Assembly (NCBI GenBank): GCA_021776565.1 | Contig: JAJFFQ010000021.1 | Span: 1 to 64,000, forward strand | Reading direction: 5' to 3' | Length of the DNA: 64,000 nucleotides | Origin: Robiginitomaculum sp. | Lineage (GTDB): Bacteria > Pseudomonadota > Alphaproteobacteria > Caulobacterales > Maricaulaceae | Part shown: piece by piece, positions 1 to 64,000 of the stretch | Layout of the letters: the number at the start of each line of letters is the position of its first letter | How positions within the stretch are numbered: position 1 is the first letter of the stretch | Notes under the pieces: generated by a model | What the model was told of the DNA's origin: nothing | The model's input: only the letters and a program-made list of their open reading frames with translations | The model's database searches: none | Program-made: the position numbers and the translations under genes

Positions 1-90
1 GGAAAGTGGCTGGCCAGCCTGTAAGGATTGAAGAGCTTCATCAAAGTTAAAATCAGTGGTCTTGCTTGGTAATCTGGTCATAATCATCAT
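1..90 (-). CDS. IS256/Mutator-type transposase, 5' end only (cut by window edge)
   Basis: An open frame on the minus strand starts at ATG 81 (or the in-frame ATGs at 87 and 90) and runs off the left edge. About 27-30 residues are visible. They contain FNFDEALQSLQAGQPLS, which resembles the N-terminus of IS256/Mutator-family DDE transposases, where a short (D/N)FD-AL--LQAG segment precedes the conserved core. An AGGA sits about 10 bases before ATG 81. A candidate terminal inverted repeat follows at 113-141. The family call rests on remembered N-terminal similarity over a short stretch; no catalytic residues are in view. Confidence 0.5.
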   Translation of the reverse strand, partial: MMIMTRLPSKTTDFNFDEALQSLQAGQPLS

Positions 91-112
91 TCCTGTTTTT
101 ATCAAAGCTACT

Positions 113-141
113 GGAATGACACAGAATTTTAAACAGTCCCC
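113..141. mobile_element. Probable terminal inverted repeat of the IS256-like element
   Basis: Read on the minus strand, this begins GGGGACTGTTTAAAATTCTG and continues TGTCATTCC. It lies just outside the transposase start, where an IS256-family left end is expected. Ends of the type CTGTTT..AAATTCTGTGTCA occur in that family. The partner end is beyond the window, so the element cannot be closed here. If correct, the IS abuts the phased repeat beginning at about 147. Confidence 0.45.
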
Positions 142-146
142 TTCGC

Positions 147-237
147 TGACCTTCAGGTGTCCCTTAACTGACCCATTTGCTGGCTAATTTGCCCCTTAAA
201 CGTCCCTCAAATGCCCCTTATTGTCCTTTATTTATTG
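147..237 (-). repeat. Phased 7-mer repeat, copy R1 (inverted relative to R2 at 31593-31696)
   Basis: On the plus strand this carries TGACCTT (147), TGTCCCT (158), TGACCCA (169), a degenerate TGGCTAA (181) and further TGCCCCT, CGTCCCT, TGCCCCT and TTGTCCT units at about 11-bp steps. The reverse complement of 31600-31680 aligns with it over roughly 80 bp without large gaps. The alignment includes the shared TGGCTAATTTG and CAAATG-CCCTTATTGTCC blocks. Identity is about 80 percent by eye. Function unknown. Confidence 0.75.
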
Positions 238-238
238 G

Positions 239-396
239 TGCTATCGCGACGGTAAACCTCGCTATTTGAGCACGTGACTCTTGCTATCGCGACGGTAAAC
301 CTCGCTATTTGAGCGAGTATCCAGTGTGCTATCGCGACGGTAAACCTCGCTATTTGAGCACGTGATTTTTGTGCTATCGCTTTGCTATATGAGCAC
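239..396. repeat. Four-unit tandem repeat, period 43-45 bp
   Basis: Units start at 239, 282, 327 and 372. Each of the first three has a 33-bp conserved core beginning TGCTATCGCGACGGTAAACC and ending CGCTATTTGAGC, followed by a variable spacer of 10-12 bp. The fourth unit has lost the central GACGGTAAACCTC block and reads TGCTATCGC then TTTGCTATATGAGC. The core itself holds a GCTAT direct half-repeat. Spacers are far too short for CRISPR. The array lies between the phased repeat R1 and the DUF2155 gene end. No function is assigned; an iteron-like protein-binding array or a minisatellite are both possible. Confidence 0.85.
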
Positions 397-468
397 ACGA
401 AAATTACTTATCCCCACCCGCGTAAGGGCAGCTATAATGGCCTAATTTGAATAGTCGTTGCGGGCGTA

Positions 469-900
469 TCAGCCCTTGCAGTCAAGAACCCATACGTCAT
501 AAATCGGGTGCTCAAGTGCATTAAGTGCCGGATTGGAGGCAAACATCCAGCCGGAGAAAATTTCTTCGCCGTCACTTTCCTGCCCTGAACCGTCTGTGCG
601 ACGATCCTTGATATTCATGAACACATAGACTTCCGGTTGTTCTTCCGGTGGGGTTTTGCGGCAGTAATTAACGGTGATATTTAAGGTACCGAACTGCACC
701 AAGGTGCCAATTTTGGCATTGAAATCAACCGTTTCGGCGCTGATTTTATCAAGGCCGCGCATGACCGCAACTGCACCGGGGCGCGAGGACAACATGTCAC
801 CCGCAGGATCAACCGGTATGCCCTGGGCAAAAGCCACAGAAGCCAATGAGCTGGCATGGATAAGGACGACAAGCGTGAACAAAATAAAGCGCATAAGCAT
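469..900 (-). CDS. DUF2155 family periplasmic protein
   Basis: 143 residues. An N-terminal hydrophobic signal peptide (about residues 4-25, ending AFAQ) points to export. The mature part carries the DUF2155 hallmarks: GLDKIS near 49-54, a VQFGTLNITVNYCRKTPPEE block near 68-87 with Cys80, and a C-terminal IFSGWMFAS-PALNALEHP-YDVWVLDC with Cys141. The two conserved cysteines could form a disulphide (inference). The molecular role of the family is not known to me. It lies 35 bp downstream of mlaD on the same strand, probably in the same transcript, the usual alphaproteobacterial arrangement. The start may be ATG 900 or ATG 894; no strong ribosome site decides it. Confidence 0.85.
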   Translation of the reverse strand: MLMRFILFTLVVLIHASSLASVAFAQGIPVDPAGDMLSSRPGAVAVMRGLDKISAETVDFNAKIGTLVQFGTLNITVNYCRKTPPEEQPEVYVFMNIKDRRTDGSGQESDGEEIFSGWMFASNPALNALEHPIYDVWVLDCKG

Positions 901-935
901 GTTTACATAACTGATGTGACGGGAATATGTCCGCG

Positions 936-1394
936 TTATTGCGAGGCTTCCTTTGAAGAATTGCCCGCAAACTGCCCCAGAAGTGTTAACAAGTCTACTG
1001 CACCTTGCGTGAAATCAAACTCTGCGCCTGGTTTCAGCAAATCTTCCTCGGCACCGGGGTCAATGGAAATATAGGCAGAACCCAGTAACCCATCTGTGGT
1101 AATCCGGGCAACAGAATCTTCTGGTACGGGAATACCGGCACGAATACTCATGCTGACACGGGCGTCAAATGATACCTTATCAAGGGATATCTCATTGATA
1201 ACGCCGACCTTGACACCAGCCATGCGTACGTCAGAGCCAGCATTTATACCGCCTACTGAGCCAAATTTGGCCAATAATGTGTAATCATCGCGGCCCTGCC
1301 CTTCGCCAACGGTTTGCATGGTATAGGCTACAAAAAAACCGGCAGCGATCAGCACCAGAAGGCCTACAACGGTCTCTACAAGCTGCTCACGCAT
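936..1394 (-). CDS. mlaD: MlaD-like MCE-domain lipid-transport protein
   Basis: 152 residues from ATG 1394. One N-terminal transmembrane helix (about 6-27) anchors the protein in the inner membrane. A single MCE domain follows (about 35-115), with the typical FGSVGGINAGSDVRMAGVKVG core. MlaD hexamers form the periplasmic substrate-binding ring of the Mla ABC system that moves phospholipids between membranes. The chosen ATG overlaps the NDUFA12 stop (ATGCGTGA), fits the MREQLVETVVG family start and avoids a non-homologous extension. The other Mla subunits are not in the window, so it is a split locus. Confidence 0.88.
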   Translation of the reverse strand: MREQLVETVVGLLVLIAAGFFVAYTMQTVGEGQGRDDYTLLAKFGSVGGINAGSDVRMAGVKVGVINEISLDKVSFDARVSMSIRAGIPVPEDSVARITTDGLLGSAYISIDPGAEEDLLKPGAEFDFTQGAVDLLTLLGQFAGNSSKEASQ

Positions 1395-1803
1395 CGGTAT
1401 CGGCCTTGCCAGGTGTCCAGGCCTCATAATCACCCGTTGCCTGTGGGCGCACGCCCTGGCCAGCCAGTGAGCCTTTGGGTTGCCAGGCAAATATGGTTCC
1501 GGTCAAATTGGGTTGGTGATCCTTTTCCCAAGACTTGCGGAGCAAAGGCTTATCGTTAGGCGGGTTTTCAAAGGTGTGGTGCATCCACCCATGCCAGTCG
1601 GTTGGAACACGGGAGCCATCGGCATAACCATTATACAGCACCCAACGGCGTTTATTGCCATCAGGATCAGCTTTGCGGGCCTCAAAATAGCGGTTGCCAC
1701 ATTCGTCCGTGCCAATTTGCTGGCCGTGCTTGAAAATGGTGAATAGCGTACCCAGGGTCGCGCCATCCCACCAGGCAAACAAACGTTTGATAAAAAGTAA
1801 CAT
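1387..1803 (-). CDS. NDUFA12-family complex I accessory subunit
   Basis: 138 residues from ATG 1803, which has an AAGGCG ribosome site upstream. The frame stays open further upstream but that extension is not family-like. The protein shows the NDUFA12/B17.2 motifs: WWDGATLGT near the start, then GTDECGNRYFEAR, RRWVLYNGYADGSRVP and WHGWMHHTFENPP. It is a small soluble accessory subunit associated with the proton-translocating NADH:quinone oxidoreductase, conserved between alphaproteobacteria and mitochondria. The main nuo genes are elsewhere. It sits between recO and mlaD on the same strand, overlapping mlaD by 8 bp. Confidence 0.9.
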   Translation of the reverse strand: MLLFIKRLFAWWDGATLGTLFTIFKHGQQIGTDECGNRYFEARKADPDGNKRRWVLYNGYADGSRVPTDWHGWMHHTFENPPNDKPLLRKSWEKDHQPNLTGTIFAWQPKGSLAGQGVRPQATGDYEAWTPGKADTDA

Positions 1804-1877
1804 ATTCAGATTCGCCTTAACTGGTCGCTGCAAGTATGCCGCGCCCTCATGCTCAGGTCTAGACCTGTAACCATAAG

Positions 1878-2609
1878 TCATAACAGCCCGGCACTATCCA
1901 GGCGCTCTATCATCCGCCCCCGTGCTTCGGGCAAGGTTTTATTGACGGGCCAAAGCACGCGCCGTTCCAGAAAATACCCGGTAAGTATCAGTCCTGAGCG
2001 AACATCACCCTCTTGTAATGGTTCAAGCGGATTATGTAAAAATCCTGGGAGTTTCAATAACTTGTCAAGATATGGCTCGGCAGCCTCGGTGCTGACTGAC
2101 TGCCCTGAACGGGGGCTGACATGGCTAAGGTCATCCGTTGCCCCGGTGGCTACACAACGATCAAGTTGCAAGCCATAACCCAGTTCACGCAATATACCTT
2201 CTTCCCAGCGCACATAGAGCGCGGGCCAGATTGTACGTTCCATCAATTGCCCCATCAATACGTCAAAGGCTTCATAGACCCTTTGGTGTTGCTCACGTTC
2301 AGGAAGTGTCAGGCTGGCCATGGCACACGCTGCACCAAGGCCGCTCAAGGCCAGGGCATCATCAAACAAGTTCGGGGCGCGGGCTTCCACCAGTTCAATT
2401 GAAAAGGCACCCAAATGCTCTGAAAGACGAGCACGCCAGTGAACCTCGACTACATTACCCGATTGCAGCACGCCGCGCAGGCGCTTGCCTGTTGCACCCC
2501 GTACCAGACCGGCATGGCGACCATGAGCGGGGGTGAGGACTTCTACAATAGCACTGGCCTCACCATGGGGTCGAACCGCCAACACGGTGGCGCGGTCAGA
2601 CCATTCCAT
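1878..2609 (-). CDS. recO: DNA repair protein RecO
   Basis: 243 residues from ATG 2609. RecO helps RecR load RecA on SSB-coated single-stranded DNA in the RecFOR gap-repair pathway. The N-terminal OB fold is visible (MEWSDRATVLAVRPHGEASAIVEVLT, then GHRAGLVRGA-like GRHAGLVRGATGKRLRG), followed by the helical part and a C-terminal block with LSHVSPRSGQSVS. Only one cysteine is present in the region where some RecO proteins carry a zinc site. An upstream GTG at 2621 would lie inside the inverted repeat at 2611-2637, so ATG 2609 is preferred. It follows era, separated by the short repeat element 2611-2874. Confidence 0.92.
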   Translation of the reverse strand: MEWSDRATVLAVRPHGEASAIVEVLTPAHGRHAGLVRGATGKRLRGVLQSGNVVEVHWRARLSEHLGAFSIELVEARAPNLFDDALALSGLGAACAMASLTLPEREQHQRVYEAFDVLMGQLMERTIWPALYVRWEEGILRELGYGLQLDRCVATGATDDLSHVSPRSGQSVSTEAAEPYLDKLLKLPGFLHNPLEPLQEGDVRSGLILTGYFLERRVLWPVNKTLPEARGRMIERLDSAGLL

Positions 2610-2610
2610 C

Positions 2611-2874
2611 AGGTCACACACTCATAAACAGGGTCAAAATGGCGTGCTAAACCGTTAAAATATGCCAGAAGAAGGGTGAAAAGCGTATCCAGGATACGGT
2701 TGAGACCTTCGACGCCGCAGATTAACGCGGGTTGCACGTCCCTTCGGATATGACCAATGTGTCCGGTTAATGCGCTGCAAAGTCTTGAAAGCCATGGGGC
2801 TTCCTTCGGCTTTGCGCCTGTTTTCCGAACAAATTGTCTCATACCATGTTGATCCTGTTTATGAGTGTGTGACC
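2611..2874. mobile_element. MITE-like element between recO and era (27-bp terminal inverted repeats)
   Basis: Left arm 2611-2637 and right arm 2848-2874 are inverted copies of AGGTCACACACTCATAAACA followed by GG(G/A)TCAA, with one mismatch in 27 bp. The interior of about 210 bp holds no gene I recognise, though short open frames cross it (for example a 47-codon one on the minus strand). The left arm stops 1 bp before the recO ATG, and the right arm reaches the first base of the era stop triplet. In related genomes these genes are usually adjacent or nearly so (established knowledge), which supports an insertion. No target duplication is obvious. Confidence 0.7.
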
Positions 2875-3827
2875 TACTCAAGCTCCAGCCCGAACAAGGC
2901 CAAATGGGAGCGATCCCGCGACCAGTTTTCCTGCACCTTAACGTGCAGAAATAAATGAACTTTTCGGTCAAACATCCGGGATAATTCTTGCCGGGATGCG
3001 GCGCCAATGGCCTTGATAACTTGCCCGCCTTTGCCCAATACAATTTTACGCTGACTTTCTCTTTGCACAAAAATGACCTGCCCAATGCGTACCGCGCCGT
3101 TGCGATGTTCCTCCCAGGTCTCGGTTTCAACACTGGCGGCATAGGGCAATTCCTCATGCACGCGTAACATAAGTTTTTCACGCGTGACTTCAGCGGCAAG
3201 AAGGCGCGATGGCAAGTCTGCAATCTGGTCGGCAGGATAATGCCATGGCCCGTCAGGCATGGCTGCGGCAAGGGATGCTTTCAAGGTTTCAAGCCCGGAT
3301 TTTTTACCCGCGCTTACCATGAAAATTTTATCATAACATCCTGTATTTTCAAAATGTTTTGCAAGCTGCAGAAGGTGTTCTTTTGGTAACAAATCAATCT
3401 TGTTAAGGGCAAGATCGGCGCGCAATTCATGCTTTTTTAGCCCGTCAATAATGCGCTCCACATATTTAAAGGCATTTTTGTCCTGTGGCTTTGCACCCTG
3501 CTCTGTCAAAACCCTGGCATAGGCTGGGGCATCCACCAAATGCACGATAACATCTGCCTCGGCTGCGCCGTTCCAGGCCGCCTGAACCATGGCACGATCC
3601 AGGGCGCGCTTTGGGGTGAAGATACCGGGTGTATCAACCAGAACAATCTGGCTTTGAGCTTCAAGAACAACACCGCGTACGTTAAAGCGCGTGGTTTGCA
3701 CTTTATGCGTGACGATCGTGACTTTGGAACCCACCAGAGCGTTAACCAGTGTTGATTTTCCAGCATTTGGCGCACCAATAATGGCAGCAAAACCACATCG
3801 AGTTATACCTGAAGGTTGTTCGGTCAT
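2874..3827 (-). CDS. era: GTPase Era
   Basis: 317 residues. Era is an essential GTPase that binds the 3' end of 16S rRNA during 30S maturation. G1 is GAPNAGKST (18-26), G3 DTPG (65-68), G4 NKID (142-145); a KH RNA-binding domain with GKGGQVIKAIG follows near 258-285. The start ATG overlaps the rnc stop by 4 bases (ATGA), implying translational coupling. The stop codon TAG lies at the edge of the inverted repeat of the 2611-2874 element. Length fits the family, slightly longer than E. coli Era. Confidence 0.96.
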   Translation of the reverse strand: MTEQPSGITRCGFAAIIGAPNAGKSTLVNALVGSKVTIVTHKVQTTRFNVRGVVLEAQSQIVLVDTPGIFTPKRALDRAMVQAAWNGAAEADVIVHLVDAPAYARVLTEQGAKPQDKNAFKYVERIIDGLKKHELRADLALNKIDLLPKEHLLQLAKHFENTGCYDKIFMVSAGKKSGLETLKASLAAAMPDGPWHYPADQIADLPSRLLAAEVTREKLMLRVHEELPYAASVETETWEEHRNGAVRIGQVIFVQRESQRKIVLGKGGQVIKAIGAASRQELSRMFDRKVHLFLHVKVQENWSRDRSHLALFGLELE

Positions 3828-4516
3828 AACTGTCCGCCTTCCTTCAAAATACCACAGGCAGCAATACGCTCGGCTTCGCGTTTACTGTTGGCTCTACCCT
3901 GGGCTGTCAGGCCGCCCGCCTTGACCTCAATATGGAATTCAGGTGCATGATCTGGCCCCGATCGGTCTAGCAAAACATATACCGGCAAGTCGTAACCATT
4001 GCCTTGTACCCATTCTTGCAACTTGCTTTTAGGATCGGGCGCATAGTCTTCAGCTTCCTGTAGTTCTTCACCCCAGAATCTAATAAAAAAGCGTCGGGCC
4101 TCATCCATTCCGCCATCAAGATAAAGTGCAGCGAGTATGGCTTCGCACGCATCACCCAGAATTTTGGTTTTATCTCGTCCGCCATTTTTGTTTTCGGATT
4201 TTGAGAGCAAAATAACTGCGCCCAATTCGGCCCTGCGTGCTGCCCGCGCACAGGCCTCTTTACGAACCAGTTCATTTAGGCGCGGTGCCATATCACCTTC
4301 GTCAAATTCGCCTTCGGCTTCAAACAAAAATTGTGCCGCCAACAGCCCGAGCACCCGATCACCAAGAAACTCAAGTCGTTCATTGTCACGCGCAAGACTG
4401 CGGCCATCACCATAACTGGAATGGGTTAGTGCCCGGCGTAATAAATCACTGTCCCCAAAGGTATAACCAATATGCTCTTGAAAGGCGTCTACATCTTTAA
4501 TGCCAAGCTCTGTCAC
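3824..4516 (-). CDS. rnc: Ribonuclease III
   Basis: 230 residues. RNase III cuts double-stranded RNA in rRNA precursors and regulatory duplexes. The signature NERLEFLGD spans 45-53, giving acidic residues E46, E49 and D53. The second acidic pair is in GDACEAILAALYLDGG (D122, E125). A C-terminal double-stranded RNA-binding domain occupies about 158-228. It sits between lepB and era with 4-base overlaps on both sides, the conserved lepB-rnc-era order. Confidence 0.96.
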   Translation of the reverse strand: MTELGIKDVDAFQEHIGYTFGDSDLLRRALTHSSYGDGRSLARDNERLEFLGDRVLGLLAAQFLFEAEGEFDEGDMAPRLNELVRKEACARAARRAELGAVILLSKSENKNGGRDKTKILGDACEAILAALYLDGGMDEARRFFIRFWGEELQEAEDYAPDPKSKLQEWVQGNGYDLPVYVLLDRSGPDHAPEFHIEVKAGGLTAQGRANSKREAERIAACGILKEGGQL

Positions 4517-5268
4517 CGGTTTTTACGCAAGCTGACAAAAACCCGGGAGCGAAAATTATACCATGTCCAGGGGCGAGCTAACCGAAATTTGGAATTAACC
4601 GAAATCAGGATTTTTTCCCCTCTGCCGACGAGATTTTGTGCAGGAACAAAACCCCAATCGCGACTATCAAGTGAATTATCCCGGTTATCACCCATCATGA
4701 AGTAATGTCCGTCCGGCACACGATAAGCTGGCGTATTATCATACCGGCTACCATCGACCATGTTGTAGGTTATGTAACTATGTCCGTTCGGCATGGTCTC
4801 CCGATAGCGCGTAATCGTGCGAGACGATCCTCTATGTTCAACAATAGCTTCATCACCCACCAGTTCACGCGACACAGGTTTTCCGTTCAGAATAACCTGT
4901 CCCTTTCGTATCTGCACGGTATCGCCTGGCAAACCAATCAGGCGTTTTATATAATCCGTTTTATTATCTCGTGGCCATTTGAACACCACTATATCGCCGC
5001 GCTTTGGCGCGGATGCCATTACCCTTCCCCTGAAAAGGTTTGGCCCAAAGGGAAGGGAATAACGGCTATACCCATAAGCATATTTGGACGCGATCAGATA
5101 ATCACCAACCAGTAATTGCGGGCGCATGGACTCTGAAGGGATGGTGAAAGGCTGATAAAAAACAGTGCGTAAGGCCGCAGCAATAATGAGTGCCCAAAAA
5201 ATAGTGCGAAACGTCTCACCCCACCCTTCCTGACCGGCCTCAACTTTCGCGTCAGTTTTTTCAGTCAT
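4513..5268 (-). CDS. lepB: Signal peptidase I
   Basis: 251 residues. Leader peptidase removes signal peptides from exported preproteins at the periplasmic face. One N-terminal transmembrane helix lies at about 20-38. Box B holds the catalytic serine ([18 protein letters not shown], Ser47), and the catalytic lysine is in [12 protein letters not shown] (Lys108). The C-terminal [16 protein letters not shown] box is intact. It is coupled by 4-base overlaps with acpS upstream and rnc downstream. Confidence 0.96.
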
Positions 5269-5669
5269 GCCTGTATTGTCCTAGCTTCAATTATCACAAA
5301 GGCTTGTGCCAAGGGATAGTCATCGGTGATCGTTAAATGGATGAAGGGCTGATAGCCTTTTGGGGTCATGGCGTCCAGACGCTGCGCTGCGCTGCCAGAC
5401 AACACCATGCCCGGCTGACCTGTGGGCAAATTCACCACACCAAGCTCGCGCCAGGCCACACCGTATTTTACGCCGCTACCCAATGCCTTGGCACATGCTT
5501 CTTTAGCGGCAAAGCGTTTGGCATAAGATGCCGCCCGTGTTTTACGGTCATCAGAAGTCTCGCGTTCGCCCTTCGTAAAAATACGGTTTGTAAAACGTGC
5601 TCCATAGCGTTCAAGCGTTTTTTCTATGCGGGTAATATCGCACAAATCAGCACCTATTCCCAAAATCAT
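5265..5669 (-). CDS. acpS: Holo-[acyl-carrier-protein] synthase
   Basis: 134 residues. AcpS transfers the 4'-phosphopantetheine arm from CoA to apo-ACP for fatty-acid synthesis. Mg-binding residues are visible: Asp8 in [12 protein letters not shown] and Glu57 in [15 protein letters not shown]. Length fits trimeric group I enzymes. Its start overlaps the pdxJ stop and its stop overlaps the lepB start, each by 4 bases. Confidence 0.95.
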
Positions 5670-6415
5670 GAAGCCAATCCAGTGCGAGATTGTGCAATCA
5701 ACTTGCGCATATGGGTTATCGTTTCAAAGAGGCCACAAAAAATGGCTTCGCTGACCAGGAAGTGGCCAATGTTTAACTCGCGCACCGGCTTTATGGCTGC
5801 AACGGGTGCTACTGTATCAAATGTCAGACCATGACCGGCATGAATTTCCAGCCCTTCACCCATGCCAAATGAAGCAGCCGCGCACAGATCATCCAATATG
5901 CGTTTTGCTTCACCATGCTGGCCAGCATTACACGCATCGGCATAGGCACCAGTGTGCAGTTCAACCACAGGAGCGCCCAGTACCAGTGCAGCTTCGAGCT
6001 GGGCCTGCACTGGTTCAATAAACAGGGAAACCCGCGTGCCATTTTCTTTTAGCGCACGGACAAAATGGGCCAAATGATTATGCTGCCCGGCGACATCCAG
6101 TCCACCTTCTGTTGTGCGCTCTTCACGCTTTTCCGGCACAATACAGGCGGCATGAGGTGCAGCGTTCAAAGCGATGGCCAGCATTTCATCAGTCGCCGCC
6201 ATTTCAAGATTTAGCGGCAGATCAATCTCTTGACCCAGGCGTTTAATATCAAGATCTGTTATATGACGTCGGTCTTCGCGTAAATGTGCTGTAATACCAT
6301 CGGCACCGGCTTTTGCCGCTATTTGCGCCGCTTTGACCGGATCAGGATAGTCGCCACCCCGGGCGTTTCGAATCGTTGCCACATGATCTATATTCACACC
6401 AAGACGGGGGATCAT
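5666..6415 (-). CDS. pdxJ: Pyridoxine 5'-phosphate synthase
   Basis: 249 residues. PdxJ condenses 1-deoxy-xylulose 5-phosphate with 3-amino-2-oxopropyl phosphate, the last ring-forming step of DXP-dependent vitamin B6 synthesis. Typical TIM-barrel motifs are present: [17 protein letters not shown] at the N-terminus, [26 protein letters not shown] and [10 protein letters not shown]. Its start overlaps the pyrE stop by 4 bases. The pyrE-pdxJ-acpS-lepB order is widespread in alphaproteobacteria. Confidence 0.96.
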
Positions 6416-6999
6416 GCGTACAAATCCCGACTACCCGGTTTATGGGCTGGAATAGCCTCCAGTTCTGGCGGCAATTCATTGGCTGCAAAGGTTGGAAAAT
6501 CCACACTGGCCAAGGCAATAAGTGGCGCACCAACGTCTGCCTTGCCGCCAGAACGGTCAATGAGACAGGCTTCGGCAACCACATCAGCCCCCAGTGCTCT
6601 CACCGCCTCAATACACTCCCGCGATGACAGGCCAGTCGTGACAATATCTTCAACGATAAGAACTTTCGCACCTTTTTTTAGGGAAAACCCACGGCGCAGA
6701 CAAAACTTTCCTTTATCGCGTTCCACAAACATGGCTGGAACGTCTAGATGTCGTGAGGTCTCATAGCCGGGAATAATACCGCCAACGGCAGGGGAAATAA
6801 TCACATCCAGCGGCCCCAGATCAGAATCCAGAATCTTTTCTGCCAGTGCCTTGCAAAGCCGCGTCGTACGTGCCGGTTCCATAAACACAAAGGCTTTTTG
6901 CAAAAAAACCGGACTATGACGACCTGATGAAAGGATAAAGTGTCCTTCCAGCAAGGCTCCTGCTGCGCGAAATTCATCAAGAACATCATCCGTGTTCAT
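6412..6999 (-). CDS. pyrE: Orotate phosphoribosyltransferase
   Basis: 195 residues from ATG 6999. PyrE makes OMP from orotate and PRPP in pyrimidine synthesis. The PRPP-binding motif [11 protein letters not shown] is at about 113-123, and [17 protein letters not shown] near 69-85. The frame extends upstream, but [29 protein letters not shown] is the family-like start. It overlaps the 3' end of the rsh gene by 14 bp. Catalytic residues are intact. Confidence 0.94.
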
Positions 7000-9190
7000 G
7001 GTTAGCACCCTCATTTGCATTTTGCACTCTGGCACGATCCGCCGAAACCACGCAATTACAGGCGCGCATTGCAGCAACAATATGCGAAAGATGCCGGGCA
7101 TCCAAGACTTCAACATCAAAGGACATATCAAAAAAATCCGGTGAACGGGTCAGTGATTTTACATCCATGATATTACCTTTGGAACGACCGACTGCATCGG
7201 CTATTTCAGCCAGTGCCCCGGGTTGATGTATGACTGTGGCAAGAATTCTGCCCGTTGAAGCTGATTCAACGCCGGCTTGCGGCGTCCAGCTTAGATCAAT
7301 AAACGCTTCATTGATTTCTTCAAACCTGGCCAATAATTCACAATCAATTGTATGTATAATCAACCCTTTTCCTGGCACCAACACACCAACAATTCGATCA
7401 CCGGGCAACGGTGAACAGCATTGGGCAAAGTGCATTGAAATACTGGCCTTTAACCCGCTACCTCGCACAAAAAACCGTGCCGTTTTATCACTGATTAGTT
7501 CACGCTGGTTCATGCTTTCCGCGCTCTCATCAGCGCGGCCAGGAAACAAGGCATCCAGCAGGGTATCCGTGCGCAATAACCCGCGCCCAACCTGTATATA
7601 TAATTCCTTATTAGTCTTCAGGCCCAGACGTTTGCTGGCGTCTTTAAGAACCACTTTTCCTTTTAATCCCTCACGGCGCAACAGCCTGTCCACAAAAGCC
7701 CGACCAAGTTTCTCAAATTCCTGACGCTCCACCTCGCGGATGAGACGGCGGATGGCTGAACGGGCACGTCCGGTAACAACCATCCCTTCCCAGCCACGCG
7801 GTGGCTCACGCTCACCACCACGGATTATATCTACTGAATCACCATTGCTCAAAGATGTGCGCAAGGGTCGTTCCCTGCCATTGATTTTTACCCCCACACA
7901 ATCATCACCAATGTCTGTATGAACCGCATAGGCAAAATCCAGTGCCGTTGCCCCGGCGGGCAAGGAAATCAGCTTTCCCTTAGGGGTAAAAGCAAACACC
8001 TGATCCTGAAACATTTCCAGCTTTGCATGTTCCAGAAACTCATCAGGATCGCCGCCAAATTCCAGAATTTCCAATAGAGGCTTCAGCATTTCCAGAGGAT
8101 CTCCTCCGGAGGCTGTATCATAGGCGTAGCCACCTTGCTTATAGCGCCAGTGTGCTGCAACCCCCGCTTCGGCAATATTGTCCATGTCTTCTGTGCGAAT
8201 TTGTAATTCAACACGAACACTACCTGGCCCCATAATGGTGGTGTGCAAGGATTGATACCGATTGGGTTTGGGCACAGAAATAAAATCACGAAAACGCTCT
8301 GGTACGCAACGCCATGACGTATGAATTAAACCAAGTACGCGGTAACAATCTTCCGGGTTCTCAACAATAATGCGAAAGGCATAAACGTCGGCAAGCTCAT
8401 CAAAAGTTATGGCTTGGCGTTCCAGTTTTCGCCAGATCGAGAAGGGGCGTTTTTCACGGCCAAACACCCGTGCAGAAATCCCCGCAGCCATAATTCGTTC
8501 TGAAATTGCCCGCGACACCTGTGCAACTTGCGCCGAGGTGTTGTCACGCTGACTGCTCAGTCTTCGTTGAATGGAAATCCAGGCTGACGGATTTAAATAT
8601 TGAAAGGATAAGTCCTCAAGTTCAGCACAAACCTTTTGAATACCTATCCGCCGCGCAAGAGGCGCGTAAATATCGGTTGTTTCCCTGGCAATACGCTCTT
8701 GTTTTTCTTTTTTGGGGATATATTCAAGCGTGCGCATATTGTGCAAACGATCAGCCAGTTTAACCAGCAAGACCCGCACATCCCTGGTAATTGCCAGAAC
8801 AAATTTTTGCAAGTTTTCACCTTGCCGGGTGCGTGCTGACATCAATTCCAGTTTGCCAAGCTTGGTAACCCCATCAACAAGTGAAGCTATGTTATCCCCA
8901 AAACGCGTTCTTAAATCTTCAACGGTCGCATCAGTATCTTCAACTGTGTCATGCAAAAGTGCGGTAATGATGCTGGCCGGATCAAGACGTAGCCCGATTA
9001 AAATCCAGGCCACATTCACTGGATGGCCATAGTATGGCTCACCAGAGGCACGCAATTGCTCACCATGCATATCGTGGGCAAAGGTATAGGCAGCACGTAT
9101 TTGCGCTTCATCAACACCGGGATTATAACCACGAATGGCGGCAACCAGATGGTCTGCTGTTGGTATAGGGCCAGATGCACCGCCCGGCAT
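6986..9190 (-). CDS. rsh: Bifunctional (p)ppGpp synthetase/hydrolase of the RelA/SpoT family
   Basis: 734 residues. The HD hydrolase domain is intact: His56, the His80-Asp81 pair (LLHDTVEDT) and Asp147 ([12 protein letters not shown]). The synthetase domain carries [23 protein letters not shown] and the ELQIRT motif at 328-333. A TGS domain (about 395-455) and a C-terminal ACT domain (about 655-734) follow. It should therefore both make and degrade (p)ppGpp, as the single long Rsh of most alphaproteobacteria does. It lies just after rpoZ, whose product contributes to the ppGpp site on RNA polymerase. The start codon is the first plausible ATG; no strong ribosome site is visible. Confidence 0.94.
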
Positions 9191-9233
9191 GGGCGGGTGA
9201 GTTTCAGGCGACGTTGTCGCCGTTACTATTTCT

Positions 9234-9593
9234 TTAGAAGCGATTGTCTGGGGCGCCGTCGCGGTCAGCGGTTAGCGCCTTGAGCATGTCAATTTCAGAA
9301 ATCGCAGCATCAGCCTTCTGGTGCTCAATGGCCATGCGTTCTACTTCCTCGCCGCTTTCTTCTTCTGGAAGAACGCGTTGCAGACTGGAAACCAGACTTT
9401 CGGCAAGCACATCAACGCTAATGGCTTCATCGGCAATTTCGCGCAAGGCCACAACCGGATTTTTATCATTATCCCGTTCAACCAAAAGTGACGAACCGGA
9501 TAAAATGGAACGTGCCCGGTGAGCAGCCAGTAAAATAAGGTCAAACCGGGTTTCTACTTTTTCGATGCAATCTTCGACGGTAACGCGAGCCAT
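9234..9593 (-). CDS. rpoZ: RNA polymerase omega subunit
   Basis: 119 residues. Omega assists folding and assembly of the beta-prime subunit. The N-terminal [25 protein letters not shown] motif is diagnostic, with [10 protein letters not shown] in the middle. The acidic C-terminal tail is long, as in other alphaproteobacteria. It is the first gene of the minus-strand housekeeping cluster, 43 bp ahead of rsh. Confidence 0.95.
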
Positions 9594-9712
9594 AGGGCAC
9601 TCCGGGGGTCAGGTGTAAAACCATGGAGGAAACGCGACTGCATAGCCCTGAGATTGCCCAGATGCAAGCATCAATATCGTACGCAACGCAGTCACCTACT
9701 ACTTTATGCGGA

Positions 9713-10231
9713 TTACAATGGCAAAACCTTGCTTTTATCCTTGTATGGCAAGGCATCTATGAGATATGTCAGAGATTGCCCCGTTTCGGGGTGCCGCCAG
9801 TGTGGTGCCACGTCTTTTAATGGTAGTAATACAAAGGCGCGCTGTGCCATCCTGGGGTGTGGCAAGATCAGATGTTTAGTGCGCAAATTTAAGCGTTCAT
9901 AGCTTATCACATCAATATCCAGAGTTCTTGGTGCATTGCGTATATCGCGTTGCCGTCCAAACCGGCGTTCAACAGTGCGTAAAGCGTTTAGCAAAGGAAA
10001 CGGCGGTAATCGGGTCGTGATCTCTGCCACCGCATTGACATAAGACGGCTCATTCGGGTCTGGCCATGACGGGCTTTGCCAAAGCCGTGAGAACCCCAGC
10101 ACAACCACTCCCCTGCCCTTTAATGTATTTACGGCAGCAATGATTGTGTGCTCAGGTGTGCTCTCTAAAAATGGGAGGTTGGCACCAAAGGCAATATAGG
10201 CTTTGTTAGGGGCAGTATTTAATAATTTCAT
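9713..10231 (-). CDS. folK: 2-amino-4-hydroxy-6-hydroxymethyldihydropteridine pyrophosphokinase
   Basis: 172 residues. HPPK transfers pyrophosphate from ATP to the pterin precursor in folate synthesis. AYIAFGANL near the N-terminus, SPSWPDPNEPSYVNAVAEI, APRTLDIDVISY and LPHPRMAQRAFVLLPL match the family, including the DID metal and ATP region. It is divergent from the NYN gene at 10262, with only 30 bp between the two starts, so promoters must be compact or overlap. The other folate genes are not adjacent. Confidence 0.94.
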   Translation of the reverse strand: MKLLNTAPNKAYIAFGANLPFLESTPEHTIIAAVNTLKGRGVVVLGFSRLWQSPSWPDPNEPSYVNAVAEITTRLPPFPLLNALRTVERRFGRQRDIRNAPRTLDIDVISYERLNLRTKHLILPHPRMAQRAFVLLPLKDVAPHWRHPETGQSLTYLIDALPYKDKSKVLPL

Positions 10232-10261
10232 AGAAAAATCTTTTTTAGAGAGACATTTATT

Positions 10262-10819
10262 ATGGCATTTTATCCGGACGAACGTATTGGACTATTTATT
10301 GATGGTGCAAATTTTTATGCCGCAGTGCGCGCCCTCAATATAGAAATTGATTATGCAAAACTCCTTGAGGAATTTCGTAAACGTGGCCGCCTGGTTCGCG
10401 CCAGTTATTATACTGCACTGGTAGACGATCAGGATTTTTCACCTCTCAAAAAAATGGTGGACTGGCTTGATTATAATGGTTTTACCATTATCACCAAATC
10501 TGCAAAGGAATACATAGACCCTTCAAGCGGGAAAAAGCGCACCAAGGGCGATATGGATGTCAACATTGCCGTTGATGCCTTGCAAGCTGCCCAATGGCTC
10601 GATCACATTATCCTCTTCTCCGGTGATGGTGATTTTTGCCCACTGGTCAAAGCTATACAGAGTAAAGGCGTGCGCGTATCTGTAGTTTCAACTACACTAT
10701 CAAACCCGCCGGTGGCTTCTGATGATCTGCGCCGGGTTGCTGATACCTTTATAGAACTTGGTGATCTTGCCCAGTTGCTCACACGACCAACGCGAGCAGA
10801 TGATACGGCCAGCATTTGA
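10262..10819 (+). CDS. NYN-domain (LabA/DUF88) putative ribonuclease
   Basis: 185 residues. This is a PIN-like NYN-domain protein. Acidic metal-site motifs are visible: GLFIDGANFYAAVRAL near 10-25, KGDMDVNIAVDAL in the middle, and ILFSGDGDFCPLV towards the end. Such proteins are predicted RNases; the cellular substrate is unknown. Its stop lies 10 bp before the uracil-DNA glycosylase start, so the two are probably cotranscribed with the MFS and rnd genes. An AGAGAG ribosome site precedes the ATG. Confidence 0.9.
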   Translation: MAFYPDERIGLFIDGANFYAAVRALNIEIDYAKLLEEFRKRGRLVRASYYTALVDDQDFSPLKKMVDWLDYNGFTIITKSAKEYIDPSSGKKRTKGDMDVNIAVDALQAAQWLDHIILFSGDGDFCPLVKAIQSKGVRVSVVSTTLSNPPVASDDLRRVADTFIELGDLAQLLTRPTRADDTASI

Positions 10820-10829
10820 TTATATAGTC

Positions 10830-11492
10830 ATGAGCACCCCTATACCCCCTGAAGCCCCGGCAAACTGCACCTTGTGTCCGCGCCTGGTTAGCTACATCAA
10901 AGAAATCGCCAAAGCGGAACCAGACTGGCACAATGGGCCGGTGGATTCTTTTGGAGATGATAATGCACGTTTGCTCATTGTTGGCATGGCACCGGGGCGC
11001 GGCGGCGCCAACCGAACTGGGCGGCCATTTACCGGTGATGGTGCCGGAGATTTACTTTACAAAGCATTGGCAAAGCAGGGGTTTTCAATCGGCACATTCA
11101 ACAAAGACGGCAAGGACGATCTGCGCCTTGTCGATTGCATGATAACCAATGCTGTGCGCTGCGTGCCGCCACAAAACAAACCAACTGGCGAGGAAACCCG
11201 CAATTGTCGGCCATTTTTGGTTAGCCGATTAGCGCATTTACCAAAGGTAACAGCATTATTTGCACTTGGACGTATTGCCCATGATAATGTTTTATCGACA
11301 CTGGGAATGAGACGTGCAGCCTACCCGTTCGGACATGGCGCAGAGCACGATCTGGAAAGTGAAGACAGGCAAATTCGTTTGTTCGACAGTTATCATTGCT
11401 CGCGCTATAATACCAATACGAGACGTTTGACCGAACCTATGTTTGATGAGGTGTTTATGGCTATTCGCACTTTTCTGGATAAGGGTTCATGA
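10830..11492 (+). CDS. Type 5 (UdgB) iron-sulfur uracil-DNA glycosylase
   Basis: 220 residues from ATG 10830. The catalytic block GMAPGRGGANRTGRPFTGD starting at residue 52 is the type 5 form, in which an alanine replaces the polar water-activating residue of other families. Four cysteines at 13, 16, 111 and 126 match the Fe4S4 pattern; Cys103 is extra. The C-terminal HCSRYNTNTRRL motif is present. Type 5 enzymes remove uracil, hypoxanthine and some other deaminated bases. The open frame extends upstream but overlaps the NYN gene and is not family-like. Confidence 0.9.
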   Translation: MSTPIPPEAPANCTLCPRLVSYIKEIAKAEPDWHNGPVDSFGDDNARLLIVGMAPGRGGANRTGRPFTGDGAGDLLYKALAKQGFSIGTFNKDGKDDLRLVDCMITNAVRCVPPQNKPTGEETRNCRPFLVSRLAHLPKVTALFALGRIAHDNVLSTLGMRRAAYPFGHGAEHDLESEDRQIRLFDSYHCSRYNTNTRRLTEPMFDEVFMAIRTFLDKGS

Positions 11493-12775
11493 GTAATTTA
11501 ACAGCGTTACAACTTATCCGGCAACGCCGGTTTGGCCCGCTTCTGGTTTCTCAATCCCTTGGCGCGTTTAACGACAATGTATTCAAATACTCGCTCATTA
11601 TATTGATTACCTATAGCGGCCTGCAATTGCAGGGCATCCCACGAGAAGTCCTGGTTCCGGTTGCCGCCACCATTTTCACGTTACCATTATTTTTATTTTC
11701 TGCCATTGCCGGGCAAATTGCTGATCGTTACCCGCACGCTCAGGTATTGAAAACAGCAAAGCTTGCGGAAATATTTTTGATGATAATTGCCGCAATCGGA
11801 TTTGTATTGAATTCTGGCCTGATTCTTTTCATCACCTTGTTTTTGATGGGTGCACAATCGGCAGTATTTGCTCCAGCAAAACAGGCGGCTCTGCCCCACT
11901 ACCTTAACCGTAAAGAACTTGTTCCCGGCAATGCCATGATAAGCGGCACACTGTTTCTTTCGATTCTTACCGGGTCACTGATGGGCACATTGATGGTGCT
12001 TCGTCCCTCTGGCCCGGAAACTATTGCAATCACACTGGTTGTGCTGGCGATACTGGGTTGGCTGTTTATGCGTATGTTGCCAGCCAAACCTGCTGCAGAA
12101 CCTGGATTGAAACTCAATTGGAATATTTTTTCCGGCACCTGGCATACCTTGGCCAACCTGTTTAGCGAGCCGCGCACCATGCGCCCGTTGATTGGTGTCG
12201 CCTGGTTCTGGACTGCAAGTGCCGCATCGGTCACCGTGCTGCCTCTCCTCGTGAGTGATGTGTTGTATATGGATGCCACTGTTACATCCGTTTTTATGGT
12301 GATTTTCACAGTTGGTGCTGCACTTGGTTCTTTAGGTTGTGCCGCCGCCACCCGACATAAAGATATTTTATGGCTCTCCATTATAGGTGCTGCATTACTC
12401 TCAATTTTCGCTGCTGATGTCTTTTTCGCCAGTGCCGGGCGTACAGCAGTCCCGTTGGGCGGTGTGAGTGACTTTTTTGCAGACAAGCGCAATTGGCGAC
12501 TTTTGTTTGATTTTTTTGCCATGTCTGTATTTTCCGGTGTCTTTGTCGTACCCCTGCAAGCGATGTCACAGCACCGTGCACCAGAGAAAACCCGCGCACG
12601 CATTTTGGCTGGTGGCGCGGTGATGAATGCAGCAGGAGCTTCGGCTGGGCAATTGGCGCTTATCGGCGTTACCCGTTCAGACATCCCGCTTGCAAGCGCC
12701 TATGTTGGTATTGCCCTCATCAGCCTCTTGTTTGCAACGTTTATGTTATACAGGCGGATCAAAAACACATGGTAG
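11489..12775 (+). CDS. MFS transporter related to lysophospholipid transporter LplT
   Basis: 428 residues, with about 12 hydrophobic segments. The N-terminal SQSLGAFNDNVFKYSLIILITY motif is the hallmark of the LplT group of MFS carriers, which flip lysophospholipids across the inner membrane for re-acylation. The acyltransferase domain often fused in proteobacteria is absent here. The start overlaps the glycosylase stop (ATGA) with an AAGGG site. Substrate is inferred from family only. Confidence 0.8.
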   Translation: MSNLTALQLIRQRRFGPLLVSQSLGAFNDNVFKYSLIILITYSGLQLQGIPREVLVPVAATIFTLPLFLFSAIAGQIADRYPHAQVLKTAKLAEIFLMIIAAIGFVLNSGLILFITLFLMGAQSAVFAPAKQAALPHYLNRKELVPGNAMISGTLFLSILTGSLMGTLMVLRPSGPETIAITLVVLAILGWLFMRMLPAKPAAEPGLKLNWNIFSGTWHTLANLFSEPRTMRPLIGVAWFWTASAASVTVLPLLVSDVLYMDATVTSVFMVIFTVGAALGSLGCAAATRHKDILWLSIIGAALLSIFAADVFFASAGRTAVPLGGVSDFFADKRNWRLLFDFFAMSVFSGVFVVPLQAMSQHRAPEKTRARILAGGAVMNAAGASAGQLALIGVTRSDIPLASAYVGIALISLLFATFMLYRRIKNTW

Positions 12776-13932
12776 GAAATGAACCACAAGTTGTCACAGA
12801 TACGGCAACACTTGTAAAAGTGTGCGCGGGTTTACGAAAGGCAGACTTTTTTGCTGTCGATACCGAGTTTTTGCGCGAAAGCACTTATTGGTCAAAGCTC
12901 TGCCTGATCCAGGTTGCTGGTGGTGATGTTGAGGCCATTATTGATCCTCTTGCAAAAGACCTTGATCTGAGGCCATTTCTTGGCGTGATGGCAGAGCCAA
13001 CAATTACCAAGGTGTTTCATGCTGCACGGCAGGATTTGGAAATATTCTACCGCCTGATGGGCCAGGTGCCCCTGCCTCTTTTTGACAGTCAGATTGCCGC
13101 CATGGCCACAGGTTTGGGCGATTCCATTGGCTATGACACGCTGGTGCAAAAAATGTTGAACCAAAGTGTTGATAAGGGGTCACGTTTTACCGACTGGTCG
13201 CGACGACCGCTTACCGATAAACAACTGACCTATGCTATTGGTGATGTTACCCATTTGCGCGATCTGTATCCGCTCCTTGTTGGCCGTTTGGAAGAGCATA
13301 ACCGCCTGAGCTGGGTTGATGAGGAAATGGCGGGATTAACTAATCCAGGCATTTATCAGTTCAACCCGGAAGATGCCTGGCGACGGATGAAGATTCGCAA
13401 ATATACGCCGCAATGGCTGGCGGTAATGCGGCTGGTTTCTCGCTGGCGCGAGCGCGAAGCACAGACACGAGATAAACCACGCGGGCGCATCATAAAAGAC
13501 GATGCCATATATGAAATTGCACAACAGGCCCCCCGAAATGCAGAAGCTTTGGGGCGGATGCGTGCGATCCCCAGGGGGTTTGAACGTTCATCAATTGCGC
13601 AAGGTCTGTTAGCGGTCATTAACGAAGCTCTGGACGATCCTGCACAACACGCCCCTGAAATAAAACGCCCGCCAGCCATGCCACCGGGTCTTGGGCCTGT
13701 AACGGAAATGCTAAAGGTTCTTTTGCGCATCAAGGCCGAAGACCTGGGCGTTGCCCCGCGTCTGATCGCAAATGCCGCAGATATTGAACAATTGGCTGCA
13801 TTTGATGATGCAGACATTCCTGCCCTGAAGGGGTGGCGATTTGAAGCCTTTGGCGATGAGGCCTTGCGCCTTAAACGTGGCGAACTGTCTCTTACCCTCA
13901 AAGGTAAGCGGGCTGTTATAGAGATACGATAG
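12769..13932 (+). CDS. rnd: Ribonuclease D
   Basis: 387 residues. This is a DEDDy 3'-5' exoribonuclease of tRNA maturation. The first motif FFAVDTEFLRE gives Asp31 and Glu33, HAARQDLEIF the second and YAIGDVTHLRDLY the third. An HRDC domain lies around 210-290. The start overlaps the MFS 3' end by 7 bp; no other in-frame start fits. It converges with ppx, whose stop is 8 bp away, without a clear terminator between them. Confidence 0.94.
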   Translation: MVGNEPQVVTDTATLVKVCAGLRKADFFAVDTEFLRESTYWSKLCLIQVAGGDVEAIIDPLAKDLDLRPFLGVMAEPTITKVFHAARQDLEIFYRLMGQVPLPLFDSQIAAMATGLGDSIGYDTLVQKMLNQSVDKGSRFTDWSRRPLTDKQLTYAIGDVTHLRDLYPLLVGRLEEHNRLSWVDEEMAGLTNPGIYQFNPEDAWRRMKIRKYTPQWLAVMRLVSRWREREAQTRDKPRGRIIKDDAIYEIAQQAPRNAEALGRMRAIPRGFERSSIAQGLLAVINEALDDPAQHAPEIKRPPAMPPGLGPVTEMLKVLLRIKAEDLGVAPRLIANAADIEQLAAFDDADIPALKGWRFEAFGDEALRLKRGELSLTLKGKRAVIEIR

Positions 13933-13940
13933 TCAAAAGC

Positions 13941-15443
13941 TTATTTTACCTGCAAATCCAGTGCTGTAGCCATAGCTTCAAGGCGTTTTTGTGCTCGCAC
14001 GGTTAGCAATTCCTGCGCATCATCACGTGCCGTAAGGCGTAAAGTGTTATCCCGTAACATCACCTGTGTTCGTTTTAACAATTTGGCAGTACGGCCCGAA
14101 ACAGCCGCTGCACAGCGTAAACTCATGCCCAGGCCGAAGGCCCAGTTTTTTTGTTTTTTACTTAATAAATACCCAATCAATCCTGCCCTTGGCACCTCTG
14201 TGTCACCGGCGTAACGGTAGAAAATACACAGGGCCAACGCCGCACGTTCGGCATGGGAAAGCCCCGCAAAAGGCGCAAACAAAACAATATCAAAGGCAAT
14301 TTCTGCCCGGTGATCCGGGTGCAGTCGCGCACCAATATCAGCAAGACGACATGCGGCTGAATGCATTAAATCTGTACGCTTGCCACCAAAAGGCGTTTTT
14401 AACGCGCCCATAACCGGTTTTAACCAGCGTTCAAGTTCACTGCCAAAACGCGGTGATGACCAGTTTTGCTGGGCAAGCCCCTTCACACCGGCAAGCACGG
14501 GATGTACAGCCCGTGCCTTTGAACTTAATTGCTCATAAAGCAAGCCTTCACGCAGTCCGTAGCCAGATATTGTTACACTATCAAAGAACTGGCGTTGCAG
14601 GATGCGTTCCAGTAATAGCGCTGCATAGGGAAGCAGAGGTGCCCGACGCGCTGAAAGCCCAGGAGTGCGCGCCAAAGATTCGGGGCTTTGGGCGCTGACA
14701 AGATGCACCAGATCAAAGGCCTCATCCCTGCTCATGGTGTAATTGTGTAATACTCGCAAGGGATGTCCACGCAATGCCATATTGACCAATGCAAGCGAGC
14801 GCCATGCACCACCAACCGCGTAAAAACTGCCCTGGGCATCGGCCTGTATTTGAACCGAAGCTAAATCCAGAGCGGCATCAATTTGTGCCTCCATTGCCGT
14901 ATGATCCATGCCGTTCCCCGCCCGCATGGCCAAGGGGCCAAGGGGAAGGGAGATGCCGCGTTTAACACGCCCTTTCCCAACAGGTACAAGTTCAAGAGAG
15001 GAGCCACCTAAATCGCCAATCAGGCCAAAAGCATCAGGCGTTCCTGCAATCACCCCAAACGCTGAAAGGCGGGCCTCTTCCTCGCCTTCAATAACGGTGA
15101 TGGTTAACCCTGTTTGCTGCCTGACTTTTTCAATAAATTCGGGGCCATCTTCGGCAACGCGCACGGCTGCCGTCGCAACAGCCATTACATTATGGACACC
15201 ACGTGCCTTGATAATACGTTGATACCGTTTCAGGGCCGCCATTGCAGCCCGCACACCCTTCGGGTTTAACCGCCCCGTTTGCGCCATGCCCTGGCCCAGG
15301 CCAGCCAATACTTTTTCGTTAAACACTGGTTGAAAAAAAGTTTCACGGGTGCGAAATATTACCAGACGCACAGAATTTGAACCTACATCAATAACAGCCT
15401 TGTCAATAAGGCCGTTTGTTTTCTTGCCCCCTCCGGCAGCCAT
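13941..15443 (-). CDS. ppx: Exopolyphosphatase / pppGpp phosphohydrolase family protein
   Basis: 500 residues. The ASKHA-fold N-terminus is clear: AVIDVGSNSVRLVIF, VMAVATAAVRVAEDG, and the phosphate-binding LIGDLGGSSLELV segment. The C-terminal part is HD-like. It degrades polyphosphate or pppGpp; sequence alone does not separate these roles. It starts 2 bp after the ppk stop, forming the ppk-ppx pair that makes and breaks polyphosphate. Confidence 0.92.
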   Translation of the reverse strand: MAAGGGKKTNGLIDKAVIDVGSNSVRLVIFRTRETFFQPVFNEKVLAGLGQGMAQTGRLNPKGVRAAMAALKRYQRIIKARGVHNVMAVATAAVRVAEDGPEFIEKVRQQTGLTITVIEGEEEARLSAFGVIAGTPDAFGLIGDLGGSSLELVPVGKGRVKRGISLPLGPLAMRAGNGMDHTAMEAQIDAALDLASVQIQADAQGSFYAVGGAWRSLALVNMALRGHPLRVLHNYTMSRDEAFDLVHLVSAQSPESLARTPGLSARRAPLLPYAALLLERILQRQFFDSVTISGYGLREGLLYEQLSSKARAVHPVLAGVKGLAQQNWSSPRFGSELERWLKPVMGALKTPFGGKRTDLMHSAACRLADIGARLHPDHRAEIAFDIVLFAPFAGLSHAERAALALCIFYRYAGDTEVPRAGLIGYLLSKKQKNWAFGLGMSLRCAAAVSGRTAKLLKRTQVMLRDNTLRLTARDDAQELLTVRAQKRLEAMATALDLQVK

Positions 15444-15445
15444 AT

Positions 15446-17629
15446 TTAATCGTTCTCCGGTTCAAAAAGTGAAGGTTGGTCATGCTTAAGTGCGCTGCCA
15501 CGTCCTGATAGCGAGGGGTTGGTCATAAAATAAGTGTGAGCACTAAAAGGATTTTTAATTTTCGCAACATCCACTCGCTTGAAATTACCATCCGGCCCCA
15601 TAGTCCAGCTTTGGGCCTGATCCTGAAGGTTGGCGACCATGATCTGGTTGAGCACCTGCCTGTGCACCGTGGGGTTTTGCACAGAACATAAAACCTCAAC
15701 CCGACGGTCAAGATTACGCGGCATCCAGTCCGCCGATGAGATAAAAACCAATGCGGTTGTTGATGGGATGGTTTTACCATTGGCAAAACAGGCAATACGT
15801 GAATGTTCCAAAAACCGACCAATAATACTTTTGACCTGTATGTTGTCAGATAGGCCAGGAACGCCAGGGCGCAAACAACAAATCCCCCTGATTATCAGAT
15901 CAACTTTTACGCCTGCGGCACTGGCCGCATACAGGGCATCTATCACTTCTGGATCCACCAGTGCGTTCAGTTTCACCCAAATGCCACTGGGTTTTCCTGC
16001 CAATGCATTTTTTGCTTCAGCAGCGATCAGACGAAGTAAAGTGGTTTTGCAATTGAGCGGCGATAATGCAATACGCTCCAGCGTTTCGGGTTGGGCATAA
16101 CCGGTAACATAATTAAACACCCGCACAGCATCACGGCCAAAGGCCGGATCAGCAGTAAACAGGGATAGATCAGTATATACTCTTGCGGTTTGAGGGTGAT
16201 AATTGCCTGTTCCAAAGTGCGTATAGGTACGCAAATGTTCGCCTTCCCGGCGCACGACAAGACTAATCTTGGCGTGGGTTTTCCACTCTATAAATCCATA
16301 GACCACTTGCACGCCAGCGCGCTCCAACGCCCGGGCAAGGTTAAGGTTGGTCTCCTCATCAAAACGTGCCTTTAGCTCAATGAGTGCTGTGACATTTTTA
16401 CCCGCTTCTGCCGCCGCGATCAGCGCCGAGACTATGGGGGAGCTTTTTGATGTCCGGTACAAGGTCTGCTTGATAGTCACAACATCTGGATCCGCAACCG
16501 CCTGTCGCAAGAACTGAACCATGACATCAAAAGATTCATACGGATGATGGATCAAAATGTCTTTTTCACGGATGGCAGAAAAACAGTCACCGCCATGATC
16601 GCGTATACGCTCTGGAAAACGAGGTTCGTAAGGAGGAAATTGCAAATCAGACCGCTCGGGTACGATCAGCTGGTCAAGCTGGCTTATGCCAAGAATGCCG
16701 TCAACGGGCGCAATATCCTGCTTTTCTGCATCCAGATGTTCGACAATAAACTGTCGCAAGGTATCCGGGGTGCTGGCGTCAAACTTGATCCGCACCACCA
16801 CGCCACGGCGGCGTTCTTTTATCAGGCTTTCAAATTGAAGAACGAGGTCTTCGGCCTCTTCCTCAATTTCAATATCACTATCCCGTAACAAGCGAAACGC
16901 ACCAGTTTCCTCAACGATATAACCAGGAAATATATCCTCAAAGAAAAGGGCCAAAACAGATTCCAGAGGAATAAATGACTTGATTGCACGACCATCCCCG
17001 GTGCGTTTATCTTCTTTTAATGACAAAAAACGCGGCACACCTGCCGGGATGGGAACCAGAGCCGTCATAGGTTTTCCATCTTGAGCGCGGCGAAGTTTTA
17101 GCACCAATGCAAAACCAAGATTAGGGATGAATGGAAATGGGTGAGCCGGATCAATAGCCAAAGGCGTAATCAATGGGAAAATATGTGTAATAAAAGCATC
17201 GTGCAATTGCTTTTTTCCTGCAACATCAAGTGTGTCTGCATCCCTGACCAACAGTCCAACTTCACCAAGTTTCGGTGATAATTCCTTCCATATCCGTTGC
17301 TGATCCTTCATAAGCCGGGCTGTTTGTGCATTGATGCGCTCAAGTTGTTCAAGTGGCGTCAGGCCATCCTGGCTAACCCGGCCCACGCCGGCACGAATTT
17401 GTGCACGCAAGCCCGCTACACGCACCATGTAAAATTCATCCAGGTTAGAGCCGGAAATTGATAAAAATCGCAGGCGTTCAAGCAGTGGATGGCAATGGTT
17501 TTCTGCTTCTTGCAATACGCGCATATTGAACTGTAGCCAGCTTAGTTCCCGATTCAAAAATCGTGAAGGCGAAGCAGAAATGTCTTCATTTATATCTATC
17601 TGGTTTTCATTTTCATTGACCATAACCAT
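15446..17629 (-). CDS. ppk1: Polyphosphate kinase 1
   Basis: 727 residues from ATG 17629, which has a strong GGAGGG site 7 bases upstream. PPK1 makes polyphosphate from ATP. The N-terminal [16 protein letters not shown], the catalytic histidine region [19 protein letters not shown], the second histidine region [13 protein letters not shown] and [16 protein letters not shown] are all intact. The insert between the hdaA stop and this start is only 4 bp, so hdaA, ppk1 and ppx are one transcript. Confidence 0.96.
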
Positions 17630-17633
17630 TATA

Positions 17634-18341
17634 CTACCCTCCCTGTTTATTTTTTGGGGACTGGTCAAACAAATCCGGCATCTGCACCTCATGTTCCATA
17701 TCAGCAATAACTTTGCGCACCAGAGGGAGGCGGATATTCTGCCCCAGATCATGGCCCTTGTCATGAATACGTTCCACAGTTTTTAATGCAGCAGTTGTCG
17801 AGCGTTCCATACGTGATAATAAATATGTAATCACCTGTTTATCAACAGTAATTTGTCTATCTGCAAATAATTTATTTAGCACGCCCGTCAGTACAACGTC
17901 ATCTGGTTCCTCAATAGTAATTGTGTGCATGGCCGCCAAACGGGATTTCAGATCACGTAGAACAACGGGCCAGACGCGCGGCAGCACAGAGCTGGTCAGC
18001 AACACCCTTACCTCTGCGTTTGCAGCTGCGTTAATGAGGCGAAACAAGGTGTTATCATCCATGTTGGCTGGCAAATCTTCTATCAGTAAAAACCCCTCAA
18101 GCGTGCGCGGTAAACTGGTCAGGTTAGTTTTTTGACCACCACAATCATTTGTCCATAAATGCGCAAGATGGGATTTTCCGCAACCAGATGGCCCCGTAAG
18201 AACCAGCAAACCTGCTGGCCAGTCTTGCCACATGGCTAACGCCTTGCGGGCCAATGAATTGCTTTGCCCCTCAACAAACGTCTCGCGTCGGTAGGCACCG
18301 CCCTTCGGGGTTAGATCAAGCCATAATTGACGGGTTTGCAC
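17634..18341 (-). CDS. hdaA: HdaA, DnaA-related regulatory inactivator
   Basis: 235 residues from GTG 18341. The start is supported by an AAAGGTGG site and by the N-terminal QLWLDL (residues 5-10), which matches the beta-clamp-binding hexapeptide of Hda proteins. An AAA+ core follows with P-loop GPSGCGKS (50-57) and Walker B-like FLLIEDLP. The DNA-binding domain IV of DnaA is absent. Hda with the sliding clamp stimulates ATP hydrolysis by DnaA and so limits re-initiation. It follows the DUF2066 gene by 10 bp, as in other alphaproteobacteria. Confidence 0.9.
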
Positions 18342-18351
18342 GACACCACCT

Positions 18352-19461
18352 TTAACGAATTTGAGCCACAAGCCCAATATCTTCATTACGTAACAAAATG
18401 CCCTTTTGCGCAAGGCGGCGGGCCAACTGCTCTTCACTGCCAAAATAGGTAAGCGTCAATAGTGCTCCATCAATACTGAACGCATCAAGTCTTGCTTCCT
18501 CCACCAAGGCTTCACCACCTAATGCATCTCGCAGACTTTGCCATTCAGCTAGAGTGTTATAAAGAGCCGTTAATATAACGCTCTGGCGTTCGCCTTCTCG
18601 CACTATTGCGGCCTGTTTCCATTCAGTTTCGATAACTCGTGCAATTTTTTGAGTTGCCGAACGCAAGGCACTGGCATCAGCATCATTTGGATTTGTGCCA
18701 AATGGCGCATTGCCTTCAAAGCTGCCCATATTTAGAATAGAACCAACAAACCCATTTTCTACGGCAACCCGGTGTGCTTGAATCCTGATAACTCCGTGGC
18801 CGGTTTTTCGAGCGCGGGAAATGATGAGGTTTTCTACACCAAACCTTGTGGCAATTTCACGTATTGTTTCTGTTTCCAGATTGGCAAGTTGCCATGCCCT
18901 TTGTACACCTTCATCATCCAGACCATCCTGTGGCGGCATAAATTCAGCAAGGGCAAGCGGTACAAGGTTATTTTGATAGCCCTGATCTTTCAAAATACGC
19001 GCCAAGGGGTTATCAGATGTAGAAACAATCAAGCCTTCTTCATCTTGCCAAAGTGCCACAATTAAAATCGGGCGTGCCTGACTTTCAACAAATGGCAAAT
19101 TCTGCGCCCTTAAAAACGCCCTGATAAGCTGTGCATCGAATGTAACGCTCAAATCACCCAGATAACGCGAACGGCTGCGCCTTTCATTGGCGATCTGGAT
19201 GCCGGCAACCAATTGCTCGGCAACGTCTTCGGTGATGACAAGCGGTGGATCCAGTATGAGTCGATCCTCTGGCAAGGTTAACCTGTCCAGCAGCCTGTAT
19301 GTTGCATCCAGTGTGCCCACTCTAATGGCCTGTTCTCTTGCAGATGTTACATTTGCCCCGTGAGCATCAATGCGCACCCCGGTTATTTCAAAAGGATTAC
19401 CTGCAATCGCTGTTGAAACACTTGCCAGAAAAATTAAAACGGTCAAAAGAGCTTTACGCAT
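18352..19461 (-). CDS. DUF2066 family exported protein
   Basis: 369 residues from ATG 19461. A signal peptide spans about 1-20 (ending STAIAG). The mature protein begins NPFEITGVRIDAHGANVTSAREQAI, the usual DUF2066 opening. Function is unknown, but the gene recurrently sits upstream of hdaA in alphaproteobacteria. It is the first gene of the minus-strand hdaA-ppk1-ppx transcript and is divergent from purM, with 128 bp between the starts. Confidence 0.85.
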   Translation of the reverse strand: MRKALLTVLIFLASVSTAIAGNPFEITGVRIDAHGANVTSAREQAIRVGTLDATYRLLDRLTLPEDRLILDPPLVITEDVAEQLVAGIQIANERRSRSRYLGDLSVTFDAQLIRAFLRAQNLPFVESQARPILIVALWQDEEGLIVSTSDNPLARILKDQGYQNNLVPLALAEFMPPQDGLDDEGVQRAWQLANLETETIREIATRFGVENLIISRARKTGHGVIRIQAHRVAVENGFVGSILNMGSFEGNAPFGTNPNDADASALRSATQKIARVIETEWKQAAIVREGERQSVILTALYNTLAEWQSLRDALGGEALVEEARLDAFSIDGALLTLTYFGSEEQLARRLAQKGILLRNEDIGLVAQIR

Positions 19462-19589
19462 GAGGTATCCTGCATTTTTGGGTAACAAGTTGGGCACCAA
19501 TATACACGACCCTGACAGATGAATGAAAGCCGCCTCTTGCGCCTATTCTCACATTAGGCTTGTTTTAGCACAAACAAAAGGAATCGCTT

Positions 19590-20624
19590 ATGGCCAAAAA
19601 CCTCAAAAATGGCCTGACCTATGCGCAGGCTGGTGTTGATATTAGTGCAGGAAATGCACTGATTGACCAGATACGCCCGCTGGCCAAGACTACATCACGT
19701 ACTGGTGCGGATACCGGACTGGGCGGGTTTGGTGGTGCGTTTGATCTTAAAGCTGCCGGTTTTATTGATCCGATACTGATTTCCGGAACTGACGGGGTAG
19801 GTACCAAACTAAGAATAGCCATTGAAAGCGGCATAACCGACACCATTGGCATTGATCTGGTGGCCATGTGTGTCAACGACATTTTGGCGCAGGGTGCAGA
19901 GCCGTTGTTTTTCCTGGATTACCTTGCCTGTGCCAGCCTTGATCCCGATGCGGCAGCTAATATTATCGCCGGAATTGCCAAAGGTTGTCGGCTCGCCAAT
20001 TGCGCACTCATTGGCGGTGAAACGGCAGAAATGCCAGGCATGTATTCCGGCAAGGATTTCGATTTGGCAGGGTTTACCGTCGGAGCCGCCGAGCGAGACA
20101 GCTTACTACCGCGCAAAAATGAAATGCAGGCCGGTGACACACTAATCGCTCTTGGATCTTCCGGGCCACATTCCAATGGCTATTCATTGATCCGTGCTGT
20201 TGTTGAACAAACCGGCCTTGGTTGGTCTGACCCGTCACCCTTTGAGGATGGCTCCACACTGGCGCAATCTTTTTTGGCTCCTACACGCATTTATATTCAT
20301 TCTCTTCTGCCTTTGGTGCGCCAGAGTTTGATAAAAGGGCTGGCGCATATTACCGGGGGCGGTCTGGTAGAAAATCCACCGCGCATGTTGCCTGATAACT
20401 TAGTGGCGCAGCTTGATTTTACCTCCTGGGAACCTCACCCGGTTTTCTCCTGGCTTGAAAATACCGCAGGTATCAGCACCCATGAAATGCGGCGCACATT
20501 TAACTGTGGCATTGGGATGCTTGCTGTTGTTGACACAGAGAACGCAGAAAAGGTCATGCGTGATTTATGCGCCGCTGGTGAAACCGCCTGGATAACCGGG
20601 GTGCTGGCAAACGTATCAACATGA
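19590..20624 (+). CDS. purM: Phosphoribosylformylglycinamidine cyclo-ligase (AIR synthase)
   Basis: 344 residues. PurM closes the imidazole ring in purine synthesis. YAQAGVDISAGN at the N-terminus, ISGTDGVGTKLRIA, MCVNDILAQGAEPLFFLDY and LIGGETAEMPGMY are diagnostic. It has an AAAGGAAT site before ATG 19590. The stop overlaps the purN start by 4 bases, the classical purMN pair. Confidence 0.97.
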   Translation: MAKNLKNGLTYAQAGVDISAGNALIDQIRPLAKTTSRTGADTGLGGFGGAFDLKAAGFIDPILISGTDGVGTKLRIAIESGITDTIGIDLVAMCVNDILAQGAEPLFFLDYLACASLDPDAAANIIAGIAKGCRLANCALIGGETAEMPGMYSGKDFDLAGFTVGAAERDSLLPRKNEMQAGDTLIALGSSGPHSNGYSLIRAVVEQTGLGWSDPSPFEDGSTLAQSFLAPTRIYIHSLLPLVRQSLIKGLAHITGGGLVENPPRMLPDNLVAQLDFTSWEPHPVFSWLENTAGISTHEMRRTFNCGIGMLAVVDTENAEKVMRDLCAAGETAWITGVLANVST

Positions 20625-21220
20625 GTGTGCCGGTTGGCGTTTTAATCTCCGGGCGTGGCTCAAACATGCAGGCATTGGTTAAAGCCTGTGCTGCGCCTGA
20701 TTTTCCGGCACATATAGCACTGGTTATTGCCAACTGCGCTGATTCAGAAGGACTGAAATTTGCGCATGAACGTGGCATTAAAATCAAGCTCATCGAGCAT
20801 ACCGACTTTGAAACCAGAGAGGCCTTTGAGGCAGCACTTCATACAACCTTGAGCGAAGCAGGCGTCGATATTGTCTGTCTTGCGGGATTTATGCGTTTGC
20901 TGGGTGCCGGGTTTGTGCGGGTCTGGAAAGGCAAACTCATCAATATACACCCTTCGCTATTACCGGCTTTTAGGGGGTTAAATACGCACAGACGAGCGCT
21001 GGAAAGTGGTGTTAAACAACATGGTTGTACTGTACATTTTGTCAGCGTAAAAATGGATGAAGGGCCAATTATTGGTCAGACAGAAGTTCCCGTTTATGAA
21101 ACGGATACCGTTGATACGCTGTCTTCTCGAGTGCTGGCCGCAGAACACCAGCTTTATCCGAAGTGCCTTCAACTTGTTGCACAAGGCGACTTCAGATCAT
21201 TGGGTTTTGAAGGAAGGTAG
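20621..21220 (+). CDS. purN: Phosphoribosylglycinamide formyltransferase (folate-dependent)
   Basis: 199 residues. PurN transfers a formyl group from 10-formyl-THF to GAR. The N-terminal VGVLISGRGSNMQALV and the active-site NIHPSLLPAFRGLNTHRRAL are present. VHFVSVKMDEGPIIGQ holds the catalytic aspartate. The usual GLHTHERAL is here GLNTHRRAL, a conservative variant. It is translationally coupled to purM. Confidence 0.96.
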   Translation: MSVPVGVLISGRGSNMQALVKACAAPDFPAHIALVIANCADSEGLKFAHERGIKIKLIEHTDFETREAFEAALHTTLSEAGVDIVCLAGFMRLLGAGFVRVWKGKLINIHPSLLPAFRGLNTHRRALESGVKQHGCTVHFVSVKMDEGPIIGQTEVPVYETDTVDTLSSRVLAAEHQLYPKCLQLVAQGDFRSLGFEGR

Positions 21221-21415
21221 TGCCATACAGGTTTTTCAATCTTAAGATGTAAAGCAAGGTCAATAAAGTGATGAAAATATCACACATCTGACGCAATCCC
21301 ATATTTTACAACAAGTCAAGCTGGTGCAATGACCTTTGCAGGAATATGTGAATCGGCCTAAGTACATTTTTTTAGCGGGCGCAGTGTCGGCTTGAATATC
21401 AGGGAATTTTTACAC

Positions 21416-23638
21416 ATGACCATTTCATCCAAAAATACTTTGATGCGATATGGCTGTGCAGCCAGTGTTGCTGCGCTTGCGCTTTCGGGTGCCCTTGCCA
21501 TGCCAGCAGTTGCGCAAGAGGTGATCAATGATAACGGCCTAGATGTCATTATCGTGACCGCGCAAAAACGCGCAGAAAATATCCAGGATGTGCCAATTTC
21601 CATCAGCACCATGAAGGGGGATGCCCTTGATGATATTCTGGCTGGCGGCGACGACATTCTGGCACTATCCGCCCGCATTCCCAGCCTGAACATTGAATCA
21701 TCAAATGGTCGTGTGGCACCGCGGTTTTACATACGTGGTCTGGGCAACACAGATTTTGACCTTGCCGCTTCGCAGCCGGTTTCCGTCATCATGGATGACG
21801 TGGTTATGGAAAATGTGGCACTGAAAAGCTTTCCGCTTTTTGATATTGAGCAGGTCGAGGTACTTCGCGGGCCACAAGGAACGCTCTTTGGTCGCAACAC
21901 CACGGCCGGGATTGTCAAGTTTGATTCTGTTCGTCCCAGCGACGAGTTTGAAATTGATGCGTCCGCCAGCTGGGGGCGTTATAACACCCAGAGGTTTACC
22001 GGTGCCATGGGCGGCGGTCTTATTGAAAACAAACTGGCCATGCGCGTCTCCGGCCTTTACGCGCACCGGTCAAACTGGGTTGATAATGGTTTCACGGGCG
22101 TCAACAATGCCATAGGTGGCTATGATGATATTGCCGGTCGCCTCCAGTTATTGTTCACGCCTACCGAGAATTTTAGCGCCCTGATTATTGCCCAGGCACG
22201 TGAAATTGAAGGCAATACAGCGACTTTATTCCGTGCCAATATCTTTGATACTGGCAGCAATTCACTGAATGGAAATTTTGTCAGGGACACCGTCTTTTTT
22301 GATGAAGGTAACAATAACTTTCAGACCTATGATAATGCTGGGCTGACCCTGAAAATGGAATATGAGACTGAGGCCGTAACCTTCACCTCTATCACATCTT
22401 TGCAAACCACTGACGGTTCCAGCATTGGTGATATTGATGGTGGCTTTGGTGCCGTGTTCCTGCCCGTAAGCGGGCCAGGCTTTATCCCCTTTCCTTCGGT
22501 TACTGAAGGCTCCATCAAGGAACACAATCAGTTCACCCAGGAATTTCGCATTGCCAGCAATGGCAGTGGCCCGGCCAAATGGCAAATGGGTGCGTATTAT
22601 TTCAATATGGATCTGGCTTTGGGAACCAACCCGTTCTTTGTCCCGGAAACCGTGCTCAAACAATCCAATAATTCATGGGCTATCTTTGGCCAGGGCAGTG
22701 TAGACGTTACGGAGGCGTTCACCGTAACCGCTGGCGTTCGCTATACCGAAGACAATAAACGCCTGGGTTCAATCGCCACCCTCTTTCCCATACCCGATGT
22801 TGAAATTGATGGCAGTAAAATTAGCTGGGATGTCAGCGGCAACATCGCTGCATCAGATAATCTCAATGTTTATGCAAAAGCTGCACGCGGGTTTCGCGCC
22901 CCATCCATTCAGGGGCGTGACGTGGCATTTTTTGGCCTACCTTCCACTGCAAAATCAGAAGTCATCGATTCAATTGAAACTGGCTTCAAATCAGAACTGG
23001 TTGATAACACCTTGCGTCTGAATGCAGATATATATTCGTACCGCATCAAGAACATGCAGCTGACGGCTATTGGCGGGGCTGGCAATTTCAATCAATTGAT
23101 AAACGCCAAAAAGGGTATTGGTTATGGCTTTGAGTCTGATCTTGAATGGGCAGCAGCAGAAAATGTCTTGATAACGGCTGGTTTTGCCTACAATAAAACC
23201 AAATTCAAGGATCCAAATCTGGCTGTGCCAACTTGTGGTTCTGGCCTGTGTACGCCTCTTGATCCGCTTGATGCGAACGGAAATGCACTGGTCAATGGTA
23301 ACCCTTTCCCGCAAGCGCCAAAATTTACCGGTAACTTCACTCTCCGATACGCCAAACCTGCGGGGCCAGAAGGGGAAGTTTATATGTTCACGGACTGGTC
23401 AATTCAGGGCAAGACCAATTTCTTTCTCTACCAATCGGAAGAATTCAAAACATCGGGCAACTTTGAAGGTGGCTTGCGTTTTGGTTATGCAAAGCATGAC
23501 GGCTCACTGGATGCTTCCGTATATGTACGAAATATCACCAATGAGACGAACGTCATTGGCGGGATTGATTTTAACAATCTGACCGGTTTCACCAAAGACC
23601 CACGTGTCTTTGGTATTACATTGACGGTGCATCGCTAG
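21416..23638 (+). CDS. TonB-dependent receptor (740 residues)
   Basis: Starts at ATG 21416 with AGGGA upstream. A signal peptide spans about 1-33 (ending PAVAQ). The TonB-box-like DVIIVTAQKRAENIQDVPISIS leads into a plug domain with IRGLGNTDFD and VEVLRGPQGTLFGRNTTAGIVKF, then a beta-barrel ending LTVHR. Receptors of this form import siderophores, glycans or other large ligands; the ligand cannot be read from sequence. It is a single gene between purN and the TRAP genes, followed by a clear terminator. Confidence 0.93.
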   Translation: MTISSKNTLMRYGCAASVAALALSGALAMPAVAQEVINDNGLDVIIVTAQKRAENIQDVPISISTMKGDALDDILAGGDDILALSARIPSLNIESSNGRVAPRFYIRGLGNTDFDLAASQPVSVIMDDVVMENVALKSFPLFDIEQVEVLRGPQGTLFGRNTTAGIVKFDSVRPSDEFEIDASASWGRYNTQRFTGAMGGGLIENKLAMRVSGLYAHRSNWVDNGFTGVNNAIGGYDDIAGRLQLLFTPTENFSALIIAQAREIEGNTATLFRANIFDTGSNSLNGNFVRDTVFFDEGNNNFQTYDNAGLTLKMEYETEAVTFTSITSLQTTDGSSIGDIDGGFGAVFLPVSGPGFIPFPSVTEGSIKEHNQFTQEFRIASNGSGPAKWQMGAYYFNMDLALGTNPFFVPETVLKQSNNSWAIFGQGSVDVTEAFTVTAGVRYTEDNKRLGSIATLFPIPDVEIDGSKISWDVSGNIAASDNLNVYAKAARGFRAPSIQGRDVAFFGLPSTAKSEVIDSIETGFKSELVDNTLRLNADIYSYRIKNMQLTAIGGAGNFNQLINAKKGIGYGFESDLEWAAAENVLITAGFAYNKTKFKDPNLAVPTCGSGLCTPLDPLDANGNALVNGNPFPQAPKFTGNFTLRYAKPAGPEGEVYMFTDWSIQGKTNFFLYQSEEFKTSGNFEGGLRFGYAKHDGSLDASVYVRNITNETNVIGGIDFNNLTGFTKDPRVFGITLTVHR

Positions 23639-23663
23639 ACGTTGCCAATCATTTTGAAGAAAG

Positions 23664-23690
23664 GCCCGGCAATTTTGTCGGGCTTTTTTT
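23664..23690 (+). terminator. Rho-independent terminator after the TonB receptor gene
   Basis: The stem GCCCGGCAA pairs with TTGTCGGGC (one G-T pair), and a run of T follows. It starts 25 bp after the stop codon at 23638 and separates this gene from the convergent TRAP operon. Confidence 0.9.
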
Positions 23691-23695
23691 AACAT

Positions 23696-25276
23696 TCAAC
23701 CATAAATCATGTGCGGCAATGCCGTTGCCAGTGCAGGAAAAAAGGCAACCAGCGCCATAACCAATATCTGGATTGCCACAAATGGTAAGACTCCACGATA
23801 GATGTGTGCAGTGGTAACGCCTTTGGGAGCGACGCCGCGTAGGTAAAAAAGCGCAAATCCAAAGGGCGGCGTTAAAAAACTGGTTTGCAGATTGATGGCC
23901 ATCATCACACCAAGCCAGATTGGATCTACTCCCATACCCAACAGCACAGGCCCAACAATGGGAACAACAACAAAGGTGATTTCAATAAAATCCAGAAAAA
24001 AACCAAGCAAAAACATTACCACCATAACCAGTATCACCGCTCGCACTGGCCCACCTCCATCTGTGGTAAGCAAGCGTTCAACACTCTCGTCGCCGCCAAG
24101 GCCGCGAAATACAAGGCTAAACAGGGTGGCACCAATCAGGATGACAAAAACCATGGCGCTGATCTGTGCAGTGGATCGAGTTACGCCTTGCAGAACCTTT
24201 GCCCCAAACAAGCGCCAGAGAGCCACACTCGTCCCCACAAGTGCAGGCAAGGACAAGATCAGCGCCGCCCCCTGCCCCACTTTTTCGGCAAAATCTGTAT
24301 CCGTGCGACCAAGGCGCAAATCCAGCATCATTGCCAGGGTAATCATGGCAACAAAAGAGGCGGCACCCGCCAACACCAAAAACCGCCCCTTATCTTTTGC
24401 TTTGCCAAGGCGCACAGCCGCCAGAAACAATGCCCCCAGAGCGCCAACACCCGCCGCCTCGGTAACATCAGCAAGCCCGGTCAGGATTGAGCCTAACACA
24501 GAGACGATCAACAAAAGCGGTGGAACCAGTGCACCAAACACCTGTTTGAGGTCAGGGCTGTTGTCTACATCTTGCTGAACTGCAGGTGCGGCATCCGGCT
24601 TTATAAAGGCAACAATAGCCATCCAGGCGAGATAACAAGTCACCAAAACCAGGCCTGGCAACAATGCGCCAGCAAAAAGGTCGCCAACCGACAGGGTTTT
24701 GGGGGCAAACACCCCGGCATCAAGCTGTGCCCGTTGGTAGGCATTGGACATCACGTCCCCCAGAAGAACCAGTACGATGGAGGGTGGTATGATCTGTCCG
24801 AGGGTTCCCGAAGCGGCAATGGCCCCGGCGGAAAGTGAAGAGGAATAACCATGACGCATCATGGTGGGCAAGGACAATAACCCCATTGTCACGACCGTAG
24901 CCCCGACAATGCCGGTAGAGGCAGCCAGTAAGGCGCCAACAATAATGACAGAAAATCCTAAACCGCCTCGTATCTGTCCGAATAATTTTCCCATTGTTTC
25001 AAGTAGTTCTTCGGCTATCTTCGAGCGTTCCAGCATCACCCCCATAAACACGAACAAGGGTACAGCCACCATAACCTGACGTGTCATTACTCCGCCATAA
25101 ATACGACTTGGAAAGGCGCTAAGAAGCGCGGTATCAAACTGCCCAGTGACTATGCCTATGCCGGCAAAAACCAGTGCCACACCAGCCAGTGAAAAGGCAA
25201 CAGGATAACCTGATAGTAATACCAGAATTGCCGCCGCAAACATAAGCAAATCAAGATGGAGCAGTAAAAAATCCAT
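23696..25276 (-). CDS. dctM: TRAP transporter large permease (DctM type)
   Basis: 526 residues with about 12-14 hydrophobic helices. The N-terminal FAAAILVLLSGYPVAFSLAG and the GALLAASTGIVGATVVTMGLLSLPTM region are typical of DctM. The SAGAIAASGTLGQIIPPSIVLVL motif is the usual ion- and substrate-site loop. It forms the sodium-driven translocation unit with the small subunit just upstream (3-bp gap). At 526 residues it is longer than the usual 430, with extra helices in the middle (about 290-350), a known variant in the group serving mandelate-like and 2-oxo acids. Confidence 0.92.
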   Translation of the reverse strand: MDFLLLHLDLLMFAAAILVLLSGYPVAFSLAGVALVFAGIGIVTGQFDTALLSAFPSRIYGGVMTRQVMVAVPLFVFMGVMLERSKIAEELLETMGKLFGQIRGGLGFSVIIVGALLAASTGIVGATVVTMGLLSLPTMMRHGYSSSLSAGAIAASGTLGQIIPPSIVLVLLGDVMSNAYQRAQLDAGVFAPKTLSVGDLFAGALLPGLVLVTCYLAWMAIVAFIKPDAAPAVQQDVDNSPDLKQVFGALVPPLLLIVSVLGSILTGLADVTEAAGVGALGALFLAAVRLGKAKDKGRFLVLAGAASFVAMITLAMMLDLRLGRTDTDFAEKVGQGAALILSLPALVGTSVALWRLFGAKVLQGVTRSTAQISAMVFVILIGATLFSLVFRGLGGDESVERLLTTDGGGPVRAVILVMVVMFLLGFFLDFIEITFVVVPIVGPVLLGMGVDPIWLGVMMAINLQTSFLTPPFGFALFYLRGVAPKGVTTAHIYRGVLPFVAIQILVMALVAFFPALATALPHMIYG

Positions 25277-25279
25277 CGG

Positions 25280-25945
25280 CTAAACGATAACCCCGGTCTC
25301 TTGTGATGGTGTCATGGCTTTGCCAGAGAGCACCATGGCAGCTCGGGCAGCCATAGCCGAACCTTGCAACATCATGAACATGGCAAACACCGGAATCGCT
25401 GTTTTGAGAAGAAAAACCGCCTGTATACCATCACTTTCCGGTGATCCTTCAAATATAACCCATGCTCGCGCTGCATAGGCACCGCCAAGCTTGAAGATCA
25501 AAATACACACGGGCATAAGCAAAAAAAATGTACCTACTAGATTGATAATTGCCCGCCCTTTTATTGACAGTTTTTCATAAAAAACATCGACGCGAACATG
25601 GGTGTCTGTCAGCAATGCTGCCGGGGCGGCCAGTAAAAATAGAAATGCATGCATATAAATCACAGATTCTTGGGCCTTGATGGCGCTAATGCCGAACACA
25701 TAGCGCATTATCACCAGACCGGAGACCATAAGAACCATAGTCAGGGCCAGCCATTTTATGCTTTGCGCCAGCAGCGTGTTCAGCCCGTCAACAAGCCGCA
25801 CAAGAGAACCGGTCAGACTTTCCAGTGCATTCCATGTCTGACCAAACCACCCAAGAACGATCAATATACAAGCCATAACCAAAAGTGGTTGCAACCAAAA
25901 GATGCCCCAGCTTGTCGGGCTATTCGCGGTAAGAAAGTCCATCAA
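25280..25945 (-). CDS. dctQ: TRAP transporter small permease (DctQ type)
   Basis: 221 residues with four predicted transmembrane helices in the last 180 residues. LVRLVDGLNTLLAQSIKWLA and DTHVRVDVFYEKLSIKGRAIINLVGTFFLL resemble the DctQ consensus. It overlaps the solute-binding gene stop by 4 bases and precedes dctM. The N-terminal extra helix (about 15-35) makes it slightly longer than the typical 160-180 residues. Confidence 0.88.
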   Translation of the reverse strand: MMDFLTANSPTSWGIFWLQPLLVMACILIVLGWFGQTWNALESLTGSLVRLVDGLNTLLAQSIKWLALTMVLMVSGLVIMRYVFGISAIKAQESVIYMHAFLFLLAAPAALLTDTHVRVDVFYEKLSIKGRAIINLVGTFFLLMPVCILIFKLGGAYAARAWVIFEGSPESDGIQAVFLLKTAIPVFAMFMMLQGSAMAARAAMVLSGKAMTPSQETGVIV

Positions 25946-27069
25946 ACGCCAACGAGTGCCCGAACACGTAAATACGCACCGTCTGACACCTCTGACCAGG
26001 CAATGGCTTCGTGCAAGGCTTCCCTATAGCTATCATAAATAGTTTGGGTTTGCGGATCAGAAGCCGCCACTTCACGCAACACTTTTTTTGAAGCTGCACC
26101 CAGAGATTTCCAAATATCATCAGAAAAATTACGCACCTGAACCCCATGGTCATTGACCAGGGTTTGCAAGGCACGGCCATTTTGCCAGCTATATTCGGCC
26201 AGCGACGTAGCCATTGCCCAGCCACAAGCCCCGCGAATTGCTGTTTGTTCTTGTGGTGACAGGCTATTCCAGACCTCCAGATTGGCCCCCAGGGAAATAA
26301 TCGAACCTGGTTCATGAAATCCCGGGCCATAATAATATGGGGCCTCACGATAAAACCCAAAGGCAAGATCATTCCATGGGCCTACCCATTCGGTGGCGTC
26401 AATCGCGCCCGATTGCAAAGCCTGATAAATTGCGCCTCCAGCCAATAGTTTTGGTGACGCACCAACCGCGCTATACACATCGCCGCCAAGCCCCGGAATA
26501 CGCATCACAAGTCCCTTGAAATCATTCATGGTCTTGATTTCTTTTTTGAACCAGCCACCCATCTGATGCCCGGTAGAACCAGCCGCAAACGCAATCAGGC
26601 CAAAGCGTGCAGACAAATCATTCCACAGGGCATTTCCCCCGCCCTTGTTTAACCAGCCCAGCGTTTCTACGGCGGTCATGCCAAAAGGCACCGCAGAAAA
26701 AAAAGAAAATCCCTTGGACTTGCCCTGCCAGTAATACTCGGCGGCATGATACAAGTCCGCTGCGCCTGATGAAACCGCGTCAAATTCTTCGTGGGCCGGA
26801 ACCAACTCACCAGCCGCATACAGCTTTACCTCAAGCGTACCACCGGAGAGTTTCCCAATGTTTTTAGATATCTCTTCGGCGACTGTGCCAAGCCCCGGAA
26901 AATTTTTTGGCCATGAGGTAACCAGTCGCAACTTGCGTGCTGTTTTGCGTAATACCGTCGGGGATGCCGGGCTTTCTCCATCAGTTTTTGTGCTTTGTGG
27001 CCCACCACATGCAGCCAGTGCTGCACCCAGACCAAGACCACCTGCGGTTAATAATGTTCTGCGTTTCAT
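25942..27069 (-). CDS. TRAP transporter solute-binding lipoprotein, TakP-like (DctP family)
   Basis: 375 residues. The N-terminus has paired arginines (MKRRTLL), a hydrophobic stretch and a lipobox LAACGG with Cys21, so it is probably a membrane-anchored lipoprotein. The mature part matches the DctP group that binds 2-oxo and aromatic acids: LVTSWPKNFPG, GLVMRIPGLGGDVY and IDATEWVGPWNDLAFGFY. The substrate is inferred as a carboxylate. Its ATG overlaps the bpt stop by 4 bases, so the transporter is coupled to an N-end rule enzyme. Confidence 0.88.
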   Translation of the reverse strand: MKRRTLLTAGGLGLGAALAACGGPQSTKTDGESPASPTVLRKTARKLRLVTSWPKNFPGLGTVAEEISKNIGKLSGGTLEVKLYAAGELVPAHEEFDAVSSGAADLYHAAEYYWQGKSKGFSFFSAVPFGMTAVETLGWLNKGGGNALWNDLSARFGLIAFAAGSTGHQMGGWFKKEIKTMNDFKGLVMRIPGLGGDVYSAVGASPKLLAGGAIYQALQSGAIDATEWVGPWNDLAFGFYREAPYYYGPGFHEPGSIISLGANLEVWNSLSPQEQTAIRGACGWAMATSLAEYSWQNGRALQTLVNDHGVQVRNFSDDIWKSLGAASKKVLREVAASDPQTQTIYDSYREALHEAIAWSEVSDGAYLRVRALVGV

Positions 27070-27797
27070 GTCTTGCTATCCTTCAATTCTTCCCAACCAC
27101 CATGACGTAAAACCTCTAATGGCCTGTAGTTCCCCTTGTAACCCATTTTATCGCTGTTTTTAATCCAAAAGCCCAGATAAACATAGGGCAATGCGTTCTT
27201 TATGGCCTGGCGAACATGATCCAGTATTATGTATGATCCTAGCGAGCGGGCCTGTGACGCCGGATCATAAAAACTATACACCAGTGAGGGGCCATCGCTA
27301 AGTTGATCCACCAGAACCGCCGCCAGAAGTTTGCCGTTTTCATCGCGGTATTCACAAACCTGACTACGGGCCGCGGTTTCCTCAACCATGCTCAGATAAT
27401 CGGCGTATGACATATCTTCCATACCGCCATCCGGGTGGCGATTACGAATATAACGCAAGAGCAAGGCGTAATGTTCATCGCTGGCAAGGGCAGCTTCGAT
27501 AGTGCGGCATAAATCTCCGTTTTTTTTCAGGACGCGCCTCTGGGTGCGGTTTGGCTTGAATGATGTGGCGATAATACGCACCGATTGACAGGCCGAACAG
27601 CTTTCACATGCCGGGCGGTAAACAATGTTTTGCGAGCGACGAAATCCTGCCTGTGTGAGACTGTCATTCAGTTCCGGGCCATCCAGTGCATGCAAATGAG
27701 TAAACAATTTGCGTTCCATTTGGTCTGGTAAATATGGGCAGGGTGCCGGGGCGGTTAGAAAAAATCGTAATTGCTTGAGTGGAAACGGATGGGTCAT
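27066..27797 (-). CDS. bpt: Bacterial aspartate/glutamate leucyltransferase
   Basis: 243 residues. Bpt attaches leucine to N-terminal Asp or Glu, marking proteins for ClpAP. The family is related to eukaryotic arginyltransferases. The N-terminal CPYLPDQMERKLFT, the cysteine-rich CESCSACQSVRI and the later YSFYDPASQARSLGSYIILDHV with YLGFWIKNSDKMGYKGNYRPLE are diagnostic. It lies 31 bp after the SLC13 gene and overlaps the TRAP gene. No strong ribosome site is visible. Confidence 0.94.
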   Translation of the reverse strand: MTHPFPLKQLRFFLTAPAPCPYLPDQMERKLFTHLHALDGPELNDSLTQAGFRRSQNIVYRPACESCSACQSVRIIATSFKPNRTQRRVLKKNGDLCRTIEAALASDEHYALLLRYIRNRHPDGGMEDMSYADYLSMVEETAARSQVCEYRDENGKLLAAVLVDQLSDGPSLVYSFYDPASQARSLGSYIILDHVRQAIKNALPYVYLGFWIKNSDKMGYKGNYRPLEVLRHGGWEELKDSKT

Positions 27798-27828
27798 CTC
27801 AAATGTACCGACTCACATAAATTTTGCA

Positions 27829-29673
27829 TCAAAGTCCGAAATAATAAGGGGCGATAAAGGCAAAAACCAGCCACAAGATAACCACTAACGGGCCGCCAAC
27901 CCGCAAATAATCCATAAACTTGTAATGCCCCGGCCCCATAACCAGCAAATTGGTTTGATAGGCTATTGGTGTTGCGAACGAGCAATTTGCCGCATAGATC
28001 ACGGTCATAACGGCGGCCACCGCCAGCTTGTTTTCCATTTCCGGTGTTTCGGCAAACTTTATCGCAGCATTGACGGCAATAGGAGCAAAGAGAACCGCCG
28101 TGGCCGCATTGGACAATATATTGGTCAGTACCGCCACTAGCCCGAAAAGGCCAATCAGCAATGCAGCCGGGCCATAGGGCATGGCGGCGCTAACCGCCGC
28201 ATTGGCCATCATTTCTGCGGCCCCGCTTTCCTGCAAACTAGCCCCCATGGCGAACGCGGCCCCGATCAGCAGGAATATGCGCAAATCAAGCGCCCTGACC
28301 GCCTGGCGCAGGTTAAGACAACCAACCGCCACCATAGCAACCGCACCGGCAAGCGCCGCAATTACAATGGGCAGCAAACCCGTTGCCGCCGCCAGGATAA
28401 CCGCACCAAATACCAGCCTGGCCCGTCCCGCCAGACGTATATCCGGCACATCAGCCATCGACCATAACAGCACCAGAAGGCTGCGGTCATGACGCAAGGC
28501 ACGCAAGCCTTTGCGTGATCCAAACAGCAATAAATCATCACCGGCCTGCAAACGAATGGTCGACAGCTTTTGGCGGATCATGTGCGAACGCCGTTGAATC
28601 CCAAGAACAATACAACCCGTGCTCGCGCGAAACCCGATCTGATCGAGCGTGCGCCCTACATAACGTGAACCAGGGGCCACAACGGCCTCGGTTATAGCCA
28701 GAGCACCTTCGGGGTCTGTATCATCAACTGTCGCATCGCTGCGCAACATACCCGATAATATTCCTGGATCAGAGATCAATAAATCACTTAGAGATTTTCG
28801 CGTTGCTGCAACGGTGAGAATATCGCCCTCGCGCAGGGTCGCCTCCTCATCATAAGGTGGGTAAAAGACTTGCCCACCACGTTGAACCATACGCACAGTA
28901 ACCGTTTGCAATTGAGGAAACATGCCGGCCATCGGCACCTCACCCAAATGTGGGTTTTCCGGGGTTATCTCGACCTGCGCTATATATTGCCTGCCGGAAC
29001 TGCGTTCTTTTTTCTCTCCCTCACGCCTGGGTAGAAGTCGCATCCCGATAGTCAACAGGTAGACCACGCCAACCAAGGCAAGCACCAACCCAATAGGAGC
29101 CAACGAGAAAAATCCCAGGCTGATCCCGTTTTCGTGTTTAAGGACATCTGCGACCAGTATATTGGTGGATGACCCGATCAAGGTTGTCATACCGGCCAGT
29201 ATGGAAACGTAAGACAGCGGTATCATAACCTGCGAGGCCGATGTACCCACCCGTGCGGCAATCGTGACCAGCACCGGGATAAACATCACCACCACCGGGG
29301 TATTATTGATAAAGGCACTAATGAGCATGACAAAACCAAACAGCGCGCCCATGGTCAGCGTAGGATGGCGATCATAGGAGGCAGCCAACACCCTGGATGG
29401 CCCTTCCATGGCCCCGGTATGAAACATACCCTGCCCCACCACCAGAAGCGCCAGAATAGCAATCAGCGCCGGATTGGCAAAGCCAGCCAATAAATTCTCA
29501 ACCCCAAAAGTACTACCTGGCACTGGCCACAAGTGAAATAGCAACAGGAAAAGCGCAATCCCGCCTGCGGACACCAGCTCGATAGAAAAAAGCTCGAACG
29601 CAAACAGGACAACAATCCCGACCACAATAGCCAGAACAAGGATCATCCGGATAATCTGTGGATCGTTCAGCAA
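27829..29673 (-). CDS. SLC13-family (DASS) transporter with two TrkA-C domains
   Basis: 614 residues. Two membrane halves flank a central soluble part (about 210-390) carrying two TrkA-C (RCK-C) domains, the second including GRTLDQIGFRASTGCIVLGIQR. Both DASS signatures are present: SSTNILV in the first half and YQTNLLVMGPG near the C-terminus. These carriers move sulfate, dicarboxylates or similar anions with sodium. The start is TTG 29673, chosen for a strong GGAGGA site 8 bases upstream; an in-frame ATG 9 codons further has no such site. Substrate is not predictable. Confidence 0.86.
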   Translation of the reverse strand: MLNDPQIIRMILVLAIVVGIVVLFAFELFSIELVSAGGIALFLLLFHLWPVPGSTFGVENLLAGFANPALIAILALLVVGQGMFHTGAMEGPSRVLAASYDRHPTLTMGALFGFVMLISAFINNTPVVVMFIPVLVTIAARVGTSASQVMIPLSYVSILAGMTTLIGSSTNILVADVLKHENGISLGFFSLAPIGLVLALVGVVYLLTIGMRLLPRREGEKKERSSGRQYIAQVEITPENPHLGEVPMAGMFPQLQTVTVRMVQRGGQVFYPPYDEEATLREGDILTVAATRKSLSDLLISDPGILSGMLRSDATVDDTDPEGALAITEAVVAPGSRYVGRTLDQIGFRASTGCIVLGIQRRSHMIRQKLSTIRLQAGDDLLLFGSRKGLRALRHDRSLLVLLWSMADVPDIRLAGRARLVFGAVILAAATGLLPIVIAALAGAVAMVAVGCLNLRQAVRALDLRIFLLIGAAFAMGASLQESGAAEMMANAAVSAAMPYGPAALLIGLFGLVAVLTNILSNAATAVLFAPIAVNAAIKFAETPEMENKLAVAAVMTVIYAANCSFATPIAYQTNLLVMGPGHYKFMDYLRVGGPLVVILWLVFAFIAPYYFGL

Positions 29674-29756
29674 TGCACTCGTCCTCCCAAGCGTGCGAAA
29701 GTTAACACGCCAGATAAGCGGAGCAAGAACATTTAGGCGATAGAACTGTCTCTATC

Positions 29757-31385
29757 TTATTCCTCTTTTTCTTCTTTGGATTTCCGTTTGAACTCTGGCG
29801 GTTTGGTAGGCAATGGTTTGCGTGGTAATCTCTCATCACGCATCGCTGCATGATACAGGAAAGTAGCCATAATAACGGCGGCCTGTTTCAGATCAGCTTC
29901 TGATACATGATCCAGTGTATCAATTTGCGTGTGATGCAAACGAGAACCATAATCCAGCGGGTCTTGAATGAACTGAAAGGCTGGCAGCCCCACCCATTGG
30001 AAAAACAAATGATCGGTACCGCCCGTTTTATTGAGCGAAACCGTGTTGGCCCCCAAATCTTCAAAAGGCGAAAACCAGCGTTCAAAAATTGGCTTTAGTG
30101 CTGCATTACCTTCGCCGTAAATGCCGCGAATTTTTCCCGATCCATTATCCAGATTAAAATAGGCGGACAGTTTTTGGTGCCCTGGTTTTGTCGTGATGGG
30201 CCAGCTTTCCTTAAACCAGAAAAAGGCGGGTAGCGCAGAACGCTCCTCATCATCAATCACCGGACGATCGGCCAAACGGGAGCGCACATACTGTTCTGAG
30301 CCATAAAGCCCCTGCTCTTCACCGCCCCAAAGTGCGAAACGGATGGTGCGCTTTGGCTTTATATTCAAGGCAGCGAGAATACGAGCCGCCTCCATGACAA
30401 CAGCAGATCCAGCGCCGTTATCTACGGCACCGTCACCGATAAACCAGCTATCCAGATGCGCACCGGCCATAACAATTTGCGGATTTGATCCCTTACCCGG
30501 AATTTCAGCCAGTGTGTTATAAGCCTTTGTGTCCTCATCATGGTATTGAGCAACGACCTCAATGCGTAAAGAAACAGGCATATCGCGATCGAGTATGCGT
30601 AAAATGCGCTCATAATCCTCCGTTGACATGGCGATGGCCGGAATTTCAGGCGATTGACCGGTTTTATGCAAATAAGCCGAAGCTTCAATCATGGCTGCAT
30701 CGCGTGGGCTGCGACGAACAACGGCGACGGCTCCTTCTTTCTTGAGAAAGGCAAAAAGCTCTTGTTCAAAAAGGAACCGCTTTTCAAATGCCTTTGAATC
30801 CTGAGGCTCGCCAACAGGAACATTGAAATCCGTTCGAGCCTCCAACTCATCATCACTAAGGCGTCTGTATTTTGGCATTGACGGGTCTTTTGAGCTTGCT
30901 TTTTTCGCCTTGTTCAGCAGAACAATTTTTCCATCCAGTTCGCCTTCGTATTTTTCAAAGTCCTTATCAGAGTCTATCTTGATTAATACAACTTCACCCT
31001 GCACCGGCCCATCCGTGCCCGGATGCCAACTAAGCGGCAATGCATATAATTGTGCCTCTCGCGGCGCAGTCATTGTCACCACAGATTTTGTAAAACTCCA
31101 TCCGCGGCCAAACTCAAAGCCTTCCAGTTCACCGTTTTTCAATCCCCATTCACGGAATTTTTCCAGTGTCCAATCATTCGCTTGACGTAATTGCGGCGAG
31201 CCGGTCAGACGCGGGCCGATAATATCAGTCATATAACCCAGGGTATCCATGACATGAGAGTGATTAAAACCCTCATCCCGAATACGATTGACCATATCCA
31301 GATCAACAGGCTCTTGTGCGTTGGCCATACCAGCAACGGCTATGCTGATACACAAAGCCATTGTTTTCAGCGTTGTTTTATACAT
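29757..31385 (-). CDS. Secreted M28-family metallopeptidase with PA-domain region
   Basis: 542 residues. A signal peptide ends near residue 24 (GMANAQ). The N-terminal part and a PA-like insert (about 100-250) precede the M28 catalytic domain. Zinc ligands are visible: GAHLDSW, AVDNGAGS, WGGEEQGLYGS, YFNLDNG and RLHHTQIDTLDHV. It should be an aminopeptidase or carboxypeptidase-type enzyme of the periplasm. The C-terminus is a lysine- and glutamate-rich tail. Upstream lies a 655-bp stretch with phased repeats. Confidence 0.92.
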   Translation of the reverse strand: MYKTTLKTMALCISIAVAGMANAQEPVDLDMVNRIRDEGFNHSHVMDTLGYMTDIIGPRLTGSPQLRQANDWTLEKFREWGLKNGELEGFEFGRGWSFTKSVVTMTAPREAQLYALPLSWHPGTDGPVQGEVVLIKIDSDKDFEKYEGELDGKIVLLNKAKKASSKDPSMPKYRRLSDDELEARTDFNVPVGEPQDSKAFEKRFLFEQELFAFLKKEGAVAVVRRSPRDAAMIEASAYLHKTGQSPEIPAIAMSTEDYERILRILDRDMPVSLRIEVVAQYHDEDTKAYNTLAEIPGKGSNPQIVMAGAHLDSWFIGDGAVDNGAGSAVVMEAARILAALNIKPKRTIRFALWGGEEQGLYGSEQYVRSRLADRPVIDDEERSALPAFFWFKESWPITTKPGHQKLSAYFNLDNGSGKIRGIYGEGNAALKPIFERWFSPFEDLGANTVSLNKTGGTDHLFFQWVGLPAFQFIQDPLDYGSRLHHTQIDTLDHVSEADLKQAAVIMATFLYHAAMRDERLPRKPLPTKPPEFKRKSKEEKEE

Positions 31386-31592
31386 GATGCAGTTCCCTTT
31401 TTTATGATTGGAAGCTATACATGTTTCTCAAAGAGGCTACATCAAAAAAAATCATGGATGCGCTCATTAGGGTTCTGGCATCCCCTATGCCATTCCGGCA
31501 ACCCTGACTTGTATGACATCAATATCCAAATTACACGATTATAGAGATGCTGTGCAAAGAGTGGATAAACTCATTTTATCCCCGACTAATGC

Positions 31593-31696
31593 AGGGTCAC
31601 ACAGGGACAATAAGGGTCATTTGAGGGGCATTTCAGGGACAAATTAGCCATTATAAGGGTCAGCCAAGGGACATGAGGTGTCCCTCATGTGTCCCT
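31593..31696 (+). repeat. Helically phased AGGGNCA array, copy R2
   Basis: AGGGNCA units start at 31593 (T), 31603 (A), 31613 (T), 31624 (G), 31635 (A), 31656 (T) and 31667 (A), with a degenerate TTAGCCA filling the 31646 position. Steps are 10-11 bp, one DNA turn. Two inverted units TGTCCCT follow at 31679 and 31690. The reverse complement of the central part aligns with R1 at 147-237. Confidence 0.85.
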
Positions 31697-31709
31697 TGAG
31701 TGTGGATAT

Positions 31710-31733
31710 GGGGATAAGTTGTTGCTTATCCCC
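31710..31733. other. Perfect hairpin GGGGATAAG-TTGTTG-CTTATCCCC
   Basis: A 9-bp perfect stem with a 6-base loop directly follows the R2 array. No T-run follows on either strand, so it is not a typical terminator. Each arm contains a DnaA-box-like TTATCCCC. Confidence 0.7.
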
Positions 31734-31739
31734 TCCACT

Positions 31740-31828
31740 CGTCATTGCGGCCCTCACTTTCGTAAGCGTAAACTGGCCGGAACCCATTTTGATGCATCAA
31801 GGTGGATTGCGGTCTTCACCGCAATGAC
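31740..31828. repeat. REP/MITE-like palindromic element
   Basis: Terminal inverted repeats GTCATTGCGG (31741-31750) and CCGCAATGAC (31819-31828) enclose a spacer with an internal GCGGTCTTCACCGC hairpin. Elements with GTCATTGCGG...CCGCAATGAC ends are common dispersed intergenic repeats in bacteria. Confidence 0.7.
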
Positions 31829-31987
31829 ACCGTTTTGGAGATTTGACTTTGTTAGAAATACCCCAGATTTATCCAACCGGGAACGCTGGTGATGTATGAT
31901 TGTGGCTGGTTGGGTATTGATACCAGGGTTGCCGAGTCACAGACCCGGGATTTCGAATAAGGTATTTTGACATTGTGAATACAGTTC

Positions 31988-32017
31988 AAAAAAGGGCGGT
32001 GCACAGACACCGCCCTT
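31988..32017 (-). terminator. Rho-independent terminator of the M16 peptidase gene
   Basis: Read on the minus strand, AAGGGCGGTG pairs with CACCGCCCTT around a short loop and is followed by a T-run. It lies about 25 bp after the M16 stop. Confidence 0.9.
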
Positions 32018-32040
32018 CCCCATAAGACAGCACAACCACC

Positions 32041-34797
32041 CTATTCGAGTTTTTTGCCATCCTCGTCCCAGATTTCCAGCGTGCCGAGGTTTAGCGTCTC
32101 AATGCCTTCGCGGATTTTTTCTATGTCGCCAACAATGATCCAGGTCAGTTTTTCAGGCACAATCACCTTGCTTTGTGCATTGACGCTGTCGGCGGTCATG
32201 GCGTTATATTTTGCCTTCAATGTTGTTGGATATTCATAAGGACGACCATAGCGGGCAGAGGATTGTAAACTGCCCAGCACTGCTGCGGCGGTTTCATACT
32301 GACCGGGCAGGCTGTTGGTGTTATTCTTGACCACCTTGGCCAGTTCTTCTGCTGTTGCCGGACGGCTACTTTTGAATTCTGTGAATTCTTTCATTAGTTC
32401 GGCCAGAGATTCTTTGGTTTTGTCGGTCTGCACCGGCGCATAAACCAGCCAGGGGCGCTGTCCTCTGGCCCCCTGGGTGAAGGTAAAGGCACCGTATGAC
32501 CAGTGCTTGTCTTCGCGCAAATTCATATTGACCCGGGCGGTAAACTGACCACCCAGAACACCATTCATGGCATCAATGCTCAGACTGTCCGGTGATGTGC
32601 CGGGCGGTATCAGTTCGCCAGCCAGTATCAGCGTTTGCGGGGAATGTTTTTTATCAATCAGGATTATCTTGCCCGTTTCTGGCAGTGAGACCATACCGAT
32701 GTTTTTGCCAGGTTTGGCTGTCACTGGTGCTTTCCAGCCTCCAAATACCCTGTTCAGTTCTGGCAGAATTTTTTCCAGAGTCGTATCCCCAACCACAAAC
32801 AAGGCGCCATTGTCCGGACGTAACCAGCTGTTTTTGAAATTCAGCAGATCATCACGTGTTATGGAATTGATCGACCCCACTGTTCCCGAGCCGGTAAAGG
32901 GGACGCCATAGGCATGATCCTTGCCATATAGCGCCGGTGGCAACAGGCGCAAAGCCAGTTGTACCGGTTGTGATTTTTCCCGGGCGATATTGGCAATCCA
33001 TAATTTACGTGCGCGTTCAATTTCTTCGCTTGCGAAAGTCGGGCGTAAAATCACATCGGCCATAATATCAAGTGAAGTTGCCAGGTTTTGCTTGAGGGCG
33101 GATAGTGTTACGGTTGAGGTATCCAGACCAGAACCAGTATTAAGCCGTGCGCCCAAAGTTTCCAGCTTTTCGCTTAGCGCCAACGCACCCAATTTACCGG
33201 CACCTTCGTCAAGCAATGACATGGCAAAGGATGAGGTTCCCAGTTTAGCGCCCTGATCGGCACCGTAACCAGCATCAAATTGCATGGCGATATTTATAAC
33301 CGGCACCGCATGACGTTCGGCAAAAACCAGCTTCATACCGTTATTTAAGGTTGCCTCTTTAACGACAGGAAAGGACAAATCTGGCAAACCACCAACGGCT
33401 GGCAAACCGGCAGAACGATCCACCTCAACTTCAGTTATCTGGTGTTTGCCAAAGGGCAAAACATTAAGCTGGTAATACGGTTTTCCAACCCATTCACGAA
33501 ACGCGTACTGAACCGATCTGACATCTGCGGCGTTGATCCAGTTCAAACGGGTTTTGTAAAACCCGGGATCACCAGCATAAAGCGCGCCTTGCGCCAGGGT
33601 CACCGCCTTGCCGCCAAAACCGCCAATGCGTTCCAGACCGCGCACGGCCCCGGCATTGATTTTGGTTTTGGCGCGTTTCAACTCCTCACGATTTGGGCCT
33701 TTGGCAAAAAAGCCAGCACTGATCCGGTCAATAATGTCTTCAATTTTCTGTAAATCTGCATCTGGTTTTGCCGTGATGTCGATAGAGAATATACTGGCCA
33801 GCTCATGAGACTCTACATTGACCGATACAGCCGTTGCCAGCTCACGCTCATAAACAAGTTCTTTATAAAAACGTGAGTTTTTACCTGAACCCAGAACCGA
33901 AGCTGCCAAATCCAGCATAACCTTGTCTTGTGTGGATCGACCCGGCACCGCCCATTGGCGGTAAATGCGTGCTTGTGGCACTGAATCCGTTATGATTTCG
34001 CGTTTGTTTTCGCTCTTGACCGGTATCCATGAGGTCATGTGCGCCAGGGGTGGCCCAGCCTTGATGTCGCCAAAGTATCTGGTCACTTTTTCCCGTGCCG
34101 TGGCCGCATCAATATCGCCGGCCAGCACCAATACCGTATTGGCCGCGCCATAGTATTCACCAAACCATGATTTCACATCCTCCAGCGAGGCGGCATCAAG
34201 ATCGGCCATAGAGCCAATGGTGCTGTGATGATAGGGATGACCTTCGGGAAACACACCATACCCCAAACGATATTGTGCCATACCATAAGGGTTATTATCG
34301 CCCTGGCGTTTCTCATTTTGCACAACACCGCGTTGTTCATCCAGGGTTTTCTGGTCAATGGCCCCCAGCAAATGACCCATGCGATCCGATTCCATCCACA
34401 AGGCCATATCAAGCGCCGGTGTGGGCACGGTTTCAAAATAATTGGTGCGGTCAAGCCAGGTGGTGCCGTTCATTCCAGTGGCGCCAACGGCCTCAAATGG
34501 TTCAAAAAATTCACCCGGATGGTTTTCTGAACCGTTAAACATCAAATGTTCAAATAAATGGGCAAAGCCGGTTTTTCCCTTTGGCTCATCCTTGGAACCC
34601 ACATGATACCAGATGCTAACCGCTATGATGGGGGCTTTGCGATCTTCATGAACGATAACGCGCAAGCCATTGGGCAGGGTAAATTGCTCGTAAGCAACGT
34701 TTATGTCCGGCGCTTGTGCCAGGGCCGTTGTACCCAAGGTGCCTGTGCTCAATGCAATTGCCGTAGCGCCCGCAATCAGAAATTTTTTCAATGTCAT
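32041..34797 (-). CDS. Secreted M16 (pitrilysin) family zinc peptidase, two-domain form
   Basis: 918 residues from ATG 34797 with GAGG upstream. A signal peptide ends near TTALAQA (residue 29). The active HXXEH motif is HLFEH (His80, Glu83, His84) in the N-terminal half. The second half repeats the fold but lacks this motif, as expected for the inactive partner of a fused M16 pair. The C-terminal half has the typical LLDEGAGKL-like segment. It probably degrades peptides in the periplasm. Divergent from glmS, with 260 bp between the starts. Confidence 0.92.
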   Translation of the reverse strand: MTLKKFLIAGATAIALSTGTLGTTALAQAPDINVAYEQFTLPNGLRVIVHEDRKAPIIAVSIWYHVGSKDEPKGKTGFAHLFEHLMFNGSENHPGEFFEPFEAVGATGMNGTTWLDRTNYFETVPTPALDMALWMESDRMGHLLGAIDQKTLDEQRGVVQNEKRQGDNNPYGMAQYRLGYGVFPEGHPYHHSTIGSMADLDAASLEDVKSWFGEYYGAANTVLVLAGDIDAATAREKVTRYFGDIKAGPPLAHMTSWIPVKSENKREIITDSVPQARIYRQWAVPGRSTQDKVMLDLAASVLGSGKNSRFYKELVYERELATAVSVNVESHELASIFSIDITAKPDADLQKIEDIIDRISAGFFAKGPNREELKRAKTKINAGAVRGLERIGGFGGKAVTLAQGALYAGDPGFYKTRLNWINAADVRSVQYAFREWVGKPYYQLNVLPFGKHQITEVEVDRSAGLPAVGGLPDLSFPVVKEATLNNGMKLVFAERHAVPVINIAMQFDAGYGADQGAKLGTSSFAMSLLDEGAGKLGALALSEKLETLGARLNTGSGLDTSTVTLSALKQNLATSLDIMADVILRPTFASEEIERARKLWIANIAREKSQPVQLALRLLPPALYGKDHAYGVPFTGSGTVGSINSITRDDLLNFKNSWLRPDNGALFVVGDTTLEKILPELNRVFGGWKAPVTAKPGKNIGMVSLPETGKIILIDKKHSPQTLILAGELIPPGTSPDSLSIDAMNGVLGGQFTARVNMNLREDKHWSYGAFTFTQGARGQRPWLVYAPVQTDKTKESLAELMKEFTEFKSSRPATAEELAKVVKNNTNSLPGQYETAAAVLGSLQSSARYGRPYEYPTTLKAKYNAMTADSVNAQSKVIVPEKLTWIIVGDIEKIREGIETLNLGTLEIWDEDGKKLE

Positions 34798-34973
34798 GAT
34801 GGATCCTCGACTTTTTGATGTTCCCCGGCAAAATTTATCTGCGCTATGTTGACGCATGTTGTTTCACATTGCCTGATAATGCCCAAGGAGTGCAAGGCGT
34901 AAAAGATGAACTTTTGGTCAGACTTGCCTTGCAATCAATAGAAACAACAATTGATTTGGGTCTGAACTCATTT

Positions 34974-34990
34974 GTTGTAAATATTACAAC
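34974..34990. promoter_or_regulatory. Operator-like inverted repeat upstream of glmS
   Basis: GTTGTAA-ATA-TTACAAC is a perfect 7-bp inverted repeat with a 3-base centre, 67 bp before the glmS ATG, in the divergent region shared with the M16 gene. This shape fits a dimeric regulator. I do not recognise the specific family. Confidence 0.5.
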
Positions 34991-35057
34991 TCTCATGGTA
35001 CAGAGCTTGCTTGTATTAAGCTAAAATGTCCCAACCTGGCCTAGCGGAGAAAATTGT

Positions 35058-36881
35058 ATGTGCGGCATTGTTGGTATTGTAAGCAATCAGCCGGTCAGCA
35101 ACCGTCTGGTTGAGGGTTTGACACGGCTGGAATATCGCGGATATGATTCTGCCGGTATTGCCGTGGTCAATGGTCAGGGCATCGTGCGCCGCCGCTCACC
35201 TGGTAAAATCATCAATTTACAACATGTTTTGGATGATGCCCCTATTGAGGGCACATGCGGGATCGCCCATACACGCTGGGCCACCCATGGCAAACCCAAC
35301 ATGGAAAATGCTCATCCGCACCAGGCGGGTAATGTTGCCATTGTCCACAATGGAATTATCGAGAATTTCAAAATTTTGCGCGAGGAACTGGCCCGTGAAG
35401 GTCATGTGTTTGCCACACAAACAGACTCAGAGGTGATCGCCCACCTTATCCAGCACCATCTTGATAAAGGCATGGACGAGGAAAGCGCATTTCTGGCCTG
35501 TTTTGAACGGCTTGAAGGTGCCTATGCGGTTGCCGCCCTTGTTGGCAAGGACAACCAGACGCTTTACGCCGCCCGCCATGGTAGCCCACTGGTGGTAGGC
35601 TTTGGGACAGGCGAGATGTTTGTTGGCTCTGATGCTTTTGCCCTGGCTCCCTTTACCAAACGGGTTCTTTACCTGGAAGAAGGTGATAGCGCCGTTGTGA
35701 AAATCGATGACGTTTGCGTACGTGATAAGTCTGGTCAAGTTGTGACACGCGAAATACTGACGGCCAGCATTTCAGCGGTGATGGCAGAGAAGGGCAATTA
35801 TCGTCATTTCATGGAAAAAGAAATCCATGAGCAGCCAGAGGCGCTGGCCCGTACCATGGCCGCCTATATGGATCAGGAAACTGATCTGCCATCTTTGGGT
35901 AATGCGGCACCTTTGCTTAAAAATGCTGATCGCCTTGTGGCCATTGCCTGTGGCACCGCCTATCTGGCGGCCTCGGTTGGCAAATACTGGTTTGAAGGTC
36001 TGGCCGGTGTGCATGTGGAAACTGATATTGCTTCGGAATTTCGCTATCGCACGCCAGCACTACCGCAAAATGGCACCGCCCTGTTTATCTCTCAATCTGG
36101 CGAAACCGCCGACACACTGGCCGCCATGCGCTATTGCAATCGTGCAAACCTTGGCACTATTGGTGTTCTCAATGCGCCAGAGTCCTCGATTGCCCGGGAA
36201 ACCAATGCGGTTATGCGCACCCTGGCCGGGCCTGAAATCGGCGTTGCCTCTACCAAGGCTTTTACCGCCCAGCTTGCCGTTCTGGCCATGAGCGCGATCG
36301 GCACGGCTCAATTGCGTGGCCACATGAGCGAAGACGAAGCCCGCACACACGTTAAAGCCCTGGAACAATTACCTGAACTGGCCCAAAAGGCACTTACCGT
36401 CAAAGACCAGTGCGAGGCCATAGCCCCGATCCTGGCCGGTGCCAAACAAACCTTCTTTATCGGACGCGGGGTTTATTATCCTCTGGCACTTGAAGGCGCG
36501 CTTAAACTGAAAGAAGTCACCTATTTGCCCGCCGAAGGCTATGCCGCCGGTGAGCTGAAACACGGCCCCATCGCCCTGATCGAGGATGGCACACCCGTCG
36601 TGGTGATTGCCCCCAGTGATAAGTTGCTAGAAAAAACCATATCCAGTGTTGAAGAGGTTGCCGCACGCGGAGCCAAAATTATTGCCATAACCGATGAGGC
36701 CGGGGCAGAACAGTTCAAAGACCGCACAGAACACATAATTGTGCTGCCTGACATGCCGGGTTTATGTGGGCCAATAATCAGTGCTATTCCTTTGCAATTA
36801 CTTGCTTATTACACCGCACATAAACTGGGAACGAACATGGATCAGCCGCGCAATCTGGCTAAATCAGTTACCGTTGAATAG
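35058..36881 (+). CDS. glmS: Glutamine-fructose-6-phosphate aminotransferase (isomerizing)
   Basis: 607 residues. GlmS makes glucosamine 6-phosphate, the entry to peptidoglycan and LPS amino sugars. The N-terminal nucleophile Cys2 (MCGIVGIV) and the glutaminase motifs TRWATHGKPNMENAHPH are present; two SIS sugar-isomerase domains follow, with CGTAYLAASVGKYWFE and FISQSGETADTLAAMRY, ending at RNLAKSVTVE. A GGAG site precedes the ATG. kdsD follows 45 bp downstream, linking it to cell-envelope sugar synthesis. Confidence 0.97.
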   Translation: MCGIVGIVSNQPVSNRLVEGLTRLEYRGYDSAGIAVVNGQGIVRRRSPGKIINLQHVLDDAPIEGTCGIAHTRWATHGKPNMENAHPHQAGNVAIVHNGIIENFKILREELAREGHVFATQTDSEVIAHLIQHHLDKGMDEESAFLACFERLEGAYAVAALVGKDNQTLYAARHGSPLVVGFGTGEMFVGSDAFALAPFTKRVLYLEEGDSAVVKIDDVCVRDKSGQVVTREILTASISAVMAEKGNYRHFMEKEIHEQPEALARTMAAYMDQETDLPSLGNAAPLLKNADRLVAIACGTAYLAASVGKYWFEGLAGVHVETDIASEFRYRTPALPQNGTALFISQSGETADTLAAMRYCNRANLGTIGVLNAPESSIARETNAVMRTLAGPEIGVASTKAFTAQLAVLAMSAIGTAQLRGHMSEDEARTHVKALEQLPELAQKALTVKDQCEAIAPILAGAKQTFFIGRGVYYPLALEGALKLKEVTYLPAEGYAAGELKHGPIALIEDGTPVVVIAPSDKLLEKTISSVEEVAARGAKIIAITDEAGAEQFKDRTEHIIVLPDMPGLCGPIISAIPLQLLAYYTAHKLGTNMDQPRNLAKSVTVE

Positions 36882-36926
36882 CACCGGCCACTTGCCCATA
36901 CATCCCTAGGCAGGTAAGTCGTTCCG

Positions 36927-37892
36927 ATGAATAACCATAACGATCATAAAACAGCCTACGCCGTCATAGAGGCCGAAGCTGCGGCATTGACTACGTTAGC
37001 TCAAGAACTTGATGGTGTTGCGTTCTCAAGGGCTGTACAGACCCTTTTGCAAACACAAGGGCATTGCATCATTCTGGGCATGGGAAAATCCGGCCATATA
37101 GGGCGTAAAATTGCCGCGACACTGGCTTCAACCGGCACACCTTCATTTTTTGTCCACCCCGCCGAGGCCAGCCATGGGGATCTGGGCATGCTTACCCCCG
37201 GCTCTACCGTTCTGGCGATTTCTAACTCTGGCGAAAGCCGCGAACTGGTGGATACCCTGCGCTATTGTACCGGGCGCGATATTCCGATTATCGCCATAAC
37301 CTGTCGGGCCAACTCAACACTGGGCAAAGCGGCCAATATATTGCTGGCCTTGCCAGAAATAGCTGAGGCTTGTCCCAATGGCCTGGTGCCAACCACCTCC
37401 ATGGCGATGACCTTAGCCTTGGGCGATGCGTTGGCCATCACCGTTATGAAGCGACGCGGGTTTTCTGCACAGGATTTTGGTGACCGGCATCCGGGCGGCA
37501 AACTTGGTCTGCGATTGCAAAGCGTAAACGACTGGATGCTAATGCACACCACGCCCCCCCCTGTTCTACACCTGGACGCCACAGCGCGAGATATACTTGG
37601 CGTTATCACCAAAGGCCGCATGGGCTGCGCCGCCGTGGTCGATGACACCAATGCTCTGGTTGGCATGATTACCGATGGCGATTTGCGCCGGGCGTTGTCA
37701 GATGGGTTTTTTGAAAAAACTGCTCGGGATATAATGACCCCAGCGCCCTATACCGTCTGCGGGCAAGAGCGTATTAGCAATGTGATCGCCCAGTTGACCC
37801 AGCGCCGCATCGCCAATGTATTTGTGGTGGAGGATGGTAAACCTGTCGCCGCCATGCACCTCAAAGACCTTCTTGAAGATGGTTACCTGTAG
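36927..37892 (+). CDS. kdsD: Arabinose-5-phosphate isomerase (KdsD/KpsF/GutQ family)
   Basis: 321 residues. The enzyme converts ribulose 5-phosphate to arabinose 5-phosphate, the precursor of KDO in LPS. An N-terminal SIS domain carries ILGMGKSGHIGRKIAATLASTGTPSFFVHPAEASHGDLGM and ISNSGESRELVD. Two CBS domains follow (about 205-320), ending in FVVEDGKPVAAMHLKDLLEDG. Likely cotranscribed with glmS. The alternative GutQ role cannot be excluded, but no sugar-alcohol genes are near. Confidence 0.93.
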   Translation: MNNHNDHKTAYAVIEAEAAALTTLAQELDGVAFSRAVQTLLQTQGHCIILGMGKSGHIGRKIAATLASTGTPSFFVHPAEASHGDLGMLTPGSTVLAISNSGESRELVDTLRYCTGRDIPIIAITCRANSTLGKAANILLALPEIAEACPNGLVPTTSMAMTLALGDALAITVMKRRGFSAQDFGDRHPGGKLGLRLQSVNDWMLMHTTPPPVLHLDATARDILGVITKGRMGCAAVVDDTNALVGMITDGDLRRALSDGFFEKTARDIMTPAPYTVCGQERISNVIAQLTQRRIANVFVVEDGKPVAAMHLKDLLEDGYL

Positions 37893-37908
37893 GTCAGATA
37901 GCCGTTCT

Positions 37909-38526
37909 TTACGTCGCCAGATCAAAAAACAGAAGATAAATCAGGCGGCCATTGTCCAAACTGGTGCCAAAGCCCGGGCCAGCCGTATGCCAAAGCCATG
38001 GCCGGATAAGCACCAGGCGATTAAAGCGCATGGGTACACGCATGGTGCGCTCCCAGGCATCCGGGTTATGGGTATCATCCAGCAGGATGTTGTTGAATAT
38101 CTTGTTGGCTTCCTTTGGGTCGGAAATCCCCAAAGTGTCAAGATCGGTTTTTTCCAGTAATGCCCGTTCGGTACCGGTGGCCTTGTGGCGAAAAAAATCT
38201 GTGCCGCCCTGACAATCCTCTGGTTTGCTCAGGTATAAAATCCCTGACCAATGACCCTGATCGATATGGACATCGGCCATGCCCTTGTCACCTTCAAGGG
38301 TGATGCGCGCGCCGCCATGCCCGGCATCGGTTTTGGCTTTTAATGGTTCCTGCACAATGCGGGAAATTTCTTCCTCAAGACCGGTTAGCTGCACACGTTT
38401 TGCCGAATTGCGTCCCGGATAACCTTTGGGGCGCAGGTCTTCGGGAAAGTCCACATTGAGTATCGCTTTCCGAAACGCCATAGGGTCTTCGAGAAAATCA
38501 TCAATAACTATAAATGATGTTGTCAT
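37909..38526 (-). CDS. DUF6445 family protein, 2OG-dioxygenase-like
   Basis: 205 residues. A DVHIDQGHWSGILYLSKPED-C-GGTDFFRHKATG segment contains an HxD pair (HID) and downstream conserved residues of the double-stranded beta-helix fold seen in prolyl-hydroxylase-like Fe(II)/2-oxoglutarate enzymes. RPWLWHTAGPGFG follows near the C-terminus with a possible distal histidine. Substrate is unknown. It converges with kdsD (16 bp). The duplicated hutU tail lies about 65 bp upstream of its start. Confidence 0.75.
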   Translation of the reverse strand: MTTSFIVIDDFLEDPMAFRKAILNVDFPEDLRPKGYPGRNSAKRVQLTGLEEEISRIVQEPLKAKTDAGHGGARITLEGDKGMADVHIDQGHWSGILYLSKPEDCQGGTDFFRHKATGTERALLEKTDLDTLGISDPKEANKIFNNILLDDTHNPDAWERTMRVPMRFNRLVLIRPWLWHTAGPGFGTSLDNGRLIYLLFFDLAT

Positions 38527-38559
38527 GGCTATTTCCCGGTTTTCTGTGTTTGTCCACCT

Positions 38560-38667
38560 AAGATAGTTCTATTGCAGAACCTCCGCAAAGGGCAAGTTCA
38601 GTGCGTGTTCACGGGCACAGTCTATGGCCTCCTCATAACCCGCATCGGCATGACGCATAACGCCGGT
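38560..38667 (-). pseudogene. Duplicated 3' end of hutU (remnant copy)
   Basis: 38591-38667 matches 39540-39616 in hutU with one mismatch in 77 bp (A for G at 38653, synonymous). Read as hutU, this copy keeps the frame [20 protein letters not shown] through ALNLP and then continues FAEVLQ to a TAG about 8 codons on. The functional gene instead ends ALNLPGLG. The two copies bracket the parDE cassette in the same orientation. Confidence 0.9.
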
Positions 38668-38723
38668 TGCTCTATTGTAAATTATATTATAGGTATTCTA
38701 TACGCAATTGCGAAAGAAAAATC

Positions 38724-38975
38724 ATGGCTTCCAATAACGTTAATGTCCGTATTACCGGAACCTTGAAATCTCATTTGCAACAACAAACCGGGCCTTCGGG
38801 ACTTTATGATAATGCCAGTGAGTATGTTCGTGATCTCATCCGGCGCGATTTGCAAACCCGGCAACAGGCCTGGGCCTGGCTTCATAGCCAACTGGAACCG
38901 GCATTACGGGCAGATGAAGCAGCTTTCGTTGATGTGTGCGTTGATGACGTGATTGCCCGTAACAAGACGCCATAG
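38724..38975 (+). CDS. parD: ParD-like type II antitoxin
   Basis: 83 residues from ATG 38724. The N-terminal VNVRITGTLKSHLQQQ-TG strand and the YDNASEYVRDLIRRDLQ helix-turn-helix-like block match ribbon-helix-helix ParD antitoxins, which dimerise on operator DNA and neutralise ParE through the C-terminus. It is followed 3 bp later by the toxin. The upstream DNA (38670-38720) is markedly AT-rich, with possible promoter hexamers. The start chosen matches the typical MA/S-N-V-N opening; the frame upstream is not family-like. Confidence 0.88.
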   Translation: MASNNVNVRITGTLKSHLQQQTGPSGLYDNASEYVRDLIRRDLQTRQQAWAWLHSQLEPALRADEAAFVDVCVDDVIARNKTP

Positions 38976-38978
38976 CCT

Positions 38979-39323
38979 GTGGCCAGATATAAATTTTTCA
39001 AAACTGCTGACAGGCAGCAAGACCAAATCTTGGACTACACAGTCCAGCATTGGGGTCAGGCACAGGCCGAAAAATATATTCGTGGCCTGCATACACATTT
39101 ACAGCGTCTGGCAGACAGGCAATTGCCCTGGCACGCCTTGCCCCAGACCCTCGCTGTGCCGCAGGATCTGGATATTCCGGTTTATTTCAGCCGTTATGAA
39201 AAACACATTTTGTTTTTTCGCGAATTGAGTAATGGAATCGGCATCATGATGATCCTGCATCAGTCCATGGATATGCCGGTTCGCCTGGCAGAAGATTTGA
39301 CGAAGTTAGAGGCACAAAATTGA
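38979..39323 (+). CDS. parE: ParE-like RelE/ParE superfamily toxin
   Basis: 114 residues from GTG 38979. The pattern FKTADRQQDQILDYTVQHWGQAQAEKYIRGLHTHLQRLAD is the ParE N-terminal helical hairpin, and VYFSRYEKHILFFRELSNGIGIMMILHQSMD is the beta-sheet with the C-terminal LHQSMD block. ParE toxins typically poison DNA gyrase. The gene lies 3 bp after parD and probably shares its promoter. Slightly longer than the usual 95-105 residues. Confidence 0.88.
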   Translation: MARYKFFKTADRQQDQILDYTVQHWGQAQAEKYIRGLHTHLQRLADRQLPWHALPQTLAVPQDLDIPVYFSRYEKHILFFRELSNGIGIMMILHQSMDMPVRLAEDLTKLEAQN

Positions 39324-39394
39324 TAAATTTTGTATGCACAATAAACATTCTCATTTGTCATCAACTCAGTTGTTTTTTTTCTCCCCTGCTTTTC

Positions 39395-39436
39395 TTCCCC
39401 CGCTCCTTCGACAGGCTCAGGATGAGGGCGGGGGAA
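39395..39436. repeat. Dispersed palindromic element, copy 1
   Basis: Perfect outer stem TTCCCCCGC (39395-39403) and GCGGGGGAA (39428-39436). The loop holds CTCCTTCGACAGGCTCAGGA, the same core found at 50461 and, inverted, at 63014. It lies between parE and the hutU end. Confidence 0.8.
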
Positions 39437-39451
39437 AGAAAATAATACCAT

Positions 39452-39520
39452 CGTCATTGTGGCGAAGGCCGGAATCCAAAATAAAATCACAACTGGACCC
39501 CGATTTTCATCGGGGTGACG
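39452..39520. repeat. REP-like element with CGTCA/TGACG ends
   Basis: Opens CGTCATTGTGGCGAAGGCCG and closes with a hairpin CCCCGATTTTCATCGGGG then TGACG. Elements of the CGTCA-N-CGAAGGCCGG-ATCC type are common in alphaproteobacterial intergenic DNA. It ends 7 bp before the hutU stop triplet. Confidence 0.65.
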
Positions 39521-39526
39521 AAAGTT

Positions 39527-41185
39527 TTACCCCAATCCCGGCAAGTTCAGTGCGTGTTCACGGGCACAGTCTATGGCCTCCTCATAACCCGCATCGGCAT
39601 GGCGCATAACGCCGGTGGCCGGGTCGTTCCACAAAACGCGGCGTAGGCGTTCTTCGGCGTCTTTTGTGCCATCTGCCACAATAACAAGGCCGGAATGTTG
39701 CGAATAGCCAATACCTACACCGCCGCCATGGTGCATGCTCACCCATGTTGCCCCCGAAGCCGTTGCCAGCATGGCGTTCAGGAGTGGCCAGTCGGCCACC
39801 GCGTCCGAGCCATCTTTCATACCCTCTGTCTCGCGATTGGGGCTGGCCACCGAGCCAGAATCCAGATGATCGCGGCCAATCACAACGGGCGCTTTTAACT
39901 CGCCAGAGGCCACCATGTCATTAAAGGCCACACCGAGGCGGTCACGTTGGCCCAGCCCGACCCAGCAAATTCGCGAAGGCAGACCCTGAAACTGAATTTT
40001 CTCTCGTGCCATAGCCAGCCAGTTATGCAAATGCGCATCGTCGGGGATCAGTTCCTTGACCTTGGCGTCGGTTTTATAAATATCTTCGGGATCGCCCGAC
40101 AGGGCCACCCAGCGAAATGGCCCGACACCCCGACAAAACAGCGGGCGGATATAGGCCGGAACAAAACCTTCAAAATCAAAAGCATTTTTGCATCCGGCCT
40201 CCAGAGCCATCTGGCGGATATTATTGCCATAATCAAATGTGGGTATGCCTTGCGCATGGAAAGCCAGCATGGCCTCAACCTGCACTTTCATGCTGTCCAT
40301 GGCCGCACGCTTGACCCCCTTGGGATCACTTTTGCGGCGCTCCTCCCACTTGGCAAGGTTCCAGCCTTTGGGCAGATAGCCGTTGATCGGATCGTGGGCA
40401 GAGGTCTGGTCGGTCACCGCGTCCGGGCGCACCCCGCGCTGCACCAGTTCAGGGAAAACATCGGCGGCATTACCAAGTAAACCAACAGAAACCGGGGTTT
40501 TACTGCCTTTGATGATCGCCAGAGCCTCATCCAGATCATCGGTGCGTTTGTCCAGATAGCCGCTCGCCAAACGCATTTCAATGCGCGAGGGCTGGCACTC
40601 CACGGCCAGCATACTGGCCCCGGCCATTGTCGCCGCCAGTGGTTGCGCGCCGCCCATGCCGCCAAGGCCGCCGGTGAGTATCCATTTGCCGTTCAAATTG
40701 CCACCAAAATGTTGGCGCCCCATTTCGACGAAAGTCTCATAGGTGCCCTGCACAATCCCCTGACTGCCGATATAAATCCACGATCCGGCGGTCATCTGGC
40801 CGTACATCATCAGGCCGCATTTATCCAGTTCGTGAAAATGATCCCAATTGGCCCATTTACCCACCAGGTTTGAGTTGGCAATCAGCACACGCGGGGCATT
40901 TTTGTGGGTACGAAACACGCCGACCGGTTTACCTGATTGCACCAGCAGAGTTTCGTTATCCTCCAGTTGCTTTAAGGAGTGCACGATTTTATCAAAACTT
41001 TCCCAGTCTCGCGCCGCCCGGCCAATGCCGCCATAAACCACCAGTTCTTGCGGGTTTTCAGCCACCTGAGCATCAAGATTGTTCATCAACATCCGCAAGG
41101 GTGCTTCGGTCAGCCAGCTTTTGGCGTTCAGTTTAGTGCCGGTTGCTGCCTTGATCTGCCGGGCATTATCGAGGCGGTTATTCAT
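39527..41185 (-). CDS. hutU: Urocanate hydratase
   Basis: 552 residues from ATG 41185. HutU adds water to urocanate to give imidazolone propionate, with tightly bound NAD. The NAD-binding [18 protein letters not shown], the active-site [17 protein letters not shown] and the C-terminal [20 protein letters not shown] are intact. The extreme C-terminus reads ALNLPGLG; the duplicated copy at 38591 shows an alternative tail. It is separated from hutGHI by a plus-strand histidine kinase gene and is divergent from it. Confidence 0.96.
39540..39616 (-). repeat. 77-bp direct repeat inside hutU, right copy
   Basis: Same orientation as 38591-38667, offset 949 bp, one mismatch. The pair of copies flanks parDE and two palindromic elements. 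It encodes the last approximately 25 codons of hutU before the tail. Confidence 0.95.
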
Positions 41186-41367
41186 GGATGTGTTCCTTTG
41201 ATTTAACATATTTTGGAAAACAGGCGTTATATCTTCTAAACTGCTCTTCTGCTCTCGTGAAATCAATAATTTGAATGAGTCTGAACCCTAAAAGGAAATA
41301 TCATCGCTAAACACGTTTACTACGATTTAATCAAGTTATTGTATGATACGAAATTGGGGGAAGATTG

Positions 41368-43731
41368 ATGAAGTTTCAATTCAGGCATCCGTTAAAAAAT
41401 ACGATAAAAGTTAATTTCGCACTCATTATGGCTGCATTTGCAATTTCAACAATTAGCATTTGCATCATTACGAGCTTGGCATCAAACTTTTCCAATCGCG
41501 CCATTATCAAACAAGACCATTTGCTTGAGCGGTATCGCCTTGCATATAACCTTGGCAGCGCAGTGCATGAATTGCTTTATTATGAGGCCAGTTTGTCAAA
41601 CAGCCTTTCAGACCCTGCCCTGGATACTTACCTTGATACACATGCCAGACTGGATCGTTTGACTGCTGAACTGAATGAGCCGGCTCTTTCAGACTTTATC
41701 AACCAAACCTTGTTTGCAATTTCCGCCACGACCAAAAGCGCGCTCAGTCATTACCGCAACAATGATCCCATAGCCGGTGATGCACAAATGAAGCTCGTTC
41801 GCGTATCTTCTGCAAAACTGGAAACACGGGTATTGGCTTATCAAGCTGAACGCCTTGAGAAACTGGAAAGTATTCAGAAAATTACCTTGTCGGCCAATCA
41901 AACGATTGGCCGTGCTACGACCTTTTTTACCGTTCTGGCTTTGCTCACCACCGGTGTATTGATGCTACTGGTATACAGAATTACCATTCGGCCAGTTCAC
42001 GAGCTTGTCGCCTCCTTAAAACAGGCAATAATAACACCAGGAAACGCCAAAAAATACCGAGTAAGAAACAATAGTGGCGGTGAAATTGGTGAAGCCATAT
42101 TAAGGCTTAACTCACTTTTGGATGCAACAGAAAATGCTCTTGAGGATGCACGCTCTCAAGCGGAAAAGGCCAAAGTTTCGGAAGCTAACTGGAGGGCAAT
42201 TTTCAAACTCTCCCCGGATGCTGTTATCTTGATGGATCAGGAAACCACCAAGATCATTGACTGTAACCCGGCCACCATCAACATGCTTGATGTTGCCGGA
42301 AAAGATTTCACCCAATATTCGGCTTTTGATTTTCACACTCATGAAAAAGAAGCACTGGCTGTATTCCTGGCTGAAATACGCAACAAAGGTCATGCGCGGG
42401 CAGATGATTTATCCTGCAAAATCGGCACAAAAACCATTCCCGTATCCGTAGTTGGTGTTGATGTACCAGGCACAAGTAACAACACGACAATGTTGTATAT
42501 ACGGGATATGTCGGAAAATGTGGCCCAAAGACGTGAGTTGGAGACGGCACAAGTTGAGGCGGAACAGGCTAGTGAAGCCAAGAGTGTTTTTCTGGCCACC
42601 ATGAGCCATGAAATACGAACCCCGCTCAATGGCTTGCTTGGTATGGCACAAGCGTTAGGTGACAGTAACCTTGCCTGTGAAGATGCAGATAAGGTCGAGA
42701 CCATCATTGAATCGGGTGATGCGTTAATGACCATTTTGAATGATGTGCTTGATATATCAAAAATCAGTGCCAGTCAGATGGAAATCGCCAAAATCCCAGG
42801 AAATTTGCCAAAGCTTGTAACGCAAACCTGCAAATTATTTGCCATCCAGGCAGAAGACAAAAAACTGGAACTTGCTGTTTCTATTCACTCTGACATCCCC
42901 GAAACACTCAGCTTTGATCAAGTCCGTGTCAGACAATGCCTCACCAACCTTGTTTCCAACGCTTTGAAATTTACCCAAAAGGGTAAGGTCGATATAGATG
43001 TGTTTTTAAGTGACTCCTGTTCCGATGTTTGTACCGTTGGCGTACGCGTTTCAGACACCGGGCTTGGTATGGATGCCGACACCCAAAAACGTATATTTTC
43101 ACCTTTTATTCAGGCAGACAGCTCCATTTCCAGAGAATTCGGCGGTACAGGGCTGGGATTGGCAATTTCGCACGAGCTGGCCCAACTGATGGGCGGGGAC
43201 ATTACTGTTGGCAGTATACCGGATAAAGGCTCGGTTTTCACATTCACCTTCAAAGCGGCCATAGTAGAAAAAGAAATAACGAACAGCAAAAAATCCACAA
43301 AAAAACCTGTAAAAATAAATCTATCTGACAAAAAAATTCTTTTGGTTGATGACAGTGACATCAATCGCAAGGTTATGCGCACCCTGCTGGCAAAAACTGG
43401 AGTCAACATAGTAGAGGCTGAAAACGGTCAGGAAGCTCTTGATCTTTTGCAAGCCGAAGCCTTTGATCTGGTTTTACTGGATATGCATATGCCCGTTCTT
43501 AATGGCCCTGAAACGATTGCCTATATCCGTGGCAGTCATGAGACCTGGACAGATATTCCCGTCATTGCAGTTACTGCCGATGCCATGCTTGGGGACAAAG
43601 AACGTTATCTGGCGATGGGGCTGGATGGGTACATCACAAAGCCAATCGACCAACGTTTATTATTAATCAGTTTATTCAAAGCATTAAATAAAAATTATAA
43701 TGAGGATAAAGCCATCAGGAAAATCGCCTGA
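41368..43731 (+). CDS. Hybrid sensor histidine kinase with receiver domain
   Basis: 787 residues from ATG 41368 with a GGGGGAAG site. Transmembrane helices at about 13-38 and 183-205 frame a periplasmic sensor of about 145 residues. HAMP (about 206-258), PAS (about 270-385), HisKA with phospho-accepting His414 in MSHEIRTPLNG, HATPase with DTGLGMD and GGTGLGLAIS, then a receiver domain with the LVLLDMHMP phospho-acceptor Asp705 follow. No HPt domain is seen. It lies between hutU (divergent) and hutG (convergent, adjacent stops). A role in sensing hut-related compounds is inference. Confidence 0.92.
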   Translation: MKFQFRHPLKNTIKVNFALIMAAFAISTISICIITSLASNFSNRAIIKQDHLLERYRLAYNLGSAVHELLYYEASLSNSLSDPALDTYLDTHARLDRLTAELNEPALSDFINQTLFAISATTKSALSHYRNNDPIAGDAQMKLVRVSSAKLETRVLAYQAERLEKLESIQKITLSANQTIGRATTFFTVLALLTTGVLMLLVYRITIRPVHELVASLKQAIITPGNAKKYRVRNNSGGEIGEAILRLNSLLDATENALEDARSQAEKAKVSEANWRAIFKLSPDAVILMDQETTKIIDCNPATINMLDVAGKDFTQYSAFDFHTHEKEALAVFLAEIRNKGHARADDLSCKIGTKTIPVSVVGVDVPGTSNNTTMLYIRDMSENVAQRRELETAQVEAEQASEAKSVFLATMSHEIRTPLNGLLGMAQALGDSNLACEDADKVETIIESGDALMTILNDVLDISKISASQMEIAKIPGNLPKLVTQTCKLFAIQAEDKKLELAVSIHSDIPETLSFDQVRVRQCLTNLVSNALKFTQKGKVDIDVFLSDSCSDVCTVGVRVSDTGLGMDADTQKRIFSPFIQADSSISREFGGTGLGLAISHELAQLMGGDITVGSIPDKGSVFTFTFKAAIVEKEITNSKKSTKKPVKINLSDKKILLVDDSDINRKVMRTLLAKTGVNIVEAENGQEALDLLQAEAFDLVLLDMHMPVLNGPETIAYIRGSHETWTDIPVIAVTADAMLGDKERYLAMGLDGYITKPIDQRLLLISLFKALNKNYNEDKAIRKIA

Positions 43732-44529
43732 TTAACCCTGAGTATCAGACCATTCCAACACCGCATTCAGAATTTCCTCAAGCATTTTCTGCAAGGCTGC
43801 GGCACGTTTTTCTTGCCAGTGCCAGGGCGGCGTCTCATCCATATAGGCGTGCTGGGCTATTTCCATCTGAACGGCGTGAACATCCCTGCCCGGCCTGCCA
43901 TAATGACGGGTAATCCAGCCACCACGAAACCGACCATTGATAATTTGGGCGTACGGGCTGTTTTGCATGATATTGCCAATAACGCCTTGTAATTCCCCGG
44001 CACAGGAACGCCCCTGGTCTGTACCAAGGTTGAGCACGGGCAAATCACCCTCGAACAAGCGCGGGATCGTTCCGTGTATGGAATGGCAATCATAAAGCAC
44101 AGCAAATCCATGATGCGCCTTCACCCGGGCTATCTGTGCCTTTAGTACAGCATGGTAGGGCGCAAAATATAGCTGTTTGCGCAAGGCAATTTCCTGCTCA
44201 TCCGGCGCACATCCATCCAGCCAGAGCGGCGCACCATTAAATGTATCAAGTGGGCAAAGTTCGGTGGTTTTTTGCCCCGGGTATAGTGAAACGCCCGAAG
44301 GGTCACGGTTAAGGTCAATAATATAGCGCGAAAACCTGGCCTCAAGCCATGTCACGTCCATAGCTTTTGCAAAATCATAAAGACGTGGCACATGCCAGTC
44401 TGTATCTGCTAATTCCTGCCCTTCTGTGGTCAGGGTTTTAGTGATTGAGTCCGGCAAGGCCGTACCTGAGTGCGGAAAACTAAGAATGAGTGGAGATACG
44501 CCTTCATGCAGATAGAAATTATCACTCAT
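43732..44529 (-). CDS. hutG: N-formylglutamate deformylase
   Basis: 265 residues. HutG hydrolyses N-formylglutamate to glutamate and formate, the last step of the five-step histidine route. [12 protein letters not shown] near 16-27, [10 protein letters not shown]-like [28 protein letters not shown] and [17 protein letters not shown] hold the metal-site histidines and acidic residues. [23 protein letters not shown] is typical. Its start overlaps the hutH stop by 4 bases. Its stop abuts that of the kinase gene. Confidence 0.94.
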
Positions 44530-46070
44530 GCTTCACAAACCTCAGGTAGTGCTGCCTCCACGCCATTAAGTGATAACAGCGCACCCGATGTTACCAGAGC
44601 TTTTGCTGCTGCAATATCAGGGGCCATCATGCGGTCTTCATCCAGCATGGATACCTCAGCGCGCACGCGCATGCGTACAGCTTCCAGCGGCGGGGAACTA
44701 CGTTCTGAACCGGTATGCAAATCCAGCCCTTGCACAGAGGCCAATAATTCTATGCCGATTACATTCGCCGCATTTTCCACCATGGCCAATAAACGCCTGG
44801 CCCCATGAGTGGCCATGGAAACATGATCCTCCTGATTGGCCGATGTGGGGATGCTGTCCACACTCGCGGGCATGGCCATCTGCTTGTTTTCAGAGACCAG
44901 TGCTGCGGCACTGACCTGGGCAATCATAAAACCGGAGTTTAATCCGGGGTCGGGAGTGAGAAAGGCTGGCAGACCGGAAAGTGCAGAATCGGTCAGCATG
45001 GCAATCCGCCGCTCTGACATGGATCCGGTTTCGCATATGCCCAGTGCCATTTGATCGGCGGCAAAAGCCACCGGTTCGGCATGAAAGTTTCCACCCGAAA
45101 GGGCCTCACCCGTATCGGTGAAAATCAGGGGATTATCGGTAACACCATTGGCCTCAATATCGAGAGTTCTGGCCACGGTGCGCAACACATCAAAAATCGC
45201 GCCCATGACCTGTGGCTGACAGCGCAAACAATAGGGATCCTGCACCTTCTTGCAATCTATGTGAGCCACTACGATGGCACTGCCCGCTAACAAGGCCTGG
45301 TAACTGCGCGCCACGGTGATTTGCCCGGGCTGACCGCGCACAAAATGTATGCGTTCATCAAACGGCGCATGGCTGCCGCGCACAGCCTCCACGCTAAGCG
45401 CCCCGGCAAGCATAGCCGCCTTGAATACCCGTTCTGCGCCATAAAGCCCCTCTAGCGCCAAAGCGGTGGAGACTTGCGTGCCATTGAGTAATGCCAGACC
45501 TTCCTTGGCGACAAGGCAAACAGGTTCCAGCCCGGCTTTTTGCAATGCAATATTTCCCGGCATAACCACGCCTTTATAGCACGCTTCACCTTCGCCGATC
45601 AGCACCGCTGCCATATGTGCCAGAGGAGCAAGATCACCCGATGCCCCGACCGAGCCTTGCGAAGGGATAACTGGCAAAACGCCGCGTTCCAGCATGGCAA
45701 GTAACAGACGAATGGTGGGCACCCAAACACCCGAATAACCCCGGGCCAGACTGGCCGCTTTCATGGCAAGGATCAGCCGCGTTACACTTTCGCATAATGA
45801 TGGGCCGGTTCCAGCGCAGTGCGAGAGCACAATCCGGCGTTGTAAATCGCCCAAATCCTTATTGTTTATGCAAGTGTTTGCCAGTTTGCCAAAACCGGTG
45901 TTAACGCCGTAAACAGTTTGGTCATTTTGCAGCATTGTTTGCACGGTCGCCGCCGAACGCTCAACACCTGGCCATATGGTCTCTGGAAGCATTACAGTGG
46001 CACCGTCGCGCACAGCTTTCCAGTCTTTATGGCTGGCTTTTCCCGGCTTGATCTCAATAGTTTTGTTCAT
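44526..46070 (-). CDS. hutH: Histidine ammonia-lyase
   Basis: 514 residues from ATG 46070, which overlaps the hutI stop (ATGA). HutH eliminates ammonia from histidine to make urocanate. The self-forming MIO cofactor triad is Ala143-Ser144-Gly145 in [26 protein letters not shown] (54-64) supplies the catalytic tyrosine. [13 protein letters not shown] is present towards the C-terminus. Length fits the family. The upstream in-frame ATG 46079 is less well placed. Confidence 0.96.
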
Positions 46071-47305
46071 AGCACCCATTGTCCTGCTCGAATTTGGGAA
46101 AGATGCGGGTTTGCACCCAAAGGATAGGCCAATTGTGCCGGATGCTCCACATCCCATAAGGCCAGATCAGCGCGTTTACCCACTTCAAGTGTACCGATAC
46201 TCTCTGTAAGGCCAAGCGCGCCGGCGGCTTCGCGTGTTACCCCTGCCAATGCTTCCTCGGGTGTCAGGTCAAAAAGTGTGCAGCCCATATTCATCACCAG
46301 CAATAGCGAGGTCAGCGGCGAGGAACCAGGATTGCAGTCACTGGCCAGGGCAATGCCCACACCATGTTCGCGTAATAGCTCGACCGGTGGTTTTTTCGTC
46401 TCCTGCAAGAAATAAAATGCACCAGGTAGCAAAACGGCTTTGGTTCCGGCCCGGGCCATAGCTTTTATCCCGGCTTCATCCACATATTCCAGGTGATCGC
46501 AAGACAGCGCACCTAACTCTGCGGCCATTTGCGCACCGCCCTGATTGGATAATTGTTCTGCATGAAGTCTCAGACCCAGACCAAGCAACTTTGCCTTTTC
46601 CAGAACCTTGCGTATTTGCGCTTGGGTAAAAGCGATGTTTTCGCAAAACCCATCACAATAATCAGTAAGGTTGTGCCGAACCACCTCTGGCAACATCTCT
46701 TTTACCACCAGATCAATATAATCGTCTGCTCGCCCGGCATAGTCTTGGGGCAAGGCATGAGCACCCAAAAAACTGGTCTTGACTCGCACACCGCTTGCCA
46801 TACCAAGCGCCTGCGCAGCACGCAGCATTTTACATTCATTGTGCACATCCAGCCCATAGCCAGATTTAATTTCAATGGTGCCAAGCCCCTCTGCCATAAG
46901 AGTTTCTAGGCGTTGTTGTGCCGAGATCACCAGATCATCTTCACTGGCCGCACGTGTCGCCTCTACGGTGGAAAGTATGCCACCCCCTGCCCGTGCAATG
47001 TCGGTGTATGTTGCACCGTTCAGGCGCATTTCCCATTCTTTTGCCCTGTCGCCCCCATAAACAATGTGTGTGTGGCAATCAATCAAGGCCGGGGTCAGCA
47101 ATCCGCCAGGCAATACTTCCTTGTCCCAACCAAAATACGGCGCTGGCAGGTCTGTTGCCTTGCCAACCCAGGCAATATCTGAACCTGCAAAAGCAACCGC
47201 CGCATTGTCAATCATACCATAAGACGCACCGCCCCTGACCATACTGGCCAAATGCGCGCCCTCCAGCACCCATTGACGCGTCCCTGCATGATGCGGAATT
47301 TCCAT
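46067..47305 (-). CDS. hutI: Imidazolonepropionase
   Basis: 412 residues. HutI opens imidazolonepropionate to N-formimidoyl-glutamate. It is an amidohydrolase with metal-site [37 protein letters not shown] and [13 protein letters not shown]. It is the first gene of the minus-strand hutIHG unit, divergent from hutF with about 80 bp between starts. Confidence 0.96.
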
Positions 47306-47387
47306 ACCCTTGGCTAACCATTACGCTCTACTCTGCCAAGTCTTTTTTGATGCTCGCCACAGCGCAGCAATCGCGATAAAAGGGATA

Positions 47388-48746
47388 ATGGAAACCGGAC
47401 TTTTTGCACAAAACGCTTTATTGCCCGATGGTTGGGCCAAAAACGCGCGCTTTGGTATTGATGCCAAAGGAAGAATTTGCGCTCTGGACACAGATGCACA
47501 ACCGCAATCCGGCGATGCCAGTGCCGATATTGCCGTGCCAGGTATGGCTAATTTGCATTGCCATGCGTTTCAACGCGCAATGGCAGGACTGGCAGAACGC
47601 GCTGGCCCGGGCGCAGATAGTTTCTGGACCTGGCGTGAGCTGATGTATCGCATTGCCCAGCACATCGACCCGGATACCCTGAACGCCATTGCCGCCATGG
47701 TCTATATGGAAATGCTGGAAAGCGGGTTTACCTGCGTTGGTGAATTTCACTATCTGCATCATGGGCCTGGTGGTGTTCCCTATGACAACCCCGCCGAAAT
47801 GAGTGCACAGGTGATCGATGCCGCCGCACGTACTGGCATCGGGCAAACATTGTTGCCGGTTTTCTATGCGCAAGGTGGATTTAATGCACAGGACCTCATC
47901 GACAGGCAAAAACGCTTTGGTCATTCCCTGGACAGTTTTTCGGCATTGATGTCAGAGCTACGATCACAGTTCCCGGACACGGTGACCGGCATTGCACCAC
48001 ATTCATTACGGGCAGTAAATTTATCGCAATTACAAAAGTTTATCGAAATTTTCTCACGTTGTTCGGTGCATATCCATATTGCCGAACAGCGGCGCGAAGT
48101 TGAGGAATGTATTCAGCATTTAGGTGCGCCACCCGTGCGCTGGTTGCTGGATCATATGGAGGTGAATGAACGCTGGTGCCTTGTTCATGCCACTCATATG
48201 AATGAAGGTGAAACCCGTGACCTTGCCCGCTCACAAGCAGTGGTCGGGCTTTGCCCGGTTACCGAAGCCAATCTTGGCGATGGCTTGTTTCCTGCCGTTG
48301 ATTTCCTTGCCCAAAAGGGACGCTTTGGTATTGGCTCAGATAGTTGTGTACGCATTGATCTGGCCGAAGAACTACGCCTGCTGGATTATGGTCAACGGTT
48401 GACAAGCGGGCGTCGAACACCCCTGGCTCCGGCAGAGACCTCAAGCGGCAGAACATTGTTCCAGCACGCACTTGACGGCGGCGCGCAGGCGCTGGCGCAG
48501 GATATTGGGGCGCTGGTGGTGGGCCAACACGCCGATATTGTTACGTTGAATTCACAGCATCCGGCATTGGTTGCTCGTTCGGGTGATGCCTGGCTGGATG
48601 GCTGGATTTACGGTGCTGTCAATTCTCCGGTGCAAGATGTGTATGCAAGGGGGCGGCTTATGGTGCAAAACGGACGTCATACAAAACGCAAACAGGTTGA
48701 AGCTGTTTTTCAGAAGGCATTAACCAGAATAATGGCCCAAACCTAA
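47388..48746 (+). CDS. hutF: Formimidoylglutamate deiminase
   Basis: 452 residues from ATG 47388 with AAAAGGG upstream. HutF deiminates formimidoylglutamate to N-formylglutamate, which defines the five-step route with HutG. The amidohydrolase motifs are ANLHCHAFQRAMAGLAER, VHIHIAEQRREVEEC, LVHATHMNEGE and GIGSDSCVRIDLAEELR. A frame extends upstream but is not family-like. Its stop overlaps the convergent marR stop. Confidence 0.95.
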   Translation: METGLFAQNALLPDGWAKNARFGIDAKGRICALDTDAQPQSGDASADIAVPGMANLHCHAFQRAMAGLAERAGPGADSFWTWRELMYRIAQHIDPDTLNAIAAMVYMEMLESGFTCVGEFHYLHHGPGGVPYDNPAEMSAQVIDAAARTGIGQTLLPVFYAQGGFNAQDLIDRQKRFGHSLDSFSALMSELRSQFPDTVTGIAPHSLRAVNLSQLQKFIEIFSRCSVHIHIAEQRREVEECIQHLGAPPVRWLLDHMEVNERWCLVHATHMNEGETRDLARSQAVVGLCPVTEANLGDGLFPAVDFLAQKGRFGIGSDSCVRIDLAEELRLLDYGQRLTSGRRTPLAPAETSSGRTLFQHALDGGAQALAQDIGALVVGQHADIVTLNSQHPALVARSGDAWLDGWIYGAVNSPVQDVYARGRLMVQNGRHTKRKQVEAVFQKALTRIMAQT

Positions 48747-49204
48747 CCGTGCACCAATGTTGCTGCGCGATTTTCAAGTGCCCGTAGAAAATGCGCAGCC
48801 CTTTTCACATCTTCCACACTAAAACCCTCCAGCAAATGCTGTTCCTGTTCCCGCGCCAAAGGGGCGATTTCGTTATAGATATTCAAGCCAGTGTCGGTCA
48901 GTGATAATATCCGTGCCCTGCCATCCTTGTCCGAGGTTTTACGGATAACCAAAGCACGGGCCATGAGACCTGATAAAGCACGGCTGACGGCCATCTTGTC
49001 CATGGCCGCACGAGAGGCAACCTGGCCCGCCGTCAAACCATTTTGGGCGCCTAGAATGGCCAGAACCCGCCATTGCCAGATTGATAGCCCAAAGCGATCC
49101 TGATACAGCCTGGCAATCAGGCGGCTGACCTGGTTGGAGGCAACAGAAAGGCGGTAAGGCAAATAATCATCAAGATGCAGGGCATCGGGCAGCGGATCAG
49201 CCAT
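48743..49204 (-). CDS. MarR-family transcriptional regulator
   Basis: 153 residues. A winged helix-turn-helix with LSIWQWRVLAILGAQNGLTAGQVASRAAMDKMAVSRALSGLMARALV, then the wing with DGRARILSLTDTG. MarR proteins repress or activate nearby genes and release DNA on binding small aromatics. It lies at the 3' end of fah, overlapping it by 8 bp, so fah and tyrosine catabolism are likely targets (inference). Confidence 0.92.
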   Translation of the reverse strand: MADPLPDALHLDDYLPYRLSVASNQVSRLIARLYQDRFGLSIWQWRVLAILGAQNGLTAGQVASRAAMDKMAVSRALSGLMARALVIRKTSDKDGRARILSLTDTGLNIYNEIAPLAREQEQHLLEGFSVEDVKRAAHFLRALENRAATLVHG

Positions 49205-50222
49205 GATATGGCTTTACGGTCTGGGCAATGCGACCGAATATCGAAGCGCCGTCTTTATCTTTCATTTCAATGGTAACGCTGTCATCAAACTTCATAAACG
49301 GTGTTTTGGGCGCACCGTGCTCTATGGTTTCAATCATGCGTATTTCGGCAATACAGGAATACCCTGCCCCGCCCTCAGCGATGGGTTTGCCCGGCCCGTC
49401 ATCCAGTTTGTTTGAGACTGTGCCAGAACCGATAATTGCCCCGGCACCCAAGGGACGTGTTTTGGCCGCATGGGCAATAATCTGGCCAAAGTCAAACGTC
49501 ATGTCCATTCCGGCATTGGCCCTGCCAAACGGTTCGCCATTCAGCCCGACCAACATCGGCAGATGCAATTTACTATCTCGCCAGGCATCGCCCAGTTCCT
49601 CAGGTGTTACCGTCACAGGTGAAAATGCCGATGATGGCTTGGATTGAAAGAACCCAAACCCCTTGCCCAGCTCACCCGGGATAAGACCGCGCAAGGAAAC
49701 GTCATTGACCAGCATGATGAGGCGAATTTTACTGGCCGCGATCTCTGGTGTTGCGCCCATGGGAACATCGTCAACGATGACCGCCACTTCGGCCTCCATA
49801 TCAATGCCCCAGTCCTGATCGTTTTTCATTTCAATATCATCGCGCGGCCCCAAAAAAGTGTCCGAGCCACCCTGATACATCAACGGATCCGTCCAGAATG
49901 TTTCCGGCATAGTCGCACCGCGTGCCTTGCGCACCAGTTCCACATGATTGACATAGGCAGAGCCGTCGGCCCACTGAAAGGCACGGGGCAAGGGTGATGC
50001 ACAGTCGCGTTCGTGAAAACGCTCCACCGGAACCGCACCAACCTCCAGACTTTGCGCCAGTGCCTGTAATTGTGGCCTGGTTTCTGCCCAGTTGTCCAAT
50101 GCTGCCTGCATAGTGACCGCTATACGCCCTGCATCTGTATAACGGGTGAGGTCTTTGGATACGACGACCAAACGGCCATCTCTTCCAGCATTTGGGGCGG
50201 ATTTTAACGATGCAAGTTTCAT
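49197..50222 (-). CDS. fahA: Fumarylacetoacetate hydrolase family protein
   Basis: 341 residues. The metal-binding DMEAEVAVIVDDVP and NDVSLRGLIPGELGKGFGFFQSKPSSAFSPVTVTPEEL are typical of proteobacterial FAH enzymes. FAH cleaves fumarylacetoacetate to fumarate and acetoacetate, the last tyrosine step. Because MaiA and HPPD are in the same window, this assignment is stronger than for a lone FAH-fold protein. It precedes marR in an operon. Confidence 0.85.
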   Translation of the reverse strand: MKLASLKSAPNAGRDGRLVVVSKDLTRYTDAGRIAVTMQAALDNWAETRPQLQALAQSLEVGAVPVERFHERDCASPLPRAFQWADGSAYVNHVELVRKARGATMPETFWTDPLMYQGGSDTFLGPRDDIEMKNDQDWGIDMEAEVAVIVDDVPMGATPEIAASKIRLIMLVNDVSLRGLIPGELGKGFGFFQSKPSSAFSPVTVTPEELGDAWRDSKLHLPMLVGLNGEPFGRANAGMDMTFDFGQIIAHAAKTRPLGAGAIIGSGTVSNKLDDGPGKPIAEGGAGYSCIAEIRMIETIEHGAPKTPFMKFDDSVTIEMKDKDGASIFGRIAQTVKPYHG

Positions 50223-50345
50223 GAAAATACCTTTGCGCAGGTGTAACAGGTGTTACCGTATTGGTGCGCTAAATCAAAGGTGATGGCAAGCAGGGATTGC
50301 GCAGTGTGGTGATTTATTGAGGCCAAGCCTGACCCCAAGTCTATT

Positions 50346-50384
50346 CTTCCCCCGTTAACGGGGGAAGTGACCGCAATAGCGGTC
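50346..50384. repeat. Twin hairpins (22-bp palindrome plus GACCGC/GCGGTC)
   Basis: CTTCCCCCGTTAACGGGG continues to GAAG as a perfect palindrome; one base later GACCGC-AATA-GCGGTC forms a second hairpin. A degenerate relative of the first palindrome is at about 62958-62975, ahead of the inverted copy of the 50427 element, so both belong to one composite repeat. Confidence 0.8.
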
Positions 50385-50426
50385 GATGGGGGGATTGTAC
50401 TGCAACACAAAATTCTCTGAAAACCT

Positions 50427-50496
50427 GCCCCCTCCGTCAGCTTCGCTGACACCTCCCCCGCTCCTTCGACAAGCTCAGGATGAGGGCAGGGGAGGA
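50427..50496 (+). repeat. Dispersed GC-rich palindromic element, copy 2
   Basis: Runs GCCCCCTCCGTCAGC through a GTCAGC-TTC-GCTGAC hairpin to CACCTCCCCCG, then the core TTCGACAAGCTCAGGATGAG, ending GCAGGGGAGG. An inverted copy lies at 63003-63071 and a core-only copy at 39395-39436. Confidence 0.85.
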
Positions 50497-50587
50497 AACC
50501 AAAAGGGGTCGTTAAACCGGACAGCAGTGGAATAAACCGGGTAATGACAATATAGAGTTTGTCTTTATGGATTCTGCAATGCAAAAC

Positions 50588-50617
50588 AAAAAAGGCCGGG
50601 GAATTCCCCGGCCTTTT
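50588..50617 (-). terminator. Rho-independent terminator of the 1090-residue TonB receptor
   Basis: Palindrome GGCCGGGGAATTCCCCGGCC (50594-50613), followed on the minus strand by a T-run. It lies about 35 bp after the receptor stop. Confidence 0.92.
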
Positions 50618-50650
50618 CCGTAATGGTTTTATTAAGCTTTAGAACTGTGC

Positions 50651-53600
50651 CTAGAATTGGGACCTAACACGGAAGGTATAAGTCCGGCCCAATTGCTCCG
50701 TGGCCGTAAAGTAACCAGCGGCATGCTCAAACACGTTGGGCAGACGCTTGGTTATGTTGTTGACACCGAGCTGAACCGTTGTGCCATCACTAACCGTATA
50801 GGCAACAGAGGCATTGTGGATCACCCGGGCACCAAACTTGACGATCTGGTCATTGTCATCCAGCACAAAGGCATTGTTCAGCGTATTAAACACCGGGCTA
50901 TCCTGATAAAGGACACGCCAGAACGCACGCCATGGCCCCATGGTATAGGTGGTATCCAAAGTGCCAGACCATTCCGGGTTGGCAAACGTGTTGTTAGTGT
51001 CTGCGGGCAGGCCGGCCAAAACTTGCAGGCTGTTTTCAAACACCTTGACCACGTTCAGGTTAAAGCCAAGTTCACCCAGATCGCTACCAGTTTTCATCAG
51101 TTTGGTTGCATTCAGAGCATCAGCCACATCAAAGTTATATGTGGTCTGAACCTGGAAACCTTCATACTGTGAGTTACTGGCATTCAGATTGGTAGTTTTA
51201 CCAAATGTCACCTGACCAGCTGCATCCCTGGTAAAGAGACTTGGGCTACAGAATGGATTGTTAGGAAAGCTTGCCGCATCAAAGCAAGCGCCCATGATCT
51301 GCGTCAGGTTAAGGGGCGAAATGCGATCCTTGATCTTGATGTTGAAATAATCAAGCTGAATGTTCAGGTTCGGTATCCAACGTGGACGGATGACACCACC
51401 AATGTTGAAGGATTTTGAACGCTCCGGAAGAAGATCAGGATTACCTTCATTAGCCCCGATAATCGTGGCATTAGCCACATTAGAGGTGAAGGGCTGGGTA
51501 ATACCGATCGCTGCACAATTTGCTGCCCGGTTAGCCGGATTAGGCCCACCGGATATGAATCGTGCATCACACGGGTCATTGGCTTGCAAGAATGCCTGCA
51601 CTGCTGGTGAGAACAGTTCCACCAATGACGGTGCCCGGATTGCCGAAGCGTAAGAGCCACGAACAATAATATCACTGACCGGAGACCAGCGGCCACCAAA
51701 TTCGTAAGCATTAACCGTAGCCGAATTGGCTTTTACACGATCCAGATTGCCAACCCGGTTATTCACCCGGCGGAATGAACCTGTTGCTTCGAGTAGCTCA
51801 AAGCCCGGAATGTTCATGTCAGCACTGACCAATGGGATCAGCACTTCGCCGAACACTTCATAGGTCTTGGACTGACCACCGGTTTCGATAAACGGCGCAG
51901 AGCGCGTAATATCAAGGGCGGTACCCAGACCAGGGGTAAAGACAGCGCGGTCACGGCGTTGCTCAAAACCAACGTTAAAAGCCAGCCAACCGGCAGGCAG
52001 CTCAATGGCATCACCACCAAGGCTGGCGGTAAATACACGCTGGGCAATATTTGAAGAAGTGATACGCGGCGCACCATTGATAAAGGCAATGGCTTCGGGG
52101 CTACCGGCCCCTTCACCAAACAGGTTCAACGGCACACAACCTTCGGCAAAAGAGAAAATGCCAGTTGAAATACCATTGCCTGCAACTTGCGAGTTAAAGC
52201 CGGTGACATTACCAGCCGCAATGTTGGCATTGGCCTGACAGATAATGTCGCCACGGCTGATGTTGGTCAGACCGGAACGGCCAGACCTGTTCAACGCAGT
52301 CAGCGCACCATTCAGATCAGCAGCACCGCCACCATTTACAATTTGTTGCAGCAGGGCATCATCAACCAGCACCGCATCAATGGCATTAAAGAAACGACCA
52401 TCAACAATACCAAATTGGCGAGTTTCAACATCAGCCTGACCGAAAACGGCATCAATGGCCCAGTTGAAGTTACGATCGGCCATTTCAAAGTCACCTTCAA
52501 AACCACCGGCCAGACGCCAGGTGAAGTTCTCGGTGGAGTTCTCACCAGAATTGACGATGTCATTGTTGAAACGGTTCAAACCAAAGGAGGTCAGACCATT
52601 GCCTTCCAATATACCACGCGCCTGGGAGGTCAGGAACGGGTTATTGGTATTAAAGGTCAAGGCAGCTGATGAACCGCCAAAAGCAAAGGTTTGGAAACCG
52701 CCCTGATTAACCAACTCATTAGCATTTGAGTTGGCAAATGTTGATTGCAGGTTAAAACGAATGTCAGGTGTCAGGTCATAATGGGATGTTGACGAAATAA
52801 CGATCCGCTCCAATGGTGAGCGAATTTGCGCAACACTGTCAAAGAAGTCGATACCGCAAGTGCCGCCCTGGGCAAAGAAAAGAGATGAGGCACCAGGCGA
52901 AACACCCGGTACGCAAGTACCAAGCGTGCCATCTGGGTTAAACTCATAGAAATTGCCATCAGCCAAAGACCCAAGACCAATCGATGGAATGGTCAGCGTG
53001 CCCGGAGAAACCGAACCACCAGGGCCAAACAATTGCACCGTCTGGTCAAAGAAGATACGGCGGAAGGTATCAGGATCGCCATCACCATCAACGTCATCCA
53101 GAACACCATCACCATTCAGGTCAAGGTTGCCGAAGTTCACATTATTGGGATCACCGGTAAAAAAGAATGGGCGCTTGTTGAGAAGTCCACCCTGCTGATC
53201 GTTATACTCAACAGAAAGCGAGGTGTTACCACGACCATCGGCAGTGTTGGCACCAAAGACAACCTGTGCCTGGTAGGTCTGGAAGTCACCTTTTTCGGCA
53301 ACGCCATACTGGCCACTGGCTTCAAAGCCTTCATAGTCATCACGAAGGATAACATTAACCGTACCGGCAATGGCATCTGAGCCATAGGTTGCAGCACCGG
53401 CGAGCGGCACAACTTCAATACGATCAACCAGGGCAACAGGGATGGAGTTCATGTCAACCTGCAAACCACCGGCAGAACCAAATGTAATCGGCACGTTGGA
53501 AGAGACAAAGCGTTTGCCATCAACCAGAACCAGAGTGCGCTGAGTACCCAAAGAGAAAAGGTCAACAAAGTTCTGACCAACGGTGAAGGCGTTTTGTGCG

Positions 53601-53923
53601 CCATTGGGATTAAGACCGGCACCAAATGCCGGCACTTCGGCCAAAGCATCAGCGATGTTGGTAAACGCCCGTTTATCGAGCGAATCCTTGTCCAGAGTGA
53701 TGGCCGGGCGAACCGTATCCAGACCGGCACGTTTGATGCGCGAGCCGGTAACCGTGATAAGTTCTTCTGTATCAGCATCATCTGCTGTCTGATCTGTTGT
53801 ATTGGCGGCTTGCGCATAGGCTTGCCCACCAACGCCTAATGCCAGCGCAGAAACGCCAGCCAGTGTTAAAGCACGCAACGAATTCACTCGTTGAGTACGT
53901 CCAAAGATTTTTCCGTATTGCAT
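50651..53923 (-). CDS. Large TonB-dependent receptor (1090 residues)
   Basis: From ATG 53923 with GAGAGGGG upstream. A signal peptide ends near GGQAYAQA (about residue 33). TDQTADDADTEELITVTGSRIKRAGLDTVRPAITL is the TonB-box and plug entry; RIEVVPLAGAATYGSDAIAGTVNVIL is the plug signature. A long barrel ends YTFRVRSQF. At this length, with large loops, it resembles the receptors for glycans or peptides in gamma- and alphaproteobacteria. No neighbouring enzyme gene fixes a substrate. Confidence 0.93.
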   Translation of the reverse strand: MQYGKIFGRTQRVNSLRALTLAGVSALALGVGGQAYAQAANTTDQTADDADTEELITVTGSRIKRAGLDTVRPAITLDKDSLDKRAFTNIADALAEVPAFGAGLNPNGAQNAFTVGQNFVDLFSLGTQRTLVLVDGKRFVSSNVPITFGSAGGLQVDMNSIPVALVDRIEVVPLAGAATYGSDAIAGTVNVILRDDYEGFEASGQYGVAEKGDFQTYQAQVVFGANTADGRGNTSLSVEYNDQQGGLLNKRPFFFTGDPNNVNFGNLDLNGDGVLDDVDGDGDPDTFRRIFFDQTVQLFGPGGSVSPGTLTIPSIGLGSLADGNFYEFNPDGTLGTCVPGVSPGASSLFFAQGGTCGIDFFDSVAQIRSPLERIVISSTSHYDLTPDIRFNLQSTFANSNANELVNQGGFQTFAFGGSSAALTFNTNNPFLTSQARGILEGNGLTSFGLNRFNNDIVNSGENSTENFTWRLAGGFEGDFEMADRNFNWAIDAVFGQADVETRQFGIVDGRFFNAIDAVLVDDALLQQIVNGGGAADLNGALTALNRSGRSGLTNISRGDIICQANANIAAGNVTGFNSQVAGNGISTGIFSFAEGCVPLNLFGEGAGSPEAIAFINGAPRITSSNIAQRVFTASLGGDAIELPAGWLAFNVGFEQRRDRAVFTPGLGTALDITRSAPFIETGGQSKTYEVFGEVLIPLVSADMNIPGFELLEATGSFRRVNNRVGNLDRVKANSATVNAYEFGGRWSPVSDIIVRGSYASAIRAPSLVELFSPAVQAFLQANDPCDARFISGGPNPANRAANCAAIGITQPFTSNVANATIIGANEGNPDLLPERSKSFNIGGVIRPRWIPNLNIQLDYFNIKIKDRISPLNLTQIMGACFDAASFPNNPFCSPSLFTRDAAGQVTFGKTTNLNASNSQYEGFQVQTTYNFDVADALNATKLMKTGSDLGELGFNLNVVKVFENSLQVLAGLPADTNNTFANPEWSGTLDTTYTMGPWRAFWRVLYQDSPVFNTLNNAFVLDDNDQIVKFGARVIHNASVAYTVSDGTTVQLGVNNITKRLPNVFEHAAGYFTATEQLGRTYTFRVRSQF

Positions 53924-54135
53924 GTGCAACCCCTCTCGAAAAAACAAAAAAAACAGGAGCCACGCGGAATCGAAGCCCCCTCCAGAAGATACCCACCAGA
54001 AAAAACTGTCACGATTCAATACAAGAGCGATGAAGGGCTAAATCATCACGATGCGCGTTATAATATTCGACAAACGTATGTTATTTTGCGATAAATGATC
54101 TTCTCAATCCGCAAATCCATCGGTTTCATTCACCA

Positions 54136-55308
54136 ATGGATGACTCGGGTATATTTAATCAGGCACCTCTTTATGGGCCACAGTCTCCAGGGCAAGTTGC
54201 CATGCGCTCTCAAGTAAAAATGAATTCAGAGAAAAGAGAAGAAAGAAGTATATTTTGGTCATTGCTACTTATTTTTGTAATATTGGCAGTAATAATTTCA
54301 ATCCCAAGTTTTTTACGGCCTGAAAACAATAAATATATATATACTGTAATGTTTGCATCATCACTTGGTCTAAATATATTAGCAACATTAGGTATTAGGT
54401 ACTTATTTATTAAGCGACTATATAAATTTTCATTACTGATTGCACTGGCAACAGGAATTGCCATACTCACTGCCATTTTAGAATGGGTAGTGTTTGCACT
54501 TATTCTTTATGCCTTCAGCATTGAGATAAACTGGGAAAATCTTTTCACCCAATTTCTTTTTGATGGCTCGGATGAAGTCTGGTTCATGCTTGCCTGGGCT
54601 GTGCTCTACATTTCTTTTGTTCAAAATTCCAGGGTAAGGCATCAGGCCATGGCTCTGGCCAAGGCCAAGAGTCTGGCGCACCAGGCTGAACTTAGCGTAT
54701 TGCGCTATCAGCTAAATCCGCATTTCCTGTTCAATACCCTGAATTCCCTTTCAGCACTAATCTTAAAAAAACACAATGAGGAGGCTGAAAGTGTTCTGAT
54801 TGGGTTAAGTCGCTTCTTACGCTACACACTTGATAGTGGCAGTACGCAATTGGTCACCCTCGAAGAAGATATTGCCGCACAACGTGATTATCTGGCCATT
54901 GAAAAAACCAGGTTTCAGGAACGTTTGCAGTTAAATTTTGACGTCCCTACCCAATTGTCACGTGCGCTGGTGCCTAGCCTGCTGATGCAGCCAATTGTGG
55001 AAAATGCAATCAAGCACGTTATTGCAAAAAATAAAGACACCAGTGAAATTTCAATCAAGGCTCATGAAGACCAGAACAAGCTGGTCATAACAGTTGAAGA
55101 TAATGGGCCGGGTGTTGCTGACCCTGAAGCCATTCTTGACAATACAAATAAAAAAGTTGGCTTGAAAAACACCGCAGAGCGCCTTGAACTTCTCTACGGT
55201 GATGCGGCCAGTCTGAGATTGCAAAACCGCGCCGAAGGTGGGCTATGCGTAACAATTATCATGCCACTGTATTATGGAAACGAGAATGATAAAAACCCTG
55301 CTGGTTGA
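54136..55308 (+). CDS. LytS/YehU-type sensor histidine kinase
   Basis: 390 residues. Four transmembrane helices lie at about 38-60, 68-92, 98-127 and 146-163. The His_kinase domain carries LNPHFLFNTLNSLSALI with His196; the ATPase domain has MQPIVENAIKHVIAK and VEDNGPGV, then GLKNTAERLELLYG. This class pairs with LytTR regulators, and the downstream gene overlaps it by 23 bp. The first part of the gene (to about 54500) is notably AT-rich compared with its neighbours. Confidence 0.92.
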   Translation: MDDSGIFNQAPLYGPQSPGQVAMRSQVKMNSEKREERSIFWSLLLIFVILAVIISIPSFLRPENNKYIYTVMFASSLGLNILATLGIRYLFIKRLYKFSLLIALATGIAILTAILEWVVFALILYAFSIEINWENLFTQFLFDGSDEVWFMLAWAVLYISFVQNSRVRHQAMALAKAKSLAHQAELSVLRYQLNPHFLFNTLNSLSALILKKHNEEAESVLIGLSRFLRYTLDSGSTQLVTLEEDIAAQRDYLAIEKTRFQERLQLNFDVPTQLSRALVPSLLMQPIVENAIKHVIAKNKDTSEISIKAHEDQNKLVITVEDNGPGVADPEAILDNTNKKVGLKNTAERLELLYGDAASLRLQNRAEGGLCVTIIMPLYYGNENDKNPAG

Positions 55309-56077
55309 TGATGAACCCCTTGCCTTGAGCCGACTTGAACATCTGGCACAAGATATTCATGAGATAGAGATTGTTGGCACTTGCCGTGACGGCGATACCG
55401 CCATTCAGGCGGCCAGCAATCTCAAGCCAGATCTGGTTTTACTGGACATAAAGATGCCCGGGCTGGACGGGTTTGAAGTTGCGCAAGAACTTGGCAAACT
55501 CACCCCGTCGCCTGAGGTGATATTTGTCACCGCTTTTGACCATTATGCTGTACGAGCATTTGAAGTACACGCTTTGGATTATTTGCTAAAGCCCATTGAA
55601 AGAGATCGCCTTATCGACTCGATAAAACTGGTCAAAAAGCGACTTAAATCCCTTAGCTCAGATATGCGCACCGAAGAACTTGGGGCCATTATAAAAAATC
55701 TGCGTGAAGCTCTTGGACAACAACAACGCGATGACAACAGGCGCGCCCTGTGGATTAAGGAAAAAGGGCGCATGGTGCGGATCAACAGCGCCGATATAGA
55801 ATGGATCAAGGCGGAACGGGATTACATTCGCCTGTATATTGGTGAACGCACACATCTTATGCGCAACACGATGAGTGCCATCAGCAAATCTCTGACCCAG
55901 GGGCCGTTTACCCGCGTACACCGCTCGGCAATTGTTAATATCAATTTTGTCAGGCAATTGCGCCTTAGCCCAACTGGCGCACATGTATTACGGCTTAAAA
56001 ACGGTACAGAAATTCCGGTTGGGCGCAGCTATCGTAAAGCTGTTACTGCCGCCCTTCATACGAAGGACAAGTCTTAA
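55286..56077 (+). CDS. LytTR-family response regulator
   Basis: 263 residues from ATG 55286, overlapping the kinase stop by 23 bp. The receiver domain has LLVDDEPLALSRL, phospho-acceptor Asp54 in LVLLDIKMPGLDGFE, and KPIERDRL. A LytTR DNA-binding domain (about 155-260) carries WIKEKGRMVRI, ADIEWIKAERDYIRLYIG and FTRVHRSAIVNINFV. It forms a two-component system with the LytS-type kinase. The stop shares TTAA with the convergent receptor stop at 56074. Confidence 0.93.
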   Translation: MIKTLLVDDEPLALSRLEHLAQDIHEIEIVGTCRDGDTAIQAASNLKPDLVLLDIKMPGLDGFEVAQELGKLTPSPEVIFVTAFDHYAVRAFEVHALDYLLKPIERDRLIDSIKLVKKRLKSLSSDMRTEELGAIIKNLREALGQQQRDDNRRALWIKEKGRMVRINSADIEWIKAERDYIRLYIGERTHLMRNTMSAISKSLTQGPFTRVHRSAIVNINFVRQLRLSPTGAHVLRLKNGTEIPVGRSYRKAVTAALHTKDKS

Positions 56078-58200
56078 AACGTACCTTTGATCCTCAAGGA
56101 ATAAAGACGACCATCGCCGCGCACCCGTAATTGCGAACCACTAACGACGCCAAGATCACGGGTGCCAGAGAAGAAAGTCCGGGTGCGTCGCTCTTTTTGA
56201 TTGAAAATATTATCCACGCTGGCTGTGATTGTAATGCCTTTGATACGTGTCGTCTCAATGAAGGCATCCAGATCACCTGAACCTCGCCTGGTCAGGCTTT
56301 GTTCAAACAAGCGAAACTGACGCCAGGAATTACCGGAGTTATAATCCCACCCCCAGGCCATTTTTAAATCATTCAAATCCTGACGAAAATCCAGTCCCCA
56401 GAATTGCCGCACACGCCCTTCAAAAAACCGCTTCTCACCTGTTACCGGATCAGTGACTGATGAGTCCTGTAAAAACAAGTTAGTATCCAGAGTAGCATTT
56501 TTGAGACCAAAACGATCCAGAGGTATTCGTGCCTCAATTTCAAAAGTAGACCGCCTGGCATTACCAAGATTACCAGGGCCATCCGACGTATTATTGATTG
56601 GCACCCTGCCCTGTACTTCTGAAATCCAAAAATGGCGATATTTGACATTAAGCGACCCCTTGGTACCAAACCTGTGCTCCCATGCCGTTTCAAATTCCCA
56701 GGTACGGTCAGGCTCCAGCTCGGGATTACCTAAATTGGTCTGCGAGTCGCTCAAATTCACATTGGAGACAAAATCAAAAAAGTTGAGTTGGGCAACCTTG
56801 CGTTCAATTGATGTACGAATTTGATCCTTGTCAGTAAAATTCCATGTTGCCGAGAATGACGGTTTCCAGAATTTGAACGTCCGGGCACGGCTGGCATCAC
56901 CGGATTGTGAAATTTTGGACGCTTCGTAACGAAGGCCGGTTTCCAGTGTCCATTTTGATGTTGGAGTATATACCCACGAGCCAAAAAATTCACCGCGATC
57001 TTCGTTTACTTTAGTATTGGAAACAGCAAGTGATATTGGCGTGAAGCCATTGCCAGTATCTTCAAAAATATCCAGCCCGGAATTAAGCGAATTTATTGCG
57101 CCCTCAGACCCCACTTGCAGTGTGTGTTTTGAATTCATTGTCCAGTCATAGAGCAAGCGCAGAATAGTTTCATTCTGGCTTTGATTGCTGTCCACCTGAA
57201 ATGCGCCGGTAAAGCCATTGGCTGAAAAACTTTCAGCAGTATCAAGAAATTTATTAACGCGGTGGGTTTTAACAAAAATTAGCTTGGCCGATCGATTTTC
57301 AGAAAATTTCTTTTCAAAATCTCCACCAACTTCATAGCCATTGCCACTATTGTCCGACGTGTTAAAATCAAACCCGTTGGGTACATCGCCACCGCCGGTT
57401 AAATCGAAGATGCGCGACGTCTCGTTACGATCCCACATCCAGTTCCAGTATTTGCCATTAAGGCGCAAGGCATCGCCGTTGTTGAATTTTTTTTCCATAT
57501 TGAACGTGGGTTGCCATTCACGAAACCAACGCTGGTCTTCTTCTTCGCGGCGCTCAGTCAGGTTACCGGCTGCATCAAAGTTTTCCTCAATACCTTCGGG
57601 GCGGCGGCCTTGGCCATTGCGTTGCAAACTGACGGTAAAGTCGGCATCAAACAGACGCACGGCATAAGTCAGCTCACCGGTTACAAATGCGCGGTCACGC
57701 CACAACCTTGTATTTATACTGAATGTCGTTTGCCCGCCTTCGCTACAATCACAAAGCACCACATTAACCGCCCGGGTCAGGCCGCGCATATCAATACCGG
57801 GCACCGATCCACGGATCAGCTCAATGCGAACAACGCGGCTAAGGGCAATACGTCCCAAAATTTCCTGCAAACCATTGGATTTTGTGCTCGGACGCTCGCC
57901 ATTTATCAGCACATTACCCGCCGCACCGCCAAACCCGCGAACTCGTTCACCATTGTCTATTGAAAATCCGGGAACCTGACGCACCATATCAAGCGCGGTT
58001 ACCGGGTTATAGCTGGCAAAAAAGTCCGGCTCAAAGACCGTAATACCATTGGTGCTGCCACTGCTATTTGCATCACAATCTGTTGCACAACTAACATCAC
58101 TATTTTCCGGTGCGCTCTGCGCACTGCCCATCACAGCAGATGTTGCAAAAAATACAACTGAAAGAGCCGAAGCACACAGTAAATGATTTCTGTTCGCCAT
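56074..58200 (-). CDS. TonB-dependent receptor (708 residues)
   Basis: From ATG 58200. A signal peptide ends near MGSAQS (about residue 29). The plug has FFASYNPVTALDMVRQVPGFSIDNGERVRGFGGAAGNVLINGERPS and RIELIRGSVPGIDMRGLTRAVNVV. The barrel ends LYSLRIKGTF. Two close cysteine pairs occur early (CATDC and CDC), unusual for outer-membrane barrels. Its stop overlaps that of the LytTR regulator, so the pair are convergent partners. The class resembles receptors adjacent to DUF547 proteins. Confidence 0.9.
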   Translation of the reverse strand: MANRNHLLCASALSVVFFATSAVMGSAQSAPENSDVSCATDCDANSSGSTNGITVFEPDFFASYNPVTALDMVRQVPGFSIDNGERVRGFGGAAGNVLINGERPSTKSNGLQEILGRIALSRVVRIELIRGSVPGIDMRGLTRAVNVVLCDCSEGGQTTFSINTRLWRDRAFVTGELTYAVRLFDADFTVSLQRNGQGRRPEGIEENFDAAGNLTERREEEDQRWFREWQPTFNMEKKFNNGDALRLNGKYWNWMWDRNETSRIFDLTGGGDVPNGFDFNTSDNSGNGYEVGGDFEKKFSENRSAKLIFVKTHRVNKFLDTAESFSANGFTGAFQVDSNQSQNETILRLLYDWTMNSKHTLQVGSEGAINSLNSGLDIFEDTGNGFTPISLAVSNTKVNEDRGEFFGSWVYTPTSKWTLETGLRYEASKISQSGDASRARTFKFWKPSFSATWNFTDKDQIRTSIERKVAQLNFFDFVSNVNLSDSQTNLGNPELEPDRTWEFETAWEHRFGTKGSLNVKYRHFWISEVQGRVPINNTSDGPGNLGNARRSTFEIEARIPLDRFGLKNATLDTNLFLQDSSVTDPVTGEKRFFEGRVRQFWGLDFRQDLNDLKMAWGWDYNSGNSWRQFRLFEQSLTRRGSGDLDAFIETTRIKGITITASVDNIFNQKERRTRTFFSGTRDLGVVSGSQLRVRGDGRLYSLRIKGTF

Positions 58201-58486
58201 GAATTTATCCCGTCGCACGAATGAAGCGCATTGGTCGCGCAGCCGGGATGAAACTGCAAGTTACTAAAAAGAAAGGTAAATTAAACTTTGGACAGGAACA
58301 TGAAAGCCTCTGGAAAGGTTAGCTTATAAATGCGAAACGATATTCATCGTAGGTATACAGTTACAAACATAGCAAACGCAAAAGAAGCCATGCCCTAAAT
58401 CACATTCGCGAGAGTATTGGTTTACAGACTTTACCATTGGCGTGACCTATGGCTTTGTGCGCTAAACATTATATAAAAAAGGCAAG

Positions 58487-59665
58487 ATGATGATACGCAT
58501 GGCTCTGATCTTTTTTGCCTTTGCCAATCCGGCAACATTGCTTGCGGCCAATGCCCTGTCAGATCAGGATAGCACGACCATTGCTGGTGCAACAACAACC
58601 CCATCATTGCAGGTGTTTAATGCCGCCGCACCACAAATAACCCAGACGATCGATTATTCAACACTGGATTTTATTTTGAAGAGCATTGTTATTGAGTTTG
58701 GACGATCAGACCGGGTCGCCCTATCCAGCCGGGCACCAACGGGAACCCGTATCAAAACCAGTCATTCCGGGGCTACGGCGCTTGAGGGTAATCGGGTTTA
58801 TTTTTCAAGATTCTTGCCCGCCACGCACGTTGCCCTGACGCAATATCGCCAGGATTTGGAAGCAATGGGTACAAACACGGACTTTAGCCTTTTGAGCCAG
58901 GATCAACAGCTTGCCTATTGGTATAATCTGCACAATTTGGCGGTGATTGAACAAATCGCGCTTAATTACCCGGTCAAACTTCCTGAAAATATCCGTATTG
59001 GTGAACAGCACAATCAACTGCACGATGCGAAAATACTGACTGTAAAAGGCATCGCCCTTAGCTTGCGTGATATTCGCACAAAAATCGTTTATCAAAACTG
59101 GAAAGACCCATTGGTCATATACGGTTTTTTTCATGGTGCAATTGGCGGCCCAAGCATCCTGCCAATGGCTTATAACGGGGATAATGTACGCGATTTACTG
59201 ACTGCTAATGCAGAGGAATTTATCAATTCCCTGCGTGGGGTACGCAAATTCGGCAACAAGGTTCAGGTGTCGCATATTTATCGCGAAGCTATGGTGTATT
59301 TCCCTGATTGGCCTACTGACTTGCGCACGCATTTACTAAAGTATGCTGATCGCGTTGGGCAAGGTGAGATGGACAATGATTATCCGCTTGTCGCAAAAAA
59401 CCGGCATAAACAAATCGCTGACCTGATGAACGGCTACACCACTGGCCGGGGAAAAAACATGCAAGTCTATGATAGTTCCGGTATAGAACAGCAGGATACA
59501 CGCGGGTTTCCACCAGAAATTTTTACCTTGTTACAAGGGTTGCAAAGAAAAAAACAGCGCCTGATACGTCGCGAAAAAAACCGCTTCAGGGAAAGAATTG
59601 TCATCGTTGGCGAAGATCGCGATGCCGACATAGAAAACGAGACTGAGCAAACGCCGGACGAGTGA
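58487..59665 (+). CDS. DUF547 domain exported protein
   Basis: 392 residues. A signal peptide ends near LLAANA. The DUF547 region has LSQDQQLAYWYNLHNLAVIEQIALNYPVK and LSLRDIRTKIVYQNWKDPLVIYGFFHGAIGGPSILPMAYNGDN. A charged C-terminal tail rich in Arg then acidic residues follows. Function is unknown. It is divergent from the 708-residue receptor, with 286 bp between starts and no clear promoter by eye. A short inverted-repeat element begins 6 bp after its stop. Confidence 0.85.
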   Translation: MMIRMALIFFAFANPATLLAANALSDQDSTTIAGATTTPSLQVFNAAAPQITQTIDYSTLDFILKSIVIEFGRSDRVALSSRAPTGTRIKTSHSGATALEGNRVYFSRFLPATHVALTQYRQDLEAMGTNTDFSLLSQDQQLAYWYNLHNLAVIEQIALNYPVKLPENIRIGEQHNQLHDAKILTVKGIALSLRDIRTKIVYQNWKDPLVIYGFFHGAIGGPSILPMAYNGDNVRDLLTANAEEFINSLRGVRKFGNKVQVSHIYREAMVYFPDWPTDLRTHLLKYADRVGQGEMDNDYPLVAKNRHKQIADLMNGYTTGRGKNMQVYDSSGIEQQDTRGFPPEIFTLLQGLQRKKQRLIRREKNRFRERIVIVGEDRDADIENETEQTPDE

Positions 59666-59670
59666 GCCTT

Positions 59671-59948
59671 GGGTCAGGTCTCATTAATCTCATACAATTC
59701 TGTCTGTCATATCAGTATAAGATGCAAGCAAAGTGGACGATGGACAGGTTTATCCCTGCTCGAGGAGACTTTGCGATGCAGATTGTGCGAAGATGACAAA
59801 CCCGCCAAAAACTTTGAACGACAAGGCATGTTTTATGCCTGAATACGTCGAAAGCCTTTGAAAATGAACCACATTTCCTGCATCCTTTCTCCTGTTCAGG
59901 CACAAAACCTGTTCTTGCAGAATGGATGATAGTAATGAGACCTGACCC
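59671..59948. mobile_element. MITE-like element with GGGTCAGGTCTCATTA ends
   Basis: Perfect 16-bp terminal inverted repeats at 59671-59686 and 59933-59948 extend imperfectly to about 32 bp (shared TCAT and ATTCTG blocks). Interior of about 210 bp without a recognised gene. GGTCAGGTCTCATTA-type ends are known around IS200/RAYT-like elements. The left end is 5 bp after the DUF547 stop; the right end touches the VOC stop. Confidence 0.75.
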
Positions 59949-60481
59949 TAATCCTGTTCATGTAGCCAGGCTGCATGACGCGGTGCTTTTTTGGTGCGCG
60001 ACCATTCTTCCAGCATATCCGGTGCAACCCGGTGCAATTCTGCCATCTGTTCCGGTGTGCCAGTATTGGCCGCCAGTTCCAGCCTGTGGCCATTGGGGTC
60101 AAAGAAATAAATCGATTTGAAAATACCGTGATTGGTCGGACCAACAACGTCAAGACCTTCGGCCTCTACCTTTTCCTTTGCAGCCATAAGCGCATCAACA
60201 GAGTTAACTTCAAAGGCAATATGCTGCACCCAGTTTGGAGTGTTGTTATCACGGCCCATAGCTGGTTGCGTCGGTAATTCAAAAAATGCCAGAACATTGC
60301 CCATGCCAGCATCCATAAAGACGTGCATGTAGGGATCCAGTGCTCCGGTTGAAGGCACTTCATCTTCGGCAATGGCCAGAACAAAATCCATGTCCAGAAC
60401 ACGTTGATAGAACTCAACCGTTTGCTTGGCATCCTTGCAACGATAGGCCACATGATGAATTCGTTTCAGATTGATACTCAT
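59948..60481 (-). CDS. VOC-superfamily (glyoxalase-like) protein, coupled to HPPD
   Basis: 177 residues. Two beta-alpha-beta-beta-beta modules: IHHVAYRCKDAKQTVEFYQRVLDMDF, then VQHIAFEVNSVDALMAAK with FFDPNGHRLELAAN. Metal ligands are likely His9 or His10, the His of VQHIAF and Glu of RLELAA. It begins at the HPPD stop with a 4-base ATGA overlap, so it is cotranscribed with HPPD. Role in tyrosine catabolism is inference from position; it may act on a related aromatic. Confidence 0.85.
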   Translation of the reverse strand: MSINLKRIHHVAYRCKDAKQTVEFYQRVLDMDFVLAIAEDEVPSTGALDPYMHVFMDAGMGNVLAFFELPTQPAMGRDNNTPNWVQHIAFEVNSVDALMAAKEKVEAEGLDVVGPTNHGIFKSIYFFDPNGHRLELAANTGTPEQMAELHRVAPDMLEEWSRTKKAPRHAAWLHEQD

Positions 60482-61542
60482 GGTGTGGCATCATCCAGCA
60501 CGCCCCGGCGCACCTGATCCAGTTCGATCGAGTCGAACAATGCCTGAAAATTGCCTTCGCCAAAGCCTTCATTGCCCTTGCGCTGGATAAATTCAAAAAA
60601 CACCGGCCCGATTACTGTTTTTGAGAATATCTGCAAAAGCAGCCCCTGCCCTTCTGTTGGCGCGCCATCAATCAGAATACGCCGTTTGCGTAGCTCCTCA
60701 ATATTCTCGCCATGACCGGGAAGGCGATCATCAATGAGGCTGAAATAACTGTCCGGGGTGTCCTGAAGGTCAAGGCCATTGGCCAACAATCCATCTACTG
60801 AGTCGAAAATCTCATCTGTTGCTATGGCGATGTGCTGAATACCCTCGCCATTAAATTCGTGCAGAAATTCTTCAATCTGTGATTTGTCATCACGGGATTC
60901 ATTAAGCGGAATACGGATATTGCCATCTGCCGAGGTCATCGCCTTGGAGATAAGACCGGTCAGTTTGCCTTCAATGTCGAAATAACGGATTTGCCGAAAC
61001 CCGAAGACATTCTCATAGAACTTGCCCCAGACCTCCATTTGCCCACGATGAACATTGTGTGTCAAATGATCAATATAGGTAAAACCCAAACTATTTTTAA
61101 CCTCATCAGCCCCGGCAATAGCCGTAAATTCTTCGGCGAAGAAGGCGTCACGCTCCGCAACACTCAGCAAATAAATCAACGAGCCGCCAATGCCTTCAAT
61201 GGCGGGCAGTTTTTCTGTCCAAACCCCGTCAGTAGCTGGCTTTGCACCGCGCGCCAGCGCCCCATCATAGGCTGTCTTTGCATCATCAACCAAAAAGCCC
61301 ATGGCATTGGCGCCGCCATTATGCAGCCCCCTAAAGGCACCGGCCTGACCTGTGCCTTCCCGGTTCAGCAAAAAATCTGCACTGCCTTGTTTATAGCGAA
61401 TAACATCTTTTGTTTTATGTTTGGCAACTGGGGTAAAGCCCATATTTTCAAACAACAATGCCAATTCATCAGGGTCAGTTGAGGTGAATTCAACAAAGGC
61501 AAAACCGCGTGTACCCAGCGGATTTTCAAAAAGATCGGCCAT
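60478..61542 (-). CDS. hppD: 4-hydroxyphenylpyruvate dioxygenase
   Basis: 354 residues from ATG 61542, preceded by GGAG at 6 bases; an ATG 4 codons earlier lacks such a site. The MADLFENPLGTRGFAFVEF opening and the Fe(II) ligands His159 (IDHLTHNV), His237 (GIQHIAIAT) and Glu317 (VFFEFIQRK) are intact. It converts 4-hydroxyphenylpyruvate to homogentisate. Homogentisate dioxygenase is not in the window. Confidence 0.95.
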   Translation of the reverse strand: MADLFENPLGTRGFAFVEFTSTDPDELALLFENMGFTPVAKHKTKDVIRYKQGSADFLLNREGTGQAGAFRGLHNGGANAMGFLVDDAKTAYDGALARGAKPATDGVWTEKLPAIEGIGGSLIYLLSVAERDAFFAEEFTAIAGADEVKNSLGFTYIDHLTHNVHRGQMEVWGKFYENVFGFRQIRYFDIEGKLTGLISKAMTSADGNIRIPLNESRDDKSQIEEFLHEFNGEGIQHIAIATDEIFDSVDGLLANGLDLQDTPDSYFSLIDDRLPGHGENIEELRKRRILIDGAPTEGQGLLLQIFSKTVIGPVFFEFIQRKGNEGFGEGNFQALFDSIELDQVRRGVLDDATP

Positions 61543-61695
61543 GATCTGCTCCATCTTGTCCAGCGCCGGTTTTGGCGCGTTGGTATAAAATTGTCTCTAA
61601 CGCTACATGAACCAATTTAGTAACAATTGCAACTATATTGCAACACACACAATGCGTTTCTCGCCATCCTCATTCTGGCTGCTATAGTCGTCGTC

Positions 61696-62277
61696 ATGGT
61701 CGAGGATCAAACAAAGCAATTTACACCAATTTCGCGAAGCCAATGGCGCCAATGGCTGGTGAAAAATCATGCTGATAAAACAACGATATGGCTGGTATTC
61801 TACAAAGTTGGTACGGGTAAACCAACCTTGAGCTATAATGATGCGGTTGAAGAGGCACTTTGTTATGGCTGGATTGACGGAATAAAAAAGCGCCTCGACG
61901 ATGAACGTTATATGCACAAATTCACCCCTAGAAAACTGGACAGTAATTGGTCGCCATCAAATATAAAGCGTGTGGCCCGCCTGGAAGCCGCCAATTTAAT
62001 GACTGTTGCTGGAACACGCCTGGTAGAAATTGCCAAAACACAGGGCAAGTGGGTGTTAACGCCCCCTGCCCGGCCTGAATTTTCCATGCCCCTAGAGTTT
62101 CGGAATTTACTTGCCAGCAATCCTGTGGCCAGTGAATACTTTCACACTCTCTCCTTGTCGTGCCAGCGTCAATACATTGGCTGGATCAGTACGGCAAAGC
62201 ACGAGGAAACACGAAATAAGCGCATGGAAAAATCATTGAAACTGTTATTAAAAAAGCAAAAACTGGGGATGGTTTAG
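61696..62277 (+). CDS. YdeI/OmdA-family protein
   Basis: 193 residues from ATG 61696. The pattern WLVKNHADKTTIWLVFYKVGTGKPTLSYNDAVEEALCYGWIDGIKKRLDDERYMHKFTPRK is the YdeI/OmdA (bacteriocin protection) family core, and RKLDSNWSPSNIKRVARLEAANLMTVAG continues it. In other bacteria members affect sensitivity to peptide or bacteriocin-like agents; biochemistry is unclear. It is 2 bp before maiA but functionally unrelated by sequence. Confidence 0.88.
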   Translation: MVEDQTKQFTPISRSQWRQWLVKNHADKTTIWLVFYKVGTGKPTLSYNDAVEEALCYGWIDGIKKRLDDERYMHKFTPRKLDSNWSPSNIKRVARLEAANLMTVAGTRLVEIAKTQGKWVLTPPARPEFSMPLEFRNLLASNPVASEYFHTLSLSCQRQYIGWISTAKHEETRNKRMEKSLKLLLKKQKLGMV

Positions 62278-62279
62278 GT

Positions 62280-62930
62280 ATGCCGAGGTCTGTGGAACTA
62301 CATAACTATTATCGTAGCGGAACCTCACACCGGGTTCGCATTGCCCTTCATCAAAAAAGCGTGGCCTTTGAATATGTGCCAGTGAATTTACTGGCGGGTG
62401 AGCACAAAACAGATGCCTATCTGGCCTTGAACCCCCAAGGGCTGGTTCCGGCACTTAATGTGGACGGGCGCACTCTCACCCAGTCACCGGCAATACTGGA
62501 ATGGATCGAGGAAAGCTGGCCCGACCCTCCACTGTTGCCAAAAGACCGTTATGATCGCGCCCATGTGCGGGCCATGGCCGCCCTGGTGGCTTGCGATATT
62601 CATCCGATAAATAACTTGAGGATTTTGAATACCCTTAAAAGTGAATTTGGTGCTGACCAGGATGCGGTTTTGCGATGGATTTCCCACTGGATCACCGAAG
62701 GATTCACAGCACTGGAAACCATACTCAAGGCCGACAAGACACGTGGTGATTTCTGCTTTGGCGATGCACCGGGTCTGGCAGAATGTTGTCTGATCCCACA
62801 AGTATACGCAGCCAGGCGTTTTGATGTTGATTTGACATCTTTTCCTGCCATCTGCGCCATTGATGATGCCTGCGCAGTATTACCGGCATTTAAGGCTGCT
62901 CACCCGGGCAATCAAATGGATGTAATATAA
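62280..62930 (+). CDS. maiA: Maleylacetoacetate isomerase (zeta-class GST)
   Basis: 216 residues. LHNYYRSGTSHRVRIALHQK holds the GSH-binding active-site Ser/Thr motif of zeta-class enzymes, and ALNPQGLVPALNVDGRTLTQSPAILEWIEE follows. It isomerises maleyl- to fumarylacetoacetate, ahead of FahA. Starts 2 bp after the YdeI-like stop. Confidence 0.9.
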   Translation: MPRSVELHNYYRSGTSHRVRIALHQKSVAFEYVPVNLLAGEHKTDAYLALNPQGLVPALNVDGRTLTQSPAILEWIEESWPDPPLLPKDRYDRAHVRAMAALVACDIHPINNLRILNTLKSEFGADQDAVLRWISHWITEGFTALETILKADKTRGDFCFGDAPGLAECCLIPQVYAARRFDVDLTSFPAICAIDDACAVLPAFKAAHPGNQMDVI

Positions 62931-63072
62931 GCCCCCTCCACTCCTTTTGAACACCTCCTCCGTGAACGGGGAAGGGAAAAGGCAAAAAGAAACTCTATTT
63001 ATCCTCCCCTGCTCTCATCCTGAGCTTGTCGAAGGAGCGGGGGAGGTGGTGGCGCAGCCGCCGGAGGGGGCT
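62931..63072. repeat. Dispersed GC-rich palindromic element, copy 3 (inverted)
   Basis: Ends AGCCCCCTCC (62931-62940) and GGAGGGGGCT (63063-63072) are perfect inverted repeats. 63003-63071 is the inverted copy of 50427-50496, with the CATCCTGAGCTTGTCGAAGG core. It fills the space between maiA and the redoxin stop. Confidence 0.85.
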
Positions 63073-63081
63073 TTACCCAAT

Positions 63082-63939
63082 TCAGGCTGGTGCAAACCCG
63101 TGGTCACGCAAAACAGTCAGAAATGTCTCTGGTTCAGGCCGAACCCGATAATTGTCTGTTTCATCGGCCCACAGGATTTTTCCGTCCGGGTCAGTAATAA
63201 TGACCGTCGGTAGAACCGTTTCGCTTGAATAACCGAGCACTTGCATCCCAAACGGAATCCCCCATTTATTGGCAATTCCCAGAGCGCGAGCAGCCTTGTT
63301 GCCCTCATCCGTGTAGAAATCAAAATCTACATCAAATTTTTTGGCCAGCGCCTCTGTATTGCCATGAGGTTGCGGCGCAATCAGGGCCACTCTTGCACCG
63401 CACGCGGTAATTTGCTGGTAGGATTTCGCCAGTTCCTTGATCTGCGCCATGCATAACGGGCACCAGTTGCCCCGAAAAAACATCAAGATATACGGACGTC
63501 CTCGCATATCATCTGAGTTGATCTTTTCACCAGATGCCGAGCGTAAGCTAAATGAAGCAAGTGTCTCGCCAGCTTTGAGTTTATTACTACCCCGACCAGA
63601 AAAGGACGAATACCAGAAACTGTACAGCATAAATCCCGCAAGCCCGGCAACCGCCAAATCGAGCGCGTAAATATCAGCACCATTTCGCCACGCCCAATTT
63701 GTAAGGATCAAACCCAAGACCCCAAGCAGGATAAAAACGGGAAAGCGCGCGCTGGTTCGCGGCGTATCCTTCATCATCATAATCCAGCTTAAGCGGAGCA
63801 TAAAAGGGGCCGTGGTAAATAACACCCCAGACCACGCCAATAAATCGCCACCTTGCGCCAATTGCGCTCCGGCATAGAAGCTGATGCCCAATGCCGCCGT
63901 AATATACGCCATCACATAGATTGATTTTAGAAAATTCAT
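63082..63939 (-). CDS. Membrane-anchored AhpC/TSA-like redoxin
   Basis: 285 residues. Four transmembrane helices occupy the first 112 residues (about 5-27, 33-52, 66-82, 92-112). A redoxin domain follows from about 118, with GNWCPLC (Cys160 and Cys163), a CxxC pair in the thioredoxin position, and LPTVIITDPDGKILWADETDNYRVRPEPE. It may act in thiol redox chemistry or peroxide handling at the membrane. The compartment of the domain is uncertain. The start lies near the right edge of the window. Confidence 0.85.
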   Translation of the reverse strand: MNFLKSIYVMAYITAALGISFYAGAQLAQGGDLLAWSGVLFTTAPFMLRLSWIMMMKDTPRTSARFPVFILLGVLGLILTNWAWRNGADIYALDLAVAGLAGFMLYSFWYSSFSGRGSNKLKAGETLASFSLRSASGEKINSDDMRGRPYILMFFRGNWCPLCMAQIKELAKSYQQITACGARVALIAPQPHGNTEALAKKFDVDFDFYTDEGNKAARALGIANKWGIPFGMQVLGYSSETVLPTVIITDPDGKILWADETDNYRVRPEPETFLTVLRDHGFAPA

Positions 63940-64000
63940 GATTTGTCGCCCCGGATGTTATGGTGCCATCTTATGCCGGATCATTGCACGGCTTCAAAAC

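What the first reader, a model, noticed from the sequence alone, without database searches (positions are those of the whole stretch)
31593..31696. Helically phased AGGGNCA array, with an inverted diverged copy 31 kb away
AGGGNCA occurs at 31593, 31603, 31613, 31624, 31635, 31656 and 31667 (with a degenerate unit at 31646), steps of 10-11 bp, ending in two inverted units. This puts one site per DNA turn on the same face. The reverse complement aligns with 147-237 over about 80 bp, including a shared TGGCTAATTTG block. Divergence with retained phasing suggests selection, perhaps as a cooperative binding array for an unknown protein. A simple dispersed repeat is the alternative.
Basis: partly seen in the sequence, partly recalled or inferred. 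Interest (0 to 1): 0.72.

Follow-up and report, generated by a model that had tools for sequence, protein, structure and literature searches.

The report
Helically phased oriented chromosome site arrays
Related marine bacteria carry dozens of copies of a DNA array of about 120 bases that repeats a seven-letter word once per turn of the helix; the array points in one direction along the chromosome, and its spelling differs between lineages while its geometry stays, so it is probably a docking platform for an unknown chromosome protein.

Summary
The array is real and where stated: 9 AGGGNCA words in 104 bp, against at most 4 in 200 shuffled windows. It is one of 32 model hits in its own genome. 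Arrays occur in 15 of 18 genomes of its genus and in none of 119 other genomes of the family. Geometry is kept: a 10.6-10.8 bp period, and a first-direct to first-inverted distance of mostly 108 bp, or whole turns less, in three genomes. Letters are not: two genomes spell the word A[GT][CT]GTCA in direct and inverted units alike, at 107 bp in the one measured. Orthologous arrays are hardly more alike than others. This points to a sequence-specific protein binding once per turn. Arrays are polar: neighbours under 30 kb apart are (-,+) 28 times, (+,-) once, same-direction 14 times. The window's two copies, 31 kb apart, form such a divergent pair. Best reading: oriented chromosome-organising docking arrays for an unidentified self-associating protein. 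Binder and function are inferred, not shown; a mobile-repeat origin remains possible.

The parts
31593..31696 (+). Phased array: 7 direct AGGGNCA heptads at steps of 10-11 bp (21 across one slot without a word), then 2 inverted heptads (31679-31685, 31690-31696)
   Evidence: model R1 hit 31591-31730, E 1.3e-25
31642..31655 (+). Slot without a heptad: so in all 19 own-genome rows of alignment A1, but filled in several G003 and G010 copies
   Evidence: alignment; pooled consensus has no AGGG there
31561..31583 (+). Leader hairpin GTGGATAA...TTATCCCC; a TTATCCCC box before the first heptad recurs in G010, G012 and G014 and is weak in G015
   Evidence: sequence; left consensus per genome
31538..31543 (-). 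ATTATA (TATAAT on the minus strand) 5' of the leader, recurrent in other copies; role unknown
   Evidence: sequence; recurs in copies
31710..31733 (+). 3' hairpin GGGGATAAG...CTTATCCCC following the inverted heptads
   Evidence: sequence; recurs in own-genome copies
136..232 (-). Second array, divergent partner of the first (31 kb away); its 3' part is cut off by a sequence that looks like an insertion-sequence end
   Evidence: model R1 E 4.8e-18; sequence; identity of the insertion not tested
239..396 (-). Copies, the last one degenerate, of a hairpin repeat (TGCTATCGCGACGGTAAACCTCGCTATTTGAGCAC) between array and leader; also in other own-genome copies
406..415 (-). Leader box GGGGATAAGT of the second array

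Best explanation
Each array is a docking platform for about 10-12 copies of one sequence-specific, self-associating DNA-binding protein, one per helical turn on the same face, closed at its 3' end by inverted sites. Tens of such arrays sit at intergenic sites around the chromosome, with polarity, and act mainly on the DNA on one side, so that they organise the chromosome (boundary, anchor or loading site). Shown here: phase, length, polarity, dispersal, concerted change of the word, and the orientation-spacing rule. Inferred: that a protein binds, that it oligomerises, and that the role is chromosome organisation.
For: Period 10.7-10.8 bp in G000, G010, G012, G003, G002, G007 and G014 (only 1 to 4 arrays for the last four) and 10.6 in the G015/G011 set. 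First-direct to first-inverted distance mostly 108/98/88 in G000, 106-109 in G010, 108/98 in G012, 107/97 in G015 and 117 in G014. In 83 matches (G010, G012, two of G000, three echoes) the AGGG columns carry 1.1-2.0 bits in 7 of 9 slots. Word switch in direct and inverted units together: AGGGN[CT]A 3.5-5.1 per array and A[GT][CT]GT[CG]A 0.0-0.4 in G000, G010, G012 and G014, against 0.0 and 2.9-3.4 in G015 (20 arrays) and G011 (8); inverted forms switch likewise. R1 finds none in G015/G011; R3 finds none in 8 of the 9 AGGGNCA-clade genomes and 2 weak hits in G003. Sites with the same neighbour on the same side and strand: 28 of 40 G010 and 28 of 38 G012 arrays, against 1 inverted and 1 inconsistent pair; array identity there (0.635) is close to that of non-orthologous pairs (0.621), and right flanks are at shuffled level. 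Orientation-spacing: -+ median 22 kb, ++ and -- 57, +- 86; slope -31 kb, n 123, 0 of 3000 strand shuffles. No conserved RNA structure in A1 (3 pairs, 0 covarying).
Against: No binder was found. Even spacing alone is weak (P 0.13, 0.17, 0.05), and a simple 3'-coverage model is only modestly supported (P 0.01-0.43 over nine settings). Positions are hardly shared with the distant G014 and G015 (5 of 40 and 1 of 40 G010 arrays; only 20 sites of each were compared). Three of 18 genus genomes show no array. Copies within G000 and G012 are homogenised (within-genome identity 0.71-0.73), so some conservation may reflect copying rather than selection. The word switch is not perfectly clean: arrays L346 and L361, not in the count, each hold an AGGG-type word, and R3 also rings weakly in G014, G005, G008 and G013.
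Confidence: 0.5

Rival explanations
1. A non-autonomous mobile repeat (MITE- or REP-like) spread and homogenised by transposition or gene conversion; the phased words are sites of its own recombinase and the host gains nothing.
For: Dispersed, intergenic, species-specific copies; leaders and hairpins travel with the array in G000; G000 and G012 copies are more alike than orthologs; few shared sites with distant clades.
Against: 28 of 40 and 28 of 38 sites shared between G010 and G012 in the same orientation. Within-genome similarity fades on both sides without a sharp boundary in most genomes; target-site duplication was not tested. The orientation-spacing rule is not expected of insertions. 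No transposase gene was searched for.
Confidence: 0.22
2. A strong DNA-gyrase site: a 130-bp wrapping signal at gene ends.
For: The E. coli gyrase motif is 130 bp with GC periodic at 10.75 bp on both sides of a central part (PMC6379681, passages and section 23). The array has similar length and period and AT-rich spacers, and half of the sites are convergent.
Against: Words are base- and strand-specific. G015/G011 use words such as ATTGTGA without a GC-rich core, and AGTATCA units recur.
Confidence: 0.06
3. A multi-copy centromere of the ParR/parC or omega type (ribbon-helix-helix protein on 7- to 11-bp repeats).
For: ParR dimers each bind one parC iteron, and DNA wraps a superhelix with 12 dimers per turn (PMC5016525, passages).
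Against: Tens of dispersed chromosomal copies; par genes beside arrays were not searched for.
Confidence: 0.1
4. A bidirectional terminator or insulator between convergent genes, or a transcription-factor regulon.
For: 48 of 95 sites with both neighbours called are convergent, 8 divergent; in sampled stretches 12 of 51 gaps of at least 150 bp are convergent (stretches chosen around arrays, simple gene calls). Hairpins on both sides.
Against: 47 of 95 sites are not convergent; no conserved RNA structure; does not explain the orientation-spacing rule.
Confidence: 0.12

Closest known systems
parC iteron arrays of plasmid ParMRC systems
   Same: Repeats about one helical turn apart, bound by a protein that wraps DNA (PMC5016525, passages)
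   Different: Tens of polar arrays on a chromosome; inverted closing units; par genes not searched for
MraZ box upstream of mraZ
   Same: Short direct repeats about 10 bp apart (Mollicutes core site (AAAGTGKN3)3, PMC5282649, passages); these genomes carry three ATGGGA-type repeats upstream of mraZ
   Different: 3 units and a different word; one mraZ gene with two matched halves in carriers and non-carriers alike
Strong gyrase sites and BIMEs
   Same: About 130 bp, 10.75-bp periodicity; BIME-2 elements are intergenic (PMC6379681, passages)
   Different: Word- and strand-specific here; GC core lost in the G015/G011 dialect
Oriented chromosomal motifs: KOPS, and CTCF in animals (CTCF recalled; KOPS from the abstract start in the listing)
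   Same: Polar sites whose orientation matters for chromosome-scale action
   Different: Multi-unit phased arrays; orientations are mixed along G010 contigs, not one per replication arm; binder unknown

Membership tests
REP/MITE mobile repeat | Defined ends with target-site duplication | tested here: inconclusive
   Homology fades about 80 bp left and 40 bp right of the array without a sharp edge in most genomes; duplication not tested
REP/MITE mobile repeat | Positions vary between related genomes | tested here: inconclusive
   28 of 38 G012 arrays share site and orientation with G010; with G014 and G015 few do
Strong gyrase site | GC content periodic at 10.75 bp in two arms | tested here: inconclusive
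   Period fits in G000, G010, G012; G015/G011 words lack the GC-rich core
Strong gyrase site | Gyrase cleavage at the site | not testable with these tools
   needs cleavage mapping in living cells
ParMRC centromere | 10-11 bp direct iterons | tested here: met
ParMRC centromere | Adjacent parM/parR genes | not tested
   Pfam was run on 20 window proteins only and named no par gene
MraZ box | Word of the genus's own mraZ promoter (ATGGGA) | tested here: not met
   Array word is AGGGNCA; ATGGGA-type repeats upstream of mraZ occur in genomes with and without arrays
Structured RNA | Covarying base pairs | tested here: not met
   A1: 3 pairs, 0 with changes on both sides; no Rfam match in the window at gathering scores

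The most novel reading that the evidence does not exclude
A bacterial genus marks its chromosome with tens of polar, helically phased arrays that work like oriented boundary or loading sites, in the manner of CTCF: divergent arrays may lie close together, facing arrays are kept about 86 kb apart, and the array word and its protein co-evolve into lineage-specific dialects.
Probability: 0.3. Interest if true: 0.92.

Novelty: categorically new. Interest (0 to 1): 0.75.

Why it matters
No bacterial system known to me (recall, not a search) combines multi-site phased arrays, polarity, orientation-dependent spacing and lineage dialects. If a protein reads them, it would be a clear bacterial case of oriented, array-based chromosome organisation, with natural dialects as ready-made specificity variants for finding and testing the protein. 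Four paper searches (only titles and abstract starts seen) listed nothing that describes it.

Tried and rejected
Structured RNA: rejected. MraZ as binder: disfavoured; the weak MraZ-like hit beside array L013 lies in a protein that looks secreted by eye. Gyrase wrap: my strongest lead for a time, dropped after the G015/G011 dialect. Even spacing alone: weak. Replichore polarity: orientations are mixed on the G010 contigs; a GC-skew difference (-0.008 against +0.023) may follow gene direction. Shared positions at deeper distance: few, and several same-side pairs have the gene on the other strand; one search recounts with strand demanded. One search used too lenient gap costs; one search replaces it for identities. 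A slot-occupancy count is not informative, since copies start at different slots.

Rows dropped: I entered listed, mostly full-length hits. Left out: partial or echo hits in G000 (among them C71:26598, C47, C62, C10) and G002; one G012 hit (C19:14182, minus, E 8e-5), which would have added a -+ pair; and two G002 hits 0.2 kb apart on contig C101 (+,-), which look like an assembly fold-back and would make the count 28 to 2. G004, G005 and G013 were not entered. The lists for G006, G007, G008, G011 and G015 are incomplete because outputs were cut or scoring was limited; G011 gave no pair. The genomes of the AGGGNCA clade share sites by descent and are not independent; G014 alone gives P 0.0026, and G012, G014 and G015 together 0.0006. 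With the weakest hits removed, the G010 means are 50 (-+) against 103 kb (+-).

Full report
What was checked. The minus-strand copy at 136-232 is the same element.

Copies. The own genome (2.9 Mb, 74 contigs) has 28 BLAST matches to a 161-bp query and 32 matches to model R1 at E<=0.001, or 40 at 0.01 including partial hits and reverse-strand echoes. Model R1 was built from 33 copies without structure. In the genus R1 finds 13 of 18 genomes: G000 32, G006 31, G014 34, G002 42, G010 41, G003 40, G012 39, G017 19, G007 18, G005 17, G008 12, G004 10 and G013 9. Model R2 (16 copies) adds G015 and G011, and model R3 (16 copies) gives 23 hits in each of these, the number scored. G001, G009 and G016 have none by any model. 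Outside the genus: 0 of 119 family genomes with each model, and in an order-wide draw of 299 genomes only 4 genus members with R1. Searches of more than 40 genomes use stricter filters, so weak arrays may be missed there.

Geometry. The AGGG period peaks at 10.7-10.8 bp, and the G015/G011 word at 10.6. The distance from the first direct to the first inverted word falls mostly on values one turn apart: 108, 98, 88 in G000; 106-109 and 97-99 in G010; 108, 98 in G012; 107, 97 in G015; 117 in G014 (24 of 28, 24 of 40, 37 of 38, 18 of 20 and 18 of 20 arrays could be measured, and a few lie elsewhere). Indels between copies are mostly whole units; L047 has single-base ones.

Letters. In 83 matches, mostly from G010 and G012, AGGG columns carry 1.1-2.0 bits in 7 of 9 slots; G is 91% over the pooled GGG columns, and C replaces it mainly in slot 3. 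In the counted G015 and G011 arrays (20 and 8) the word is A[GT][CT]GT[CG]A with inverted TGACAAT, and AGGG-type words are absent; in G000, G010 and G012 the new word is absent, and in G014 it occurs 0.4 times per array. Two arrays outside that count, L346 and L361, each hold an AGGG-type word. Because the inverted units changed along with the direct ones, copying of one repeat along one strand does not explain the change; one reader protein would. On a MraZ protein tree (174 columns, 3 of 15 forks strongly supported) the AGGGNCA genomes with the window form one group (support 92/94), and G015, G011, G014, G005, G008, G013 and G016 another (100/100); genomes without detected arrays lie in both halves of the tree.

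Position. Of the arrays compared, 28 of 40 in G010 and 28 of 38 in G012 have the same neighbour on the same side and strand; 1 pair is inverted and 1 inconsistent (flank proteins about 84% identical). G000 shares 12 of 28 with G010, with 4 inverted pairs, short flanks and broken contigs. With G014 and G015 (20 sites each) few are shared: 5 and 1 of the G010 arrays. At shared G010-G012 sites arrays are hardly more alike than at unshared ones (0.635 against 0.621; shuffled 0.571), while right flanks are at shuffled level (0.581 against 0.578) and left flanks, often coding, are higher (0.685). So at close range place, direction and phase outlive the letters.

Setting. Of 95 arrays with both neighbours called, 48 lie between convergent genes, 21 and 18 between tandem genes and 8 between divergent genes; 11 more lack a call on one side. 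Pfam on 20 window proteins names ordinary genes such as RecO, an Era-type GTPase, signal peptidase, RelA/SpoT and polyphosphate kinase.

Orientation and spacing. Among 123 neighbouring pairs on shared contigs, -+ pairs (43) have a median of 22 kb, ++ (26) and -- (31) 57 kb, +- (23) 86 kb; under 30 kb there are 28 -+, 7 ++, 7 -- and 1 +-. Strand shuffles within genomes never reached this (0 of 5000). By genome: G010 P 0.0014, G012 0.0054, G014 0.0026. Both -+ and +- pairs are inverted repeats, so the difference needs an array that acts with polarity. The window's pair, 31 kb apart, is a -+ pair. I read this as arrays acting mainly on their 3' side. The coverage test of that reading is only modest.

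Mechanism. Most likely a protein that reads the heptad, binds once per turn and self-associates, giving a wrapped or filament complex closed by inverted units, with a chromosome-organising role. The protein is not known; binding, self-association and role are inferred. [quoted passage not shown] this makes a link to convergent gene ends worth testing but is not evidence for one.

Noticed in passing
window 100-160, with L010 and L026: The array at the start of the window is cut by a sequence resembling an insertion-sequence end, also seen at L018, L022 and L026. Contig C10 (L026) starts with a similar end followed by the 3' part of an array, and the two flanks match the same G010 site, L229. 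A short stretch of the array seems to be present on both sides.
   Followed up: partly
window 239-396: Copies of a 35-bp hairpin repeat between leader and array; they recur at the same place in many G000 arrays.
   Followed up: no
window 31740-31830 and right flanks of other copies: GC-rich palindromic repeats (ATTGCGG...CCGCAATGAC) lie just 3' of several arrays.
   Followed up: no
L286-L303: Three ATGGGA-type repeats about 10 bp apart upstream of mraZ in the genomes printed: they look like a MraZ box (ATGGGA word and name partly recalled), distinct from the array word.
   Followed up: partly
L316-L335 (G014): Inverted TGACCCT units are multiplied in many copies, and G014 leaders seen carry TGTCAAAGAGC, which recalls a reversed boxA (recalled, not tested).
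   Followed up: no
G000 and G003 contigs: Many arrays lie within a few hundred bases of a contig end, so these repeats seem to break the assemblies.
   Followed up: no
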